From Limnobacter litoralis (GTDB lineage: Bacteria; Pseudomonadota; Gammaproteobacteria; Burkholderiales; Burkholderiaceae_B): 64,000 nucleotides of DNA. The notes under the pieces are model-generated. The model was not told the DNA's origin. It was given only the letters and a program-made list of their open reading frames with translations, and did not search any database. Shown here piece by piece: positions 1 to 64,000 of this stretch (positions are counted from its first letter, which is position 1; every line of letters begins with the position of its first letter). The position numbers and the translations under genes were made by a program. The DNA lies in contig NZ_BSOJ01000012.1 of NCBI RefSeq assembly GCF_030160455.1, positions 186,001 to 250,000 on the forward strand, in the 5' to 3' direction.

Positions 1-2950
1 CGCCACCTACGGCTGCAGTGTTGTGGGTGACGCACCGTTCGACCATGGCGCTGAACAGAATATGGTGGCCGCCCGCTTTGGGCCCTGTACCCGAGAAACC
101 CTGACCACCAAATGGCTGACTGCCGACCACCGCCCCGGTCATTGAACGATTGATGTACACATTGCCCACGGGCAGGTTTGCCACGCGCTGCGCGCGTGAC
201 GGCAGCCTGGAGTGTAGCCCGAACGTTAAGCCCCAGCCAGACTGTTCAATGGTCGAGCACACGGTCTCAAACTGGTCTCGCCCGTAGCTTACCCATTGCA
301 GCAACGGCCCAAACCATTCAGTCTGCAGCTCGCCGGGAAGGGCGATTTCAATTAAGCGGGGTTTGAACTCGAACGTCTGGTCAGCCTGAAGGGTCTCCTC
401 TTCAAGACCGAAATGACGACAGGCTGTTTGCATGCGCCTCCATGCTGACTCATCGATCAGCGGGCCAATGTCGATGTCTTTTGACACGGGCTTACCCACG
501 CGGAGCAAGGCCATGGCGCCGGTCACCATGGTCTTGAGTCGCTCGCTGATGTCTTCCTGAACGTACACCACCCGCAGGGCACTGCAGCGTTGACCGGCAC
601 TGCCGAAGGCGCTTTGAACAATGGCGTCACAGACCTGTTCAAGCAGGGCGGTGCTGTCCACAATCATGCAATTGACCCCGCCCGTTTCAGCCACAAACGG
701 AATGATGGGGCCGGGCTTTGTGGCCAGGTTCAAAGCGATTGTTCGGGCAGTGGCGGTGGAGCCTGTAAAAAACACGGCATCCACCGGCAGGGTTTTCACC
801 GCCGCATCAGCGCTGGCGGCCTCTGGGCCCAAATTCTGAATCAGCGGGTCGGGCAACCCAGCCTTTTGGGCGAGCTTCAGCAGCAAAGCTGTCAGCTTCT
901 GCGTTTGGGGTGCGGCCTTGGCCAGTACCCCGTTTCCGCCCACCAGGCAGGCCACAATCTGGCCCAGAAAGATGGCCATCGGGAAATTCCAGGGACTGAT
1001 GCACAGGCAGATTCCCCTTGGATGCCAAACCAGTTGGTTGTCTTCGCCCGCGGGCCCTGGCAATCGCGTGGGCGTTTGCAAGGCCCGAAGACCCTCTGCG
1101 CAATAGTGGTGAATGAAGTCGATGCCTTCTCGCCATTCGGCCACTGCGTCGGCCCAGGTTTTACCCGCCTCGGTGACCAGCAGTGCGATTAAATCTTCTT
1201 TGTTTTTGATGATCAATTCGGCCCAACGCTGCAACAGGGCCACTCGGTCTTTCACAGGTGTGGCTGCCCAGCTTTGTTGGGCCTTTTTGCATTGTTCCAT
1301 GCCCTGCATCAGCTTGGCCTGATCAGGCCTGGTCGATTCAACCTCGAACTGTTCAGGTTTGAAGTGAAGCAGCCTGTGTTCGAGCCAAGCCTGGGTTTCA
1401 CGTTCGTTGAGGTTGAGTCCGGGTGAATTCTTCCGGCCTTCAAACAGGGTCTCGGGCGTACGAATGTCAGGATTTGGCAGAAAAAGTGTGTTTTCGCAAA
1501 TCCGCGCCGGACTCTCGACCAAGGTATCAATGGTCACATTCGGGTTGTTGACCGCATTCACAAATGAGCTGTTTGCGCCATTTTCTAGCAGACGGCGAAT
1601 CAGATAAGCCAATGCGGTGTCGTACTGGCCGATCGGCGCATAAACCCGACACGCAGGCAATTCTGAGTGGTTGGTCTTCAAGGCACGCCAAAGTGATTCA
1701 CCCATGCCGTGCAAACGCTGAAATTCGAAGCCGGGGTCTTCCTCTTTCATCAGGGTTTCTCGAGCCATGTGCAAAATGGCAGCCACGGTGTGGGCGTTGT
1801 GGGTGGCAAACATCGGATACACGGTGGGCCGGGCATTCAGCAACATTCTGGCGCAGGCCAGGTAGTTCAGGTCGGTACCCGCTTTGTTGGTGAACACGGG
1901 GAATGCACTGTACCCATGCCGTTGTGCAAACGCAATTTCATGGTCCCAGTAGGCGCCTTTGACCAAGCGAATTTGCAGGCCGGGGTGGTGTTCAGCCGCC
2001 CAGCCAATCAAAGCCTCAATGACCGCAAGACTTCGCCGGTTGTAGGCCTGAACGGCGAGGCCCAAACCCGGTGGCAGGTCGCCGATCTGGTTGGCCACGC
2101 CTTCCAACACCTCCAAAGTCATCAGCAGTCTGGCGTTCTCTTCCGCATCCAGCGTGAGTGGGACACCCTTGCGAAGGCAAACCTGTGCGAGTTCAACGAC
2201 TTTGTCGATGAGCATTGGCAGTTCAGCCTCACGCTGGTGTTCTTCGAATCGGGGGCTCAAGGCGGACAGCTTGATTGAGAGGCCATGAGGGGCCTGCAAG
2301 GCTTTTGCAGCCTCCAGATAGTTTGAAAAGTAGGTGTCGGCGTCCTGCCGTGTTCTTGCGCCTTCACCGAGAATGTCAAATGAACACAGCCAGTGTTGCT
2401 TTTCAGCTTTGCTTTGCGCCTGTTGCAGGTCTTGTGCCAGTAGAAACTGCTCGCCTGTGGATTCAATCGCGGAGGCAACAGCGCGTTGAATCAGCGGATC
2501 GGAATGGCGCTCCAGCCAACTTGCATGGCCGGAGGCATTGTGATGCTCGACCAGACTGAGTTGTTTGAAAACGGGTTTGAGCCATCGCGCAAGGGCACCC
2601 GAGGTCTCGTTGTCTTGGTGACAAATGCCCAAATATTCGGCAATCAACAGCCCGCGGTGATGGCTGTCTGGCGTGCGCAGGTAACTCTCCGCCAGTTGCA
2701 TCAGGGCTCGCCCTGCACGGGTGGTCAGGGGAAATTGCTGGAGAAGGCCCTCGACGCTGCCAATCGGTGGCTTGCTTGCGCGCATGGCTGTGACCAGTTT
2801 CGCTGCACTGTCGCCAATCGTCTGTTGCGCTTGCTTGCTCAATCCGAGTGTCTCGCTGGATCGCCGCAGGCAAACACCTTCATCCGGTGTTTCATTGCTC
2901 AAGACAGTGGATATTCGGCTGGCCCCTGGCCCTGTCCCAAGCAGTCGCAT
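1..2950 (-). CDS. putA: Bifunctional proline dehydrogenase / glutamate-semialdehyde dehydrogenase, 3' end cut by window edge
   Basis: Oxidises proline to glutamate: an FAD proline dehydrogenase half feeds an NAD-dependent glutamate-semialdehyde dehydrogenase half. 983 codons are visible before the left edge. I see the proline dehydrogenase barrel motif RLVKGAYWDHE near residues 328-338, then the aldehyde dehydrogenase motifs FTGST, VAETGG and FGSAGQRCSALR with the catalytic cysteine at residue 789. The N terminus has no ribbon-helix-helix DNA-binding segment. Cys789 sits close to Cys792 of the 999-residue Bradyrhizobium PutA rather than Cys917 of E. coli PutA, so a short, non-regulatory form is likely and only about 15 residues may be missing; a longer type cannot be excluded. 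The ATG lies 2 bp after the rsmA stop, with GGAG inside the rsmA end, so the two are probably translated in series. Confidence 0.95.
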   Translation of the reverse strand, partial: MRLLGTGPGASRISTVLSNETPDEGVCLRRSSETLGLSKQAQQTIGDSAAKLVTAMRASKPPIGSVEGLLQQFPLTTRAGRALMQLAESYLRTPDSHHRGLLIAEYLGICHQDNETSGALARWLKPVFKQLSLVEHHNASGHASWLERHSDPLIQRAVASAIESTGEQFLLAQDLQQAQSKAEKQHWLCSFDILGEGARTRQDADTYFSNYLEAAKALQAPHGLSIKLSALSPRFEEHQREAELPMLIDKVVELAQVCLRKGVPLTLDAEENARLLMTLEVLEGVANQIGDLPPGLGLAVQAYNRRSLAVIEALIGWAAEHHPGLQIRLVKGAYWDHEIAFAQRHGYSAFPVFTNKAGTDLNYLACARMLLNARPTVYPMFATHNAHTVAAILHMARETLMKEEDPGFEFQRLHGMGESLWRALKTNHSELPACRVYAPIGQYDTALAYLIRRLLENGANSSFVNAVNNPNVTIDTLVESPARICENTLFLPNPDIRTPETLFEGRKNSPGLNLNERETQAWLEHRLLHFKPEQFEVESTRPDQAKLMQGMEQCKKAQQSWAATPVKDRVALLQRWAELIIKNKEDLIALLVTEAGKTWADAVAEWREGIDFIHHYCAEGLRALQTPTRLPGPAGEDNQLVWHPRGICLCISPWNFPMAIFLGQIVACLVGGNGVLAKAAPQTQKLTALLLKLAQKAGLPDPLIQNLGPEAASADAAVKTLPVDAVFFTGSTATARTIALNLATKPGPIIPFVAETGGVNCMIVDSTALLEQVCDAIVQSAFGSAGQRCSALRVVYVQEDISERLKTMVTGAMALLRVGKPVSKDIDIGPLIDESAWRRMQTACRHFGLEEETLQADQTFEFKPRLIEIALPGELQTEWFGPLLQWVSYGRDQFETVCSTIEQSGWGLTFGLHSRLPSRAQRVANLPVGNVYINRSMTGAVVGSQPFGGQGFSGTGPKAGGHHILFSAMVERCVTHNTAAVGG

Positions 2951-2952
2951 GT

Positions 2953-3720
2953 TTATTGCTCCATCAATTGGGCCAGGCGAATGTATTGTTCACAAGCCAC
3001 AGCCTCAGCGCGATCGGTCAGGGCAATGCCCGCCTGTTCGGCCAATTCTGGTTGAACCAGGCCCGCCCATGTGTTTCTGAGCATTTTACGCCGTTGAGAG
3101 AAGGCGGCTGTCACAATTTGTTGAAATGTGCTGGCAGGTATTTGTTGCCGGACTGTCTTGGGTTTGGGGGTCATCCGGACGATGGCGGACATCACCCTGG
3201 GGGGAGGATCAAAACTTTCAGGCGGCACGTCGAACAGGTGTTCAATGTCGTACCAGGCCTGCAACATCACTGACAGACGACCATAATCGCTGCTGGATGG
3301 TTCGGCGACCATTCGGTCGATCACCTCTTTTTGCAGCATGAAATGCTGGTCTTCAATTCGGTCGGCCACTTCCAGCAGGGCGAACAAAATCGGTGATGAG
3401 ATGTTGTAGGGCAAGTTGCCAACCACGCGCAGTGGGGTCGGCAGCTTGTTGAAATCAAATTTCAGAACGTCCACTTCATGCACGGTGAGCTTGTCTCGCC
3501 AGCGGCCTGTTCTCAGCTTTTCGGCCAGATCACGGTCAATCTCGATGACTTCCAGGTGATCCATGTGTTTGAGCAAATGCTGCGTCATGGCGCCCAACCC
3601 CGGGCCGATTTCCACCATGTGTTGGCCGTTTTTGGGGCGAATTTCACCCATCAAGTGCGTCAAAACCGACTCGTCAGTCAAAAAGTGCTGGCCAAATCGT
3701 TTGCGAGCCTGGTGTTTCAT
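2953..3720 (-). CDS. rsmA: 16S rRNA (adenine1518-N6/adenine1519-N6)-dimethyltransferase
   Basis: Dimethylates two adjacent adenines in the 3' terminal hairpin of 16S rRNA during late small-subunit assembly (KsgA family). The 255-residue protein begins MKHQARKRFGQHFL, the usual family N terminus. The SAM-binding motif EIGPGLGAMT and the catalytic NLPYNIS motif are both present. An upstream in-frame start would add 11 residues inside pdxA. I prefer the ATG at 3720 because it forms an ATGA overlap with the pdxA stop, typical of translational coupling. It lies in the conserved lptD-surA-pdxA-rsmA order. Confidence 0.97.
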   Translation of the reverse strand: MKHQARKRFGQHFLTDESVLTHLMGEIRPKNGQHMVEIGPGLGAMTQHLLKHMDHLEVIEIDRDLAEKLRTGRWRDKLTVHEVDVLKFDFNKLPTPLRVVGNLPYNISSPILFALLEVADRIEDQHFMLQKEVIDRMVAEPSSSDYGRLSVMLQAWYDIEHLFDVPPESFDPPPRVMSAIVRMTPKPKTVRQQIPASTFQQIVTAAFSQRRKMLRNTWAGLVQPELAEQAGIALTDRAEAVACEQYIRLAQLMEQ

Positions 3721-4715
3721 GATCTGCTGTGTTTGTCCATTTGATGTGCGCATTCGATCGCGCTCACCAGGCTGCCCGTATTGGCTTTGCCGGTGCCGGC
3801 CAGATCAAGCGCTGTGCCGTGGTCAACCGAGGTTCGAAGGATGGGCAATCCGAGTGAAATATTGACCCCTTCGCCAAAGCTGGCGTACTTGAGCACAGGC
3901 AAACCCTGGTCATGATACATGGCCAGCACAGCGTCTGCGTTCTTGAGGAATCTGGGTTGGAAAAGCGTGTCGGCGGGATAGGGGCCTGACACCAGATGGC
4001 CTTCGGCCTGAAGGCGTGCAAGAACAGGTGTGATGATCCGTATTTCTTCATCTCCCATGGTGCCAGACTCGCCTGCGTGTGGATTCAGGCCGGTTACCAA
4101 TACATGCGGAGCGCTTCTTCCCCAGTATTTACGCAAGGCGTCAAGCAGAATCCGCAAGGTTCGCTCAAGATCAACCTGATTCAGGACCTTGGGCACGTCT
4201 GACAGTGGTACATGCGTTGTGGCCAAAGCGACTTTAAGACCGCCTCCGGCCAGCATCATGACGACTTCCCCAGGTTGCCCGCAGCGTTCCGCGAGATATT
4301 CCGTGTGACCCTGGAAATGAGGCACCAGCGGCGAGATAACTGATTTTTGAATGGGCGCAGTGACAATGCCGGCCGCCACCCCCGTCAGACATTCGTCGCA
4401 AGCCAGATCGAGCAGGTCGAGCACGTAGCGGGCATTTTTTGTGTCTGGTTTTCCGACGCGGCTTGGGTATTGCAAGGCAATGTCAATCAGGTAATTGCCT
4501 GCACTGTTGGCTTGCGATGCGTCTTGAATGACTTTCCAGCCGGGGCTGGCGCCGGTAAGCTGCGCGCGCTCCTCGAGCAGGCGTTGATCACCCAGAAATA
4601 CCAAGGGGCGGTTGAGTGTATTGGCCAGAGACCCGGCGGCAATGGTTGCGCAGATTTCAGGGCCGACCCCTGCCGGTTCTCCAGAAGTGATAAGCAGGGG
4701 TTTCAGTGCAGTCAT
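3717..4715 (-). CDS. pdxA: 4-hydroxythreonine-4-phosphate dehydrogenase
   Basis: NAD-dependent enzyme of pyridoxal phosphate synthesis; it oxidises 4-phosphohydroxythreonine, and the product condenses with deoxyxylulose phosphate through PdxJ. The 332 residues match the family length (E. coli 329). Three histidine-containing motifs that bind the metal are visible: GHTEYLA, TGLNPHAGE and MYHDQGLPVLK. The C-terminal block SVDHGTALDLAGTG is typical. The start lies 2 bp after the surA stop and the stop overlaps the rsmA start by 4 bp, so it is inside one operon. Confidence 0.97.
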   Translation of the reverse strand: MTALKPLLITSGEPAGVGPEICATIAAGSLANTLNRPLVFLGDQRLLEERAQLTGASPGWKVIQDASQANSAGNYLIDIALQYPSRVGKPDTKNARYVLDLLDLACDECLTGVAAGIVTAPIQKSVISPLVPHFQGHTEYLAERCGQPGEVVMMLAGGGLKVALATTHVPLSDVPKVLNQVDLERTLRILLDALRKYWGRSAPHVLVTGLNPHAGESGTMGDEEIRIITPVLARLQAEGHLVSGPYPADTLFQPRFLKNADAVLAMYHDQGLPVLKYASFGEGVNISLGLPILRTSVDHGTALDLAGTGKANTGSLVSAIECAHQMDKHSRS

Positions 4716-4717
4716 GT

Positions 4718-6088
4718 TTACTTCAAGCGAATGTCGATGAAGGTTTGATCCCGCAACTGCTGCAGCCAGTCTTGATAGGCTTCAGTGGACTTACCGGCCC
4801 GAATTGCGGCCTTGGCGGCCTGTCGTTGCCGCTCTTCAGAGGCTGCCTGCTGACGTCGCTCAACCACTTGCAGGATGTGGTAGCCAAAACGGCTCTGAAA
4901 CACCGGGCTGATTTCTCCGGGTTTGAGTTTGTCCATCTCGCGCTCGAATTCGGGGACTGTGTCGCCAGGGTATAGCCAGCCCAGGTCTCCGCCATTTGCG
5001 GCAGAGCCATCTTGAGAATACCGCTTGGCCATGGTTTGAAAGTCGGCAGCGCCACTTTTCAGTTGTTCAAGCACAAAATTCAATCGGCGTTTGGCCTCGG
5101 CGTCTGACACATCCGGGCCGACCCTGATCAGGATGTGCCGGACATGGGTCTGGGTGATTGGGGTTGAATCCAGGTTTACGCCACCCTGTCTGCGACCAAC
5201 GACTTTCAAGACATGGTAGCCATTCGGGCTACGAATGATGGTGGTGCTGTCGATGGGTTTGTCGGACAGAAATGCCGAGAAAAGAGTCGGAATGTTGTCA
5301 AAGGTTTGCCAGCCCATGTTGCCGGTCCCGTCAATCTTGACGTTGGGGTTGGCCTGAAAAATATCAGCTGCGCTTTGACCGCCTTGAAGCGCCTTTTCGA
5401 TGGCCTCGGCTTTGGCCTTGTCGGCTTCGTCGATTTTCTTGTCGGCGTTGGCTGGCACTTTCACCAGAATCTGAATCCAGTTGACCTCAGGTGGATTGCT
5501 GCCACCCTTGCCAGAAGCGTTGCTGAGGTAAGCGTCCACCTCGGCGTCACTCACCTTGATTTTGGAATCGACTTCCTTCTCTTTGAGTCGGCCGATAATC
5601 AGCTCATTGCGCACTTCGTCCCGAAACCCATCGGCAGACAGACCCTGGCGCTTCAAGGCATCCAGAAACTCATCGAGGCTTTTGTTGTTGCGGTTGGCCA
5701 CTTGCTCCATGGCGGCTTCAACCTGACTGTCTTCGACCTGGATGCCCTCCTGTTTGGCCATTTGCAGTTGAGCCCGGTCCATGATCATTCGGTTGAGAAT
5801 CTGCATCTGCAAGGTGTGACGGTCCGGCATTTGAGCGCCAGTGGCCATCATTTGCCGTTCGATCAGCGCCACTTTGCGATTGAGCTCGCTGGTGGTGATG
5901 AGGTCGTCATTCACAACCGCAGCGATGGCGTCAATCGTGCTGACCTCTTGAGTGGACGACTGTCCCAGCTCGGTTGCCATTTTGCCGAGAGGCGCAGCAT
6001 TGGGCTCTATCTTCAGGCCTTTGGCGAGCGCCCCCTGCGACAAACCGATCGCGCAGAGAAGGAGGAGGACATGTCGAATGTTTTTCAT
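4718..6088 (-). CDS. surA: Periplasmic chaperone / peptidyl-prolyl isomerase SurA
   Basis: Escorts unfolded outer-membrane proteins, including LptD, across the periplasm to the BAM machine. The 456-residue protein has a signal peptide ending near GLSQGALA, a SurA N-terminal helical domain beginning around IDAIAAVVNDDLITTSEL, two parvulin domains (roughly residues 195-300 and 310-415, the second with YSQDGSAANGGDLGW), and a short C-terminal helix. It is somewhat longer than E. coli SurA (428). It sits 9 bp downstream of lptD, its best-known client. Confidence 0.96.
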   Translation of the reverse strand: MKNIRHVLLLLCAIGLSQGALAKGLKIEPNAAPLGKMATELGQSSTQEVSTIDAIAAVVNDDLITTSELNRKVALIERQMMATGAQMPDRHTLQMQILNRMIMDRAQLQMAKQEGIQVEDSQVEAAMEQVANRNNKSLDEFLDALKRQGLSADGFRDEVRNELIIGRLKEKEVDSKIKVSDAEVDAYLSNASGKGGSNPPEVNWIQILVKVPANADKKIDEADKAKAEAIEKALQGGQSAADIFQANPNVKIDGTGNMGWQTFDNIPTLFSAFLSDKPIDSTTIIRSPNGYHVLKVVGRRQGGVNLDSTPITQTHVRHILIRVGPDVSDAEAKRRLNFVLEQLKSGAADFQTMAKRYSQDGSAANGGDLGWLYPGDTVPEFEREMDKLKPGEISPVFQSRFGYHILQVVERRQQAASEERQRQAAKAAIRAGKSTEAYQDWLQQLRDQTFIDIRLK

Positions 6089-6097
6089 AACGAAATT

Positions 6098-8407
6098 CTA
6101 CTGAGGATTAAAATTGCCTGAGAAAGGCGTGTAGCCCGGCACTGTTCGGGAAAGCAAGTCTAACGGGTTTGAGCCCAGGCGGCCAAGCCCCGTCAATTCA
6201 AGCTGCAGGAAAATCGAGGTGGTTTGCAGGGAAGGGGCTGTGGCAAAACGTTGCAGAACCACGCGCGCGGCCCAGCACCCAGGGCTGTATTCCAGACCCG
6301 CAACACCCTCGATCAATCGGCTTTCAAGGACGGAGTAGTTTACTCGGCCAACCGCCGACCATCGATTGGAGACCGGCCATTGGCCGGACACGTCAAACTG
6401 GTTGATTTGGCCACGGGTGTACCGGTAACCGGCATTCAGCTGTTTGCCGATCGAAGGCCCATAACTGACATTGATGTTGCCGCGTTGTTGCTGACCGGTG
6501 GACGGACTGATCTGGCTGGTTGCATCCAGTGTGATGTCGCGCGTGATTTTCCCTCTGCCAGTGATGAAAAAATCGGACTTGTTGTTGAGCGGGCTCTCCA
6601 CCGTTGGCAGGATGACCTGCGGCGATTTCAAATACAGCCTTTGCCCAATTGCGGCACTGAACAACTCTTCGCCGGTGTTAACCCGGTTGAACCGGCTGGT
6701 GACGGCCAGCGTGACCTGGTTGGCGTCACCAACCCGGTCGTAACCGGAATACCGGTTCTCAGAAAAAATGCGCGAGAAGGTCTGGTCGCTGACCGACGTG
6801 TCAAACAGGGGCTGCGCCGATTGGTCTTTGTAAGGCGTGTACAGGTAATACAGGCGTGGTTCAAGCGTCTGATTGACGTCCTGGCCAAAAAAGGTGGTTT
6901 TGCGGTCAAAGTACACCGTGCTGTCCAGTGAAGCCGTGGGAATGATGCTGGAAGGGTGCGAGTCAAACCCCGGTGCCTGGTTGGTCAGGTTGTAGGAAGT
7001 GGCTTGAACCGACAGCTTGGGTGTGAATGAAAACGCAGACCGGTTGATGGGCATGAACACACTGGCCCGGCTGACTGCCCGGGAGCCTGCAACCCGCGTG
7101 GTGTTGGAACCCGGGTTTGCAAAATCGGTGAATTGCCCGACCGCACTGACGAAAGTGTCGCCATAACGGGTTGGGCTCATGGCCACATTCAATTCAGGCA
7201 GGCGATCGTAAGGCGCTACGATGATGTCGTTTTGCAGCTGCAGGGTTTGTTGGCGGACCACGCGCACATTGCTGCGCCAGGGGCCGGCGTCATAACCCAG
7301 AAAACCTTCGCGCAGCAACACGCGTTGCGAGGCCACGGCTTGTGAACGTGAAAAGTCAACGAAGTAGTTGTCATCAGACACTTTGTTGACATTCAAACCC
7401 GCTGAATAATCGCCTTTGCGATAAGTGTCCTGAAGTGACAATGCGTAGCGGTTGGTACTGGTTTTGTTGTCGTTGGGCAGAAAATCGTATTTCAGTTCAC
7501 TCAGGTTGTTCTGCGTCATGTAGCGGGTCTGCGTACCCAGCTGAAATCCACGGCCTGTGATGATCTTCGGATAAAGCGTCATGTCTTTGTCCGGCGCGAT
7601 GTTCCAGTAGTAGGGCAGGGTCAGTTCAGCGCCGCTGTTGGACACTGTGCCGAACGAGGGCGCCAGAAAACCGCTTTTACGCCGGTCTGTGGTCGGGAAC
7701 GACAGATAGGGCGCTTTCAGGATCGGGGTGTCTTTGAACACCACGGTTGCGCCCGTGGCCCTTCCCACTTCATCGCCTTGGTCGAGCTCAAGCCGGTCAG
7801 CCTTGATGTACCAGTCGCCTTTGTCGGCCTGTGAAGGCGAGGGCACCTTGCACACGGTGTAATCCGGATTTTCAAGGGTCAGCGTATCAATGCCGTCAAA
7901 CAGGGCTTTGCTGGCCTTGCCGGAACCGTGAATTTTTTCCAGCTCAAAGGTGGGCTGATTCAGCTCGGTTTCTTTGGAACCCAGTTTGACCGACGCCGAG
8001 GGCGCTTTCAGGACGATGCCAGGCTGTTGCACAACCACATTGCCTTTGGCTTTCGCCTCGTCGGTGATGGGTGAGTACGTGACGGAATCGCTGTTGATCT
8101 GCACGTCTTTGCGCTTGATTTGAACGTTGCCTTCCAGGAAGGTTTCCTGATCGCCGTTGCCGTACAGCTTGTCTGCATTGATGTAAGTGGCGTCGTCTTC
8201 GGGTATCTGCTTTGGACTTATACGGGCTTTGCCGTCCATCTTCAGCTTCACCGGGCCGTCTTCATCTTTGCCCGGTGAATTGGGGTCGGCCTGCTGTGCA
8301 AAAGCGCACTGAGTAAACAACAAGGCCGCCAAGGCCACTGCGACAGTGCTTTTGCGGGGCTGATTGGCATTGGCCAGTGAAGGGGGGCTTTTCTTCAAGC
8401 GCGACAT
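6098..8407 (-). CDS. lptD: LPS-assembly outer-membrane protein LptD
   Basis: Outer-membrane beta barrel that, with the LptE lipoprotein, inserts lipopolysaccharide into the outer leaflet. The 769 residues comprise an N-terminal signal sequence (ALLFTQCAFA), an OstA-type beta-jellyroll (about 55-190) and a C-terminal barrel. The mature protein has only two cysteines, Cys186 and Cys711 (PDYTVCK and SPGCWAA), whereas E. coli LptD has four. One inter-domain disulfide is therefore the most that can form. It is the first gene of the operon with surA, pdxA, rsmA and putA. Confidence 0.96.
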   Translation of the reverse strand: MSRLKKSPPSLANANQPRKSTVAVALAALLFTQCAFAQQADPNSPGKDEDGPVKLKMDGKARISPKQIPEDDATYINADKLYGNGDQETFLEGNVQIKRKDVQINSDSVTYSPITDEAKAKGNVVVQQPGIVLKAPSASVKLGSKETELNQPTFELEKIHGSGKASKALFDGIDTLTLENPDYTVCKVPSPSQADKGDWYIKADRLELDQGDEVGRATGATVVFKDTPILKAPYLSFPTTDRRKSGFLAPSFGTVSNSGAELTLPYYWNIAPDKDMTLYPKIITGRGFQLGTQTRYMTQNNLSELKYDFLPNDNKTSTNRYALSLQDTYRKGDYSAGLNVNKVSDDNYFVDFSRSQAVASQRVLLREGFLGYDAGPWRSNVRVVRQQTLQLQNDIIVAPYDRLPELNVAMSPTRYGDTFVSAVGQFTDFANPGSNTTRVAGSRAVSRASVFMPINRSAFSFTPKLSVQATSYNLTNQAPGFDSHPSSIIPTASLDSTVYFDRKTTFFGQDVNQTLEPRLYYLYTPYKDQSAQPLFDTSVSDQTFSRIFSENRYSGYDRVGDANQVTLAVTSRFNRVNTGEELFSAAIGQRLYLKSPQVILPTVESPLNNKSDFFITGRGKITRDITLDATSQISPSTGQQQRGNINVSYGPSIGKQLNAGYRYTRGQINQFDVSGQWPVSNRWSAVGRVNYSVLESRLIEGVAGLEYSPGCWAARVVLQRFATAPSLQTTSIFLQLELTGLGRLGSNPLDLLSRTVPGYTPFSGNFNPQ

Positions 8408-8452
8408 TCGATCAATTAAGGGTTCGGGCCAGCCAAGGCCAGCAGGCAGGTA

Positions 8453-8460
8453 CTATTATA
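8453..8460. promoter_or_regulatory. Overlapping divergent -10 elements between lptD and amgK
   Basis: The 78-bp gap between the divergent lptD and amgK genes contains ACTATTATA. It reads TATAAT on the minus strand (8460-8455) towards lptD and TATTAT on the plus strand (8454-8459) towards amgK. Neither has a good -35 hexamer at 17 bp, so only the -10 elements are supported. Overlap would make the two promoters compete for polymerase. Confidence 0.45.
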
Positions 8461-8485
8461 GGCATCTGAATCCACTTTATCCGGA

Positions 8486-9526
8486 ATGCACTGTTTCATG
8501 TGTGAATTGCGTCAACAAAAAATGCAGGAGTGGCTGGCCACTCTAACAAGCTACAGTTTTGATTTGTCTACGGTTTCAGCAGCTTCCAGTGATGCAAGCT
8601 TTCGCCGTTACTTTCGTGTGGCCGAAACGGGCACCGGCAAAACGCATGTCGTGATGGACGCGCCCCCTGACAAAGAAGACGTCAAGCCTTTCTTGCATGT
8701 GGCCCATGCCTTGAAAGTGGCCGGACTCAACGCGCCCGACATTCTGGCCGCCAACCTGCAAGATGGTTTTTTGCTGTTGACCGACTTTGGCAACACCACG
8801 TTTTTGCAGGCCTTGGGGCAGGGGGCATCATCCGAGTCCATGTATCGAAGGGCCATTTCCGATCTGGTTCACATGCAGACGCGCACCTCTGTGGCCGGTT
8901 TGCCTTTGTATGCGGCCGAGAAATTGCTCTCCGAGATGGCACTTTTTGAGCAATGGTTTATTCAGGTCCATCACAGCGCAGAATTAACCACCCAGGAGAA
9001 AAACTGGCTGGCCGGCATTCAAAATTTGCTGGTGCAAAGTGCATTGGCTGAATCGCAGGTTTTTGTACACCGTGATTACCACAGTCGCAACTTGATGCTG
9101 TTGCCGGGCACTGAGCAAACCCCCGAGCTGGGTATCATCGATTTTCAGGATGCAGTGGCTGGTCCACTGAGTTATGACCTGGTCAGCCTTTTGCGAGACG
9201 CCTACATTCAATGGCCTGAAGAGCAAACCCTGGACTGGACAATCCGCTACTGGGAAGAGGCCAGAAAGGCTGGCTTGAAGGTTCCCGCTGACATTGGCGA
9301 GTTTTACCGCCAGTTTGACTTTATGGGCTTGCAACGACACCTCAAAGTGCTCGGTATCTTCGCGAGGCTGAACCACAGGGACGGCAAAGCCCAGTATTTG
9401 AATGATCTACCCCTGGTGCTTGAGTACGTGCGCAAAGTGGCTGCGCGTTACATCGCATTCAAACCGCTGTTGCTCATTCTGGATCGCCTTGAGGACAAGG
9501 CGGTGCAAGTGGCCTACTCGTTCTGA
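8486..9526 (+). CDS. amgK: N-acetylmuramate/N-acetylglucosamine anomeric kinase (AmgK type)
   Basis: Aminoglycoside-phosphotransferase-fold kinase which, in the pathway known from Pseudomonas, phosphorylates recycled MurNAc at C1 for MurU. The family signature SSDASFRRYFRV is near residue 34, followed by VMDAPPDKEDVKPF, the catalytic loop VFVHRDYHSRNLML and the metal-binding IIDFQDA. The first ATG (346 aa) gives the expected distance to SSDASF, but ATGs at 8498 and 8522 are possible and none has a clear ribosome binding site. The stop is 2 bp before murU. As in Pseudomonas, the pair is divergent from the lptD-surA operon. Confidence 0.87.
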   Translation: MHCFMCELRQQKMQEWLATLTSYSFDLSTVSAASSDASFRRYFRVAETGTGKTHVVMDAPPDKEDVKPFLHVAHALKVAGLNAPDILAANLQDGFLLLTDFGNTTFLQALGQGASSESMYRRAISDLVHMQTRTSVAGLPLYAAEKLLSEMALFEQWFIQVHHSAELTTQEKNWLAGIQNLLVQSALAESQVFVHRDYHSRNLMLLPGTEQTPELGIIDFQDAVAGPLSYDLVSLLRDAYIQWPEEQTLDWTIRYWEEARKAGLKVPADIGEFYRQFDFMGLQRHLKVLGIFARLNHRDGKAQYLNDLPLVLEYVRKVAARYIAFKPLLLILDRLEDKAVQVAYSF

Positions 9527-9528
9527 TC

Positions 9529-10242
9529 ATGAAGGCCATGATTCTTGCAGCAGGTCGCGGTGAGCGCATGCGACCCTTGACTGATCAATGCCCCAAACCC
9601 CTGTTGAAAGCAGGGGGCAAGCCTCTGTTGCAATGGCACATCGAGGCTTTGGTGCGTGCGGGTTTCACAGACATCGTCGTGAATTGCGCTCACCTGGCTG
9701 ATCAAGTTGCGGCTTTTTTAGGCGACGGCAGTCAACTGGGTGCACGCATTACCTGTTCACGCGAGACGGTCGCACTGGAGACTGCAGGCGGAATACGCAA
9801 AGCCCTCGAATGGTTGAAGCCCGATCCCTTTTTTGTGGTCAATGGCGATGTTTTCACAGATCTTGATTACAGATGCGCGGCGTCCGTGATTCAGAGCTTG
9901 CCCAGCGCCGGGCTGGCGCATTTGTGGCTGGTTGACAATCCGCAGCATCATCCGGGGGGCGACTTTGCCTTGTCCAGCGATGGAAGGGTTGCGGTGCCGG
10001 ATGATGACCGCTTCAGGGCGCAGCCTGTTTACACCTTTTCTGGTCTGGGCGTTTATCGCCCGGCCTTGTTTGAAGGGTTAGAATTGAACAGACCTGAAAA
10101 GCTTGCGCCCCTGTTGCGTGCGGCCATGGGAAAGGGCGCTGTCACAGGCGCCCATCACCCGGGTTTGTGGATGGACATCGGCACGCCTGAGCGTTTGCAG
10201 GCATTGAACGAATACTTGAATGGCAAGAAGGAAGCAGTTTGA
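9529..10242 (+). CDS. murU: N-acetylmuramate-1-phosphate uridylyltransferase (MurU type)
   Basis: Nucleotidyltransferase that converts MurNAc-1-phosphate to UDP-MurNAc, letting recycled wall sugar re-enter peptidoglycan synthesis without MurA/MurB. The 237-residue protein opens with MILAAGRGERMRPLTDQCPK, the nucleotide-binding signature of sugar-phosphate nucleotidyltransferases, and has VVNGDVFTD as the metal-binding segment. General glucose- or mannose-1-phosphate enzymes look alike; assignment to MurU rests on its size and its position directly after amgK. Confidence 0.87.
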   Translation: MKAMILAAGRGERMRPLTDQCPKPLLKAGGKPLLQWHIEALVRAGFTDIVVNCAHLADQVAAFLGDGSQLGARITCSRETVALETAGGIRKALEWLKPDPFFVVNGDVFTDLDYRCAASVIQSLPSAGLAHLWLVDNPQHHPGGDFALSSDGRVAVPDDDRFRAQPVYTFSGLGVYRPALFEGLELNRPEKLAPLLRAAMGKGAVTGAHHPGLWMDIGTPERLQALNEYLNGKKEAV

Positions 10243-10243
10243 C

Positions 10244-11614
10244 ATGAGCAACTACCCCACCCAAAAACCGGCTTTGTATGCAGATCGAAGGGCCAAGCTG
10301 GCTCAAAAGGTGGCCGCACTCGGCGGCGGTGTGGTCTTGCTGCAATCCGGCGTCGAGGTGATGCGCAACCGCGACAGCGATTACCCGTTTCGCTCTGACA
10401 GCTATTTTTATTATCTCACGGGCTTTCCGGAACCTGAGGCCTGTCTGGCGTTGGCAGTCGATGGGGTCACAGGCCAATCCAGGTCTATCCTGTTTTGTCG
10501 CGACAAAAACGAAGAGCGCGAAATCTGGGATGGCTTTCGCTTTGGCCCCAAGGCGGCCGCAAAGCGTTTCGGTTTTGACCAGGCCAGTTCAATTGATGAA
10601 CTGGAAGAGGGGCTGAACGCCTTGTTGGCCAATCAGCCGGCGGTCTTCTTGCGTCTGGGTGAGGACGACAGCCTTGAGGGCGCGGTTGCTGAGGTGCTGA
10701 AGTCTGTGCGTGCTCAGGCCCGGTCTGGTGTGACTGCACCCTCTGCCGTGGTCGATGTCAGTCATTTGCTGGATGAAATGCGCCTTTTCAAAGACGCTGC
10801 CGAGCTGGGTATCATGCGCAAAGCGGCACACATATCGGCCCAGGCCCACCGTGCGGCGATGCAAGCGACCAAACCAGGTCGCTTTGAGTACGAAGTCGAA
10901 GCCGAGTTGCTCTATCACTTTCGGCGCCATGGTTCCGAATTCCCGGCCTATGGATCAATTGTGGCAGGTGGGGCAAATGCCTGTGTTTTGCACTACCGGG
11001 CCAACAATGCAAAATTAAAAGCAGGGGACTTGTTGCTGATTGATGCCGGCTGCGAGCTGGACAATTACGCGTCTGACATCACCCGAACATTTCCGGTCAG
11101 CGGCCAGTTCAGCAAAGCCCAGCAATCCGTCTATGAAGTGGTTCTGGCTGCGCAGGCTGCCGCCATCGACGCCACCAAGCCTGGGGCGCGTTTCAACGAC
11201 CCGCACAATGCTGCCGTTGAGGTGCTGACTCAGGGGCTGATCGACCTGGGTGTCATCAATGCCAGCCTTCAGGACGCAATCGCAGAGGCCTTGTACAAGC
11301 CCTTCTACATGCATCGCACCAGCCACTGGCTGGGCATGGATGTGCATGACTGTGGCAGTTACAGGGACCCGTCAGCCAAGCCAGAAGACGGTGTTGAACC
11401 ACACACTTCACGCAAATTGGAACCCGGCATGGTACTGACCATTGAACCCGGCCTGTACATTCGCCCATCGAAAGACGTGCCCGAGGCTTTTCACAACATT
11501 GGCATTCGAATTGAAGACGACGCGTTGGTGACTTCGGACGGCTGTGAAATTTACACCGTGGACGCGCCAAAAACAGTGGATGAAATTCACGCTGTCATGG
11601 CAGGTCGGGGCTGA
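10244..11614 (+). CDS. pepP: Xaa-Pro aminopeptidase (aminopeptidase P)
   Basis: Metallopeptidase of family M24 that removes N-terminal residues preceding proline. It has an N-terminal AMP_N domain, then the pita-bread catalytic domain with ligands in LLIDAGCELDNYASDITR (two Asp), HRTSHWLGMDVHD (His), LTIEPGLY (Glu) and GIRIEDD (Glu). The start at 10244 gives 456 residues, is one base after the murU stop and has GAAGGAAG upstream; an upstream in-frame start inside murU is less likely. In several proteobacteria pepP precedes a UbiH-family gene, as here. Confidence 0.94.
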   Translation: MSNYPTQKPALYADRRAKLAQKVAALGGGVVLLQSGVEVMRNRDSDYPFRSDSYFYYLTGFPEPEACLALAVDGVTGQSRSILFCRDKNEEREIWDGFRFGPKAAAKRFGFDQASSIDELEEGLNALLANQPAVFLRLGEDDSLEGAVAEVLKSVRAQARSGVTAPSAVVDVSHLLDEMRLFKDAAELGIMRKAAHISAQAHRAAMQATKPGRFEYEVEAELLYHFRRHGSEFPAYGSIVAGGANACVLHYRANNAKLKAGDLLLIDAGCELDNYASDITRTFPVSGQFSKAQQSVYEVVLAAQAAAIDATKPGARFNDPHNAAVEVLTQGLIDLGVINASLQDAIAEALYKPFYMHRTSHWLGMDVHDCGSYRDPSAKPEDGVEPHTSRKLEPGMVLTIEPGLYIRPSKDVPEAFHNIGIRIEDDALVTSDGCEIYTVDAPKTVDEIHAVMAGRG

Positions 11615-11615
11615 C

Positions 11616-12809
11616 ATGGCCAGCCCGACCCATTTTGATGTCGCCATTGTGGGCGCCGGCCCGGTTGGGCTGGCAGTGGCGGGGTGGCTGGCCAATGTCT
11701 GGGGCCCGGATCGCGCTTCCCGTATTGCCGTGTTTGACGCCAAAGGCCTGGAAGAGGTCCAAAAGGATCCACGTATTCTCGCTTTGTCCGATGCAACCCG
11801 TCTGCGCCTGTCCAGCCTTGGGTTTCCCGTTCAGGCTGTGCCCATTCACCACATCCATGTGTCTGAGAAGAACAGTTTTGGACAGGTGCGCATGAGTGCC
11901 AGTGAGCTCGGTCTACGCGCTTTGGGTTGGACTGTGCGTTACGGGGACCTCGTTCATTGTCTCAGTGAGTCCCTTGAGCGACGTGGGGTGTCGGTTTTCA
12001 GGCCCTGCGAGGTGCGATATGCCCACCGAAGCGCCGAGGAGTCCATCGAGATTCTCGAATTGGCCGATGGCACTGAATACAGCTGCTGCTTGCGTATCGA
12101 CGCCGAAGGCGGCTTGTATGGCGAGGCAGGTGAGCGCGATGCCGTGGTGGATTACAACCAGATGGCCTTGGTGTCAGAAGTGGAAGTCACTGTGGACAGC
12201 GCACTTCTGAACGGTCAGGACACGGTTGCATTCGAGCGGTTCACGCCAGAAGGGCCGCTTGCCTTGTTACCGATTTCACCAGATCAGCGTCGCTACTCGC
12301 TGGTGTGGTGTGCGCCCAGCGAGCTGACTCGTCAGAGGCTGGCCATGTCGGACGCCGATTTTGCCGCGCTGTTGCGTTCCAAATTCGGGCGACGTGTCCG
12401 TTTGGACCAATTGGGGCGCAAAGGGGCCTTTCCCCTGGGTATGAATTGGCGGGAAAAGCTCGTTCAAGGCAGACGGGTGGCCATTGGCAATGCGGCACAG
12501 ATCCTTCACCCTGTGGCTGGGCAGGGCTTGAATTTGGGCTTGCGGGACGCTGCACAATTGGTGCGTGCCATGGATCCCGATCTGGTTCAGGACGAAATCC
12601 GACTGATGGTGACCCTTGAAGAATTCGAGTCTGCACGTAAAACAGACCGACAGGCTGTGATCCGGGCCACCGACTGGATGGTCAAGGGCTTTTCCAATCA
12701 AAACCCGCTGTTGGGTGCAGGGCGGCAGGCCGCACTCAATGTCATGGAATTTACACCTGTGCTGCGCAAGCAGTTCGCCGAATTGATGTTGTTTGGGTTG
12801 GCCGCATGA
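11616..12809 (+). CDS. UbiH/COQ6-family FAD-dependent hydroxylase
   Basis: Flavoprotein monooxygenase likely to hydroxylate the ubiquinone ring. The 397-residue frame starts with FDVAIVGAGPVGLAVAG (FAD Rossmann motif), has DPRILALSDATRLRL typical of the UbiH/F/I group and the second FAD motif GNAAQILHPVAGQGLNLGL. The ATG is one base after the pepP stop. Which ring position it acts on (UbiH, UbiI, UbiF or UbiM role) cannot be told from sequence alone; the pepP neighbour favours UbiH. The stop overlaps the next start by 4 bp. Confidence 0.85.
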   Translation: MASPTHFDVAIVGAGPVGLAVAGWLANVWGPDRASRIAVFDAKGLEEVQKDPRILALSDATRLRLSSLGFPVQAVPIHHIHVSEKNSFGQVRMSASELGLRALGWTVRYGDLVHCLSESLERRGVSVFRPCEVRYAHRSAEESIEILELADGTEYSCCLRIDAEGGLYGEAGERDAVVDYNQMALVSEVEVTVDSALLNGQDTVAFERFTPEGPLALLPISPDQRRYSLVWCAPSELTRQRLAMSDADFAALLRSKFGRRVRLDQLGRKGAFPLGMNWREKLVQGRRVAIGNAAQILHPVAGQGLNLGLRDAAQLVRAMDPDLVQDEIRLMVTLEEFESARKTDRQAVIRATDWMVKGFSNQNPLLGAGRQAALNVMEFTPVLRKQFAELMLFGLAA

Positions 12810-13441
12810 GCATGGACTGGTTTGACCACATTTCGTCTGGCTGGTTGCGTGAACTCTTTGCCCGAATCAACGAGGTTCAGTGGCAGCCGGAGCCCCTTGA
12901 AGAACGTTTTTTCACCGACCGCGACCCTGCCGATGCGGCGGTTCTTGTGCCCTTGGTTGAACGTCCCGATGGTCTGCAGGTGATGTTGACTTTGCGCACG
13001 GCTCACTTGAACGACCATGCCGGGCAGATCAGTTTTCCGGGCGGGCGCAGCGAACCTTCGGACAGGGATGCCATCGCCACGGCGCTTCGGGAAGCCCAGG
13101 AAGAGACCGGGCTACACCCCCGCCATGTGGACGTGCTCGGCCACATGCCTGTGTATCAGACAGCCACCAATTTCATGGTGACGCCGGTTGTTGCATTGGT
13201 GCAACCCGATTTTCATCTGGAGCCCGATGAGTTTGAGGTCGCAGAGGTCTTTGAGGTACCTTTTTCCTTCCTGATGAACCCCGCCAATCATCAGCAAAAG
13301 ACCTTGCAAACACCCAAAGGACCCAGACGGTTTTACGCCATGCCTTACGAAGACCCCTACAGCGGCAAAAACTACTTCATTTGGGGAGCCACGGCTGCCA
13401 TGCTTCGCAACCTCCATCACTTCCTCGGCGCAGGGGTGTGA
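12806..13441 (+). CDS. Nudix hydrolase, CoA pyrophosphatase type
   Basis: Probably cleaves coenzyme A or its derivatives to phosphopantetheine plus 3',5'-ADP. The 211-residue protein carries the CoA-specific upstream motif LNDHAGQISFPGGR joined to the Nudix box (GGRSEP, then ALREAQEETGL). It begins by ATGA overlap with the hydroxylase gene; ATG at 12812 is an alternative start. Close relatives include NudL/YeaB. The reaction is inferred from the family motif, not shown. Confidence 0.85.
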   Translation: MSMDWFDHISSGWLRELFARINEVQWQPEPLEERFFTDRDPADAAVLVPLVERPDGLQVMLTLRTAHLNDHAGQISFPGGRSEPSDRDAIATALREAQEETGLHPRHVDVLGHMPVYQTATNFMVTPVVALVQPDFHLEPDEFEVAEVFEVPFSFLMNPANHQQKTLQTPKGPRRFYAMPYEDPYSGKNYFIWGATAAMLRNLHHFLGAGV

Positions 13442-13442
13442 T

Positions 13443-14396
13443 TTGGCTTTTTTCGCCTTGATCCTGGCTGTCATTCTGGAGACTTTTCTGTCGACTGATC
13501 CCCTGGATGCGTTCAAGGCCAGGGTTCAGCAGTTCAGTGTCCAGTTTGAAGTGCGGTTCGACCGTTTGGGTGCGCCATCGCTGGTGGTCCTGCAATGGGT
13601 GGTTCCAGTTCTGGTGTGGTGTGGTTTGGCTTGGTTGGCCCACCGTTTTTTGAACAACCTGTATTCGCCGCTTGCGGGTTTGTTCAGCCTGTTCGTGCTG
13701 GTGTACGCGCTGCGTTTCCGGCAAATGGCCGAGGTGTTTACCAACCTTCAGCTCTTTCTGAACCAGGGCGATTTTTATCGCGCTCGCGAGCTTTATCTGG
13801 ACTGGCACAAAACCTATGGTCTGAATGAGCCTCACATCCACAACCCGGAAGAATTGATGATCGATGCGGTCAGTCATGGGGCCGAACGGGCTTTGCGTCA
13901 GTATTTTGCGCCGGTGTTCCTGTTCCTGCTGATTCCAGGGCCCGTGTTGCTGGTCTTCTATCTGGGCGTGTTGTACAGCGTCACGCAGGACAAAGCGCGA
14001 CACCAGCAACTTGAACTCGCGGTTGAACATCCAACGATGTCCGAGCTCTGGGCAAAATCAAGGATTCAGGCCATCGCCAACCCTCGGTTTGTGTTGTACG
14101 CACTGGAATGGATACCCACTCGACTGTTGGGATTGACGATTGGTTTGCTTGCCCAGTTTGACGACACCTTGTTTGCCTGGCGTCAGGCGCTCTTGCATTC
14201 CCGCTTTTCGAACAGGGCGCCTCTGGCTGCAGCTTGCCTTACCGCGGTGGGTTTGTCGGGCGACGCCACTCGGGGGCGAAGCGACAGCACCGGCGGTGCC
14301 AGCGCATTGATGCTGTTCAGGCGTCTGCTGTTTCGCAGCATTGTGGTCTGGCTCGGCTTGGCTTTGCTCCTGGCCGTGGTCGGTCTGCTGCCTTGA
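13443..14396 (+). CDS. CobD/CbiB-family membrane protein
   Basis: Multi-spanning inner-membrane protein of 317 residues, similar in overall plan to the CobD/CbiB/AmpE superfamily: an N-terminal hydrophobic segment with the characteristic ETFLSTDPL, further helices near 50-90 and 140-180, and a C-terminal helix. Short betaproteobacterial relatives are usually annotated only by family and their role is uncertain; no cobalamin gene is nearby, so a B12 function is not supported. The start is a TTG two bases after the Nudix stop, with AGGGG upstream. It converges on rsgA. Confidence 0.7.
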   Translation: MAFFALILAVILETFLSTDPLDAFKARVQQFSVQFEVRFDRLGAPSLVVLQWVVPVLVWCGLAWLAHRFLNNLYSPLAGLFSLFVLVYALRFRQMAEVFTNLQLFLNQGDFYRARELYLDWHKTYGLNEPHIHNPEELMIDAVSHGAERALRQYFAPVFLFLLIPGPVLLVFYLGVLYSVTQDKARHQQLELAVEHPTMSELWAKSRIQAIANPRFVLYALEWIPTRLLGLTIGLLAQFDDTLFAWRQALLHSRFSNRAPLAAACLTAVGLSGDATRGRSDSTGGASALMLFRRLLFRSIVVWLGLALLLAVVGLLP

Positions 14397-14401
14397 TCAA
14401 C

Positions 14402-15328
14402 TCAATAGTGTGTGGTCTGAATTTCGTCGAGCAACAGTTGCATCAACTGTAGACGCGGTGCAAACAGCTCCCCTTCTTCAATTGCAATTTTGACCGCGCA
14501 TTGTGGTTCTTGTTTGTGTTGGCAATTTGCAAATCGACAGCGCATTGCCTGGTGTGCGATGTCGGTGAAGGCATCTTTCAATTCGTCCGGGCTGAGGTGA
14601 TTCAGGCCAAAAGCCTGAAAGCCAGGCGAATCTATCAGCCGAATTCCGTTTTCACCTTCGAACATTTGGGTGTGCGTCGTGGTGTGCTTGCCGGCATTCA
14701 AAGCGATAGACACCTCATTGGTGGCTGCCACAGCATGTGGAATCATCAGGTTCAACAAGGTGGACTTGCCCATGCCGGATTGACCGAGAATCAGTGAGCA
14801 CTTGTTTTTTAGCAGGGACTGAAGCAGTTCTTTGGCCTGTTCAGCCTGTGTCCGAACGCTTAAAAAATGAATGGGCACTTCACCGTGGGTCCATTGGTGC
14901 AGGCGTTTTTCGATGTCTTTGCGATCGTTTTCGCCTTGCAGCAAATCGGTTTTATTGAACACAATGTGCAAGGGTACACCGGCCGTTTGGCAGGCAATCA
15001 AGGTGCGGCCAAGCAGTTCGGTGGAATAGGGCGGGCTGCTGGCCAGTACCAGAATGGTTTGATCCAGGTTGGATGCAAACAACTTGCTTCGCATGGCATC
15101 AGATCGATACAACAGATTTCGTCGCGCTTCGATTTGTTCGACCCAGGCTTGATTGTCACCGCTGGGTTGGATCAGAATGCGGTCACCCACCGCCACCTCT
15201 CGGCGTTTTCCCTTGCCAAATACCTGCCAAAGGGTCTGGTCCTCACTGCGGGCAAGGCTGTGACGCCCGTAGCTGGCAATCACCGTTGCCCCGATCAGTG
15301 CCGCCTTGCCGTGTTTCTCAGGTTTCAA
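14402..15328 (-). CDS. rsgA: Ribosome small-subunit-dependent GTPase A
   Basis: Circularly permuted GTPase that checks late 30S maturation. In the 308-residue protein the G motifs occur in permuted order: G4 FNKTDLL first, then G1 GQSGMGKST and G3 DSPG. An N-terminal OB-fold precedes them and a zinc site (CRFANCQHKQEPQC) follows. The start is TTG at 15328, 8-10 bases after AAGGG. It overlaps the last 11 bp of phhB, so the genes are probably translationally coupled. Confidence 0.95.
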   Translation of the reverse strand: MKPEKHGKAALIGATVIASYGRHSLARSEDQTLWQVFGKGKRREVAVGDRILIQPSGDNQAWVEQIEARRNLLYRSDAMRSKLFASNLDQTILVLASSPPYSTELLGRTLIACQTAGVPLHIVFNKTDLLQGENDRKDIEKRLHQWTHGEVPIHFLSVRTQAEQAKELLQSLLKNKCSLILGQSGMGKSTLLNLMIPHAVAATNEVSIALNAGKHTTTHTQMFEGENGIRLIDSPGFQAFGLNHLSPDELKDAFTDIAHQAMRCRFANCQHKQEPQCAVKIAIEEGELFAPRLQLMQLLLDEIQTTHY

Positions 15329-15701
15329 CAGAGTTCAGCCCTTTGAACAATCGGTCCAGCTTGGCTGCGCAGATCCAGTCATTGTCAGAAATACCTCCCG
15401 CGCTGTGGGTGCTCCAGTGCACTTCAATGGCACCGTAGGAAAAGGTCACTTCCGGGTGGTGATCTTCCTGGTCAGCCAGCTGGCATGTGCAATCAACCAT
15501 GGCCTTCACCGCGCCGAACTGCCCCGGCTGCCAACTACGCCACAGGCTGATTGCTTTGCCTTCCTGTGCGCTGGTCTGCACCGACCAGCCGTCAAACAGG
15601 GCAAGCTGGGCTTGAATTTCCGAGAGAGACCATTGGTCTTTGGCCGTGATGTGCCTGCATTTCTCGCCTTCCCAATCTGAAGGGGGTCTGGGCGTTTTCA
15701 T
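15318..15701 (-). CDS. phhB: Pterin-4a-carbinolamine dehydratase
   Basis: Dehydrates 4a-hydroxytetrahydrobiopterin during cofactor recycling for aromatic amino acid hydroxylases; homologues also assist folate-like pterin pathways. The 127-residue protein has the signature DHHPEVTFSYGAIEVHW followed by THSAGGISDNDW. The ATG at 15701 is 5 bp after the M48 peptidase stop; a TTG at 15710 would give a 4-bp overlap and three more residues. No phenylalanine hydroxylase gene is in the window. Confidence 0.92.
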   Translation of the reverse strand: MKTPRPPSDWEGEKCRHITAKDQWSLSEIQAQLALFDGWSVQTSAQEGKAISLWRSWQPGQFGAVKAMVDCTCQLADQEDHHPEVTFSYGAIEVHWSTHSAGGISDNDWICAAKLDRLFKGLNSVET

Positions 15702-15706
15702 CGATT

Positions 15707-16963
15707 TCAAGTCAGCGCTCCGAGCGATTTCAGATGGGCGATTCGTATGGCTGCAGGTGGATGGCTGTCGTAAAACGCAGAATGAAGGCGATCGGGCGTC
15801 AGGGTGGACGCGTTGTCTTCGTACAGTTTGACCAGTGCACTCACCAAATGCTGGGCTGCGCTTTGCTGGGCGGCATATTCGTCGGCTTCAAATTCATGTT
15901 TTCTGCTCAGCCACGACAGCAGCGGCCTGAACGGAAAGGTGAAATAGGGCAATGTCATGGCAAACAGCACCAGAGCCATGGCGTGTGGACCGTTGATGAA
16001 ATCGGGCGTAACACCCAGGCCCGAGTAAAACCAAGGTGCGGTTAACAATTGACCCAACACAAAAAACAGGACGAAGCTGGACAGGCCTGAAAACACCAAG
16101 TGTTTGGTGATGTGCTTCTTTTTGAAGTGTCCGAGTTCATGGGCAAGCACGGCTTCAATCTGATCGTCATTGAGTCTTGAAAGCAAGGTGTCAAAAAACA
16201 CGATTCGCTTGGCTTTGCCCATGCCGCTGAAGTAAGCGTTGCCGTGGCTGGAGCGTTTGCTGCCGTCCATCACGAACAGGCCGTCAGAGTCGAATCCGCA
16301 GCGCTTCAGTAGTTCAAGAATGCGATTGCGTGTGTCGCCTTCCTGAAGTGGTGTGAATTTATTAAACAAGGGCGCGATTACGGTCGGAAACAGCCACATC
16401 ATCAGCAGGCTGAAACCGAACCACACCAGCCACGCTGCAACCCACCAGAATGGGCCCGCCTCACGCATCAGGTAAAGCACGACCAGCAGCAGTGGTGCGC
16501 CGATGGCTGCGCCCAGCGCCAGTCCTTTGACCCAATCGCCGAAGAACAGGGCTTTGGTCATGCGGTTGAAACCGAAATCGGCTTCCAGTTTGAATTGCTT
16601 GTAGTAAGCCAGAGGCAGGTCAATCAGGGAGCTGATGAAACCCACTGCGGCCACCAAGGCCAGGCCAGACAACAGCCCGTGACCCATGCTGGCCGTGTAT
16701 GACTGAATCCATTGCAGGCCGCCCAGCAGGGTGAAACCCAGCAGCACCGCAGTCTCGATGAAAAGGTTGATCATGCCAAGACGGGTTTTTGCGATGCTGT
16801 AACGCGCTGCTTTTTGATGCGCCTCCAGTTTGATCTGCCCAGTGAAGGCATCTGGAACCGCATCGCTGTGTTGGGCGATGTGTCGAATTTGTCGGCTGGC
16901 CAGCCAGAGGCGAAGGCCGACGCTGAGCGCAACCATCATCAGGAACAGGATCGTAAAAACCAT
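15707..16963 (-). CDS. Membrane M48 zinc metalloprotease, Ste24/CAAX-protease type
   Basis: Integral inner-membrane protease of 418 residues with helices at the N terminus ([17 protein letters not shown]), around 65-110, 145-195 and 290-340. The zinc site [14 protein letters not shown] and the downstream glutamate in EFEADEYAA are intact. The layout and length fit bacterial Ste24-like M48 enzymes rather than the shorter HtpX. Substrates are unknown; membrane-protein quality control is inferred. It heads a minus-strand run with phhB and rsgA and is divergent from orn. Confidence 0.9.
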
Positions 16964-17053
16964 AGACTTCTCACCACTTTCAGCGGGAGGCTGTGCGTCA
17001 CCGTGTGCGACAATACAGCCTTGATTGTTGATTATTCAGGTACTGCTTTTATT

Positions 17054-17659
17054 ATGTCACAAGCGAGCGAAACTTCCTCTTCAGACGCAACAACCCCGCC
17101 ACGCGACGACTCTCGACTGGTGTGGGTCGACATGGAAATGACCGGGCTTGATCCCTTCAATGACCGCATTATCGAGGTGGCTGTGGTGATCACCGACAGC
17201 AATCTTGAAGTGCTGGCCCACGGCCCGGTTATTGCCGTGCATCAAAGTGATGAAGTGCTGGCTGGCATGGATGCGTGGAACACCAACACACACGGACGTT
17301 CAGGGCTGACACAAAGGGTCAAGGAGTCCACCATTGATGAGGCACAGGCGCAGGCCCTGTTGCTGGAGTTTCTGGCCACTTACATCGGACCCAACAAAAG
17401 CCCCATGTGTGGCAACAGCATTTGTCAGGATCGCCGCTTCATGGCCAAATACATGCCGGAACTGGAATCCTATTTTCACTACCGCAACCTGGATGTCAGC
17501 ACTCTGAAAGAGTTGTGCAAGCGGTGGAACCCGGTGTTGAGCAAGCAGTTTGTCAAGAAAACCAAGCACACTGCACTGTCTGACATTCTCGAGTCGATTG
17601 ACGAATTGCGCTTTTACAGAGAGCACTTTTTGATCAAACCCGAAAGCGCCACGGCCTGA
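17054..17659 (+). CDS. orn: Oligoribonuclease
   Basis: 3'-5' exonuclease of the DEDDh type that removes the shortest RNA fragments and pGpG. The conserved first motif [10 protein letters not shown] supplies Asp26 and Glu28, QDRRFM supplies the next aspartate and TKHTALSDI the histidine and last aspartate. The ATG at 17054 gives 201 residues with a Ser/Thr-rich N-terminal extension of about 15 compared with the 181-residue E. coli enzyme; the frame stays open upstream, but that part is antisense to the protease gene and unlikely to be translated. Confidence 0.95.
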
Positions 17660-17682
17660 CCCCAGTCAAGGCCGAGATGGGT

Positions 17683-19446
17683 TTAATGCCGTGTGTACAG
17701 ATAAAAGCGCTCGCGTCGGTCTGAATTTCGGTTGCCTGCCCAGATCAATTGCCAACCCAGCGGGTTGTCGGCTTCCAGAATGCTTTTGCTAACCAGATGC
17801 ACATCCGTGTCGTCCTGTAAAAGCAGAAACGTACAACGCTTGCTTTTTGCGTTGTGGTCGACGTTCACGAACTTGCGCAGGCTGTGATACTGCAACGTGG
17901 CTCTTTGAGCGAAACCCAGGTTGTAGTCTTCAATGCAGCTGATTTTGCCGTTGGTGTCTGGCGGCACAAAATCGGCGATGGCCTCACCCAGAGGCTGGAA
18001 GGTTTTGGCGTAGTTGATGCGTGGTATCCAGAGGGTCATCAACAAAAACCAGATCAGGGTAATGCCACCACTGGAGAGAATCATGGGACGCCACAGCGCC
18101 CTTGGACCGGCGCTGGTTCGCCAGATGATCAACCGGACCCATGCATAGCTGGCCAAAAGGGCCATTGCCAATTCAAGGCCAACCACACCCGGAATGTAGC
18201 CGGGTGAAAGGCGTTCGAAATTTCGAGCCAGTTGAGCGGGGTATCCAAACGTGGCCGCAGACCAACCCAACCAGACCAGCACAGCACCAAATGTGAAACA
18301 AATCACGGCAAACCAGTCGATCAGACTGGTCAGGCCGCGCCGCATGGTGGACAGGCCAAGCGCCGCCAAAACGGACAGTGGGGCCAACAGAGGGAAGTAG
18401 TTGGCTTCTTCCGAGGGGTTGGTGATGCAGACCACCAACACACCAGCGGCAGCTGCTGCAAAAGGTATCCGCAAAGCGGGTTCACGAAAGGCACCGCGAT
18501 AGCGCCAGACTGTCCAGGCTGACATGGGCAGAATGGGCCACAGAAACCAGGAGGCCGTTTTAACCGTGTTGATCAGGGTGTTTTTATCGAGCGACTTTTC
18601 GGGGTCTAGCAGTAAAAAGCGATTCGCATTCCAGTGGTTCCATCCGTCCCACCAAGCCTGCCCTTGCTGATTGGACAATAGCCAGAAAAACCAGAGGCCA
18701 AAGGCAACGCCAAACACCAGTGCCGCGCGCATCATGCGCCGCAACTGACCAAAGCGCAGCGAATTGTGGCTTGACGAATTGAGCATCAAGACCAATAGAA
18801 AAGGCAGTGCATGTGACCAGCCACGGGCAAAATAGGCGATTGCGAGTCCCCAGCCGATCATCCAGCCAGCGCCGATCGGGCGATCCAGAGAGCGCACATA
18901 GCCCAGCAACAGGATCGACAGGCCCGCCAGCTCTGGCAGTTCGGCCCCTTGCATGTGTGACCGAACCAACAGGCCAAGCGTTGCCAGTAAACACAATACG
19001 GAAGCGTCGGCGACGGACCTGGCGTAGTCCACACGTGTGGGTGCCGTGCCCAGAGGGTCCTCGGGCTGAAGTTCAACCCGTCTGGCCAACCGGTAAGCTG
19101 TATTCCAGATTGCCCAGCCCGCCAGAATCAACCAGACCGCGTTGCCAAGCCGCATGGCGTCATCAAGCCAGCGCCATGGCAGATTGACCAGCAGGGCCAA
19201 CTTTCCTAGTCCACCCGAGAGCCAGGCCCCCAGCAGACCCTCTTCAGTAAAAAGCCGGTCACCGATTTGGGAAAAGGACCAGTGCTGAATGCCGTGGGTC
19301 GCAAAATAGAAGCCTTGCCCGAAGCCGATGGCGTCATCGGGCTTCCAGGGCGCGCGGGCAAACAGCCCGGGCAGTATGTAGAGCAAAATGACGCCCCAGA
19401 GCAGTCGTCTGGACAGGCGTGTGTTGTTTGCAGCAGTAAGGGCCAT
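17683..19446 (-). CDS. ArnT-like polytopic membrane glycosyltransferase
   Basis: Large inner-membrane protein (587 aa) with about a dozen hydrophobic segments and a short C-terminal periplasmic tail. The N terminus RAPWKPDDAIGFGQGF resembles the PxxDE loop of ArnT/PMT-fold (GT39/GT83) enzymes, which transfer sugars from polyprenyl phosphate carriers. Here the acidic pair is DD. Lipid A or glycan modification is plausible but the acceptor is unknown. No aminoarabinose genes are nearby. It is separated from rpmE2 by a terminator and converges on orn. Confidence 0.65.
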   Translation of the reverse strand: MALTAANNTRLSRRLLWGVILLYILPGLFARAPWKPDDAIGFGQGFYFATHGIQHWSFSQIGDRLFTEEGLLGAWLSGGLGKLALLVNLPWRWLDDAMRLGNAVWLILAGWAIWNTAYRLARRVELQPEDPLGTAPTRVDYARSVADASVLCLLATLGLLVRSHMQGAELPELAGLSILLLGYVRSLDRPIGAGWMIGWGLAIAYFARGWSHALPFLLVLMLNSSSHNSLRFGQLRRMMRAALVFGVAFGLWFFWLLSNQQGQAWWDGWNHWNANRFLLLDPEKSLDKNTLINTVKTASWFLWPILPMSAWTVWRYRGAFREPALRIPFAAAAAGVLVVCITNPSEEANYFPLLAPLSVLAALGLSTMRRGLTSLIDWFAVICFTFGAVLVWLGWSAATFGYPAQLARNFERLSPGYIPGVVGLELAMALLASYAWVRLIIWRTSAGPRALWRPMILSSGGITLIWFLLMTLWIPRINYAKTFQPLGEAIADFVPPDTNGKISCIEDYNLGFAQRATLQYHSLRKFVNVDHNAKSKRCTFLLLQDDTDVHLVSKSILEADNPLGWQLIWAGNRNSDRRERFYLYTRH

Positions 19447-19462
19447 GTGAGGTCAATCAATA

Positions 19463-19498
19463 AAAAAGGCAGCCAGAATACCTGTGCTGCCTTTTTTT
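19463..19498 (-). terminator. Rho-independent terminator after rpmE2 (bidirectional shape)
   Basis: A GGCAGC/GCTGCC stem flanked by A-runs on the left and T-runs on the right extends to 12 bp if the A/T flanks pair. On the minus strand it ends the rpmE2 transcript before the ArnT-like gene. Confidence 0.85.
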
Positions 19499-19532
19499 AT
19501 CACAGATTTGCCAGCGGCAAAGCTGAGAGGGC

Positions 19533-19784
19533 TTACTTCTTGAATCGATCGAAACGCTGACGGAACTTCTCAACGCGACCGGCGGTGTCCAGAATCTTGT
19601 TCTGCGCGCCAGTGTAGAAGGGGTGTGACTCTGAAGACACGTCCAGCTTGATCAGGGGGTATTCCTTGCCTTCGTGTTCTGCAGTTTCACGGCTTGGTGC
19701 TGTGGAACGGCAAATGAATTTGAAGCCGTTGGACATGTCCATGAACAACACTTCGCGGTAGTTTGGGTGAATGCCTTCTTTCAT
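19533..19784 (-). CDS. rpmE2: Ribosomal protein bL31, type B
   Basis: Large-subunit protein located at the subunit interface. The 83-residue protein beginning [14 protein letters not shown], with SHPFYTGAQ and RFRQRF-like C-terminal residues, matches the type B form. Only one cysteine (FICRS) remains, so the zinc-binding CxxC of the type A form is absent. The ATG has AGGAG six bases upstream; a longer frame upstream lacks support. Confidence 0.96.
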
Positions 19785-20079
19785 CGATTTCTCCTGGTGC
19801 AGCCAATCAGGTAGCGGGTTTGCGCAATCACGCAATGCCCCAATGCGTTATGCCTTTGTGTTGTTTCGCCTTTGAAAACAACCGGCACCTGAACACTTGC
19901 GGGTTTGTAAAATAGCCGTAGATGATATCAGGATTCTCGTTTTAAAGGCAATTTTTTCTTTGAAATCATGCCAGATGTGGTTTCGCCCCTCAACGGGTGA
20001 GCGCTACAAAGGGTGAGTACACCACCGTGTCGTTTGCGCATACTGAAACGGTTTACTCAACTGATTGGCAGGAAACGAC

Positions 20080-21747
20080 ATGAAAGTATCATTGACGCTC
20101 GTGCAGAAAATATTGGCAATCTGCGGGCTGTGTGGCATTGCATTGGGGGTATCGCTGGGGGTGGTTTATGGCCGAATCCAGGCCGTTCAGTCAATCAAGA
20201 CACAGTCGATCGACAAAATGAATCAGGAAAACCAAGTGATTCTGGACATTTTGCTGGCCAACCATGAAACGAGTCGAATGGCTGCAGGCTTCAAGGATGT
20301 GCTGTTGCGTGGCACAGTAGAAGCCGACGCCACAAAACACACCGGGGAATTCAACGCGCATCGGGCGACCGTGGTCAAATTGCTGGATGACATTGCCAGC
20401 CTGCCTTTGGTAAAGGGCAATGCCGAGAAGTTGAAGGAAATCCAGCAGTGGAAGGCCACCTTCATTGAGGTGGCCGACAAGTACGCCGCGCAGCTCGCCT
20501 TGCATCAAGTGGGTGATCCGCTTCAATATCAGGCGCTTGACCATGCGGTGCGGGGCATAGACAGGCCCGTGTACAAGATCGGTCTGTCGATACAAGACCA
20601 CTACATCAAAGAGCAGGCGGAAAGTGCGAAGGCGATGTCGTCAGATCTTGGTGACATGCTGAATGGTCTTTTTCTATTTCTTGCTGTGTCAATGGGGCTG
20701 ACATTGACCGTGTTGGTGGGTGCTTTGCTGTGGTATGCCCGCGGTTTGAAGTCTTCGCTGGGCGCCGAGCCTGGAGAACTGGCGGCAGCGGCCGATCAAA
20801 TTGCCCAAGGGGAATTGAATACCCTGACTCTGCAACGCCACCAGCCATCGCAGGGCAGCCTTGCGCATGCCTTCGAATCCATGCGTTTGAATCTTGTCAA
20901 GCTGGTCGGTTCCATGCAACAGAAGGCGGATGGCCTGCAACGCGCCGTGGACAACATCAAACATCAGCTTGACGCTGTTGAAGAGGGCGCTTCAAGGCAG
21001 GCCGAGGCCAATAGCTCAATGGCAGCAAGCATCGAGGAAATGGGTGCCTCCGTCAGCCAGCTCAATGACTTGTCGGGTAACACCTACAAGGCGGCGGATG
21101 AATCCAGTCAATCCACAGTGAAAGGCTTGTCCATCGTCAGTTCAACCGCAGACAACATGGAAATTACCGCTCGGGGTGCTGACCAGTTGAGCCAGCGCAT
21201 CCATCAACTGGGTCAGCAATCCGAGAACATCAACCGAATTATCCAGGTGATTGAGGAAATCGCTGAGCAGACCAACTTGCTCGCTTTGAATGCGGCCATC
21301 GAGGCTGCTCGCGCCGGCGAACAGGGTCGTGGCTTTGCCGTCGTCGCCGATGAGGTTCGCCTGCTTGCGGAGCGGACCACCAAATCCACCTCAGAGATTG
21401 AAAGCATGGTTGCAAACATTCAACAAGGCACACGCGAAGCCGTGCAGGAAATGAGCCAATGGACCGAGCGAACCAAGGAGGGGCTTGAAAAAGTCAATGA
21501 GGCGAAAGGCTTGATTCAGGGGCTCAATACGAGGGCAGGGGATGTCAAGTCACTCAGTTCAGAAGTGAACAGTTCCTTGGGCGAGCAATCTGCTGTGGCT
21601 CAGCAGTTGTCTGAAAATGTGGAAAGATTGGCCGCCCAGGCGGAGGAAAACGCCCATTGCGTTCAAGGCATACGCAGCACACTGGAAGAGCTGCTTGCGG
21701 TGTCGTCAGCCTTGGGCAAAGAGGCCTCGGCCTTCCGACTGGCTTAG
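20080..21747 (+). CDS. Methyl-accepting chemotaxis protein
   Basis: Chemoreceptor of 555 residues. It has a transmembrane helix near residues 7-30, a periplasmic sensing domain of about 150 residues, a second helix ([20 protein letters not shown]), a HAMP linker, and a long cytoplasmic coiled coil with the highly conserved tip [19 protein letters not shown]. The sensing domain looks helical, with no ligand motif I recognise. The C terminus lacks a CheR-tethering pentapeptide. The ATG at 20080 follows AGGAAA; a TTG 15 bases upstream is a weaker choice. It stands alone, with no che genes nearby. Confidence 0.93.
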
Positions 21748-21765
21748 GCGAAGGCGATTTCAACA

Positions 21766-21791
21766 AAAAAGGGCCCCGAGAGGCCCTTTTT
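21766..21791. terminator. Bidirectional terminator between the chemoreceptor gene and groL
   Basis: GGGCC (21771-21775) pairs with GGCCC (21782-21786), flanked by a run of A on the left and T on the right. It serves the two convergent genes. Confidence 0.88.
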
Positions 21792-21814
21792 CAATGGCGA
21801 AGCCGGTCTGGCAA

Positions 21815-23470
<1,656 letters not shown>

Positions 23471-23496
23471 TCAATTCCTCTTAAGTATCTGTTCGA

Positions 23497-23787
23497 TTAG
23501 CCTTCGATCACGCCCATGATGTCTTCTTCACGCATCACGAGCACTTCCTGACCGTCCACCTTGATGGACTGGCCTGCGTACTTGCCAAACAAGACGCGCT
23601 GACCGACTTTGACGTCCATCGGAATGATTTTTCCGCTGTCGTCGCGCTTGCCTGGGCCAACAGCCAGAATTTCGCCTTGGTCCGGCTTTTCGGCTGCGCT
23701 GTCAGGAATCACGATGCCAGAGGATGTCTTGCGCTCACTTTCAAGACGCTTCACGATCACGCGATCATGCAACGGACGAATGTTCAT
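23497..23787 (-). CDS. groS: Co-chaperonin GroES (10 kDa)
   Basis: Lid of the GroEL chamber. The start at 23787 gives the standard 96-residue protein [18 protein letters not shown], with AGGAG eight bases upstream. A GTG nine bases further upstream would sit on the ribosome binding site and is rejected. The mobile loop [14 protein letters not shown] is intact. First gene of the operon. Confidence 0.99.
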
Positions 23788-23847
23788 GGATTTCACTCCT
23801 AAGTAATTGTGTGTGAATGCTTTTGTTGGATACTGACCAGCAAGTTG

Positions 23848-23874
23848 TTAGCACTCGCTGTCATCGAGTGCTAA
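23848..23874. promoter_or_regulatory. CIRCE operator (HrcA binding site) of groESL
   Basis: A perfect inverted repeat: TTAGCACTC, nine-base spacer, GAGTGCTAA. This is the full CIRCE consensus bound by the heat-labile repressor HrcA. It begins at the -10 element of the groES promoter, where bound HrcA would block initiation. Confidence 0.97.
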
Positions 23875-23902
23875 TAATAGGGACGCCATCCTGTGTTTTC
23901 AA
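23874..23902 (-). promoter_or_regulatory. groESL promoter, sigma70-like with sigma32-like features
   Basis: Reading the minus strand, TTGAAA (23902-23897) is followed after exactly 17 bases by TATTAT (23879-23874). The same DNA contains CTTGAAA, 14 bases, then CCCTATTA, close to the sigma32 consensus CTTGAAA-N14-CCCCATNT. Dual use by housekeeping and heat-shock sigma factors is inferred. Confidence 0.75.
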
Positions 23903-23921
23903 GGGGTAGTGTCAAAATTTT

Positions 23922-24941
23922 TCAGAGATTTTTACGACATTGCGTGGCGGTCAGTCCGGTCCAGCGTTTGAAGGCCTGCGAAAAACTTGAAAGGTCGGAA
24001 AATCCCAGGGTTTCTCCAATTTCAGCCATGGTGATTGACTTGTTCTGAAGCATTTCCAGCGCCATCTCGCGTCGGGTTGCAGCGCAGATGTCCCGGTAGC
24101 TGGTGCCTTCTTCCGACAAGCGTCTTCGGAATGTGCGTTCCGACAAGTGAAGCATGCGGGCCATGGTCGGTAGGTCGGGGCATCCGACACCGGGCACTCT
24201 GAGGTATTGGCGAACGCGTTCACTCGTTGTTGCCGTTTGTAGCCGCCTTTGAATCAGTTCAGTGCAAAGTTGCTCGCACATGGCCACCGTCATCGGGTTG
24301 GCTTGCGGAAGTGGGTAATCCAGAAGGGTCGAAGACATTAAGATTTGATTGCGTGCGCATCCAAATGTCAGCGGGTATTCAGGCCATTCAGGCTGGTGTT
24401 TTTGCGGGTAGTCGTCAAAAGCCAGTTTGCGGGTGCGAAATTCGATTCGTTCTATTCCTTCGGCTTTGGCGGTCAATTCATGCAACAGATTCAGCGCTGC
24501 TGCCATGTCCCTTTCAATCAAAAACTGAGTCAGCACCGGGTCAAGTTCAGGTTCGCCAAAGGTCAGCGTGCCCCCGTTGGCGTTTTCGCTGAATCCGATG
24601 AGGGAAAACGCGAAAGTCAGCTGAATGAACCGCAGCGCCAGTTTAACGGCGTCTTTCAGCGTGGCGCTGCTAATCAATCCGTAGCCCCACAAGCCAAATG
24701 AAGACAAGTGGTAACAGCCCCCCACCTCAAAGCCAAGGCCGTTGTGTCCAAGTGCGCGAATCAGGTTTTGTACCACCCGCAATTCCTGACCGGCAGACAC
24801 CTCAAGGTGCATCAGTTCGAGTTGGCTGCTGCTGACGCCACTACCCGCCAGCATCTTGTCGGCTTCAAGTCCTTTCAGTTGTGCGAATTTGACGAGCACT
24901 GCAATGCTGGCCACGCTGCGCCTGAAATCCCAGAAGTGCAT
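23922..24941 (-). CDS. AraC-family transcriptional regulator
   Basis: DNA-binding regulator of 339 residues. The N-terminal ~200 residues match the arabinose-binding-like domain of the group that includes OruR/ArgR-type and hydrocarbon or carnitine regulators. The C-terminal ~100 residues hold two helix-turn-helix motifs (PTMARMLHLSERTFRRRLSE and ITMAEIGETLGFSDLSSFSQ) ending in FKRWTG. It is divergent from the GMC oxidoreductase operon and so is its likely activator; the inducer is unknown. No strong ribosome binding site precedes the ATG. Confidence 0.93.
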   Translation of the reverse strand: MHFWDFRRSVASIAVLVKFAQLKGLEADKMLAGSGVSSSQLELMHLEVSAGQELRVVQNLIRALGHNGLGFEVGGCYHLSSFGLWGYGLISSATLKDAVKLALRFIQLTFAFSLIGFSENANGGTLTFGEPELDPVLTQFLIERDMAAALNLLHELTAKAEGIERIEFRTRKLAFDDYPQKHQPEWPEYPLTFGCARNQILMSSTLLDYPLPQANPMTVAMCEQLCTELIQRRLQTATTSERVRQYLRVPGVGCPDLPTMARMLHLSERTFRRRLSEEGTSYRDICAATRREMALEMLQNKSITMAEIGETLGFSDLSSFSQAFKRWTGLTATQCRKNL

Positions 24942-25028
24942 TATGTGTTTGTGTAAATTGGCCTGTGTTGGCCTAAATTCTAAAGTGATTGTCCTTTTCT
25001 GTCATGGGTTTATTGCGCGGGTCTGCGA

Positions 25029-25034
25029 TATGAT
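25029..25034 (+). promoter_or_regulatory. Possible activator-dependent promoter of the GMC operon
   Basis: A TATGAT hexamer lies 61 bp before the oxidoreductase start, and no acceptable -35 hexamer is present at 16-18 bp. That pattern is common where an AraC-type activator recruits polymerase. The 153-bp gap has no clear long direct repeat that I can name as the operator. Confidence 0.35.
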
Positions 25035-25094
25035 GTTAACGAGTGTAAATAAAAACAAGATCGACACTGACCAATTCACAATGGAGACAAGACA

Positions 25095-26765
25095 ATGAGA
25101 CAAGTATTCGATTACGTCGTAGTGGGTGGTGGTTCCGGCGGGTGTGTGATGGCCGGGCGACTCAGTGAAGACCCGTCGGTCAGTGTCTGTGTGCTGGAGG
25201 CCGGTGGCGGCGGCAACAGTGCGATCATCAACACGCCGGCAGGCGCGGTCGCAATGCTGCCCACGAAGCTGAACAACTGGGCTTTTGAGACCACGCCGCA
25301 ATCGGGTTTGAATGGTCGCAAGGGTTATCAGCCCCGCGGTAAAGCGCTGGGTGGGTCGTCCGCAGTGAATGCCATGGTTTATATCCGCGGTCAAAAGCAG
25401 GATTACGACCATTGGGCCGCCCTGGGCAACGCTGGCTGGAGTTACGACGAGGTGTTGCCTTATTTCAAACTGTCCGAATCCAATGAGCGGATTCACAATG
25501 AGTACCACGGACAACACGGCCCTTTGAGTGTCAGTGACTTGCGTACCGACAATCCATTTCAGCAGGATTACCTGGCCGCCGCGCGAGAAGCGGGCTATCC
25601 CGTCACTGACGATTTCAACGGAGCTGACCAGGAAGGCGTGGGCATCTACCAGGTGACCCAAAAACACGGTGAACGCTGGAGTGCGGCGCGTGCCTATTTG
25701 TTGCCCCACATGGACAACCGCGAAAACCTGGTGGTTCACACCCATGCGCTTGTTCAAAAAATCGAGTTTCAAGGCAAGCGGGCTGTGGCCGTGGAAGTGG
25801 AAATAAAGGGGCAGACCCATCGCATCGAAGCCACGCGGGAAATTATTTTGGCGGCGGGCGCTTTCCAGACGCCTCAACTTTTGATGGTTTCGGGTGTGGG
25901 CGATTCTTCAGAGCTGGCCAGTCAGGGTATTGAGTGTCGCCATCATCTGCCCGGTGTGGGTAAAAATCTGCACGACCATCCCGATTTTATTTTTGGCTAC
26001 AAGACACGCAGTACAGACAACCTGGGCGTGTCATTGAAAGGCAGCGTTCGCATGATTCGCGAAATGCTGCGCTACAAGCGCGAAAGACGCGGCATGTTGA
26101 GCAGCAATTTTGCCGAAGGCGGCGGATTCCTGAAAACCGATCCGACTCTGGCTTCACCCGATGTTCAATTGCATTTCGTGATTGCCTTGGTGGATGATCA
26201 CGCCCGCAATTTCCACATGGGGCACGGTTTTTCTTGCCACGTGTGTCTGCTCCAACCGAAGAGTCGGGGTTCTGTCGGCATTCAGAGCAAATCCATGAAA
26301 GATGCGCCGGTCATCGACATCGGCTTTTATCAAAACCCTGAGGACCTTGAGGTCATGGTCAAGGGTTACAAACTGACTCAAAAGTTGATGCAGGCCCCCT
26401 CACTGGCCAAGCACGTGGTGGAAGATTCGTTCACCGCCAACGTCAAAACAGACGACGACATTCGTGAAATTCTGCGCAATCGCACAGACACGGTTTACCA
26501 CCCCGTAGGCACCTGCAAAATGGGCAATGATGACATGGCGGTTGTGGATGCCCAACTCCGCGTGCGCGGTCTGGAAGGGCTTCGCATCGTGGATTGCTCG
26601 GTCATGCCGACCGTGCCCAGCGGCAACACCAATGCGCCGATGATCATGATGGCTGAAAAAACAGTGGACATCATCCGCGGCTATTCACGCGTGGCTGCCG
26701 GCGCAGCCAACCCAACGAATGAGCAGCTTGAACAGGCTGAGCACCTGGCAGAGGTTTTGCCATGA
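25095..26765 (+). CDS. GMC-family FAD alcohol oxidoreductase
   Basis: Flavoenzyme of 556 residues that oxidises an alcohol to an aldehyde or ketone; closest in type to choline dehydrogenase and the aliphatic alcohol dehydrogenase AlkJ. Visible: FAD motif [18 protein letters not shown] signature 1 [18 protein letters not shown], signature 2 [15 protein letters not shown], and the C-terminal catalytic His in [10 protein letters not shown] with Asn in SGNTNAP. The ATG has GGAG nine bases upstream. The stop overlaps the following monooxygenase start by 4 bp, which points to joint action on one substrate. Substrate unknown. Confidence 0.92.
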
Positions 26766-29215
26766 CCCGGCAGGTCTATGAAGTCATCGTCATCGGCGGT
26801 GGCTTTGCAGGCCTCGGTTTGGCGATAGAACTCAAGAAACAGTACCGTCATAATTTTCTGGTGCTGGAGAAGGGTGGCGACGTGGGTGGCGTCTGGCGCG
26901 AAAACACCTATCCGGGTGCCGCCTGCGATGTGCCCTCGCACCTGTATTCTTTTTCCTATGAGTTGAACCCGAACTGGGCGCATGTGTTTGCCCGTCAACC
27001 CGAGATACTGCAGTATCAGCGACACTGTGCCGACAAATACGGGGTACGTGAACACTTTCGGTTTAACACCGAGGTGCAGGGGGCAGACTTCGACGAGGCT
27101 GAAAATCGATGGCAGGTGCACACTCGCGACGGTGAGGTTTTGTATTGTCGGGCTCTGGTGACTGCGATGGGGCAATTGAGTGCACCCAGCCTGCCAAATC
27201 TTCCGGGCATTGAGCGTTTTCAGGGGGACAGTTTTCACTCGGCGCGCTGGAATCACGATTGTGACCTGAAAGGCAAGCGAGTGGCCGTTGTCGGTACCGG
27301 GGCTTCCGCCATTCAGTTTGTACCGGCGATTGTAGATCAGGTGGACAAGCTGGTTTTGTTTCAGCGCAGTCCTTCGTACATCATGTCCAGGCCAGACAGG
27401 CCGCATACCCAGTTTGAAAAGGCAATGTGGTCGCGTTTCCCGGTGCTGATGAGGCTGCATCGCCTGCGCATTTATCTTCAGTACGAAAGTCGTGCATTGG
27501 CTTTTACCCGCTTTCGTGGCTTGATGAAATTCGCAGTGGAAAGACCGTTTAAGCGTTTGCTGGCCAAGTCCGTCAGTGACCCTCAGTTGCGCGAACAATT
27601 GGTGCCCAGCTATCCCGTGGGTTGCAAGCGCATTCTGTTGTCCAGCGACTATTTGACCGCGATGGCCAAGCCCAATTTGCAGTTGGTCACCGAATCGATC
27701 GCCGAGGTCTCGCCGTCGGGCATTCGAACCAAAGACGGCTCGGATTATCCGGTTGACGTGATTATTTACGGCACCGGTTTTGCCGCGACGCAATTCTTGA
27801 CCCCTTTGCGCATTCGCGGTCTGGACGGATTGGACCTGAATGCGGCTTGGTCGCAAGGGGCCAAGGCTCATCTGGGCATGTCGGTTCCCGGCTTTCCCAA
27901 TTTCTACATGTTGTATGGTCCCAACACCAACCTGGGTCACAATTCCATCATTTACATGTTGGAAAGCCAGATCAGGTACTTGACCCGCACCTTGGCGCGG
28001 CAGCGTGACACGCATGCCGACCGGGTGGAGGTGTCCGACTCTGTGTATCAGCGCTTTAACAAGTCCATACAGGCGGCGTTTTCCCACACCGTATGGAATG
28101 GGTGTAAAAGCTGGTATGTCGATGACAAGGGGCACAACAGCACGGGCTGGCCGGGGTTTACATTCACTTTTCGTGCATTGACCGCCCGTTCAAGCCTTCG
28201 AGAATTTCAATTCACGTCCGCGCGTCATCCACTGGTTCCTTCTGATTTGCCCGTCACCGTCCACGCGGCGGCTGACCCGCTCGACAACGCCTTGGCCGCC
28301 TTTTTCAGGGGTTTTTTGCGAGTTGCCTTTCGGGTGCCGGTGGGCAAGCCCTTTGGGGTTTGGGTGCAACGTGCGGTGGTTGGTTTGTTGTCACCCCTAA
28401 TGCCGGGTTGTTCTGGCGTGTTTCGTTACCGCGAAACACTGGCTGGCGTTCCGACGGGCATCACCGTACCCAGGGCAGGCGAGTCGGGCAAAGTCGTGTT
28501 GTATTTGCACGGGGGCGCCTATTGTCTTGGGTCGGCCTCCACACATCGCAGCATCACCTCGCGCCTGGCTGTGCACTCCGGTGCGGTGGTTTATACACCC
28601 AATTACAGGCTTGCACCTGAACATCCGTACCCGGCTCAAATAGAAGACGCGCTTGCCTGCTATCAGGCCTTGTTGGCCAAGGGCATTTCGCCTGCGCAAA
28701 TCACGGTGATGGGCGACTCGGCAGGGGGCGGTCTTGCAGTGGCACTTGCGCTTCAGCTGAAGGCGCTGGGCTTGCCACAGCCCGCTGGCTTGGGTTTGAT
28801 CTCCCCATTTGTCGATCCCGCCATGTCGGGTGAAAGCCTGCGCACCAAAGCCAACGAAGACCCGATGGTTCGACAGGGGTGGCTTGAGCAGGGCGCGGCT
28901 TGGCTGAAGGTGCCGCCTACCGCTCGATGTTTTTATCCCTTGGAGGAGAGCCTTGCTGGTTTGCCCCCCTTGTTCATTCAGGTTGGCGAACAGGAAATAC
29001 TGCTTTCCGATTCGCTCAGGCTGGCAGTCAAGGCCCGGCAGGACGGTGTGCCGTGCGAACTGAACTTGCACCAGCGCCGTTGGCATGTGTTTCATCTGCA
29101 GGCTTTTTACCTGTCGTCAGCGCGCAAGGCCATCCAGTCTCTGGCGATATTCGTTACTTATTCAAACAAAAACAAGCAGTACCAGGAAGAAACGGTCTGG
29201 AAAAAGGCCGCATGA
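26762..29215 (+). CDS. Fusion of Baeyer-Villiger-type flavin monooxygenase and alpha/beta-hydrolase
   Basis: An 817-residue, two-enzyme protein. Residues 1 to about 490 are a flavin monooxygenase: FAD motif GGGFAG (12-17), the Baeyer-Villiger-type fingerprint FQGDSFHSARWN (153-164; FxGxxxHxxxW intact, last residue Asn rather than Pro/Asp) and the NADPH motif GTGASA (178-183). Residues from about 550 are a hormone-sensitive-lipase-type esterase with oxyanion HGGA (583-586), nucleophile Ser653 in GDSAGG, likely Asp750 and His775. The monooxygenase would insert oxygen next to a carbonyl and the hydrolase would open the ester formed. AlmA-like long-chain alkane hydroxylation is an alternative for the first half. 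No frameshift joins the halves. Confidence 0.9.
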   Translation: MTRQVYEVIVIGGGFAGLGLAIELKKQYRHNFLVLEKGGDVGGVWRENTYPGAACDVPSHLYSFSYELNPNWAHVFARQPEILQYQRHCADKYGVREHFRFNTEVQGADFDEAENRWQVHTRDGEVLYCRALVTAMGQLSAPSLPNLPGIERFQGDSFHSARWNHDCDLKGKRVAVVGTGASAIQFVPAIVDQVDKLVLFQRSPSYIMSRPDRPHTQFEKAMWSRFPVLMRLHRLRIYLQYESRALAFTRFRGLMKFAVERPFKRLLAKSVSDPQLREQLVPSYPVGCKRILLSSDYLTAMAKPNLQLVTESIAEVSPSGIRTKDGSDYPVDVIIYGTGFAATQFLTPLRIRGLDGLDLNAAWSQGAKAHLGMSVPGFPNFYMLYGPNTNLGHNSIIYMLESQIRYLTRTLARQRDTHADRVEVSDSVYQRFNKSIQAAFSHTVWNGCKSWYVDDKGHNSTGWPGFTFTFRALTARSSLREFQFTSARHPLVPSDLPVTVHAAADPLDNALAAFFRGFLRVAFRVPVGKPFGVWVQRAVVGLLSPLMPGCSGVFRYRETLAGVPTGITVPRAGESGKVVLYLHGGAYCLGSASTHRSITSRLAVHSGAVVYTPNYRLAPEHPYPAQIEDALACYQALLAKGISPAQITVMGDSAGGGLAVALALQLKALGLPQPAGLGLISPFVDPAMSGESLRTKANEDPMVRQGWLEQGAAWLKVPPTARCFYPLEESLAGLPPLFIQVGEQEILLSDSLRLAVKARQDGVPCELNLHQRRWHVFHLQAFYLSSARKAIQSLAIFVTYSNKNKQYQEETVWKKAA

Positions 29216-29236
29216 CAAAACCACTAGGAGGATGAC

Positions 29237-30271
29237 ATGAAGACAGCAGTAAAAATGGGGGTGTTGACTCTGGCCTTGGCCAGCGGACCAGTCATGGCCA
29301 AGCAAGCCGTATGTGTGTACGACCTGCTCGGCACCACAGGCGACATTTACAACATGGCCAAAGACTGGGCATTGCCCGCCAAGGGTTGGGGGGCTGACGT
29401 TGAATTGGTCGGTTACACCGACGAACGGGTGGCCACTCAGGACTTCATCACTGGGAAGTGTGATGCGCTCATGGCCACTGGTTTCCGGACGCGCCAATTC
29501 AACCCCGTGGCCGCTTCAATTGACTCATTGGGTGCCTCTTCGGTCGTGAAAGACAACAAAGTGGACATCAATGCCAGTTACGAGGTTGTTCATCGGACCA
29601 TTCAGGTGTTTTCCTCTTCCGCCGCGGGCAAGCTGATGAAACGGGGCGATTATGAGGTTGCAGGCATCATTCCTTTCGGAACGGCTTTTCCGATTGTGAA
29701 TGACCGCAACATCAAAACGGTGGAAGGTCTGGCTGGGAAAAAGATTGCCGCATTCGATTACGACAAGGCCCAAGCCGTCATGATCCAAAAAATCGGCGCT
29801 CAGCCGGTGTCTGCCGACATCACCAACTTCGCGGCCAAGTTCAACAACGGTTCCGTGGACATGATTGCTGCACCTGCGCTGGCTTACAAGCCGCTTGAAC
29901 TGTATCGGGGCATCGGCACCAAGGGTGCAATCAACCGCTTTCCAATTCTGATTCTCACCTATCAGATGATTGTTCGCGATTCCAAATTTCCAGCCGGCTT
30001 TGCTGAAAAGTCCAGAACTTACTGGCTGGGACAATTTGGTCGAGCCCGCGATCTGATCAAGAAGGCCGAGGCAGAAATTCCAGCCGGAACCTGGAGCGAT
30101 CTCACCCCAGAGAACATGCTCAAGTACACCGTCATGTTGCGGGAATCGCGAGAAGACATCGCCAACCAGGGGATCTACAACAAAACGGGTTTGCGGATCA
30201 TGAAGAAGATTCGTTGTGGCGTAAACCCCGCCAGCGCGGAATGCGCCACCAACTCGGAAACCTGGCAGTAA
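29237..30271 (+). CDS. AdeT-like periplasmic solute-binding protein
   Basis: Secreted protein of 344 residues with signal peptide ending GPVMA and mature start KQAVCVYDLLGTTGD. It resembles the putative solute-binding family that includes Acinetobacter AdeT, which is distantly related to TRAP binding proteins; YTDERVATQDFITGKCDA and a pair of C-terminal cysteines (RCG, ECA) are visible. AdeT was once linked to aminoglycoside efflux, but nothing here supports resistance. As third gene of the operon, 21 bp after the fusion enzyme, it more likely binds the substrate or a product. No membrane transporter is adjacent. Confidence 0.75.
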   Translation: MKTAVKMGVLTLALASGPVMAKQAVCVYDLLGTTGDIYNMAKDWALPAKGWGADVELVGYTDERVATQDFITGKCDALMATGFRTRQFNPVAASIDSLGASSVVKDNKVDINASYEVVHRTIQVFSSSAAGKLMKRGDYEVAGIIPFGTAFPIVNDRNIKTVEGLAGKKIAAFDYDKAQAVMIQKIGAQPVSADITNFAAKFNNGSVDMIAAPALAYKPLELYRGIGTKGAINRFPILILTYQMIVRDSKFPAGFAEKSRTYWLGQFGRARDLIKKAEAEIPAGTWSDLTPENMLKYTVMLRESREDIANQGIYNKTGLRIMKKIRCGVNPASAECATNSETWQ

Positions 30272-30279
30272 AATCGGGC

Positions 30280-30310
30280 AGTGAAAACCGGTGTGTTACC
30301 GGTTTTCACT
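30280..30310. terminator. 12-bp hairpin between convergent adeT-like and dctP genes
   Basis: AGTGAAAACCGG (30280-30291), a seven-base loop and CCGGTTTTCACT (30299-30310) pair perfectly. No long T-run follows on either strand. The right arm encodes the last codons of dctP and its stop codon lies in the loop. Termination or 3'-end protection of both transcripts is inferred. Confidence 0.7.
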
Positions 30311-31303
30311 CAATGATTTGATTTGCTCAATCAAATTGCGGTCAATGCGACCTTCCATCTTGACTTGAACCGGTGCCAGGGCTTTACGCCAAGTCTCACG
30401 TTCCTGAGGGGTCAGATCGACCACTTGAACACCCGGTGATTTTCGGATGGCGTCCAGCGCTGCCTTGTTCAGTTTGGCGGCTTCGTCGTTGTTTTTCTGG
30501 GTTGCATCCGCAATGCATTGTTCCAGAATGACGCGCAGGTCCCCTGGCAGGCTCGTCCAGAATTTCTTGTTGACGATCACCGCGTAACCCAGATAACCAT
30601 GGTTGGTGACTGCCACGTATTTCTGTACTTCCTGCATTCGCTGGGTGTAAAAGTTGGAAGGGGGGTTTTCAGTGCCGTCCACCAGCCCACTTTGCAGCGC
30701 CGGGTAAACATCCGAAAACGCCAGAGGCACCGAAATGGCGCCCAGTTCGTTCATTTGGGCTTCCAGCGTTCTGGAAGGCTGAATGCGCATCCGCTTGTTT
30801 TTAAGGTCTGAAGGCAGGCGAAGTGGGCTGTTGCTGCTCATGACCTTAAAACCATTGTCCCAGAATGCAAGACCCAGTATGCCGCGAGACGACAGTTGAT
30901 CCAGCAGGGCATGACCAATTTCACCTTGGGTGACCTCGTGGAGCACTTTCTCGCTTGGGAAGATGTAGGGCAGATCGAAAACCTCGTAATCTTTCAATCC
31001 CAACTGCCCGAACTTGGCCAGCGAGGGTGCCAGCATTTGCACTGCACCCAGTTGCAAGGCTTCAAGCTCATCTTTGTCTTTGTACAGCGAGGCGTTGGGG
31101 TAAATATCGACGCGAACTCGTCCTTTGGTTCGCATTTCTGCCAATCGCTTGAATTCGAGTGCGGCAATTCCTTTGGGTGTGTTTGGAGCCACCACATGGC
31201 TGAACTTGATCACGATTGGGGCAGCTTGTGCGAGGCTGGTGGCCAGCACACTGACAACGAGAACCAAAATGGTCTTGACCAAAGACCTTCCAGGGCAAAC
31301 CAT
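30296..31303 (-). CDS. dctP: TRAP-type solute-binding protein, DctP family
   Basis: Periplasmic binding protein of 335 residues, the substrate-capture subunit of TRAP transporters for C4-dicarboxylates and similar acids. The ATG at 31303 has GGAAG upstream and gives a proper signal peptide (VLVVSVLATSLAQA). The mature part begins IVIKFSHVVAPNTPKG and contains MRIQPSRTLEAQMNELGA, GLVDGTENPP and FYTQRMQEVQKY, all typical of DctP. A start 105 bp further upstream would remove the signal peptide from the N terminus and is rejected. The membrane subunits DctQ and DctM are absent from the neighbourhood. Confidence 0.92.
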   Translation of the reverse strand: MVCPGRSLVKTILVLVVSVLATSLAQAAPIVIKFSHVVAPNTPKGIAALEFKRLAEMRTKGRVRVDIYPNASLYKDKDELEALQLGAVQMLAPSLAKFGQLGLKDYEVFDLPYIFPSEKVLHEVTQGEIGHALLDQLSSRGILGLAFWDNGFKVMSSNSPLRLPSDLKNKRMRIQPSRTLEAQMNELGAISVPLAFSDVYPALQSGLVDGTENPPSNFYTQRMQEVQKYVAVTNHGYLGYAVIVNKKFWTSLPGDLRVILEQCIADATQKNNDEAAKLNKAALDAIRKSPGVQVVDLTPQERETWRKALAPVQVKMEGRIDRNLIEQIKSLSENR

Positions 31304-31360
31304 AAATACATCTTCCAATTTCAAGGGCAAGAGCTTAAAACTTACGCGAGCGCCGTGTTT

Positions 31361-31373
31361 CCCACATTGTGGG
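31361..31373. promoter_or_regulatory. Palindrome in the dctP/dctS intergenic region, possible operator
   Basis: CCCACATTGTGGG, two six-base arms around a central T, lies in the 119-bp gap between the divergent binding-protein and sensor-kinase genes. A response-regulator site is a reasonable guess; a second related sequence, CCACATCCAGTGTG, follows at 31377-31390. Confidence 0.4.
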
Positions 31374-31422
31374 TTTCCACATCCAGTGTGTTGGGGTTTG
31401 AAATTCATGGCAAGATTTCAGC

Positions 31423-33405
31423 ATGATCCAGTTCAACTACCACCACCCCACACTCAAGAAAATACAGCGCCGCCAGGCCGTTCGGTTCGGCGTGCCTGCA
31501 CTTGTTTTTGTACTCCTGATGGGGCTGCTCGTGGCTGCTGTCTATTACGCGCAGCAAGACGAACGCGAGGGCAACCAGGCCAAGTTGATTGCAGACACTC
31601 TGTGGGCCAGGCAAAACATCCAGTTTCAAATGGAAAGCCTCACCACACCACTGCATGCATTGGCCAATGATTCGCTGATCTATTATTCCAGCAAACTGCC
31701 CCTTGGAGTCAGTCAGCTCATCAAAAGTTCAGGCGAACTGATCGCCGTCTTCAAAGACAAAGATCTTGAAACGGTCAGTTACAACCAGAACCAGCTCAAA
31801 GACGTTGACCTGCAGCCCATCGTCAATCAGATCAAAACTGAAGTCGACCAACGCGTCGATTCACGTTTGGGCGGATTTATTGGTCCCTTTGTCCGACATG
31901 GCCGCCCCTACATTGCCTCGGTGGGCATCGGCTTGCACGGCAGCTCGGTGATTGTCGGCATCATTGATCTGGGTCTACTGCTCGACAAAGAATTGCCCTG
32001 GTGGTTCGCACAAGACAATGAAGTAGAGCTTCTGGATGCCGGGGGGTCTACGCTGGTTCGGCAGGTGAAGGGCAAGTCCGGGCTCGGCATTTATGTGCAC
32101 ACCACCTCGCTGGATCTTGGTGGTTTGCCTTTTCAGTTGCGGGTCAACAGTGGCAGTGAGGGTCCAAAGCTGTTCAACTATGGTATCACCGCAGCGTTGG
32201 CATTTCTGCTGGTGTTGTTGGCGATCAGCTTTTTCATGCTTTGGCGAGACTCCCGAAAACGCCTGCAAATTGAGGCCAGTCTCGAAGAAGAACGACAGTT
32301 CCGCCAATCCATGCAAGACTCCATGGCGGTCGGTCTGCGGGTGTGGGGGCTGGACGGCGTCATTCGGTATGTCAATCCGGCGTTTTGTAAAATGGTGGGT
32401 TATGCGCCCGAGGAATTGATTGATCGTCCTCAACCTTTGCCGTATTGGCCGGTCAACAACACCGAGAGTTACCGTCAGCTTGTCGAGCGGGTCATGGCAG
32501 GCAATGCACCACCAGAAGGGTTTGAAACGGTCTATCACCACAAAGACGGCCGCCTGATTGATGTGCTGATTGTAGAGGCTCCCTTAAAGGACACACATGG
32601 CAACCAAGTGGGTTGGATGAGCTCTGTGATTGACATCACAGATCGCAAAAAATCGGAAGCACTAGTCGCCGAGCAGCGCGAAAAGCTGCAGGCAGCGTCC
32701 CGGTTTGCGCTTGTGGGCGAAGTGGCATCCAACATTGCCCATGAATTGAACCAACCCCTGGCCACCATGGTGTCCTTTGCCCAGGCAGGCATGAATCTAA
32801 GTCAGCGGGGTGGCAACGTTGAAATGTATGTTCAGTTGTTCGAAAAGCTGAGGGACCAAGCTCAACGCGCGGGTCGAGTGGTCGGTTCTGTGCAGAACCT
32901 GGTCCGAAAACGCAAACCCATGCGTGAGCAGGTTCGTCTGGGCGATATCATTGAATCTGTTCGGTTCAGCGTCAATTCACTGGCGGTCAAATACCGCGTG
33001 AATCTGCATTTTGATTTGGGTGATCCTGCACTTGTTCTTTCGATTGATCGAATCATGGTGGAGCAGGCTTTGGTCAATCTGGTCAAGAATGCATCCGAGG
33101 CTTTTACGGCCTCTCAGAGAATTCGGAACGTCTGGGTTTTGGCGCGGGTCCGAGAGGGTTGTTTCGAGTTGGCTGTCCGCGATGACGGACCAGGGTTCAG
33201 CTTGAACAACACTGAGCGAATGTTTGAAGCATTGGTGTCAACCAAGCCAGACGGGCTTGGCTTGGGGCTCAGTCTATGCCGTTCCGTGGCCGAGGCGCAC
33301 GGCGGGCGTCTGAAGGCCGAGCCAGTTCCCACCGGTGGAACATGCTTCACCATGGATTTGCCGATGGCACTTATAGAGAAGGTTGAGCTAGTGGATGTCC
33401 GATAG
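31423..33405 (+). CDS. dctS: DctS-like sensor histidine kinase
   Basis: Membrane sensor kinase of 660 residues: helix near 22-45, a periplasmic sensor domain to about 250, a second helix (ALAFLLVLLAISFFMLW), a PAS domain with YVNPAFCKMVGYAPEEL, then a HisKA/HATPase core with the phosphorylated His440 in NIAHELNQPLATM, the N box LVKNASEAF and DDGPGF. The architecture matches DctS of Rhodobacter, which with DctR controls TRAP dicarboxylate uptake. The divergent dctP gene supports this. It overlaps the regulator gene by 11 bp. Confidence 0.88.
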   Translation: MIQFNYHHPTLKKIQRRQAVRFGVPALVFVLLMGLLVAAVYYAQQDEREGNQAKLIADTLWARQNIQFQMESLTTPLHALANDSLIYYSSKLPLGVSQLIKSSGELIAVFKDKDLETVSYNQNQLKDVDLQPIVNQIKTEVDQRVDSRLGGFIGPFVRHGRPYIASVGIGLHGSSVIVGIIDLGLLLDKELPWWFAQDNEVELLDAGGSTLVRQVKGKSGLGIYVHTTSLDLGGLPFQLRVNSGSEGPKLFNYGITAALAFLLVLLAISFFMLWRDSRKRLQIEASLEEERQFRQSMQDSMAVGLRVWGLDGVIRYVNPAFCKMVGYAPEELIDRPQPLPYWPVNNTESYRQLVERVMAGNAPPEGFETVYHHKDGRLIDVLIVEAPLKDTHGNQVGWMSSVIDITDRKKSEALVAEQREKLQAASRFALVGEVASNIAHELNQPLATMVSFAQAGMNLSQRGGNVEMYVQLFEKLRDQAQRAGRVVGSVQNLVRKRKPMREQVRLGDIIESVRFSVNSLAVKYRVNLHFDLGDPALVLSIDRIMVEQALVNLVKNASEAFTASQRIRNVWVLARVREGCFELAVRDDGPGFSLNNTERMFEALVSTKPDGLGLGLSLCRSVAEAHGGRLKAEPVPTGGTCFTMDLPMALIEKVELVDVR

Positions 33406-34066
33406 AGCGCAAGACCCCTTGTTACTGGTGCTTGATGACGATCACGATCTTCGTGAGGGTTTGACCTGGATGTTTGAAACCTCGGACATTCACGTCAAAG
33501 GCTACGGCAATTTTCAGGCATTCAGCGCCGATCTCGATTCAGTTTTTCAGTCGGGCAAAGAATTGTGCTTGTTGCTGGACCTTCGCATGCCCGACATGTC
33601 AGGACTGGAAGTGTTCCGGTGGCTGAAAAACCAGGGATACAGTCTTGACAGAATGCCTGTGATTTTCTTGACCGGTCACGGTGACATTTCTACCGCCGTC
33701 GAGGCGGTAAAAGACGGCGCGTTCGATTTTTACGAAAAACCCACCACCGATGAACGGCTGATTGAACGGGTTCGCGAGGCTTTGAGAAAGTCTCGGGAGT
33801 TTCTGGACAATCAATCTGTGTTGAAGCAGTGGTCAGATCGAATCAACAAACTCTCTCCGCGAGAACGTCAGGTCATGCTGTATGTCGCCAAAGGCAAGCT
33901 CAACAAAGTGATCGCCGCTGAACTCGATATTTCCATGCGCACAGTCGAAGTGCACCGTGCCAATGTTTTTGACAAATTGAAAGTTCGTTCAGCCGCCGAA
34001 TTGGCCACATTGCTCAGCAAGCTGGGTGATCTGTTTGGTTTTGATCACTCGGATGGACTGGAATAA
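33395..34066 (+). CDS. dctR: DctR/FixJ-like response regulator
   Basis: Two-domain regulator of 223 residues. The receiver has the acidic pocket LDDDHD, phospho-acceptor Asp62 in LLLDLRMPD, Thr93 and Lys115. The output domain is a LuxR/NarL-type helix-turn-helix with LSPRERQVMLYVAKG and ISMRTVEVHRANVFDKL. It shares the operon with the kinase and probably activates the divergent dctP. Its last 22 bp overlap the end of the convergent OmpA-like gene. Confidence 0.92.
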   Translation: MSDRAQDPLLLVLDDDHDLREGLTWMFETSDIHVKGYGNFQAFSADLDSVFQSGKELCLLLDLRMPDMSGLEVFRWLKNQGYSLDRMPVIFLTGHGDISTAVEAVKDGAFDFYEKPTTDERLIERVREALRKSREFLDNQSVLKQWSDRINKLSPRERQVMLYVAKGKLNKVIAAELDISMRTVEVHRANVFDKLKVRSAAELATLLSKLGDLFGFDHSDGLE

Positions 34067-34608
34067 ATTTCCACCACGCGCGGATTTTTCAGCGAGTGCT
34101 CAAGTACGGGCGACACCGTGGCCGGGCTTAATTCGAGTATCAGCACTTTGCGGGCCAAACGATCCTTTCGGAAGTAGTCTTTGATGGCTTGTAGCCGCTG
34201 GCTGGCCACCGCCAGATCGAATTCGCTGCTGCTTTCTTGCAGTGAGCTTGACCGAATTAAAAGCGGGCCCGTTTCTCGCGATTTCACCCTGTCGCTGAGT
34301 TGTTGCAGTTTGGGCAGGCAATCTGCTGGAATTTCGCTCGAACCGACATCGAAGTACACGAGCAGCTCCAGTTTGCGCCCCATGGTTTTGCTGTCGTTGA
34401 GGCTGTCGGCCGTCTTGTTGCTGCCCGCAAGTGACTTCACCAAACCTTCGTATAAATCCACGGAAAGTGGATTTCCACACTGCATGGCTGGGTCTTCAAG
34501 ATTGCTGATCCAGTCGCTTTTTGGGGTGGCTTCGAATGCCTCGGCCGCTTGCGATGAGTTCAGTCCCAATAGAGGTAAAAGGACAATCAGCAGGACGGCC
34601 CGAATCAA
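34045..34608 (-). CDS. Secreted protein with a degenerate OmpA-like domain
   Basis: 187-residue protein with signal peptide (VLLIVLLPLLGLNSSQA). The C-terminal half follows the OmpA plan: a VYFDVGSSEIPADCLPKLQQ strand-helix, then SEFDLAVASQRLQAIKDYF, equivalent to the Nxx LSxxRAxxV helix. The aspartate that contacts peptidoglycan in OmpA appears replaced by serine, so wall binding is doubtful. Start is a TTG with AAGGG seven bases upstream, three bases after the ClC stop, so it is probably cotranscribed with the channel gene. Function unknown. Confidence 0.65.
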   Translation of the reverse strand: MIRAVLLIVLLPLLGLNSSQAAEAFEATPKSDWISNLEDPAMQCGNPLSVDLYEGLVKSLAGSNKTADSLNDSKTMGRKLELLVYFDVGSSEIPADCLPKLQQLSDRVKSRETGPLLIRSSSLQESSSEFDLAVASQRLQAIKDYFRKDRLARKVLILELSPATVSPVLEHSLKNPRVVEIYSSPSE

Positions 34609-34611
34609 ATC

Positions 34612-36102
34612 CTAGCCCTTGTCAATTCTTGTTTCATTGACGGTCGGGGGGAGGCTCACCGGATCGATTTGCACAGCGTTTTCGGGGGTTTCTGCCTGCA
34701 CAGGCTCTTCCGATTGCACTGCCGTGGTCTCCTGTGGCTCTGGCTGGGCAAAGCTTAAGCGAATATTGTTGGCCAGCATGTGGTACACCGACGCGGGAAT
34801 AATGCGTCTGCTGACCTGTGTGGCGATGGCAGATACAAAAATCAGTGGCATGACCAATTCGTGGTTGTCCACCATTTCCAGCACAATCACGAAGGCTGTG
34901 ATCGGGCAGTGTGTGACTGCTGACATGACACCCACCATGGCCAGCATCATAAACGGCGCCGTGTCTTGGTGAATCAGATTGGCAAAGAAATGACCGAAAC
35001 CCGCACCGATCGACAGTGTAGGAGAAAACAGACCACCCGGCACGCCACTGACAAACGAAACCACTGTGGCCACCATTTTGGTCAGCCAGTAAGTGGCGGG
35101 CAGATCTTGACTTTCCTGCAGGGCCATTTTGGTGTCTTCATAGCCTGCGCCCATGACGTGGTGGCCAAATACCAGCGCCATTAGAGAGAGCACGATGCCG
35201 CAGGCACAGGCAAATCGGTAAGGGTGACGCTTTCGGTAATCGCCCCAAAAGCCACGATCAGACACCAACACCAACATGGAGCGGGCATACAGTCCACCGA
35301 TAATTCCTGTGCAAATCGCCAAAACCAGAATCGGAAACCATTCTTGACGCCAGTCGATTGTGGCGTTTGAGTAGCCGAAATAGGAATAATTGCCTTGAAT
35401 GGAAAGCGCAACGAGACCAGACAAGACCACCGCCATCAAAAGGCTGGAGGTGTGCTTGATCACGCGGCGGCTGCCCAGTTCTTCAAAGGCGAACATCAAT
35501 CCGCCCAGTGGCGTGTTAAAAGCGGCCGCAACGCCAGCTGCGCCGCCACAAATGATCAGAGAGCGCGTGTCGAATACCTTGGCAATTCCAGGCCAGCGTC
35601 TGCTGTAGGCCAGTAGCGTTGCTCCAATTTGAACCGTGGGCCCTTCACGGCCGGCGGCTGCACCGGCAGCCAGTACAAAAGGAGTCAGAATGAACTTGCC
35701 CAGCATGGAACGAGGCCCGAGCAGGTGCGTCATGATTCGGGGTTTGGGGTGCTTGATCACTTTGATGGCTTGCGGAATGCCGCTGCCCTCAGAACCCCAG
35801 AAGTAGTTTTTGACCAGCCACACCACCACCGGAAATACAATGGGGGGCAAAAGGAGTGCAAGGAAAGTGTGGTTGGCGTAGAACTCGTTGTTCCACTTGA
35901 TGGCCTTGTCGGCAAGCATGGCGAACGCCACAGCCACCATTCCCAAGAGTAGCGACAGTACATAGACCATCGACACAATGATACCCCGGTCGGCCAGAAA
36001 CCTTGAAAACCGGGCGCTTTGCTTGATCCATCTGCTGGGTGGTTTTAACAACACTTTGCCTGACTGCGATTGAAGCGATGAGCGAAGCGGTAATTGTCGC
36101 AC
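34612..36102 (-). CDS. ClC-family chloride channel or H+/Cl- antiporter
   Basis: Polytopic membrane protein carrying the ClC selectivity motifs GSGIPQ, GREGPTVQ and GVPGGLFSPTLSIGAG. The gating glutamate (GREGP) and an internal glutamate pair (FAFEELG) are both present, which favours proton-coupled chloride exchange over a pure channel. The C terminus is a Pro/Glu-rich tail. The frame is open to 36156, but that would start upstream of the helicase terminator; GTG at 36102 gives 496 residues, and GTG 36051 or TTG 36048 are further options. Confidence 0.9.
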   Translation of the reverse strand: MRQLPLRSSLQSQSGKVLLKPPSRWIKQSARFSRFLADRGIIVSMVYVLSLLLGMVAVAFAMLADKAIKWNNEFYANHTFLALLLPPIVFPVVVWLVKNYFWGSEGSGIPQAIKVIKHPKPRIMTHLLGPRSMLGKFILTPFVLAAGAAAGREGPTVQIGATLLAYSRRWPGIAKVFDTRSLIICGGAAGVAAAFNTPLGGLMFAFEELGSRRVIKHTSSLLMAVVLSGLVALSIQGNYSYFGYSNATIDWRQEWFPILVLAICTGIIGGLYARSMLVLVSDRGFWGDYRKRHPYRFACACGIVLSLMALVFGHHVMGAGYEDTKMALQESQDLPATYWLTKMVATVVSFVSGVPGGLFSPTLSIGAGFGHFFANLIHQDTAPFMMLAMVGVMSAVTHCPITAFVIVLEMVDNHELVMPLIFVSAIATQVSRRIIPASVYHMLANNIRLSFAQPEPQETTAVQSEEPVQAETPENAVQIDPVSLPPTVNETRIDKG

Positions 36103-36110
36103 GAAAATGA

Positions 36111-36139
36111 AAAAACCCGGTGTTTTAAACCGGGTTTTT
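36111..36139 (-). terminator. Terminator after the DEAD-box helicase gene
   Basis: AAAAACCCGG (36111-36120) pairs with CCGGGTTTTT (36130-36139) across a nine-base loop. On the minus strand the stem ends in five T residues, 36 bp after the helicase stop. Confidence 0.85.
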
Positions 36140-36174
36140 GACAAGAAAATGACCACCCCTGCGGGTGGGGAAGA

Positions 36175-37878
36175 TCAAACCACGCGACGACGCGTGAAAC
36201 CTGACCTGTCAGTTCGCAAACCAGGGCGAATGCCATCGCGACGTGCTGGCGCAGCATCGCTGCGAACCGTCGAGGCTTGGTCCCTGCGGTCACCTTTGAA
36301 TGCAGGTTTGCCTGAGCGCACACCTTTGCCAGCTTCAGGCGTCGAGTTGAAGCGGCTTGCGTCGCGTCGATTGTCGCGGTCCGCAAATGCTGGACGACGG
36401 TCGTCCCGATCACCGAAGCTGCGACGCTCTTCACCCGCAGGTTTATTGCGGTTGTCAAAACGCGGCTTGTCGTCATACCGGGGTTTGTCGTTGAATCGTG
36501 GCTTGTCGTCAAAGCGAGGGCGATCTTCTCCTGCCGGGCGCGCTTCCTGCCTGCGAGAATCGCCATAACCGCCGCGTGACTCACCGCCGAATGAACGGTT
36601 TTCGCCGTAGCCACGACTTTCACCGAATGACTTCCGGCGACCTTCACCGAATCCGCCACGGCCACCACCGTTGCCACCACGGCCGCCGCGCTCATTGCCG
36701 CTGCGTGGAGGGGCTTTGGAGAAGTTGCCGCGTGGCTCCATGCCTTCGATCTGCTCTTCTGGAATTCGTGTGTTGATGAATCGCTCAATGGCCCGCACGC
36801 GCACAATGTCGCTGGCTTCCGCCAGGGTAATCGCGATACCGGAGCGACCGGCGCGACCGGTACGGCCAATGCGGTGAACATAATCTTCCGGCTTCATGGG
36901 CATGCCGTAGTTGATCACGTGTGAAATGGCTGGCACATCCAGTCCTCGGGCAGCGACATCAGTGGCCACCAGAATCTTGATGTCACCTTTGCGAACGCTG
37001 GCCAGTCTGCGGTTACGCACCACCTGTGGCATGGCACCGTGCAGTGCGGCAGCGCGAACGCCTTCATCACTCAGGGCGCGGGCCAGTTCTTCGGCGTCGC
37101 TTTGTGTGCTGGTAAACACCACAGCTTGCACCAGGTCTTCGCTTTCCAGCCAGTGGTTCAGCAAACGGCGTTTGTGACCGCGGTTGTCGGCCCAGTGCAG
37201 CTTCTGTGACACATCGGTGTTGGTTTCGTTGCTGGCAGACAGCTCAATGCGCTTGGGCTGGTTCATGATGTTTTCGGCCAGACCAACAATGCGTTTGGCA
37301 AAGGTGGCAGAGAACATCATCGTCTGACCACGGTTTTTGCACAGGTTGTCCAGGGCTTCCAGGTCCGGAGCGAAACCGAGGTCCAGCATGCGGTCGGCTT
37401 CGTCAATGATCAGCGTTCTGATTTTTGACAGGTTCAGTTTGCCTTGTTGTGCAAGGTCCAGCAGGCGACCGGGGGTGCCGACAACCAGGCGGGCACCACG
37501 CAGTGATGCCATTTGCTTGCCGTAGGGCATGCCGCCAACCACGGTGGCCACGCGCAAGCCTTTGAATGCTTTTACCAGATTGATGGCGTCTTGACTGACC
37601 TGGTTGGCCAGTTCACGGGTGGGGCACAGCACCAGCACTTCAGGGCCGTCCAGTGCTTCCATGGCGGATTGTTCGACGGTCATCATGCGGTGCATGACGG
37701 GCAACAGGAACGCGAATGTTTTGCCGCTGCCTGTCTGGCTGCTGACCATGTAGTCGCCTCCGACCATGGCTTGAGGCACGATCGCGATCTGTACGGGTGT
37801 CGGTGTGCTGATTTCTAGAAAAGAGAGGGCTTTGAGCAAAGGCTCAGCAAGGCCCATTTCGTCAAATGACGTAGACAT
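36175..37878 (-). CDS. DEAD-box ATP-dependent RNA helicase with RG-rich tail
   Basis: RNA helicase of 567 residues, RhlE/DeaD group. The RecA-like core (residues 1 to about 380) has the Q motif, QTGSGKT, PTRELA, GTPGRLLDL, DEADRML, SAT, ATDVAARGLD and HRIGRTGRAGRSG. From about 390 the tail is a disordered Arg/Gly/Asp/Phe-rich region: RGGRGGNGGG, then RF(D/N)DKP repeats. Such tails bind RNA non-specifically and can promote phase separation. Roles in ribosome assembly or cold adaptation are known for the family. It is monocistronic, closed by its own terminator. Confidence 0.94.
   Translation of the reverse strand: MSTSFDEMGLAEPLLKALSFLEISTPTPVQIAIVPQAMVGGDYMVSSQTGSGKTFAFLLPVMHRMMTVEQSAMEALDGPEVLVLCPTRELANQVSQDAINLVKAFKGLRVATVVGGMPYGKQMASLRGARLVVGTPGRLLDLAQQGKLNLSKIRTLIIDEADRMLDLGFAPDLEALDNLCKNRGQTMMFSATFAKRIVGLAENIMNQPKRIELSASNETNTDVSQKLHWADNRGHKRRLLNHWLESEDLVQAVVFTSTQSDAEELARALSDEGVRAAALHGAMPQVVRNRRLASVRKGDIKILVATDVAARGLDVPAISHVINYGMPMKPEDYVHRIGRTGRAGRSGIAITLAEASDIVRVRAIERFINTRIPEEQIEGMEPRGNFSKAPPRSGNERGGRGGNGGGRGGFGEGRRKSFGESRGYGENRSFGGESRGGYGDSRRQEARPAGEDRPRFDDKPRFNDKPRYDDKPRFDNRNKPAGEERRSFGDRDDRRPAFADRDNRRDASRFNSTPEAGKGVRSGKPAFKGDRRDQASTVRSDAAPARRDGIRPGLRTDRSGFTRRRVV
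36454..36519 (-). repeat. Four imperfect 18-bp tandem repeats inside the helicase tail
   Basis: Unit of the form GTCGTCAAAGCGAGGCTT (plus strand) repeated about four times with substitutions. It encodes RFDDKP, RFNDKP, RYDDKP and RFDN. In-frame length variation between strains would be expected. Confidence 0.8.
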
Positions 37879-38152
37879 GGTGAATTATCCCAACAATAAA
37901 TGGAACTGAATAAACATCGACAACAGAAAATACAGAACGTACAGGCAGAGCGTGTGGCTCAGTGAACGTGAAGCGACTGGCGGCGATGGGCGTGTGCATC
38001 AAGCACATACAAAGGCAACCCAACGCGGTCCAGTAAAGATGGGGTTAAAATGACCCGTTGATTTGCAATCTGCGCGCAGTGTACCCTGTTTGTGTGCATT
38101 GCACAAGAAAAGCTGCAACACATTGTTTCACTTAGAGGAGTTTTTCAAACAC
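37879..38152. other. Divergent non-coding region between helicase and thioredoxin-like genes
   Basis: 274 bp with no supportable gene. It must hold both promoters. The helicase side may be a long leader, as is common for cold-induced helicases. I see no strong -35/-10 pair on either strand. Confidence 0.5.
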
Positions 38153-38707
38153 ATGGCTGTTAGCACACCCGGTTTTGACCCTGAGTTCTCTGCGCCCGAT
38201 TTCAAGTTGCTATCCACGCATGGCGACTGGATTACGCTGAATGATGCGAAGGGGCCTCGTGGCTTGCTGGTCATGTTTATCTGCAACCATTGCCCGTATG
38301 TTCAGGCGGTGCTGGATCGTCTGGTTCGTGATGCGCATGCCTTGATGGACGAGGGCATTGGCGTCGTCGCCATCAATTCCAACGACACCGAGGCTTATCC
38401 CGAGGATTCTTTCGAGAACATGTCGCACCTGGCCAGTACCATGGGTTTTCGCTTTCCTTTTGTGATTGACAGCACGCAGACGGTGGCGCGGGCTTACGAT
38501 GCAGTGTGTACTCCAGACTTTTTCGGCTTCAATGCCGACTTGAAATTGCGCTACCGCGGTCGTTTGGATGCCTCTGGCAGAAACCCGGCACCGCCCGACA
38601 GTCGCAGAGACCTCTTTCTCGCCATGCAAGAGGTGGCGCGAACTGGCACCACCAGTGAGCAGCAGGTGCCCAGCATGGGGTGTTCCATCAAGTGGAAGAC
38701 AATCTGA
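38153..38707 (+). CDS. Thioredoxin-like (AhpC/TSA-fold) protein with CNHC active site
   Basis: 184-residue cytoplasmic protein (no signal peptide) of the redoxin family. The segment FICNHCPYVQAVLDRLV holds a CxxC-type pair in the place of the peroxiredoxin or ResA active site; DSTQTVARAYDAVCTPDFF (with a cis-Pro region) and LRYRGRLDAS follow, as in the widely distributed but little-studied CNHCPYV redoxins. GAGGAG lies 12 bases before the ATG. An upstream extension of 30 residues is not supported. Substrate unknown. Confidence 0.85.
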   Translation: MAVSTPGFDPEFSAPDFKLLSTHGDWITLNDAKGPRGLLVMFICNHCPYVQAVLDRLVRDAHALMDEGIGVVAINSNDTEAYPEDSFENMSHLASTMGFRFPFVIDSTQTVARAYDAVCTPDFFGFNADLKLRYRGRLDASGRNPAPPDSRRDLFLAMQEVARTGTTSEQQVPSMGCSIKWKTI

Positions 38708-38733
38708 AATTGGTCAGCAGCCTGAATTCTTTT

Positions 38734-38762
38734 TTGACAGCACCATAAACTTTCCCGATTTT
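38734..38762 (+). promoter_or_regulatory. Possible promoter of the lipoprotein gene
   Basis: A consensus TTGACA (38734-38739), 17 bases, then a poor -10, GATTTT (38757-38762). The start point would fall near 38769, just before the tandem hairpins. Confidence 0.4.
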
Positions 38763-38770
38763 GTGACGTT

Positions 38771-38818
38771 AGATTTTCTGTAGCGTTGAGAAAATCTGCC
38801 GCGGCTTCTGGCCGTGGC
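38771..38818 (+). other. Two tandem hairpins in the lipoprotein leader
   Basis: First hairpin: AGATTTTCT (38771-38779) and AGAAAATCT (38789-38797), nine perfect pairs. Second, directly abutting: GCCGCGGC (38798-38805) and GCCGTGGC (38811-38818), eight pairs with one G-U and a five-base loop. The ribosome binding site and ATG follow within 14 bases. Neither hairpin has a terminator T-run. Confidence 0.7.
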
Positions 38819-38831
38819 CCGAGGGTTCGTC

Positions 38832-39380
38832 ATGAAAAAACTGAAATTGCTCATGGTTGTTGGTGCAACCGGTCTGCTAAGTTCCTGCAATTTGTCCGAA
38901 ATTCCAGGGCTGGACAATCACCTGTCTCTGGAGGACAGCAAGGCCATTGGCGCCGCCTGCCGACATTCAGGGCGTGCGCTTGAGGATTGTTTCAAGATGA
39001 ATCCGATGGCGCATCAGGCGGGCATCTTTGACGGCTGGCGCGACATGAACGATTACATGATGTCGAACAATTTGGCAATTGTGAAACCTCAAATCCAAAA
39101 CTCGGCTTATGAGCCGGGCAAGGCCGCTGGCGGTGCTGCTGCCGAAGGTCAGCCTCACAGTGATGTCACCGACACGGCACCCGATCGTGAACGATGGACG
39201 CCACCCGGTGTGGACAAAGACAGCAAGGCCGGCAGTGAAAACGCCAAAGTGGCAGAATCCAAGCCCGACAACGCCAAGGCTGATGACAAGGCAGGGGGAG
39301 CCCAAAAGGTGCCCGAGGCTGCTGTCGACAAGCCGCTTCGTCCTTGGGAGCGCAAAAAGGATCCCAAAAATCACACCTGA
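38832..39380 (+). CDS. Predicted lipoprotein of unknown function
   Basis: 182-residue protein with a lipoprotein signal: MKKLKLLMVVGATGLLSSC, cleavage before Cys19. Residue +2 is Asn, which does not retain lipoproteins in the inner membrane in E. coli, so outer-membrane sorting is likely. A compact segment (about 25-85) with two further cysteines (AACRHS, EDCFKM) is followed by a Lys/Ala/Asp-rich, probably disordered tail ending RPWERKKDPKNHT. I do not recognise the family. The ATG at 38832 is chosen because it begins the signal; a start 18 bases earlier is less fitting. It precedes dacB by 85 bp. Confidence 0.75.
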   Translation: MKKLKLLMVVGATGLLSSCNLSEIPGLDNHLSLEDSKAIGAACRHSGRALEDCFKMNPMAHQAGIFDGWRDMNDYMMSNNLAIVKPQIQNSAYEPGKAAGGAAAEGQPHSDVTDTAPDRERWTPPGVDKDSKAGSENAKVAESKPDNAKADDKAGGAQKVPEAAVDKPLRPWERKKDPKNHT

Positions 39381-39412
39381 CCTGCCACTTTGTCCAATGG
39401 GCCTGCGCAGGT

Positions 39413-39448
39413 AAGCTGTTATCCTTGAAGCCTCGGATAAACCAGCTT
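39413..39448 (+). other. Interrupted hairpin in the dacB leader
   Basis: AAGCTG-TTATCC (39413-39424) pairs with GGATAA (39435-39440) and CAGCTT (39443-39448), with a two-base bulge and a ten-base loop. No T-run follows. It lies 17 bp before dacB and could be a weak terminator or leader structure. Confidence 0.5.
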
Positions 39449-39465
39449 GAAAAGGGTGTTGGGCA

Positions 39466-40923
39466 ATGAACAAACCGGTTTGCAGGGCAGCGAAAACAAG
39501 TTCGCTGGCCGCGTTGCTGCTGATTTTCTGTATGTCGGCCGCACAAGCCGTCAAACCACTTTACGAAGAAAGACCTTTTTCAGCCCCTGTCATTCAAGCC
39601 TTCAAGCAGGCGGGCATCGACCCCAAAGACGTGACCGCCTACGCGGAACCTTTACCCCCCTTTACCACAAGAAGACCTCACAGTTACTCCATGGGGGGCG
39701 ATGCATTGGCCAACCCCGCGTCTGTGACCAAAGTGTTCACCACGGGTCTGGCGCTGGACAAGCTGGGTCCCACCTATCGGTTCAAGACGGATTTTCAGGC
39801 GCTGGATAAACCTGTCGATGGCATTTTAAACGGATCGCTGTACATTCGAGGCAACGGCAACCCCGCTTTTAAAACCTCCGACTTGTGGTCGGCCCTTCGT
39901 CAATTGCGCTCAGATGGATTAACAACGATCAACGGCGATGTCGTCCTCGATCGTTCCGCCTTCAAACCCGTCAAGGATGACGATGCGCCAGGTGACTCCG
40001 ACGAATTCGACGACGACGCGCCCTACCGCGCTTACCATGCCCAGCCAGATGCCTTGCTGCTGAACTATGGGGCCATGTCACTGAACATTGTTCCAGGGCA
40101 GGGCGGTGTAAAAGTGGTGGGTCAGGAGGCCCCTGCTCACTGGGCATTTGTGTCTGAGATGCGTTTGGTGCAGGGTGGCTGCGGTGCCTGGAAGAACGGC
40201 CTGAGCGTGGACTATCGCAAAAGTGGAGGCGATGTCGTCGTAACAGTCAAAGGCAATTACCCTGCGCGGTGCGGAGAAAGTCGGCTGCCGATTCGCATAC
40301 CGAATCAGGACTGGTTGTGGGAGTCCTGGTTTCGCGAAATCTGGACCGAGTTGGGTGGACAATTCAAGGGACGCGTCCTGACGGGGACGACGCCTTCCGG
40401 CGCATTGTCCCTGTATGCGGTTTATAGCGATCCCCTGTCGGACCTCATCAAGCTGATGAACAAATATTCAAGCAACGTCATGGCCCGCCACTTGGAGCTG
40501 GCAGTGACAGGTCCGGCGGGCGACTTTAATCAAATCATGAAAGGCTGGCTGGCCAGCAACGACATCCGAAACACCGACTGGGTTTTTGAGAATGGCTCTG
40601 GTTTGACCCGCAACAATCGCATTGACGCCCGTGGACTGACCGATTATCTGGCCTACATGGCAACCCGATCCGACTTCCCTGATTTTCTGGCAAGCTTGCC
40701 TCACGCTGGCGTTGACGGCACGCTGTACCGCCATGTCAAAAACATCGATGGCTATGGTTACCTGAAAACTGGCAGTCTCAATGGTGTGAAAACCATTGGT
40801 GGCTATGTGCGTGATGTGAATGGCCAGTGGTGGGCCGTCGGCGTCATGGTGAGAAGTCCAAAGGCCTACGCAGCGTGGAAACCCATCGAAAATTTGCTGG
40901 AAACGCTTTACCAAAAAGACTGA
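39466..40923 (+). CDS. dacB: D-alanyl-D-alanine carboxypeptidase/endopeptidase, PBP4 family
   Basis: Periplasmic penicillin-binding protein that trims stem peptides and opens 4-3 cross-links. 485 residues with signal peptide ending CMSAAQA. All three active-site motifs are present: SxxK in NPASVTKVF, SxN in SSNVMARHL and KTG in YLKTGSLNGV. The ~180-residue insertion typical of class C enzymes lies between the first two. AAGGG lies about ten bases upstream of the ATG. Confidence 0.93.
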   Translation: MNKPVCRAAKTSSLAALLLIFCMSAAQAVKPLYEERPFSAPVIQAFKQAGIDPKDVTAYAEPLPPFTTRRPHSYSMGGDALANPASVTKVFTTGLALDKLGPTYRFKTDFQALDKPVDGILNGSLYIRGNGNPAFKTSDLWSALRQLRSDGLTTINGDVVLDRSAFKPVKDDDAPGDSDEFDDDAPYRAYHAQPDALLLNYGAMSLNIVPGQGGVKVVGQEAPAHWAFVSEMRLVQGGCGAWKNGLSVDYRKSGGDVVVTVKGNYPARCGESRLPIRIPNQDWLWESWFREIWTELGGQFKGRVLTGTTPSGALSLYAVYSDPLSDLIKLMNKYSSNVMARHLELAVTGPAGDFNQIMKGWLASNDIRNTDWVFENGSGLTRNNRIDARGLTDYLAYMATRSDFPDFLASLPHAGVDGTLYRHVKNIDGYGYLKTGSLNGVKTIGGYVRDVNGQWWAVGVMVRSPKAYAAWKPIENLLETLYQKD

Positions 40924-40991
40924 GCGGTGGATTTGCAGTGTGACTTTGATACACTGAAAGGCCGTAATCACCGACACTACAAGGAAAAGAT

Positions 40992-41291
40992 ATGGACGAC
41001 AGTAAAGACAAGCTGTTCAGTGACATGAAAATCGTACTGAGTGACGCCGAAGATCTGCTGAAAGCTGCAGCCTCTTCTTCAGGTGAACGGGCTGTCGAAC
41101 TGCGTGAAAAGGCCTTGGTCAGTCTGCGTCGTGCCCGCGAGGTGATGCAAGACACCCAGTACGCTGTGGTTGAGCGCAGCAAGGCAGCCGCCCGTGCCAC
41201 CGATGATTATGTGCATGATCACCCCTGGAGGGCTGTGGGCATTGCCGCTGCAGCAGGATTTCTGCTTGGCCTCATCTTGAATCGACGTTAA
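40992..41291 (+). CDS. ElaB/YqjD-type DUF883 membrane-anchored ribosome-associated protein
   Basis: 99 residues: a charged amphipathic helical region followed by a C-terminal anchor (AVGIAAAAGFLLGLIL) preceded by the signature DYVHDHPWRA. E. coli YqjD and ElaB are tail-anchored inner-membrane proteins that bind ribosomes in stationary phase. AAGGA precedes the ATG. It leads a three-gene group laid out like yqjD-yqjE-yqjK. Confidence 0.88.
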   Translation: MDDSKDKLFSDMKIVLSDAEDLLKAAASSSGERAVELREKALVSLRRAREVMQDTQYAVVERSKAAARATDDYVHDHPWRAVGIAAAAGFLLGLILNRR

Positions 41292-41305
41292 CAAAGGCCT
41301 CCCCT

Positions 41306-41689
41306 TTGAGCAAAGAGTCCTCAGAAGCATTCAAGCGTGTGTCGGCCACTCTGCTGGCCATGGGGCAGACTCGGCTTGAACTGGCGGGTCTGGAGCTCAC
41401 CCAAGCCCGCAAGTCAGCCATTCACTCGGTTGTTTACAGTGTGTTGTTGGCTTTGGCTCTGGCCTTGGCCAGCGTTGCGCTCTCGGCGCTTGTCGTCTAC
41501 CTCGCCTGGCCCACTCACACCGGTTTTGCCCTCATGGGTTGTGCCATTTTTTACATAGGCCTTGCCTGGGTGTTTTGGGTAAAACTGAAAAGGGCTTCAA
41601 ATGCCGAGCGCCCCCTCTTTGAGGCGACTGTCGCCGAATTGGGGCGCGATCGAGAGGCCATCCTGAAGTCGATTTCAGACCAACCCTGA
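41306..41689 (+). CDS. YqjE-like phage-holin-superfamily membrane protein
   Basis: 127 residues with two long hydrophobic helices (about 45-70 and 75-95) and charged ends. It fits the putative Actinobacterial Holin-X/YqjE group, found next to YqjD in many proteobacteria; a role in lysis is not implied. The start is TTG, 14 bp after the previous stop, with AAAGG upstream; an ATG at residue 17 would remove the N-terminal helix start. Confidence 0.8.
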   Translation: MSKESSEAFKRVSATLLAMGQTRLELAGLELTQARKSAIHSVVYSVLLALALALASVALSALVVYLAWPTHTGFALMGCAIFYIGLAWVFWVKLKRASNAERPLFEATVAELGRDREAILKSISDQP

Positions 41690-41706
41690 CCCGCCTGGAG
41701 AAACCT

Positions 41707-42084
41707 TTGGCCCATTCTCGTTTTGACCCAGTTCAGGCAAAAATCGAATTGCTTCAAATGAAAGCTGAATTGCAGCGCATGGAATTCGGCGGGCAGATGG
41801 CCGAGTTGAAGTCGCAATTCGCCTGGGTGGGTGCCGCGCGCAAAGTGGCGCAATGGGTCACCGGAAATCGTCTGAACGCCTTGGGCCCCCTTGGCGCAAT
41901 GGGCGGACAGGTTTTCAAAGACAGCCTTCAGAAATACCCAATGCTAAGTGCCGTGGGTTCTGGCTTGCTTTTTCGTTACCGCAAACCCGTAGGCCATGTG
42001 GCGCTGCGCGCCGGTGCAGCGGCGTTGGCTTTGGCCGCGGCCGCCTGGTGGTTCAAGCGCCAAGGCGACTCAGAAGTTCGCTGA
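41707..42084 (+). CDS. Small membrane-associated protein in the YqjK position
   Basis: 125 residues: an N-terminal helix rich in Glu/Gln/Met, a Gly-rich middle and a C-terminal hydrophobic segment ([17 protein letters not shown]). It occupies the place of YqjK in the yqjDE group, but sequence similarity is not evident to me. TTG start with GGAGA seven bases before it. The last 32 bp overlap the end of the convergent ubiD gene. Confidence 0.65.
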
Positions 42085-43606
42085 TCCGGTCATTCAAGCG
42101 GGGGTCGGGCTGAATGTTTCGGCCCCATTCCCGATCGGTTTCTCCAGGCCACTTGTTGGTGGCATCCAGTCCCATTTTTCCACCCAAACCGCTGACTGGG
42201 CTTGCAAAGTCCAGGTAGTCAATCGGGGTGTTTTTGACGAGCACCGTGTCTCTGACCGGGTCCATCCGCGTGGTGATCGCCCAAATGACCTCTTTCCAGT
42301 CCCGAATGTTCACATCTTCATCCACCACGACAATGAACTTGGTGTACATGAATTGCCGCAGAAAGCTCCACGTGCCCATCATGACCCGCTTGGCGTGGCC
42401 GGCATAGCTCTTTTTCATGGACACAATCGCCATGCGGTAGCTGCAACCTTCGGGTGGCAGGTAGAAGTCTGTAATTTCAGGAAACTGCTTCTGCAAAATC
42501 GGAACAAACACCTCGTTCAGGGCCACGCCCAGAACTGCGGGTTCATCCGGCGGTTTGCCTGTGTAGGTGCTGTGGTAAATGGCGTCGCTTCGTTGGGTGA
42601 TTCGGTCTACGGTGAAGACAGGGAACCAGTCCTGCTCGTTGTAGTAGCCAGTGTGGTCGCCATAGGGACCCTCCAGCGCGCAGTCCCAACCCTTGAGGTA
42701 GTCAGGAATGGGCGGTGGTTCGCGAAGTACCGTAACCCCAGCGCGAATTTCGGGAATTTCACCCCGTTCTGCCGGGTAAATATGGCCTTCCAGAATAATT
42801 TCCGCTTCAGCGGGCACTTGCAAGTCGTTGCCGATGGATTGAATCAGTTCGGTGCGACTTCCGCGCAATAAACCGGCGAACTGATATTCCGACAGGGTGT
42901 CTGGCACTGGCGTGACTGCGCCCAGAATAGTCGCAGGGTCTGCACCCAGCGCCACTGAGATGGGAAAGGGTTTGCCCGGATTTTTCAGCGCAAATTCACG
43001 AAAATCGAGTGCGCCACCCCTGTGTGCCAGCCAACGCATGATCAGGCGGTTCTTGCCGATTTGCTGTTGCCTGTAAATGCCCAGGTTCTGGCGTTTACGC
43101 TGTGGGCCACGCGTGATGGTGAGGCCCCACGTCAGCAGCGGGGCTGCATCGTCAGGCCAACAAGTCCAGATCGGAATTTTGTTGAGGTCCACGTCTGGGC
43201 CTTCAATGACCTGTTCTTGACAAGCGGCTTTGCTGACCACCTTGGGGGCCATGGACAGCACCTGTTTGACCAGTGGCAGTTTGTCCATGGCGTCGCGCAA
43301 ACCCTTGGGTGGTTCAGGTTCTTTCAGATAAGCCAGAGTCTGACCGATTTCCCGCAGTGCCAAGGTGTTGTCTGCGCCCATGCCCATGGCCACGCGCTTT
43401 GGAGTGCCAAACAGATTGCCCAATACCCTGTATTGGTAGCCTTGTGGGGCATCAAAAAGCAGGGCTGGCCCCTCGGCGCGAAGCACCCGGTCGCACAGGT
43501 GTGTCATCTCCAATTCGGGGCTTACAGACTCGGGCACCCGAACCAGTTCACCTTGGCGATATAGTAAGTCTATGAAATCGCGAAGGTTTTTGTATTTGGT
43601 ACTCAT
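42053..43606 (-). CDS. ubiD: 4-hydroxy-3-polyprenylbenzoate decarboxylase
   Basis: Prenyl-FMN-dependent decarboxylase of ubiquinone biosynthesis, needing UbiX to make its cofactor. The ATG at 43606 gives 517 residues starting [20 protein letters not shown], as expected for the family (E. coli 497). [23 protein letters not shown], the active-site region DHTGYYNEQ and the C-terminal block [17 protein letters not shown] are typical. A longer frame upstream is not supported; AGGC lies six bases before the chosen start. Confidence 0.95.
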
Positions 43607-43994
43607 AACTGCCTGAGTGTGTTGTGTAAAAGTGACTAAAAATGACAAAAGAACAGAAATATTTTAAAAATATTTTTTCGCCCGTTCAGTCAGTAAATAC
43701 GGTCGGTTTCAAGAAAAAGAACCAATAAGTAGAAAGACTCTACCAGATTTCGGATTGACCGATGGGAACTCCATTCCTACAATTCGGTCAACTTCACCGT
43801 TAAACACAACGCGTCGAAGAATTCGCGAGTGACTGGCGCTTGGGTTGTTTCAGGCCAGATCATTCAAACGAGTGTCGGTTCGTCTCAAAGAATCCAATCC
43901 GACAGAACGTTCTGCCTTACGGACTAAATGAAGGCAGATGCAACGCTGAGTCAAACAATGCAAGTAATTGCGTTTGCGTAGCGAAGGAGGTTGC
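43607..43994. other. 388-bp divergent region between ubiD and the transglycosylase gene
   Basis: Contains no convincing gene. Near ubiD it is AT-rich, with two copies of the self-complementary AAATATTT (43657-43664 and 43668-43675). It then holds the transglycosylase promoter and about 200 bp of untranslated leader. A perfect 12-bp palindrome, CAGAACGTTCTG, lies at 43903-43914. Confidence 0.7.
43755..43783 (+). promoter_or_regulatory. Sigma70-type promoter of the transglycosylase gene
   Basis: TTGACC (43755-43760), exactly 17 bases, then TACAAT (43778-43783). The predicted start near 43790 leaves a leader of about 205 nt before the ATG. Confidence 0.7.
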
Positions 43995-44834
43995 ATGCAC
44001 AACAAGTTGAAACAAAGTGCGCTGCTTGGCAAAGTACGCAACGTGGCCGCCGGTATCGGTTTTATGTCAGTGGTTGCAATCACCACAGCCGCAGGCGCTA
44101 TTACATTGAACCCAGACCTGCGGGAAGCGGTGTTTTTTTCAGAGCCAGTACAGGCCCTGTTCGCCAAGCAGATCGATATGCTGAGTGATGGCTCAGCCAA
44201 CGCGGAGATGACCCAGACGAATGTCTCAAGTCCCTCCGAGTCCACCGACGTGGGTAACGGTCTGGGACGAAACCTGGTGCCGATCAAATTCAATGCGATC
44301 GATCCAAGCCGCCCCTTAAGTGCCGGCCAGCGGCAAATTGCCCAGTATTTGGCCAAGCGCTACAGGGTCTCTCAGGACGCAGTTGAGTCCATCGTCAAAT
44401 TGGCTTACAAAGTTGGGCGTGACGAGAAGATCGACCCGACGCTGATTCTGGCGATCGTGGGTGTTGAATCGTCTTACAACCCTTTTGCGGCCAGCTCGGT
44501 TGGCGCGAAAGGCTTGATGCAGGTGATGCCAAAGATTCACAAAGACAAGTTTGAAGAATTGTCGCCTGGTGACTGGTCAGCCTTGAATCCGGAAATGAAC
44601 ATGCGTGTGGGTGCCCAGATCATCAAGGAATACACCCGTCGAACCGGATCCGTGAAATCGGCCCTTCGCTGGTACGTTGGCGCAGCGGTCAGTGGCAGTG
44701 ACGGCGGCTACCCTGAAAAGGTGCTCGGATTGAAGGCCATTCTGGATGCTCGCTTCAAGCAGGGCAGACTGGTTGCGCAGTCCCGCTCAAGCGACAAAGT
44801 GTCCGCTGCCGAGCTCAAATCTCGCGACAGTTGA
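43995..44834 (+). CDS. Lytic transglycosylase, SLT domain
   Basis: 279-residue envelope protein that cleaves peptidoglycan glycan strands to anhydroMurNAc ends. The N terminus has a hydrophobic signal or anchor (VRNVAAGIGFMSVVAITTAAGA). The SLT domain (about 125-250) has the catalytic glutamate in ILAIVGVESSYNPFA, then SVGAKGLMQVMPKIH and the late ALRWYVGA helix. The ATG is preceded by a full AAGGAGG five bases away; an upstream TTG is rejected. Its products feed the AnmK/AmgK/MurU recycling route encoded elsewhere in the window. Confidence 0.9.
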   Translation: MHNKLKQSALLGKVRNVAAGIGFMSVVAITTAAGAITLNPDLREAVFFSEPVQALFAKQIDMLSDGSANAEMTQTNVSSPSESTDVGNGLGRNLVPIKFNAIDPSRPLSAGQRQIAQYLAKRYRVSQDAVESIVKLAYKVGRDEKIDPTLILAIVGVESSYNPFAASSVGAKGLMQVMPKIHKDKFEELSPGDWSALNPEMNMRVGAQIIKEYTRRTGSVKSALRWYVGAAVSGSDGGYPEKVLGLKAILDARFKQGRLVAQSRSSDKVSAAELKSRDS

Positions 44835-45984
44835 ATTGCCCCATACGCTGGAGAGCCTGTTCTATCCTCTCCAGCGAGTTGGCGTACGAGATCCTGAACA
44901 TCGCCTCACCCTCCTTTTGAGAAAAATCCTTCCCCGGTACAGTACAAACTGCCTGAGTCTGCAGAAGGTCTGAGCAGTATTGGCTGCTCCCGTAGGGCGC
45001 ATGCGCATACACATAAAAAGCACCATCCGGATTGGAGCCCGCATGCAGCCCGACATTTGGCAACTCTCGCAATAAGAATTCGCGTCGATTTCCAAAGGCT
45101 GCGCGCCTTGCCTCGCAAATGTCCAGGGTCTCCTGTTTGAAACAGGCCAGTGCAGCCCACTGTGCTGGCGTACTCGGGCAAATATTCAGGTTTTGAGCCA
45201 GTTTTTCAATGGGTGTCAGCAGCGCCTCGGGCACCACCATCCAGCCCAGTCGCAGGCCAGTCATACCAAAGTATTTTGAAAAACTGTTGATAACAACGCA
45301 GTGGTCACGGGTTTGGCCTGATGGCGATTGGCTCAACAGGGTTCTCGGTTGTGAGCCATAGCAGAGCAGTTGATAGATTTCATCCATGATGATGAAGCCG
45401 CCTTGTGTGGCAACCCAATCGACAATGTCATTCAGTACGTTCGACGAAATGCGCGTGCCTGTCGGGTTGGAAGGCGAGGCCAGAAGAATCCCTTGGGTTT
45501 TGGGTGTCCATGCTTCTTGCACTTCTGCAAGTGTGGGCTGGAAGTTGTTGTCTTCACTGACTTGAATGGTGCGCACCACACCGCCGGCGGTTTGTACAAA
45601 GGTTTTGTTGCACGGGTAACCGGGGTCACACAGCAGCACTTCGTCACCCGGATTAATCAGGGCGAGGCAGGCATACATCAGCCCGGTGGACGCGCCCGAG
45701 GTAATTACCACCTGCCCGGGACTGACAGTGGCTCCGAAGCGGCTGTCATAAAAATGAGCGATGGTTTCACGCAATTCCTGCAGACCCAAGGCTGCGGTGT
45801 AACGGGTTTTACCGGCACCGATGGCCTGCGTCAATGCCTGTGCGACCGGCTCTGGCAGTGGAAAGTCTGGTTCGCCGATGGACAGGTGAATCACGTCGCG
45901 GCCTTGCTGTTGCAATTGATCCGCCTGCTTCACAATCTCCATGACATGAAAGGGCTCAATGGATTGGCTGAGTCTGGAAAGCAT
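44815..45984 (-). CDS. Pyridoxal-phosphate-dependent class I/II aminotransferase
   Basis: Fold-type I aminotransferase. The start at 45984 gives 389 residues beginning MLSRLSQSIEPFHVMEI; an ATG at 46038 would add 18. Visible: SIGEPDFPLP near the N terminus, SGASTGLMYACLALI, ASPSNPTGTRIS, and the PLP lysine in NSFSKYFGMTGLRLGW. The substrate cannot be told; aspartate/tyrosine-type and alanine-type enzymes share these motifs. The last 20 bp overlap the end of the transglycosylase gene. Confidence 0.88.
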   Translation of the reverse strand: MLSRLSQSIEPFHVMEIVKQADQLQQQGRDVIHLSIGEPDFPLPEPVAQALTQAIGAGKTRYTAALGLQELRETIAHFYDSRFGATVSPGQVVITSGASTGLMYACLALINPGDEVLLCDPGYPCNKTFVQTAGGVVRTIQVSEDNNFQPTLAEVQEAWTPKTQGILLASPSNPTGTRISSNVLNDIVDWVATQGGFIIMDEIYQLLCYGSQPRTLLSQSPSGQTRDHCVVINSFSKYFGMTGLRLGWMVVPEALLTPIEKLAQNLNICPSTPAQWAALACFKQETLDICEARRAAFGNRREFLLRELPNVGLHAGSNPDGAFYVYAHAPYGSSQYCSDLLQTQAVCTVPGKDFSQKEGEAMFRISYANSLERIEQALQRMGQFNCREI

Positions 45985-46063
45985 TGAAACGATAACCTTG
46001 ATTTCGAAAATGGTCTGATTCTGGACTGATCCAATCATCTTAGGGCATTAGTGGAAAGTCCTG

Positions 46064-46092
46064 AGGACAGGGCCTCGGCGCAGGACTATAAT
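46064..46092 (+). promoter_or_regulatory. Promoter of maeB
   Basis: A perfect TATAAT (46087-46092) is preceded at 17 bp by AGGACA (46064-46069), four of six to consensus. The predicted transcript begins about 27 bases before the maeB ATG. Confidence 0.65.
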
Positions 46093-46125
46093 TTTGGGTT
46101 CCTCATGTTCAGAAGAGAATGTTAT

Positions 46126-48441
46126 ATGGCTCAGCCCATGGATCCCCGTTTCCGTCAGGCCGCACTCGAATATCACGAGTTTCCAAGGCCAGGCAAATTG
46201 CAGATCACTGCCACCAAAAGCCTGGTCAACCAGCGCGACCTTGCTCTGGCGTATTCGCCTGGCGTGGCAGCCGCCTGTGAGGAAATCGAACAGGATCCTT
46301 CCACTGCCTTCCGCTACACCGCGCGTGGCAATCTGGTTGGAGTCGTCACCAACGGCACAGCCGTATTGGGACTGGGTAACATTGGACCCCTTGCGGCCAA
46401 GCCAGTCATGGAAGGCAAAGCCGTTCTCTTCAAAAAATTTGCGGGTATCGATGTCTTTGACATCGAAATCAACGAAAACGATCCAGAAAAACTGATCGAA
46501 ATCATTGCGTCCCTGGAGCCCACTTTTGGGGGCATTAACCTTGAGGACATCAAAGCCCCTGACTGTTTCAAGGTTGAACGCGCATTGCGCAGCCGCATGA
46601 ACATTCCGGTGTTTCACGATGACCAGCACGGCACCGCCATCGTGGTGGGTGCAGCCATTCTGAATGGCCTTGAGGTGTTGGGCAAAAAGATCAACGAGGT
46701 CAAGCTGGTCACCTCCGGGGCGGGTGCTGCTGCCTTGGCTTGTCTCGATCTTCTGGTCGAGTTGGGTTTGCCAGTCGAAAACATCTTTGTGACCGACATT
46801 GATGGTGTGGTTTATGTCGGCCGCGAGAAGGGCATGGACCCCGACAAAGACATTTACGCCAAAGAAACCAGCGCACGCACGCTGGCGGAAATCATTGAGG
46901 GGGCCGATGTGTTCCTGGGTTTGTCAGCCGGCAATGTGGTTAGCCAGGACATGGTGAAAAGCATGGCACCGAAGCCCCTCATTTTGGCTTTGGCGAACCC
47001 CACCCCTGAAATTCTGCCTGAGCGCATTCTCGAAGTGCGCGACGACGCCGTCATTTGCACCGGTCGTACGGACTATCCGAACCAGGTCAACAACGTGCTG
47101 TGTTTCCCTTTTATTTTCCGCGGTGCCCTGGATGTGGGTGCAACCACAATCACCAAGGAAATGGAGATCGCTGCAGTCAGGGCGGTTGCCGAACTGGCCC
47201 GCAAAGAACAGTCTGAAGTGGTGACCAAGGCTTTCCATTCCCAAAACCTCAGTTTTGGTCCGGAATACCTGATTCCCAAGCCATTCGATCCACGTCTGAT
47301 CGTGCACATTGCGCCGGCGGTGGCCAAGGCCGCCATGGAAAGCGGAGTCGCAACCCGACCCATCGCAGATCTGGACGCCTACAAGGAACAACTGCAGCAG
47401 TTTGTCTATCACTCTGGCACCTTCATGAAGCCCATCTTCGCGATTGCCAAGCGTTGTGCAGCCGAGTCTCCCGAAACTTCACGCATCGTGTTTGCCGAAG
47501 GCGAAGACGAGCGCGTGCTTAGGGCAGTTCAGGTGGTGGTTGATGAAGGACTTTGCCGGCCTATCCTGATTGGTCGCCCCGCCGTGGTTGAACGCCGGAT
47601 TGAGCGCTTTGGTTTGCGCCTGAAGCGGGATGTTGATTTTGGTCTGATCAATCCCGAGTACGACGAGCGTTACAAAGAGTACTGGAAGGCTTACCACGAA
47701 CTGACCAGCCGCAAGGGCGTGACAGAATCGTATGCAAAAATCGAGATGCGTCGCCGCCATACGCTCATTGGCTCAGTGATGATTCAAAAGGGTCACGCCG
47801 ATGGCATGATCTGCGGCACCTTTGGCACTCATCCGCTACATTTGCATTACGTGGATCAGGTCATTGGTCTGCGCAAAGGCTGCGAAACTTACGGCGCCAT
47901 GAACGGATTGATGTTGCCCAACCGCCAGGTGTTTTTGGTGGACACACACGTCAATTACGATCCGACCGCTGAACAGGTGGCCGAAATCACTTTGATGGCC
48001 GCTGAAGAAATGATGCGTTTGGGCGTGCAACCCAAGGCTGCGTTGTTGTCTCATTCGAATTTTGGATCCAGCAACCAGCCGTCTGCAGTCAAAATGCGTG
48101 AAGCATTGAACATTCTGCGCAACATCGCACCCTGGCTGGAAGTGGATGGCGAAATGCACGGCGACTGCGCGATCGATGAATCCGTCCGTACGGCTGTGAT
48201 TGGCAACTCCACACTCAGTGGCGAGGCCAATCTTCTGGTCTGCCCGAACATGGATTCAGCCAACATTGCCTACAACTTACTGAAGTCTGCCGCTGGCAAT
48301 GGTGTTGCAGTGGGTCCGATCCTGCTGGGTGCGGCCAAGCCAGTTCATATTCTGACTGCCTCGGCCACCGTTCGCCGGATTGTCAACATGGCGGCCTTGT
48401 GTGTACTGGATGCCAACTCAGAGCGGGTATCTGGCACCTGA
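46126..48441 (+). CDS. maeB: NADP-dependent malic enzyme with phosphotransacetylase-like domain
   Basis: Decarboxylates malate to pyruvate with NADPH formation. 771 residues as in E. coli MaeB (759): malic enzyme part (about 1-430) with the Tyr/Lys region [22 protein letters not shown] and [16 protein letters not shown]; then a phosphotransacetylase-like part (about 440-771), which in this family has no acetyltransferase activity but binds acetyl-CoA for control. The ATG at 46126 starts [20 protein letters not shown], the normal N terminus; 25 extra residues upstream would overlap the promoter. Confidence 0.96.
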
Positions 48442-48471
48442 TCGCTGTGTAGTTTGTTGCAATTCCACGAT

Positions 48472-48504
48472 ATAGACGCGCTTGTCGCGTCTATTTTCGT
48501 TTTT
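48472..48504 (+). terminator. Terminator after maeB
   Basis: ATAGACGCG (48472-48480), loop CTTGT, CGCGTCTAT (48486-48494), then TTTCGTTTTT: a nine-pair stem with a T-rich tail, 31 bp after the maeB stop. Confidence 0.88.
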
Positions 48505-48536
48505 CAGATCGTGAAATTGGGTGCACACTGAAGTGC

Positions 48537-49724
48537 ATGAATACAGACTTTTCCAAACCCTCCCCTGATGAAGACGTAGTCGGCCTTGTGCTGTCAGGCG
48601 GTGGTGCGCGTGCGGCTTATCAAGTCGGCGTCATGCACCAGTTGGCAAAGTGGTTTTCAGAGCAGAATCGCAGGGACTTCGATTTTCCGTTCAAGATCTT
48701 GTGCGGCACTTCAGCCGGTGCAATCAATGCCACTGCCTTAACCTGTGCCGGTCGCAATTTCTACCAGTCCACAGACCGGATGATGCGGGTGTGGGAGAAC
48801 TTCAAATCAGAACAGGTGTACCGTTCAGATTCTCTGGGGATCATCAAGACTGGGGCCCGATGGCTGTCGGCCTTGTCGATTGGCTGGATGCTTCGCAAGC
48901 GGCCCAAGTCCTTGTTGGACAACACACCCTTGGCGCAACTGCTCCAGCAACTCCTCCATTTTCGACGATTGGATGAAGCCCTTGAGAATGGCACTATTCA
49001 CGCCCTGGCGATCACCGCTTCCAGCTACACGTCAGGCCGAAATGTCACGTTTTTTCAGAGCCAGCAAGAGGTGGATCCGTGGATACGCACGCAGCGCGTT
49101 GCGCATCAGGATCGCCTCACCGTCGAGCATCTGCTTGCCTCCGCCGCCATTCCGTTTGTATTTCCTGCAATCAGCCTGAACTATGAGGGGCAAAGCGAGT
49201 ATTTTGGTGATGGTTCCATGCGCCAGTTGGCACCCATCAGCCCGGCGATTCATTTGGGGGCGACGCGTGTCATGGTTGTGGGGTCTAGCCAAAGCCGGGA
49301 AGGGCACACCAACTCGGTGGATTTGCAGAATGCTTACCCCAGCCTGGCGCAAATTGCGGGTCATGCCATGGCCTCGATTTTTCTGGACAATCTTTCAATC
49401 GACATTGAGCGCCTGACGCGCGTGAACAAGACCTTGTCCCTTCTGCCGCCTGAGATGGCCGTGAAAACGCCGCTCAAGCCCATCGAATTGCTGGTTATTT
49501 CTCCTTCCCAACGCATCGACGATGTGGCTGCCCGCCACGTACAGGACATGCCCAGGCCGGTGCGGACCATGCTGTCGGCGCTCGGTGCCACCGAGACCAG
49601 CGGCTCGGCTTTGGCCAGCTACCTGCTGTTTGAGGGCAATTACACGCGAGAATTGATCCGCATGGGCATTGCGGACACCATTGCAAAGAAGGACGAAGTG
49701 TTCGAGTTCTTTCGCTTGTCGTAG
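48537..49724 (+). CDS. Patatin-like phospholipase
   Basis: 395-residue lipid acyl hydrolase of the RssA/patatin group. The oxyanion motif SGGGARAAY, nucleophile Ser59 in GTSAG and catalytic Asp225 in FGDGSMRQL make a complete Ser-Asp dyad. There is no signal peptide, so it is likely cytoplasmic or membrane-associated. The C-terminal DUF3336-like segment of longer family members is not seen. Single gene between the maeB terminator and pabB; no secretion-system genes accompany it. Confidence 0.92.
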   Translation: MNTDFSKPSPDEDVVGLVLSGGGARAAYQVGVMHQLAKWFSEQNRRDFDFPFKILCGTSAGAINATALTCAGRNFYQSTDRMMRVWENFKSEQVYRSDSLGIIKTGARWLSALSIGWMLRKRPKSLLDNTPLAQLLQQLLHFRRLDEALENGTIHALAITASSYTSGRNVTFFQSQQEVDPWIRTQRVAHQDRLTVEHLLASAAIPFVFPAISLNYEGQSEYFGDGSMRQLAPISPAIHLGATRVMVVGSSQSREGHTNSVDLQNAYPSLAQIAGHAMASIFLDNLSIDIERLTRVNKTLSLLPPEMAVKTPLKPIELLVISPSQRIDDVAARHVQDMPRPVRTMLSALGATETSGSALASYLLFEGNYTRELIRMGIADTIAKKDEVFEFFRLS

Positions 49725-49778
49725 ATCCTTCAGGGACGCAGGTTACAATCGCATTTGACCAGTTTGATGCGGTTCGTC

Positions 49779-51647
49779 ATGTCTTTCTCCACCCTGTTCA
49801 GCCATTTGGGAACATCCGTTTACGCAGCCTGGCATTGCCAATTCGAGGACGCTGCCGCAGATGGGCTTTGCGTGGCGCTTGGTGACCCAGTACACACACT
49901 CTCGGCAGATCAACCGACCTCGGTGATTTCTGCCCTGAGTCAGGCCGAACTGTGGGCTCAAACGGGTTTGACGGTGGCTGGCTGGGTTGCCTACGAGGCT
50001 GCAACAGCCTTTGATGAGTCCTTGAATGTCTGCGAGGCAAAGGCTGGGCAGCCTCTTGCGGTGTTTTCAGCGTTCAGCCCTGATCAGATTGTACGAATCA
50101 AGACAGACGAACTTGCGCAGTGTTTGTTGGATCCTGAATCCACAGCACTGTCCCCCTGGGTCGATGTGCACAACATGGATTGGTTTGAAAATCGTTTTGA
50201 AGCCATTCGCCATGCCATTGAAGCGGGCGAGTTTTATCAAATCAACCTGACCACCCGATTGCAAGCCAGCGTGCAGTCTCCTCACAATTTCAGTGCATTC
50301 GCGCTGTTTGCCAAGCTTTTTCTGGCACAGCCTGCGCGTTACAGTGCCTATTTGAAACACGATGGCGGTGCCGTTCTGAGTCTGTCTCCCGAGCTTTTTT
50401 TCAGCTGGCACGCCGATCAATTGCTGGCTCAACCCATGAAGGGGACGCGACAAAGTCGCACGGGCAAAGGTTCTCTGCGCGACAGCAGCAAGGATCTTGC
50501 CGAGAACGTGATGATTGTGGATCTTCTTCGAAATGATTTGTCTCGGATTTGTGAGCCTGGCACCGTGCAGGTTCGCTCCTTGTTTGACATCATGCATTTG
50601 CCCACTGTGGAACAGATGACCTCTACCATTGCGGGTCGAACAAGACCTGGCACGGGTGTTGTTGATGTGTTTAAGGCCTTGTTTCCCTGTGGCAGTGTCA
50701 CGGGGGCACCCAAAAGACAGTCGATGTTGCGAATTGCTCAGTGGGAATCCACCCCAAGGGGGGTTTATTGCGGCGCGATGGGCGTCATGAGCCCGGGCGG
50801 AAGGGTCGTATTCAATGTGCCGATCCGAACCGTTTCGTGGTTTGAGAACACCCAGGTGCTGACCTACGGTGTGGGCAGCGGTGTCACCTGGTATTCCGAG
50901 TTGCGTGCCGAAAAGGCGGAATGGTGGCAAAAAACTGCCTTTTTAAGACAGGCTACAACAGACTTTTGCCTGCTTGAAACATTGAGATTGCACAATGGGC
51001 AATGGTCTGATCAGGCCTTGCATTTGGGGCGTATGCAGGAATCTGCGAGGTGTTTCGGATGGCTTTGGCCAGCGCAAACCATTGATCAGACGTTAATGAA
51101 GGTGGCTGGCAACAACCCGTCGGGCACATTTCGGGCAAGATGGTTGTTGGACGCACAGGCTGGCTTTTCGATTGAGTTGGGGCCGATGCCCGCCGTCGTC
51201 AATCAGGTTCAATTGCGATTGGCGGACCGCCCTTTGAAACTTCGAGGGCCGTTTGTAAAACACAAAACGACCTGGCGGCCCCACTATGATTGGCCCCAAC
51301 ACCAGCCGTCTGACTTTGACACGGTGCTTTGGGATGAAGAGGGCAATTTGGCGGAGTGTTGCCGGGGCAATTTGGTGATTGAGCTTGATGAGGGGCTGCG
51401 TACCCCGGCGATGGCCGCGCCTGAGGACTGTAATTTGCTGCCTGGCGTCTACAGGCAACGGCTTTTGGGGGACAATAAGGTCACCGAAGAAGTGTTGAGT
51501 CTGGGTTGTCTTGCCAGGGCAAAGACCGTCTGGTTTGTGAACAGCCTCAGGCAGTGGGTGTCGGTGGCGCGTGTGCTGGACGTTCAGGATCGCGTGCTGT
51601 TTTCAGCTGACACATCATTTGAAGAATCAACTGAGAAAAAGGGATAA
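49779..51647 (+). CDS. pabB: Aminodeoxychorismate synthase component I fused to aminodeoxychorismate lyase
   Basis: Makes p-aminobenzoate for folate. 622 residues: a PabB part (to about 385) with GEFYQINLTTRL, PMKGTRQSRTGKG, LLRNDLSRIC and GSVTGAPKRQSM, followed by a class IV PLP lyase (PabC) with LLETLRL near its start, the likely PLP lysine in FVKHKTTWR, and DTVLWDEEGNLAECCRGN. Together the halves do both steps after PabA amidotransfer. ATG 49779 is preferred; ATG 49767 is possible. The stop is 3 bp before the antiporter gene. Confidence 0.92.
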   Translation: MSFSTLFSHLGTSVYAAWHCQFEDAAADGLCVALGDPVHTLSADQPTSVISALSQAELWAQTGLTVAGWVAYEAATAFDESLNVCEAKAGQPLAVFSAFSPDQIVRIKTDELAQCLLDPESTALSPWVDVHNMDWFENRFEAIRHAIEAGEFYQINLTTRLQASVQSPHNFSAFALFAKLFLAQPARYSAYLKHDGGAVLSLSPELFFSWHADQLLAQPMKGTRQSRTGKGSLRDSSKDLAENVMIVDLLRNDLSRICEPGTVQVRSLFDIMHLPTVEQMTSTIAGRTRPGTGVVDVFKALFPCGSVTGAPKRQSMLRIAQWESTPRGVYCGAMGVMSPGGRVVFNVPIRTVSWFENTQVLTYGVGSGVTWYSELRAEKAEWWQKTAFLRQATTDFCLLETLRLHNGQWSDQALHLGRMQESARCFGWLWPAQTIDQTLMKVAGNNPSGTFRARWLLDAQAGFSIELGPMPAVVNQVQLRLADRPLKLRGPFVKHKTTWRPHYDWPQHQPSDFDTVLWDEEGNLAECCRGNLVIELDEGLRTPAMAAPEDCNLLPGVYRQRLLGDNKVTEEVLSLGCLARAKTVWFVNSLRQWVSVARVLDVQDRVLFSADTSFEESTEKKG

Positions 51648-51650
51648 CAA

Positions 51651-52910
51651 TTGAGTCCATCCACAATCGAATTGATCGGTGCGAGCCTGTTTGCCATTGC
51701 AGTGTTGCACACCTTCTCCACCAAATATTTTGAACGACTGGCCCACACACAGCCCAATCACGCGGGCTTGTGGCATTTGCTGGGTGAAGTGGAGGCTGTA
51801 TTTGGCTTCTGGGCCATGGTGTTGGTGGTGTTCATGTTCTTTATGCAAGGTCGCGAGAATGCCGTGCATTACCTGGACACGCGTGACTACAAAGAACCCT
51901 TGTTTGTGTTTGCAATCATGGTGATTGCCGCCAGCAAACCCATTTTGACCCTTGCCGCCCGCACTGTTCGGGTTCTGGCCGGCCTGCTTCCTTTCGACAA
52001 GCAGGTGGCGTATTTCATCACCGCCTTGTCCGTCGTGCCTTTGCTGGGTTCATTCATTACCGAGCCTGCCGCCATGACGCTGGCTGCCTTTTTGTTGCGA
52101 GATCGTTTTTACTCGCAGGGCATCAGCAACCGTTTGAAATACGCCACGCTGGGCGCACTGTTTGTCAACGTCTCGATCGGGGGCACCTTAACGCCATTTG
52201 CTGCACCGCCGGTGTTGATGGTTGCCACCAAATGGGGATTTGACATGTCTTTCATGCTCGAGACCTTTGGCTGGAAGGCGGCCACCGCCGTGTTCATCAA
52301 TGCCACAGTGGTCACCTTGCTGTTCGCCAAAGAACTGAAGGCCATGGCCAAACCGCGCACGGATGGCCCCAAGGAAGACATGCCGTTCTGGGTCATCGCC
52401 AGTCACCTTGTGTTTTTGACTGGCGTGGTCGTCTTTTCGCATCATCCCTCAGTTTTCATGGGCTTGTTCCTGTTTTTTCTGGGCTACTCCTCCGCTTATG
52501 CCCGCTATCAGGACCGCCTGATTCTCAAAGAGGGGCTCATGGTTGCGTTTTTTCTGGCCGGTTTGGTCACGCTGGGGGGGATGCAGTCCTGGTGGCTTCA
52601 GGATGTGCTCAAAGGCATGAGCCCGACCGTGCTGTATTACGGCGCCACTGCCTTGACCGCAATCACTGACAATGCCGCGCTGACCTACCTGGGCTCTCTG
52701 GTGGATGGCGTGGACATGTCTTTCAAATATGCCCTGGTTGCCGGTGCGGTAACGGGCGGGGGTCTGACTGTGATTGCCAACGCGCCGAACCCGGCTGGTT
52801 TTGCCATTCTGCGCGGCTTTTTTGAGGACGAAGCAATCAACCCGCTGGGTTTGTTTGTCAGCGCACTTGGCCCAACCATCGTGGCCATTCTGATGTTTCA
52901 ACTGTTTTGA
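51651..52910 (+). CDS. Putative Na+/H+ antiporter-family membrane protein
   Basis: 419 residues with about 10-12 hydrophobic helices. FITEPAAMTLAAFLLRDRF, SIGGTLTPFAAPPVLMVA and GATALTAITDNAALTYLGSL match the bacterial 'putative Na+/H+ antiporter' family of the ion-transporter superfamily; the two paired half-motifs with Thr-Pro and Asp-Asn-Ala suggest an inverted repeat. Cation specificity is not established. The start is TTG with AAGGGA seven bases upstream. It lies between pabB and mgtE, one strand, close spacing. Confidence 0.82.
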   Translation: MSPSTIELIGASLFAIAVLHTFSTKYFERLAHTQPNHAGLWHLLGEVEAVFGFWAMVLVVFMFFMQGRENAVHYLDTRDYKEPLFVFAIMVIAASKPILTLAARTVRVLAGLLPFDKQVAYFITALSVVPLLGSFITEPAAMTLAAFLLRDRFYSQGISNRLKYATLGALFVNVSIGGTLTPFAAPPVLMVATKWGFDMSFMLETFGWKAATAVFINATVVTLLFAKELKAMAKPRTDGPKEDMPFWVIASHLVFLTGVVVFSHHPSVFMGLFLFFLGYSSAYARYQDRLILKEGLMVAFFLAGLVTLGGMQSWWLQDVLKGMSPTVLYYGATALTAITDNAALTYLGSLVDGVDMSFKYALVAGAVTGGGLTVIANAPNPAGFAILRGFFEDEAINPLGLFVSALGPTIVAILMFQLF

Positions 52911-52930
52911 TGTGACGCCCTGAGGTGCCC

Positions 52931-54427
52931 GTGGCAGAGGACAACACCAATTTGATGGATCTGGATGCAGTGTCTGCACCCAAAGATCTCGACGATGCAC
53001 ACCGCGCGCTGGTGGAGGTGCAGGGATTGTTGCGCAAGCAACGCGTCATCGAAAGTGTCGTTCACAATCAGCAGAGCCCCGTTAACCCTGAACGTCAAAG
53101 TCTTGTCGAAGGACTCGTTCATCGTCAGCACCTGACAGAACTCAGCGCCAAGCTGGATCAATTGCACCCGGCTGATGTGGCGTATGTGCTGGAATCGTTG
53201 CCGCTTGATGAGCGGATGGCCGTGTGGGATCTGGTTCGATCCGATCGAGACGGTGAAATTCTTCTTGAATTGTCAGACTCGGTTCGCGAAACGCTGATCC
53301 GCTCCATGGACAGCGAGGAGCTGTTCGCGGCAACCGAATCGCTGGATGCCGACGAGATTGCCGAGCTGGCACCCGATCTGCCGCGCGAGGTCGTCGAGAA
53401 GCTGGCCAGCAGCCTGTCGCTTGAAGAGCGCGAGCAACTGCGCGCTGCCATGTCTTATCCTGAAGAGTCCGTCGGTGGTCGCATGGATTTCGAGATGGTG
53501 ACCATTCGGGACGACGTGACGCTTGAAGTGGTTTTGCGTTATTTGCGCCGCTTCGACGAACTGCCCGACCAAACCGACCAGGTGTTTGTGGTGGATCGTC
53601 TTGATCACTTTCAGGGCAGCCTGCCGCTAGACCGGTTGTTGGTCAATGAGCCCGAGACCTTGGTGTCTGAGGTCATGAACCGCGAAGTGTTGATGCTCTC
53701 TCCCCTGGATGACGCCTATGAAGCGGCGCAGGCTTTTGAGCGATACGACCTGGTGTCTGCGCCGGTCATCGATCCCTCTGGCAAGCTGATTGGCAGGCTG
53801 ACTGTGAATGAAGTGGTGGATGTGATTCGTGAGGAATCCGAATCCGACTTGCTTTCGACGGCCGGTCTGCGTGAAGAGGAAGACCTGTTCGCCTCGGTCT
53901 GGGAATCCGCCAAAAACCGCTGGTTGTGGCTGGGGGTGAATTTGTGCACAGCCTTCTTCGCCAGCAGGGTGATTGGCACCTTTGAGGGCACAATCTCCAA
54001 AGTGGTCGCGCTGGCCACCCTCATGCCGATTGTGGCGGGCATCGCGGGTAACTCCGGCAACCAAACCATGACGCTGATGATCCGGTCACTCGCGCTGGGG
54101 CAGGTCAACGGGGCGAACTTTCGCTTGCTGGTCCGAAAGGAGATCAGCATTGCGGGTTTGAACGGATTGATGTGGGGTTCAGTGGCAGGCCTGATTGCCT
54201 ACGCGCTGTATTACGGTTCCGACAACGCCTGGATCTTGGGTCTGTTGATGGTGTTGGCTGTGACCTTGAACCTGATTGTTGGCGCACTGATCGGGGTCGC
54301 CGTGCCGATGGTACTGCAGCGCGTGGGTCGTGACCCGGCCATGGGTTCTTCGGTGTTGTTGACCTTCACCACCGACAGCATGGGCTTTTTCATCTTTTTG
54401 GGTTTGGCGACCCTGTTTTTCAGATAA
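52931..54427 (+). CDS. mgtE: MgtE-type magnesium transporter
   Basis: Magnesium channel gated by intracellular Mg2+. The GTG at 52931 with GAGG upstream gives 499 residues; a GTG six bases earlier sits on the binding site. It has an N-terminal superhelical domain (about 65-185, rich in LxxLxPxxxAxxLE-like turns), two CBS domains (about 190-315), and five transmembrane helices with MPIVAGIAGNSGNQTMTLMI forming the pore region. The first 60 residues are a charged extension. Confidence 0.94.
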   Translation: MAEDNTNLMDLDAVSAPKDLDDAHRALVEVQGLLRKQRVIESVVHNQQSPVNPERQSLVEGLVHRQHLTELSAKLDQLHPADVAYVLESLPLDERMAVWDLVRSDRDGEILLELSDSVRETLIRSMDSEELFAATESLDADEIAELAPDLPREVVEKLASSLSLEEREQLRAAMSYPEESVGGRMDFEMVTIRDDVTLEVVLRYLRRFDELPDQTDQVFVVDRLDHFQGSLPLDRLLVNEPETLVSEVMNREVLMLSPLDDAYEAAQAFERYDLVSAPVIDPSGKLIGRLTVNEVVDVIREESESDLLSTAGLREEEDLFASVWESAKNRWLWLGVNLCTAFFASRVIGTFEGTISKVVALATLMPIVAGIAGNSGNQTMTLMIRSLALGQVNGANFRLLVRKEISIAGLNGLMWGSVAGLIAYALYYGSDNAWILGLLMVLAVTLNLIVGALIGVAVPMVLQRVGRDPAMGSSVLLTFTTDSMGFFIFLGLATLFFR

Positions 54428-54436
54428 TCGATTCGC

Positions 54437-55174
54437 ATGTCGACAAGTTTCGCCATCGTGATGCCCGTATTCAATGAAGGCGAGAATCTGCAAAAACACC
54501 TCAGCCAGCTTCGCGCCATCATTGGGCCTTCGGTGCCCGTCTATGTGGTAGACGGCGGTTCAACCGATCGGTCTTGGGCGATCTTGAATAGTTTGACCAG
54601 CGCAGACCCTTCTTTGCATGTTTTGAGCAGTGGCAAGGGCCGTGCCGTTCAGATGAACGCAGGTGCGTTGGCGGCGCTTCAGACGTCGGTGAGTCATCTG
54701 TTGTTTTTGCATGCAGACACGGTGATGTCTGCGCAGGCTTGGCAGTCATTGCTCAAATGCTTGACATACTCGACCTTGGCGTGGGGGCGATTCGATGTGC
54801 AGATTGAGGGACGAAGTGGCTGGCTGCCCGTCGTGGCGTGGATGATGAACCAGCGATCCAGATTGACCCGCATTTCGACCGGTGATCAGGGCATTTTCAT
54901 GCATCGAAGTCTGTTTGAGCGTGTTGGCGGCTACGTCAACCAACCGCTGATGGAAGACATTGAAATCAGCCGGGCTTTGAAACGACAGCGCGATGCGGTG
55001 TTTTTGGCAATCCGTGAACGATTGATTACTTCAGGGCGACGCTGGGATGAGCAGGGGGCGTGGTCGACCATCGTGCTGATGTGGCATTTGCGCTTTCGCT
55101 ACTGGCGGGGTGACAGTGCGTCGGCTTTGCTGGATCGTTATCGTGACGTCAGGGCTCGCAAGAAAACGCCATGA
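54437..55174 (+). CDS. TIGR04283-type family 2 glycosyltransferase
   Basis: GT-A glycosyltransferase of 245 residues. SFAIVMPVFNEGENL and VVDGGSTDRSW are the nucleotide-sugar binding start; LFLHADTV holds the metal-binding D-x-D-like site and GDQGIFMHRSLFERVGGY with LMEDIEISRALK the acceptor side. This small type is named for proximity to arsenosugar genes in some genomes, but no such genes are here. It overlaps the partner gene by an ATGA. Confidence 0.87.
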   Translation: MSTSFAIVMPVFNEGENLQKHLSQLRAIIGPSVPVYVVDGGSTDRSWAILNSLTSADPSLHVLSSGKGRAVQMNAGALAALQTSVSHLLFLHADTVMSAQAWQSLLKCLTYSTLAWGRFDVQIEGRSGWLPVVAWMMNQRSRLTRISTGDQGIFMHRSLFERVGGYVNQPLMEDIEISRALKRQRDAVFLAIRERLITSGRRWDEQGAWSTIVLMWHLRFRYWRGDSASALLDRYRDVRARKKTP

Positions 55175-55851
55175 AAAAAACACATCGCATTGAACTGGGT
55201 CTCTTCGCCAAGTTTCCGGAGACTGGGCGGGTAAAAACCCGACTTGCGCCCTTGCTGGGCGAGCAGGGTGCTGCCCGATTTGCGCGATGGCTCTTGCTGA
55301 CAGCGCTGAAAAAGGCAAGCGCGTTCACCGCTGTAGGCGGGGTCGTGAGGGTGAACCTGTGGACGGAGGGTGGCACGGACGCGCAATGGAAAGCGCTGCT
55401 GGAGCCCCTGCAATTGTCAGCGCCGATTCATCTGCATCGTCAGGTTCAAGGTCATTTGGGTGAGCGCATGCAGCATGCCACGCAAATCCAGTTGGGCGCT
55501 TCTAACGTTTCCATATTGCTTGGGCCCGATGCCATTGAATTTTCTCAGACCGATTTTCAGAAGTTGCTCAATGCGGTGGATGAGCATGGTCTGGCATTTA
55601 CGCCGGCTCACGATGGTGGCTATGTGGCCTTTGCATGCGTCAGGCCTGTGGCGTGTATCTTCTCAGGCGACATTCAATGGGGCACCAACCAGGTGGCTGA
55701 ACAGACGCAACAATTGCTCAAAAGGGCTGGCCTGCAGGCGCGTTGGCTAAGTCCACAGGCCGACATTGATGAGCCTGCTGATTTACAACAGGCATTGGCC
55801 AGGGGATCTGTGCCCGAAGACTGGATGAACGACTATTCCGATGACGCTTGA
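55171..55851 (+). CDS. TIGR04282-type glycosyltransferase/nucleotidyltransferase-like protein
   Basis: 226 residues of the DUF2064 group: LGLFAKFPETGRVKTRLAPLLGEQGAA is the characteristic N terminus, then LLGPDAIEFSQTDFQKLL and TPAHDGGYVAFACVRP. The fold is like guanylyltransferases of the CofC/MobA type. It is nearly always paired with the TIGR04283 enzyme; their joint product is not known in most bacteria. It overlaps the previous gene by 4 bp. Confidence 0.87.
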   Translation: MKKTHRIELGLFAKFPETGRVKTRLAPLLGEQGAARFARWLLLTALKKASAFTAVGGVVRVNLWTEGGTDAQWKALLEPLQLSAPIHLHRQVQGHLGERMQHATQIQLGASNVSILLGPDAIEFSQTDFQKLLNAVDEHGLAFTPAHDGGYVAFACVRPVACIFSGDIQWGTNQVAEQTQQLLKRAGLQARWLSPQADIDEPADLQQALARGSVPEDWMNDYSDDA

Positions 55852-55855
55852 TCGA

Positions 55856-56560
55856 ATGAAAACAACGACGACAAAATGCCTCAGTCTATTTGCATTGTTG
55901 ATGGTCTCTCAGGTCACTGTGGCCTCTGAAACACCAATGCTGGACCCCTGGCCGTGGCAGGCTCAATTCCACCCCAAAGTAAAAGCCCACACGGTGTTCG
56001 ACATGCAGGGTTCAGGCGATGACGCCGTGGTGAACACAACGGCGAACAAATCCTACGGCAGCTGGGTGGATGCTTTCAAAGCCCCCAAAGTGTTGCACGA
56101 ACTGGCATGGCGCTGGGCGGTGTTAAAGCAGCCGGAAGGTGCCAATCTCAAGAAGAAAGAGGGCGATGACGCCGCTGCCAAAGTGTGTGTGTTTGTGCAC
56201 ATTGACGAATCCCGTTTGTCATTTGGAACCCGCATGGAGTTGGGGGCAGCCCGCATGGTCTCCAGCGAACCTCTGCCAGCCGCCACCCTGTGTTACGTGT
56301 GGGGCAATGGCAGCGCGCGCGTCAACGATGTTTTTCCGAATCCGTACACAGGTTTGGTGATCAACTGGGTGTTGCAAAATGAGCCGGAGTCAACCCGATG
56401 GGTGGATGAACAACGCGATCTGCAAGCCGACGCAAGACGCGTTTTCTCTAAATTGTTGCCAGACGGAGCGGTCCAATTTGAAGGAGTCGCTTTCGGAAGC
56501 GACTCAGACAACACAGCGAGTCTGGCCAAGGCAAGGTTTGCCGGGTTTTTTGCCCGTTAA
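55856..56560 (+). CDS. Secreted DUF3047-family protein
   Basis: 234 residues with a signal peptide (LSLFALLMVSQVTVASE). LAWRWAVLKQPEGANLKKKEGDDAAAKV and LCYVWGNG match the DUF3047 family, whose predicted fold is a beta-sandwich of unknown activity. The ATG at 55856 places the signal at the N terminus; an ATG 15 bases earlier overlaps the previous gene. It closes the mgtE to DUF3047 run and converges on ribE. Confidence 0.8.
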   Translation: MKTTTTKCLSLFALLMVSQVTVASETPMLDPWPWQAQFHPKVKAHTVFDMQGSGDDAVVNTTANKSYGSWVDAFKAPKVLHELAWRWAVLKQPEGANLKKKEGDDAAAKVCVFVHIDESRLSFGTRMELGAARMVSSEPLPAATLCYVWGNGSARVNDVFPNPYTGLVINWVLQNEPESTRWVDEQRDLQADARRVFSKLLPDGAVQFEGVAFGSDSDNTASLAKARFAGFFAR

Positions 56561-56572
56561 CAGGTCAAACCA

Positions 56573-57196
56573 TCAGGCCCTGGATTGCGCATAGCTCAGC
56601 ATGCGTTGGGCATATCGGGCGATCTGATCCACTTCAAGATTCACCGGAGTGCCAGCTTTGAGGTGTTTCAGGGTGGTCATCTGAACCGTGTGTGGAATCA
56701 AGTTGATGTGAAAATCGCAGCTGCCATCGGCGTGGTCATCAACCTTGTTGACGGTCAGGCTGACGCCATTCACGGTCACCGACCCTTTGTATGCAAAATA
56801 ACAAGCCAGTTCAGCCGGGCTCTTGATCTGCAGGTGCCAGCTTTCGCCTATGGGCTCGAACCGACTTACTGTGCCAAGCCCGTCCACATGCCCGCTGACC
56901 AGGTGTCCACCCACCCGGTCAGACAAGCGCATGGCTTTTTCAAGGTTGACTTCCCCGGTTTGATCAAGACCCACGGTTTTGGACAGGCTTTCCCGTGAAA
57001 CGTCGACTGTGAACTCCCCCGTCTTGAATTCGACCACCGTCATACAGGCACCCTGTATGGCGATGCTGTCGCCGAGCTGGACATCGCTGAAGTCGAGCGT
57101 GGGTGCAAGAATGCGAAGCCGAACACCGGCTTGCTCATCTCCCAGGGGAGTAATGCTGGAAATTTGACCGATGGATTCAATGATGCCTGTAAACAT
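56573..57196 (-). CDS. ribE: Riboflavin synthase alpha chain
   Basis: Final step of riboflavin synthesis, dismutating two 6,7-dimethyl-8-ribityllumazine molecules. 207 residues starting MFTGIIESIGQI, made of two lumazine-binding repeats (about 1-97 and 98-195); AMRLSDRVGGHLVSGHVDG marks the repeat junction. AGGAAG lies eight bases before the ATG. It lies 5 bp after ribD. In E. coli naming this is ribC/ribE, depending on convention. Confidence 0.96.
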   Translation of the reverse strand: MFTGIIESIGQISSITPLGDEQAGVRLRILAPTLDFSDVQLGDSIAIQGACMTVVEFKTGEFTVDVSRESLSKTVGLDQTGEVNLEKAMRLSDRVGGHLVSGHVDGLGTVSRFEPIGESWHLQIKSPAELACYFAYKGSVTVNGVSLTVNKVDDHADGSCDFHINLIPHTVQMTTLKHLKAGTPVNLEVDQIARYAQRMLSYAQSRA

Positions 57197-57201
57197 GATT
57201 T

Positions 57202-58323
57202 CTACTTCCTGATTTGTTTGATCCACACCAGTTTGGCGTCGGTGCCCACGTGTTCGATGGTATGAAGAGACCAGTCGAGTGCGTCGGGCAATTCGGTTTG
57301 TTCAGGCAGCCGAAAAAGGCCAGCCCCTGAACCCAGAAAACGGGGGGCGATGTATTGAACAATTTCATCGACCAACCCAGTTTGCAAAAACGAGCCGTTT
57401 AAGCCAAATCCCGCTTCCAGATGCAATTCATTGACCTGACAATGGTCTGCAAGGTGCTTCAAAAGCTTGGCGAGATCGGTTTTTCCGTCGCCATTGTCGG
57501 CTTGATCGGCCCGAACCTGTACACAATGAATGTTGGCCTTGTTGGGGTGTTGGTCCAGCCAGGCTGGTGGCAAGTCTTGGGTGTGTGCAATCCAGGTTGT
57601 GCCTTCCTGCAGAAGCAGCGCCGCTGGTGAAATCTCGAGCTTGCTGTCCACCACCACCTTGATGGGCTGTCTTGTGGTCTCGATATCCCGTACGTTCAAT
57701 CGTGGATTGTCTGCTTTGATCGTGCCTATCCCGCTTAAAACTGCACACGCTTGCGCGCGCAGGCGGTGCCCGTCCTGACGCGCCTGCGGGCCGGTGATCC
57801 ACTGGCTGACCCCGCTGGGCAAGGCTGTGATTCCATCAGCGCTGCTGGCCACCTTCAGACGCACCCATGGTCTACCTCGCTCCATTCTGGACAGAAAACC
57901 ACGGTTGATCCACCTGGCCCGTTCTTCCAGAACACCTGTTGTGACTTCGATCCCCGCGCTTTCCAGCAGTGCAATTCCACGCCCGCTGACCAAGGGGTTG
58001 GGGTCTTTGATTGCGACCACAACGCGGGTAACGCCGCATCTGATCAGGGCCTCGGCGCAGGGGCCCGTTCGTCCGTGGTGGGAGCAAGGCTCCAGCGTGA
58101 CGTAGGCCGTGGCTCCAGACAGCGCAATTTTTTTGCTTCTCGCATTCTCGATGGCCTTGACTTCGGCGTGTGCATGCCCCGCCTGTGCATGAAAGCCTGT
58201 AGACAGAACCTGGTTGTTGCGCACCATGACGCAACCCACTCTTGGATTTGGAGTGGTCGTATACGCTCCTTTTTCCGCTTCGTTCAACGCCATGTGCATG
58301 AACATCTCGTCGGTGGTGTTCAC
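57202..58323 (-). CDS. ribD: Bifunctional pyrimidine deaminase/reductase of riboflavin synthesis
   Basis: 373 residues. The deaminase part has the zinc motifs [10 protein letters not shown] and [12 protein letters not shown]; the reductase part (from about 150) has [18 protein letters not shown] and [15 protein letters not shown]. The start is GTG, forming a GTGA overlap with the nrdR stop; the residues that follow align with the E. coli N terminus (MALNEAEKG against ALKLAQRG), so a later ATG is unlikely. Confidence 0.96.
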
Positions 58324-58805
58324 GATTTTTTGCGCGGTGAATTGGTGGTGGCAACAGGGGAGGTGAGCTGGGCGATCTCTTCAGAAAACGCCTGCAGGTC
58401 TTCAAAGCTTTTATAAACCGATGCAAAGCGGATGTAGGCCACTGTGTCCAGTTGCTTCAGTTGCTCCATCACCAGTTCCCCGAGTTGCTTGGTACTGACC
58501 TCGCGGGCCGCACTCAGTAACAGCTTTTCTTCAATGCGGGCAATGGCTTGGTCGATGGCTTCCGCTGAAACTGGCCTTTTGCGCAGAGAAAGCATCAAGC
58601 TGCCGCGCAGTTTGTCGGAGGAAAAATCAACTCGCGAGCCGTCGCGTTTCACGATGGCCGGGAAAAAGAGTTCCTTGCGCTCGTAGGTGGTGAAGCGTTT
58701 CTCGCACTGGGAGCATTGCCGCCGTCGTCGAATCGCGTCTCCATCTTCGGAGGTTCGAGAATCGACGACTTGCGTGTCAGCATTGCCGCAAAACGGGCAT
58801 TTCAT
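58320..58805 (-). CDS. nrdR: Transcriptional repressor NrdR of ribonucleotide reductase genes
   Basis: 161-residue zinc-ribbon and ATP-cone repressor that senses dATP/ATP and silences nrd operons. [15 protein letters not shown] and [15 protein letters not shown] carry the four zinc cysteines; [15 protein letters not shown] begins the ATP cone. It is between glyA and ribD in the order common in proteobacteria; the nrd genes are elsewhere. Confidence 0.97.
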
Positions 58806-58825
58806 GATGAGCGTTGTGCCCCGTA

Positions 58826-60070
58826 TTACCTGTAGACAGGAAATTCGGAGGTTAGTACTTTCACCTTTTGGCGCACAGCTTCAAGCGTGGCCTCGTCTTC
58901 TGGGTTTTCAAGTACATCGGCGATCAGGTGACCTACCAGACGTGCCTGCTCTTCCTTGAAGCCACGAGTGGTCATGGCTGGACTGCCCAGACGAATGCCA
59001 CTGGTGACGAATGGCTTTTCGGGGTCGTTGGGAATGGCGTTCTTGTTGACTGTGATGTGCGCCTCACCGAGGGCTGCTTCAGCAGCCTTGCCGGTGATGC
59101 CTTTGGCACGCAGGTCAACCAGCATCACGTGGCTTTCGGTGTGGCCCGATACAATTCTCAGACCGCGCTCGATCAAGGCTTCGGCCAGTGCCTTGGCGTT
59201 GGCCACCACTTGTTGCTGGTAGGCTTTGAATTCAGGCTGAAGCGCTTCATGGAAGGCCACGGCCTTGCCGGCGATGACATGCATCAATGGGCCACCCTGA
59301 ATGCCGGGGAAAATGGCGCTGTTGATCTTCTTGGCCAGTTCTTCCTTCATCAGGATGATGCCGCCACGTGGACCACGCAACGATTTGTGGGTGGTTGAGG
59401 TGCACACATCCGCGAAGGGAACCGGGCTTGGGTATACACCCGCTGCGATCAGACCGGCGTAGTGGGCCATGTCGACCATGAAATAAGCGCCCACTTCCTT
59501 GGCGATTTTCGCAAAACGTTCGAAATCAATGCGCAGGGAGTAAGCAGACGCACCCGCGATGATCAATTTGGGTTTGTGTTCACGCGCCAGGGCTTCTACT
59601 TGGTCGTAGTCGATGGCCTCTTGCTCGTTCAGACCATAAGAGACGACGTTAAACCACTTGCCGGACATGTTCAGGGGCATGCCATGGGTCAGATGACCGC
59701 CTTCGGCCAGCGAGAGGCCCATGATGGTGTCGCCGGGTTGCAGCAAGGCAAAAAACACGGCCTGATTGGCCTGTGAACCGGAATTGGGTTGTACGTTGGC
59801 CGCTTCGGCGTTGAACAGCTTTTTCAAACGCTCAATTGCCAGGTTTTCAACCACATCCACGTTTTCGCAGCCGCCGTAATAGCGCTTGCCAGGGTAGCCT
59901 TCTGCGTATTTGTTGGTCAACTGTGAACCTTGTGCTTCCATCACGGCCGGGCTGGCGTAGTTCTCTGAAGCAATCAGCTCAATGTGGTCTTCCTGACGGC
60001 GGTTTTCAAGCGAAATGGCTTCAAACAGTTCAGGGTCGATCTGGGCAATACCTACTTTGCGGTCAAACAT
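58826..60070 (-). CDS. glyA: Serine hydroxymethyltransferase
   Basis: PLP enzyme that makes glycine and methylene-tetrahydrofolate from serine. 414 residues: [34 protein letters not shown], and the PLP lysine in [14 protein letters not shown]. First gene of the glyA-nrdR-ribD-ribE run (20 bp, 4-bp overlap, 5 bp). The ~95-bp gap upstream holds a TAGAAT but no good -35. Confidence 0.98.
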
Positions 60071-60164
60071 ATTCCGTTCCGTGGAGAATGTGTGCCCTGC
60101 ATTGATGGCAACAGTGCAGTGGCAACGTTTAAATCAGCCCACTATTCTAAAACATTTGAAGCAC

Positions 60165-60887
60165 TTAGGCGACTCTGCCGTCCACCTCGTCGCCAATGTT
60201 GTGTTGTTCTGTGTTTTTCAGGTGATTCAGGTCGGCCCACAAGCGGATTTGCAACTCGCCCGTCTCGTGGTCGGCGTCCAGAATGTTCAGCGCACAATTG
60301 GGCAGAAGCCAGGTTCGGGTCGTTTGAAGTGGCGTTTGGGTGGCCATGCGATAAACGCAATCCAATACGCCGCCGTGCGCCACCAGCATCACCTGTTGGC
60401 CTGGGTGATCATTGAGAATGCAGGCCAAGGCCGTTTTTATCCGATCGTAAAAGGCCAAAAGCGATTCGCCGCCCGAGATTGCCCGGTCGGGAATGCGGTC
60501 GCGCAGTGCCTGATACTGCGCTGGGTCATGTGCCGCCATTTCTTCGGCGGTCATTCCTGAAAAATGGCCATAGTCCCTTTCACGCAGGTCGGTACGGCTG
60601 ACCGGCGCAAGCTGTGTGTCCAGCAGAATTTCTGCGGTCAGGCGTGCGCGGGTCAGGTCGCTGCAGTAGGCTGCATTGGTATTCTGGAGAATCCGGGTGT
60701 CATGGCGCAGGTAATCGCCCAGTGAACGGGCCTGTTGAAGGCCACGGTCGTTGAGTCCAATGTCGGTGTGCCCCTGAAAGCGCTTCTCGGCGTTCCAGGG
60801 TGTTTCGCCGTGACGCACCAAAACAAGGCGAGTGTGACGCTCGCTTTTGTCAGGCAGGTGCGTTTGTGGTGCGTGTGCGCTGTCCAT
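60165..60887 (-). CDS. Histidine phosphatase family protein (PhoE/GpmB-like)
   Basis: 240-residue 2H phosphatase: LVLVRHGETPWNAEKRFQGH with the phospho-accepting histidine, ERDYGHFSGMTAEE, and the second histidine in VMLVAHGGVLD. Substrate not predictable from sequence; relatives act on phosphoglycerate, sugar phosphates or cobalamin intermediates. Its ATG overlaps the tyrS stop by one base (TAATG), so it is probably expressed with tyrS. Confidence 0.9.
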   Translation of the reverse strand: MDSAHAPQTHLPDKSERHTRLVLVRHGETPWNAEKRFQGHTDIGLNDRGLQQARSLGDYLRHDTRILQNTNAAYCSDLTRARLTAEILLDTQLAPVSRTDLRERDYGHFSGMTAEEMAAHDPAQYQALRDRIPDRAISGGESLLAFYDRIKTALACILNDHPGQQVMLVAHGGVLDCVYRMATQTPLQTTRTWLLPNCALNILDADHETGELQIRLWADLNHLKNTEQHNIGDEVDGRVA

Positions 60888-62158
60888 TACACCAGGTTGA
60901 CCTTGGCAAAACGGCGCTTTCCGACCTGGATCACATAAGTTCCGGGTTTCAGTCTGGCAGACTTGTCAGCCGCCTTTTCGCCGTCGATTTTGACCCCGCC
61001 TTGTTCAATGTTGCGGTTGGCTTCGCTGGCAGAGGCGCACAAATTGGCCGATTTCAGGACCCAGCCCAAGGCGGCATCGGCATCGCCCGTGTTGAGTTGT
61101 AGATTCACTTCGGGCATGTCGTCGGGCAGTGCGCCCTGTTTGAAGCGGGCTTCAAATTCAGCCAGGGCCTCTTCGGCTGCTTGACGGGAATGGAAGCGTT
61201 CAATGATCTCTTGTGCCAGTGCAACCTTGGCATTGCGCGGGTTTTCGCCCTGTTCACAGGCGCGTTTCAACGCTGCGATGTCATCCATTGAACGGAAGCT
61301 CAGCAGGGTGTACCAGTTCCACATCAATTCATCGGAAATAGACATGATCTTGCCGAACATGCTGGTCGGGCTTTCTGTCACGCCCACGTAGTTGTTTTTG
61401 GACTTCGACATTTTTTCAACGCCGTCCAGGCCCACCAGCAGCGGCATGGTCAAAATGCATTGCGGGTCCTGACCTTCCTGCTTTTGAAGCTCGCGCCCCA
61501 CCAACAGGTTGAACTTCTGATCCGTTCCACCAATTTCAAGGTCGGATTTCAAGGCCACTGAATCGTAGCCCTGCATGAGTGGGTACAGAAATTCGTGAAC
61601 AGCAATCGGCTTGCCCTCTCGATAGCGCTTGGTGAAGTCATCGCGCTCCAGCATGCGGGCAACCGTGTAACGGGAGGCCAGCCTGATCATTCCATCCGCA
61701 CCCAGCGGCATGCACCATTCACTGTTAAATCGGATTTCTGTCTTTTCCGCATCCAGAATCTTGACGGCTTGCTGGTGATAGGTTTTTGCGTTTTCTTCGA
61801 TCTGTTCGCGGGTCAACGGCGGGCGGGTGCTGTTGCGGCCTGAGGGGTCACCAATCATCGAAGTGAAATCACCAATCAGAAAAATGACCTGGTGGCCCAG
61901 TTCTTGCAACTGCCTGAGCTTGTTGAGCACGACAGTGTGACCCAGGTGAATGTCAGGTGCAGTGGGATCAAGCCCCAGTTTGATTCGAAGCGGAATTTTG
62001 GATTGATGGCTCTTTTCGAGCTTTTGAATCCATTCGTTTTCGATTAAAAGTTCTTCACAGCCCCGTTTTGTGACTTCCAGCGCATGACGGGTTGAATCTG
62101 ACAGTGGGGCCTGGGTAGTACTTGTTTCATGCACACTACCGATGGGTGGCTGTTTCAT
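60887..62158 (-). CDS. tyrS: Tyrosyl-tRNA synthetase
   Basis: Class I synthetase charging tRNA-Tyr. 423 residues with the HIGH-type motif DIHLGHTVV, the tyrosine pocket [13 protein letters not shown] and [11 protein letters not shown]; a C-terminal S4 domain starts near 355 ([20 protein letters not shown]). The N terminus has a ~25-residue extension before [16 protein letters not shown]. This is the TyrZ-like long form. Divergent from the M23 peptidase gene. Confidence 0.97.
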
Positions 62159-62182
62159 GGTTAATCCTTTGGTACACTACGC

Positions 62183-62209
62183 AAATTCGTTTGTCTGGCA
62201 AACGAATTT
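62183..62209. promoter_or_regulatory. Perfect 11-bp inverted repeat between tyrS and the M23 peptidase
   Basis: AAATTCGTTTG (62183-62193), five-base spacer TCTGG, CAAACGAATTT (62199-62209). It lies in the 82-bp gap between divergent genes. A TACAAT at 62217-62222 may be the -10 of the peptidase gene; any protein on the repeat would cover its -35 zone. Confidence 0.6.
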
Positions 62210-62240
62210 TTAGACATACAATTCAACAATTAAAACGACT

Positions 62241-63638
62241 ATGCTTCAAACAATTCTCGAGCGTATCCTCTCGGCGGTGGGCCAGTTGTCGGTCTTGAGC
62301 AGAAACCTGCTCGATCGCGGCCTGATCTACCTTGACGCGGCGCTGCCCAGTTCAAGTCGTCACAGAAAGTGGATTATTGTAGGCGTTTTTTCAATGCCGG
62401 TACTCGGCGCAGTGGTTGCGATCGCTGGTTCCGTTGAAAATCCCCAGATGGACACCTCGAATCTGCCCACGGTGCAGGAGGCCATCCAGCTGAACGTGGA
62501 CTCCCAAGGGGTTTTCAATGTCGCCCCCCTGGTTTCTGAAGAGAAAATCCACCGTGGAGACACCATCGTTTCGTTGCTGCAGCGCATGGGCGTCAACACC
62601 GATGGATTGACCAACTTCTTAATGAGCGACAAGGTCGCCTCCAACCTGGTGAATTTGCGCGCTGGCCGTGTTATTACCGTTCAGCAGGATGTTGAGGGCA
62701 ATCTGGTGTGGTTGCGTTACAAGTCTTCTCAAGACAATGACGCACAGCGCGCAATCCTGGTGGAGCGCAAGAACGGACAATATTCAGCCCGATTTGAAGA
62801 CATTACATACGACCGTGGCGTTGTTGCACGGGCTGGTCGCATCGAGTCGTCCCTGTTTGCAGCGGCTGACAAAGCCGGGCTTCCGGATGCCATCACCATT
62901 CAACTGGCGAACATTTTCTCCTCCGAGATTGACTTCCACCGTGAACTGAGGCACGGCGACTCTTTCCGTGTGGTTTACGAGGATTTGTCAGTCGACGGAC
63001 GAAGCGTCAGCAGCGGGCGTATTCTGGCCGCCGAGTTTGTCAACGACAATCACAAGTACACGGCATACTGGTTCGATTCCAAAAATCAGGCTGCGGGTTA
63101 TTACGACGAAAATGGTCGCAGTTTGAAAAAGTCGTTCTTGCGTTCACCGCTGGCCTTTTCTCGCATCACCTCAGGATTCACCACCGCCCGCTTTCACCCC
63201 ATTCTCAAAAAATGGAAGGCGCACACGGGCGTGGATTATGCCGCCGCACGCGGAACGCCCATTATGGCCACTGCCAACGGAACCATTAAATTCATTGGTC
63301 AGCAGCGTGGTTATGGCAACGTCATTGAAATCCAGCACTATGGTGGGTACAGCACCCTCTATGGCCACATGAACAACTTTGCCAAAGGCATGCATCGCGG
63401 TACTAAAATTACCCAAGGCGAAGTGATTGGTTACGTGGGCTCCACCGGTTGGGCAACCGGGCCGCATGTGCATTATGAGTTCCGTGTAAACGAGGTGCCT
63501 CGTAACCCGCTGACCATCAGCGTGGCCCAGTCAGAGCCATTGAACAAGACCGCCATGGCCGAGTTCAAGCGCACTCAAGCCAGTCTGGAGCGCAAGCTGG
63601 ACACTGTGACGGGTACGCAGGTTGCAAAGGCTGAGTAA
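62241..63638 (+). CDS. M23 peptidoglycan endopeptidase (MepM-like)
   Basis: 465-residue membrane-anchored hydrolase. A signal anchor is at about 46-68 (WIIVGVFSMPVLGAVVAIAG). EEKIHRGDTIVSLLQRMGV starts an OapA/LysM-like domain, a linker domain follows, and the LytM catalytic domain at about 330-440 has HTGVDYAAARGTPI and GWATGPHVHYEFR with the zinc ligands His and Asp. It likely cuts cross-links to let new wall be inserted. Followed by a terminator and then anmK; this order is seen in many proteobacteria. Confidence 0.93.
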   Translation: MLQTILERILSAVGQLSVLSRNLLDRGLIYLDAALPSSSRHRKWIIVGVFSMPVLGAVVAIAGSVENPQMDTSNLPTVQEAIQLNVDSQGVFNVAPLVSEEKIHRGDTIVSLLQRMGVNTDGLTNFLMSDKVASNLVNLRAGRVITVQQDVEGNLVWLRYKSSQDNDAQRAILVERKNGQYSARFEDITYDRGVVARAGRIESSLFAAADKAGLPDAITIQLANIFSSEIDFHRELRHGDSFRVVYEDLSVDGRSVSSGRILAAEFVNDNHKYTAYWFDSKNQAAGYYDENGRSLKKSFLRSPLAFSRITSGFTTARFHPILKKWKAHTGVDYAAARGTPIMATANGTIKFIGQQRGYGNVIEIQHYGGYSTLYGHMNNFAKGMHRGTKITQGEVIGYVGSTGWATGPHVHYEFRVNEVPRNPLTISVAQSEPLNKTAMAEFKRTQASLERKLDTVTGTQVAKAE

Positions 63639-63672
63639 TTCAGATCGTCCGCATCGCATTTGAATGAATTCA

Positions 63673-63702
63673 CAAGGCCCCTTCCGGGGCTTTGTGCTTT
63701 TT
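63673..63702 (+). terminator. Terminator after the M23 peptidase gene
   Basis: CAAGGCCCC (63673-63681), loop TTCC, GGGGCTTTG (63686-63694) with one G-U pair, then TGCTTTTT. Located 35 bp after the stop. Confidence 0.88.
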
Positions 63703-63717
63703 GGGGAGCAACACATC

Positions 63718-64000
63718 ATGATCGTACTTGGCGCAATGTCCGGTACAAGCACTGACGGCATAGACGTTGCTGCGCTTGAATTCGATGCGGCAGGGGTGCC
63801 ATTACAGTGTCTTGCTCACCTTTCTTTTCCGTTTGAAACAAATCTGCGTGATTTGTTGTTGCGTCTCCAGGAGGTGCCTGGCACGTACAACGCAGGCGAA
63901 GACCCTTTTGCTCTGATGCTGGAAGCGCGAAGGCAATTGACCGATGCCTATCGGACAGCGCTTTTGGCGCTGATGACCCAATGTGGTCTCACGGTCGCTC
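63718..64000 (+). CDS. anmK: Anhydro-N-acetylmuramic acid kinase, 5' part
   Basis: Opens and phosphorylates 1,6-anhydroMurNAc to MurNAc-6-phosphate in wall recycling. Only the first 94 codons lie in the window. The start MIVLGAMSGTSTDGIDVAALEF is the ATP-binding family signature. GGGGAG precedes the ATG. It complements amgK and murU at 8.5-10.2 kb, with a phosphatase (MupP in Pseudomonas) expected elsewhere. Confidence 0.92.
   Translation, partial: MIVLGAMSGTSTDGIDVAALEFDAAGVPLQCLAHLSFPFETNLRDLLLRLQEVPGTYNAGEDPFALMLEARRQLTDAYRTALLALMTQCGLTVA

Follow-up and report, generated by a model that had tools for sequence, protein, structure and literature searches.

What does a four-gene block of Limnobacter litoralis do, in which an AraC-family regulator gene faces genes for a GMC alcohol oxidoreductase, a monooxygenase-hydrolase fusion and an AdeT-like binding protein, and is it one conserved unit? 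The initial annotation had proposed a four-part route under AraC control, from alcohol to carbonyl, from carbonyl to ester, and from ester to acid plus alcohol. We have examined the block within the 64,000-nucleotide stretch of DNA that contains it, hereafter called the window, and in related loci of other bacteria.

Gene content of the block and its fusion protein

Open reading frames and Pfam domains agree with the proposed arrangement of the four genes. The regulator (339 aa, Arabinose_bd and HTH_18 domains) is encoded on the minus strand at positions 23922-24941, and the GMC flavoprotein alcohol oxidoreductase (556 aa, GMC_oxred_N and GMC_oxred_C) on the plus strand at 25095-26765, the two genes being divergent with 153 bp between them. 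They are followed on the plus strand by the fusion gene (26762-29215, 817 aa, Pyr_redox_3/FMO-like and Abhydrolase_3) and by the gene of the AdeT1_2 binding protein (29237-30271, 344 aa); the start codons of the four ORFs are mechanical first starts. The 4-bp and 21-bp junctions are as first described: the GMC gene shares its last 4 bp (26762-26765) with the start of the fusion gene, and a 21-bp gap separates the fusion from AdeT, with the strong Shine-Dalgarno sequence AGGAGG immediately 5' of the AdeT start. The left edge of the block is groES (23497-23796, minus strand), and the right edge is a gene for a DctP-type TRAP binding protein (30296-31408, minus strand), which, over 30296-34066, is accompanied by genes for a sensor kinase, divergent from it, and for a FixJ-like response regulator.

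Where the AdeT and DctP genes converge, there is a perfect 11-bp inverted repeat (30281-30309), part of a longer 82% inverted pair, which may act as terminator for both genes; the scan for T-run terminators did not pick it up. Neither terminators (15 vs 10.9 +/- 3.4 in shuffles) nor sigma-70 promoters (5 vs 4.2 +/- 2.3) were clearly more numerous than in shuffled sequence. Against NCBIfam, the four proteins gave matches below cut-off only, among them that of the GMC protein to the choline-dehydrogenase subfamily (596.6 bits, cut-off 605). This protein contains both GMC_N and GMC_C domains, the FAD motif GGGSGG, a C-terminal HPVGTCKM and the C-terminal catalytic His and, judged by eye, has no signal peptide.

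By its sequence, the monooxygenase half of the fusion (26762-28243, plus strand, residues 1 to ~494) is of the type I Baeyer-Villiger (BVMO) kind, and the hydrolase half (Abhydrolase_3, 28496-29095, plus strand, residues 579-778) is an HSL-type (family IV) esterase. The BVMO half contains the Rossmann motifs GxGFxG and GTGASA and, of the fingerprint FxGxxxHxxxW(P/D), the residues F153-G155-H159-W163; at the last position, where P or D is expected and most homologues have D, the window departs from it with N. In an alignment with phenylacetone monooxygenase (1w4x), a type I BVMO of 28-29% identity that has no esterase domain, residues D56 and R290 (hand-counted) stand at the positions of D66 and R337. 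In the esterase half we find the HGGA oxyanion motif, GDSAGG (S653), E745 and H775, the last two of which align with those of esterase 9vmr, and catalytic roles may be assigned to S653, E745 and H775. D56, R290, HGGA, S653, E745 and H775 are invariant in 23/23 aligned fusions, a redundant set made of the window and 22 of the 27 loci described below, with five Pseudomonas sequences and a 98% identical copy of the window's own fusion, among others.

An AlphaFold2 model of the fusion is of moderate quality (pLDDT 76.9, pTM 0.75), with weak stretches such as residues 442-465 and 618-625, and the 50 Foldseek matches listed for it are all BVMOs, at 24-30% identity; the esterase half is thus assigned from sequence and not from structure matches. 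The closest solved enzymes are the phenylacetone, OTEMO, steroid and cyclohexanone monooxygenases, which favours a fusion that forms and opens lactones of cyclic terpenoid or alicyclic ketones, and not one that cleaves linear chains. However, these are simply the solved members of the family, at 24-30% identity, and the relatives of AdeT and GMC occur in AlkB-like/FadL settings (see below), so that we regard lactone opening as rather unlikely.

The explanation that we put forward instead, and hold to be fairly probable, is that the block is an acquired, inducible operon that cleaves aliphatic ketones, probably hydrophobic, medium- or long-chain, and possibly branched or terpenoid. The BVMO half, with FAD, NADPH and O2, would convert the ketone to an ester, and the esterase half would hydrolyse this ester to an acid and an alcohol. 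The GMC enzyme would oxidise a pathway alcohol, either the entering secondary or the released primary alcohol, or both; AraC would bind a DNA element and answer to a pathway compound; and AdeT would have joined the operon in this lineage as a periplasmic carrier of the hydrophobic substrate.

Distribution of fused loci and the operator-like element

A contig scan confirmed 95 stretches, the best 80 of which correspond to 79 loci, and a single ORF with both halves is present in 24 of these loci. The ORFs were examined in 46 of the 79; for the remaining 33 we relied on the range of the match, and in no case did this extend over most of both halves. A plasmid search matched 1237 records, 81 of them at >=80% coverage; from the 30 listed, two of three plasmid loci were counted as fused, the third being a second B. 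glumae copy. With one further fused locus from 369 class genomes, the total comes to at least 27 (24 + 2 + 1), from records titled as Burkholderiales, Pseudomonas, Solimonas, Hydrocarboniphaga, Rhizobiales and others. Two duplicates were not counted: L133, which covers the place of L038, and L116, from the second B. glumae plasmid. The window's species is represented by L031 (98% identical), from a MAG that carries the title Herminiimonas sp., probably in error, and whose block and groEL agree with the window at 98-100% identity. Among 399 order genomes (E <= 1e-100, at most two candidates scored in each), 28 had a match, full length only in the window's own.

Related arrangements without a single fused chain were also found. 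L230 (8408-11272) of genome G152, one of the 28 matched order genomes, was left out of the 27 as a fusion that is either split or broken: it combines a related BVMO (53%) and an AraC gene (41%) with an esterase ORF (48%) that lies in an overlapping frame. BVMO and esterase are separate neighbours in L053, L057, L231 and L232 (667 bp apart), and an esterase ORF lies ahead of a more distant BVMO in L062, L072, L075-L084, L086 and L087. On the B. glumae plasmids (L111, L116), ALDH-GMC-fusion operons adjoin IS66 genes, and L111 is also near mercury-resistance genes.

An AraC gene accompanies the fusion in 21 of the 27 loci (in 20 inside 4.5 kb, in L032 at 4.9 kb), the orthologues in other genera being 35-47% identical to that of the window. 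A GMC orthologue (>=44%) is adjacent in 19/27, standing 3' of the fusion in L043-L045, and an aldehyde dehydrogenase (ALDH) gene is present in eight. Between loci, the pairwise identities of AraC, of GMC and of the fusion vary together (matrix r 0.63-0.95, Mantel p 0.0002-0.005, nine dereplicated loci). AdeT, in contrast, is found in one of the 27, that of the window's own species. The proposed four-part unit is thus borne out in part, and not for AdeT, whose rarity beside the fusion is what the initial annotation had named as an outcome that would speak against it; an ancient and conserved unit of four genes was rejected on the same count. The block is small and apparently mobile, and one B. 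glumae plasmid copy lies near IS66 and mer genes, as might be expected of a detoxification or signal-quenching operon that removes a ketone or ester without feeding on it; yet ALDH in 8/27 loci suggests carbon use, nothing in the loci viewed ties the block to resistance, and we find such a role very improbable.

The gaps between AraC and operon have TTGKCCYRAATNMTAAA in common. The element consists of two TTGKCC half-sites spaced 21 bp, 5' of the operon, and in the window it occupies 24968-25012 (plus strand), with half-sites TTGGCCT (24968-24974) and TTGTCCT (24989-24995). Half-sites spaced 21 bp fit AraC-type operators, and a putative operator conserved between regulator and operon is what an AraC-type operon is expected to have. 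The exact pattern occurs in 21 of the 273 loci collected, all of them fusion loci or pieces of the window, and the window contains one exact match among three at <=2 mismatches (0.36 expected). A single exact copy of the 17-bp pattern is present in the organism's own genome; a regulon scan there gave 20 more matches, each with two mismatches, and this total of 21 compares with 13 for the reversed control, so that no clear second target emerges in that genome.

The element was further evaluated with a 45-bp weight matrix, the tested genus being left out each time. All 17 training sites were the best place in their locus, with scores of 25.0-56.3, and the fused AraC loci outside the training set scored 19.4 (L038), 31.9 (L041), 27.2 (L044) and 21.8 (L045), at sites beside AraC. 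The background maximum was 14.9 among 239 other loci (1.93 Mb in all, with many overlaps and with several loci from the same genome), against 19-56 for the element sites, and the top two of this background, L230 and L137, both belong to G152, itself a related locus. The element is present in 21/21 fused loci with AraC and in 0/6 without it, namely L043 (which has another AraC, 28%), L046, L047, L048 (at a contig end), L055 and L229. Regulation of the operon, which had been read from the facing AraC gene, thus gains a candidate DNA site that recurs, across several genera, in the fused loci with AraC; this putative operator-like element ahead of the operon, tracking AraC among fused loci, is new here.

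Outside the fused loci the picture is mixed. In L051, which has a BVMO without fused esterase and no AraC-like gene inside 4.5 kb, an element scoring 36.8 lies at the BVMO gene start (8837), and in L085, with a BVMO and a more distant AraC, a site at the BVMO gene scores 16.2. The element is absent from the BVMO loci L056, L057 and L231, which have AraC at 32-36%. A second, weak place (score 16.5) was seen in Pseudomonas L042, L050 and L054.

The AdeT binding protein and the origin of the block

AdeT matches Pfam AdeT1_2 (PF19582) with 273.5 bits (cut-off 27), a family named after drug efflux. Its N terminus is signal-peptide-like by eye, ending in PVMA, and the protein is weakly TRAP-P-like (NCBIfam TRAP_S1, 23.5, below the cut-off of 50). 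It has no PDB relative by sequence or by profile, and its single-sequence structure prediction reached pLDDT 32. Four AdeT1_2 genes are present in the organism's own genome, one of which (L136, contig C9, 6045-11058) lies between the genes of a lipoprotein and of a 909-aa DctM-domain protein; this C9 set of lipoprotein, AdeT and DctM might form a transporter of three parts that works with AdeT-type binding proteins.

The nearest relatives of the window's AdeT within the genus are 68-73% identical, and an AraC-like gene is adjacent in eight of the nine loci viewed. In four of the nine (L216, L218, L219 and L221), AdeT is followed by FadL and then by a lipoprotein, and these genes adjoin AraC, ALDH, GMC and a ferredoxin reductase-FA_desaturase fusion protein, the neighbour families being named from one scanned member of each. 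The cluster is thus laid out as AraC / AdeT-FadL-lipoprotein beside AraC / ALDH-GMC-(ferredoxin reductase + FA_desaturase/AlkB-like). FA_desaturase is the Pfam family to which AlkB and XylM belong; none of the tested FA_desaturase ('AlkB-like') neighbours was named alkane monooxygenase by NCBIfam.

A known system with which AdeT may be compared is TPAT (TatT-TatP-TatQM), for which, in the accessible part of the report, uptake of hydrophobic molecules is suggested and which among proteobacteria is found mostly in hydrocarbon degraders (PMC5812351). Compared with that account, the likeness lies in the weakly TRAP-P-like AdeT and in the paralogue between lipoprotein and DctM-domain protein, whereas the lipoprotein has no match to the TatT profile and the block of the window has no membrane subunit. 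AdeT as a TPAT P-subunit acting with TatT is not supported: the organism's own genome has no TatT (PF16811) match, and lipoprotein c11 reaches a probability of 6% against the TatT profile (five sequences). Because this test was negative, AdeT is not filed under TPAT. Lipoprotein c11 has no Pfam, NCBIfam or PDB match, and a draw of 119 other order genomes gave none either; a QM membrane subunit was not found among the genes of the block, and the C9 paralogue alone has a DctM domain next to it.

The surroundings of the block are informative about its history. Fourteen of 15 genus relatives lack the fusion (G002, at 85%, and G010, at 65%, being incomplete genomes) and only G015 has it. In 11/15, groES is next to or near dctP, directly in G014 and G002 and with ~1 kb between them in nine; the four of these nine intervals that were read have one gene in common, AhpC/TSA-like by its scanned member. 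Of the other four relatives, two (G005 and G013) are interrupted here by contig ends, G010 has no groES match, and the neighbour in G015 is a different one. The window has the four genes at this groES-dctP place. The presence of AdeT with the fusion in 1/27 loci could mean that it lies there by chance, outside the operon. Nevertheless, it is on the same strand, after a 21-bp gap, with a strong Shine-Dalgarno sequence and an inverted repeat 3' of it, and the 11 genus relatives that keep the groES-dctP interval have no AdeT in it, which makes a chance neighbour improbable. A lineage-specific addition to the operon is therefore the reading retained here for AdeT.

The window and L038 are 57% identical in the fusion, 72% in GMC and 47% in AraC, while the GroEL of G015, taken as one genome with L038, is 92% identical to the window's over the part seen. 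Given this discrepancy, separate acquisition of the block by the window and by L038/G015 would be the simplest reading. The GC content shows no sharp step at the block edges.

Order of the steps, substrate and known systems

The proposed sequence of alcohol, carbonyl, ester and acid plus alcohol is supported by both predicted activities of the fusion; its strict order is unproven, as eight of the 27 loci are without a nearby GMC orthologue (among them L048, at a contig end) and eight have ALDH. These same counts leave room for a GMC enzyme whose substrate may be the primary alcohol that the fusion releases, in place of the entering alcohol or in addition to it. In its full form, that alternative makes the ketone the true substrate, the primary alcohol released by the fusion being oxidised to an acid by GMC, with ALDH where present. 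AlkJ and AlkH oxidise alcohol to acid likewise, and relatives of the GMC enzyme are known for primary alcohols (AlkJ, choline).

Six loci with AraC, element and fusion have no GMC orthologue (Solimonas L034, L035, L040 and L041, Hydrocarboniphaga L036, Variovorax L058), and in L032, L033, L037, L052 and L111 ALDH is directly 5' of GMC, both of which argue for a downstream GMC step. GMC orthologues (68-72%) are moreover present outside fusion operons in 11 genus genomes, the G005 copy being broken, and in five of the six fetched (one scanned) an AlkB-like gene lies inside 2 kb of these fusion-less copies, which points the same way. Against it, 11 of the 19 GMC loci, the window included, have no adjoining ALDH, and in L040 a divergent GMC-domain protein directly follows the fusion, which weakens the case of this locus as one without GMC. 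We see the downstream role as quite possible, if somewhat short of an even chance. What the substrate is, and where in the route the GMC step falls, is our inference, and the mechanism proposed above accommodates either alcohol. The AdeT and GMC relatives adjoin FadL and AlkB-like genes, which suggests hydrophobic aliphatic substrates; of the candidates first listed (secondary or long-chain alcohols, terpenoids, sterol-like ketones), it is their hydrophobic character that receives this indirect support. The block would thus probably serve for feeding on greasy alcohols or ketones.

Pathways of this kind have been met before. In the secondary alcohol pathway of Pseudomonas fluorescens DSM 50106, an alcohol dehydrogenase, a BVMO and an esterase, encoded by separate genes, reportedly act in series (Kirschner et al. 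2007), whereas the window has a fused BVMO-esterase and a GMC-type enzyme. The sad cluster found in bacteria that use alkanes (Yin et al. 2022, as described in PMC12753306 and PMC10045523) combines secondary-alcohol oxidation, the BVMO SadD and esterase action, giving primary alcohol and acid. As described there, it has two esterases (SadA, SadB) and SadC, while the window has one esterase, fused to the BVMO, so that the two are likened by chemistry; the GMC flavoprotein, AraC with its conserved element and AdeT are features of the window unlike that description. In Thalassolituus oleivorans, the BVMO TOL_0709 and the esterase TOL_0906 are up on n-C28 (PMC6304351), and the part of the report available to us infers the same sub-terminal chemistry for genes that are far apart by number and not fused. 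The predicted chemistry of the block matches published sub-terminal oxidation (PMC6304351, PMC12753306, PMC10045523). Four features set the block apart from the published clusters: the fusion, the GMC enzyme, a conserved putative operator and the added AdeT. Among titles and abstract openings of the open-licence literature, we found no natural BVMO-esterase fusion and no GMC/BVMO/AraC operon.

A broader view, which we offer as speculative and rather doubtful, is that of a mobile ketone-cleavage regulon defined by its operator, in which the ester would be passed on inside the BVMO-esterase and to which, in this lineage, AdeT1_2 proteins would have been recruited to carry hydrocarbon-derived compounds in the periplasm. 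A BVMO-esterase that occurs naturally as one chain, with a promoter element, provides a testable case of intramolecular ester hand-over, and fusion and element together are a candidate tool in biocatalysis and in the sensing of ketones. Furthermore, the element allows a regulon search in other genomes, and the setting of AdeT brings a concrete hypothesis for a family of binding proteins whose name suggests drug efflux.
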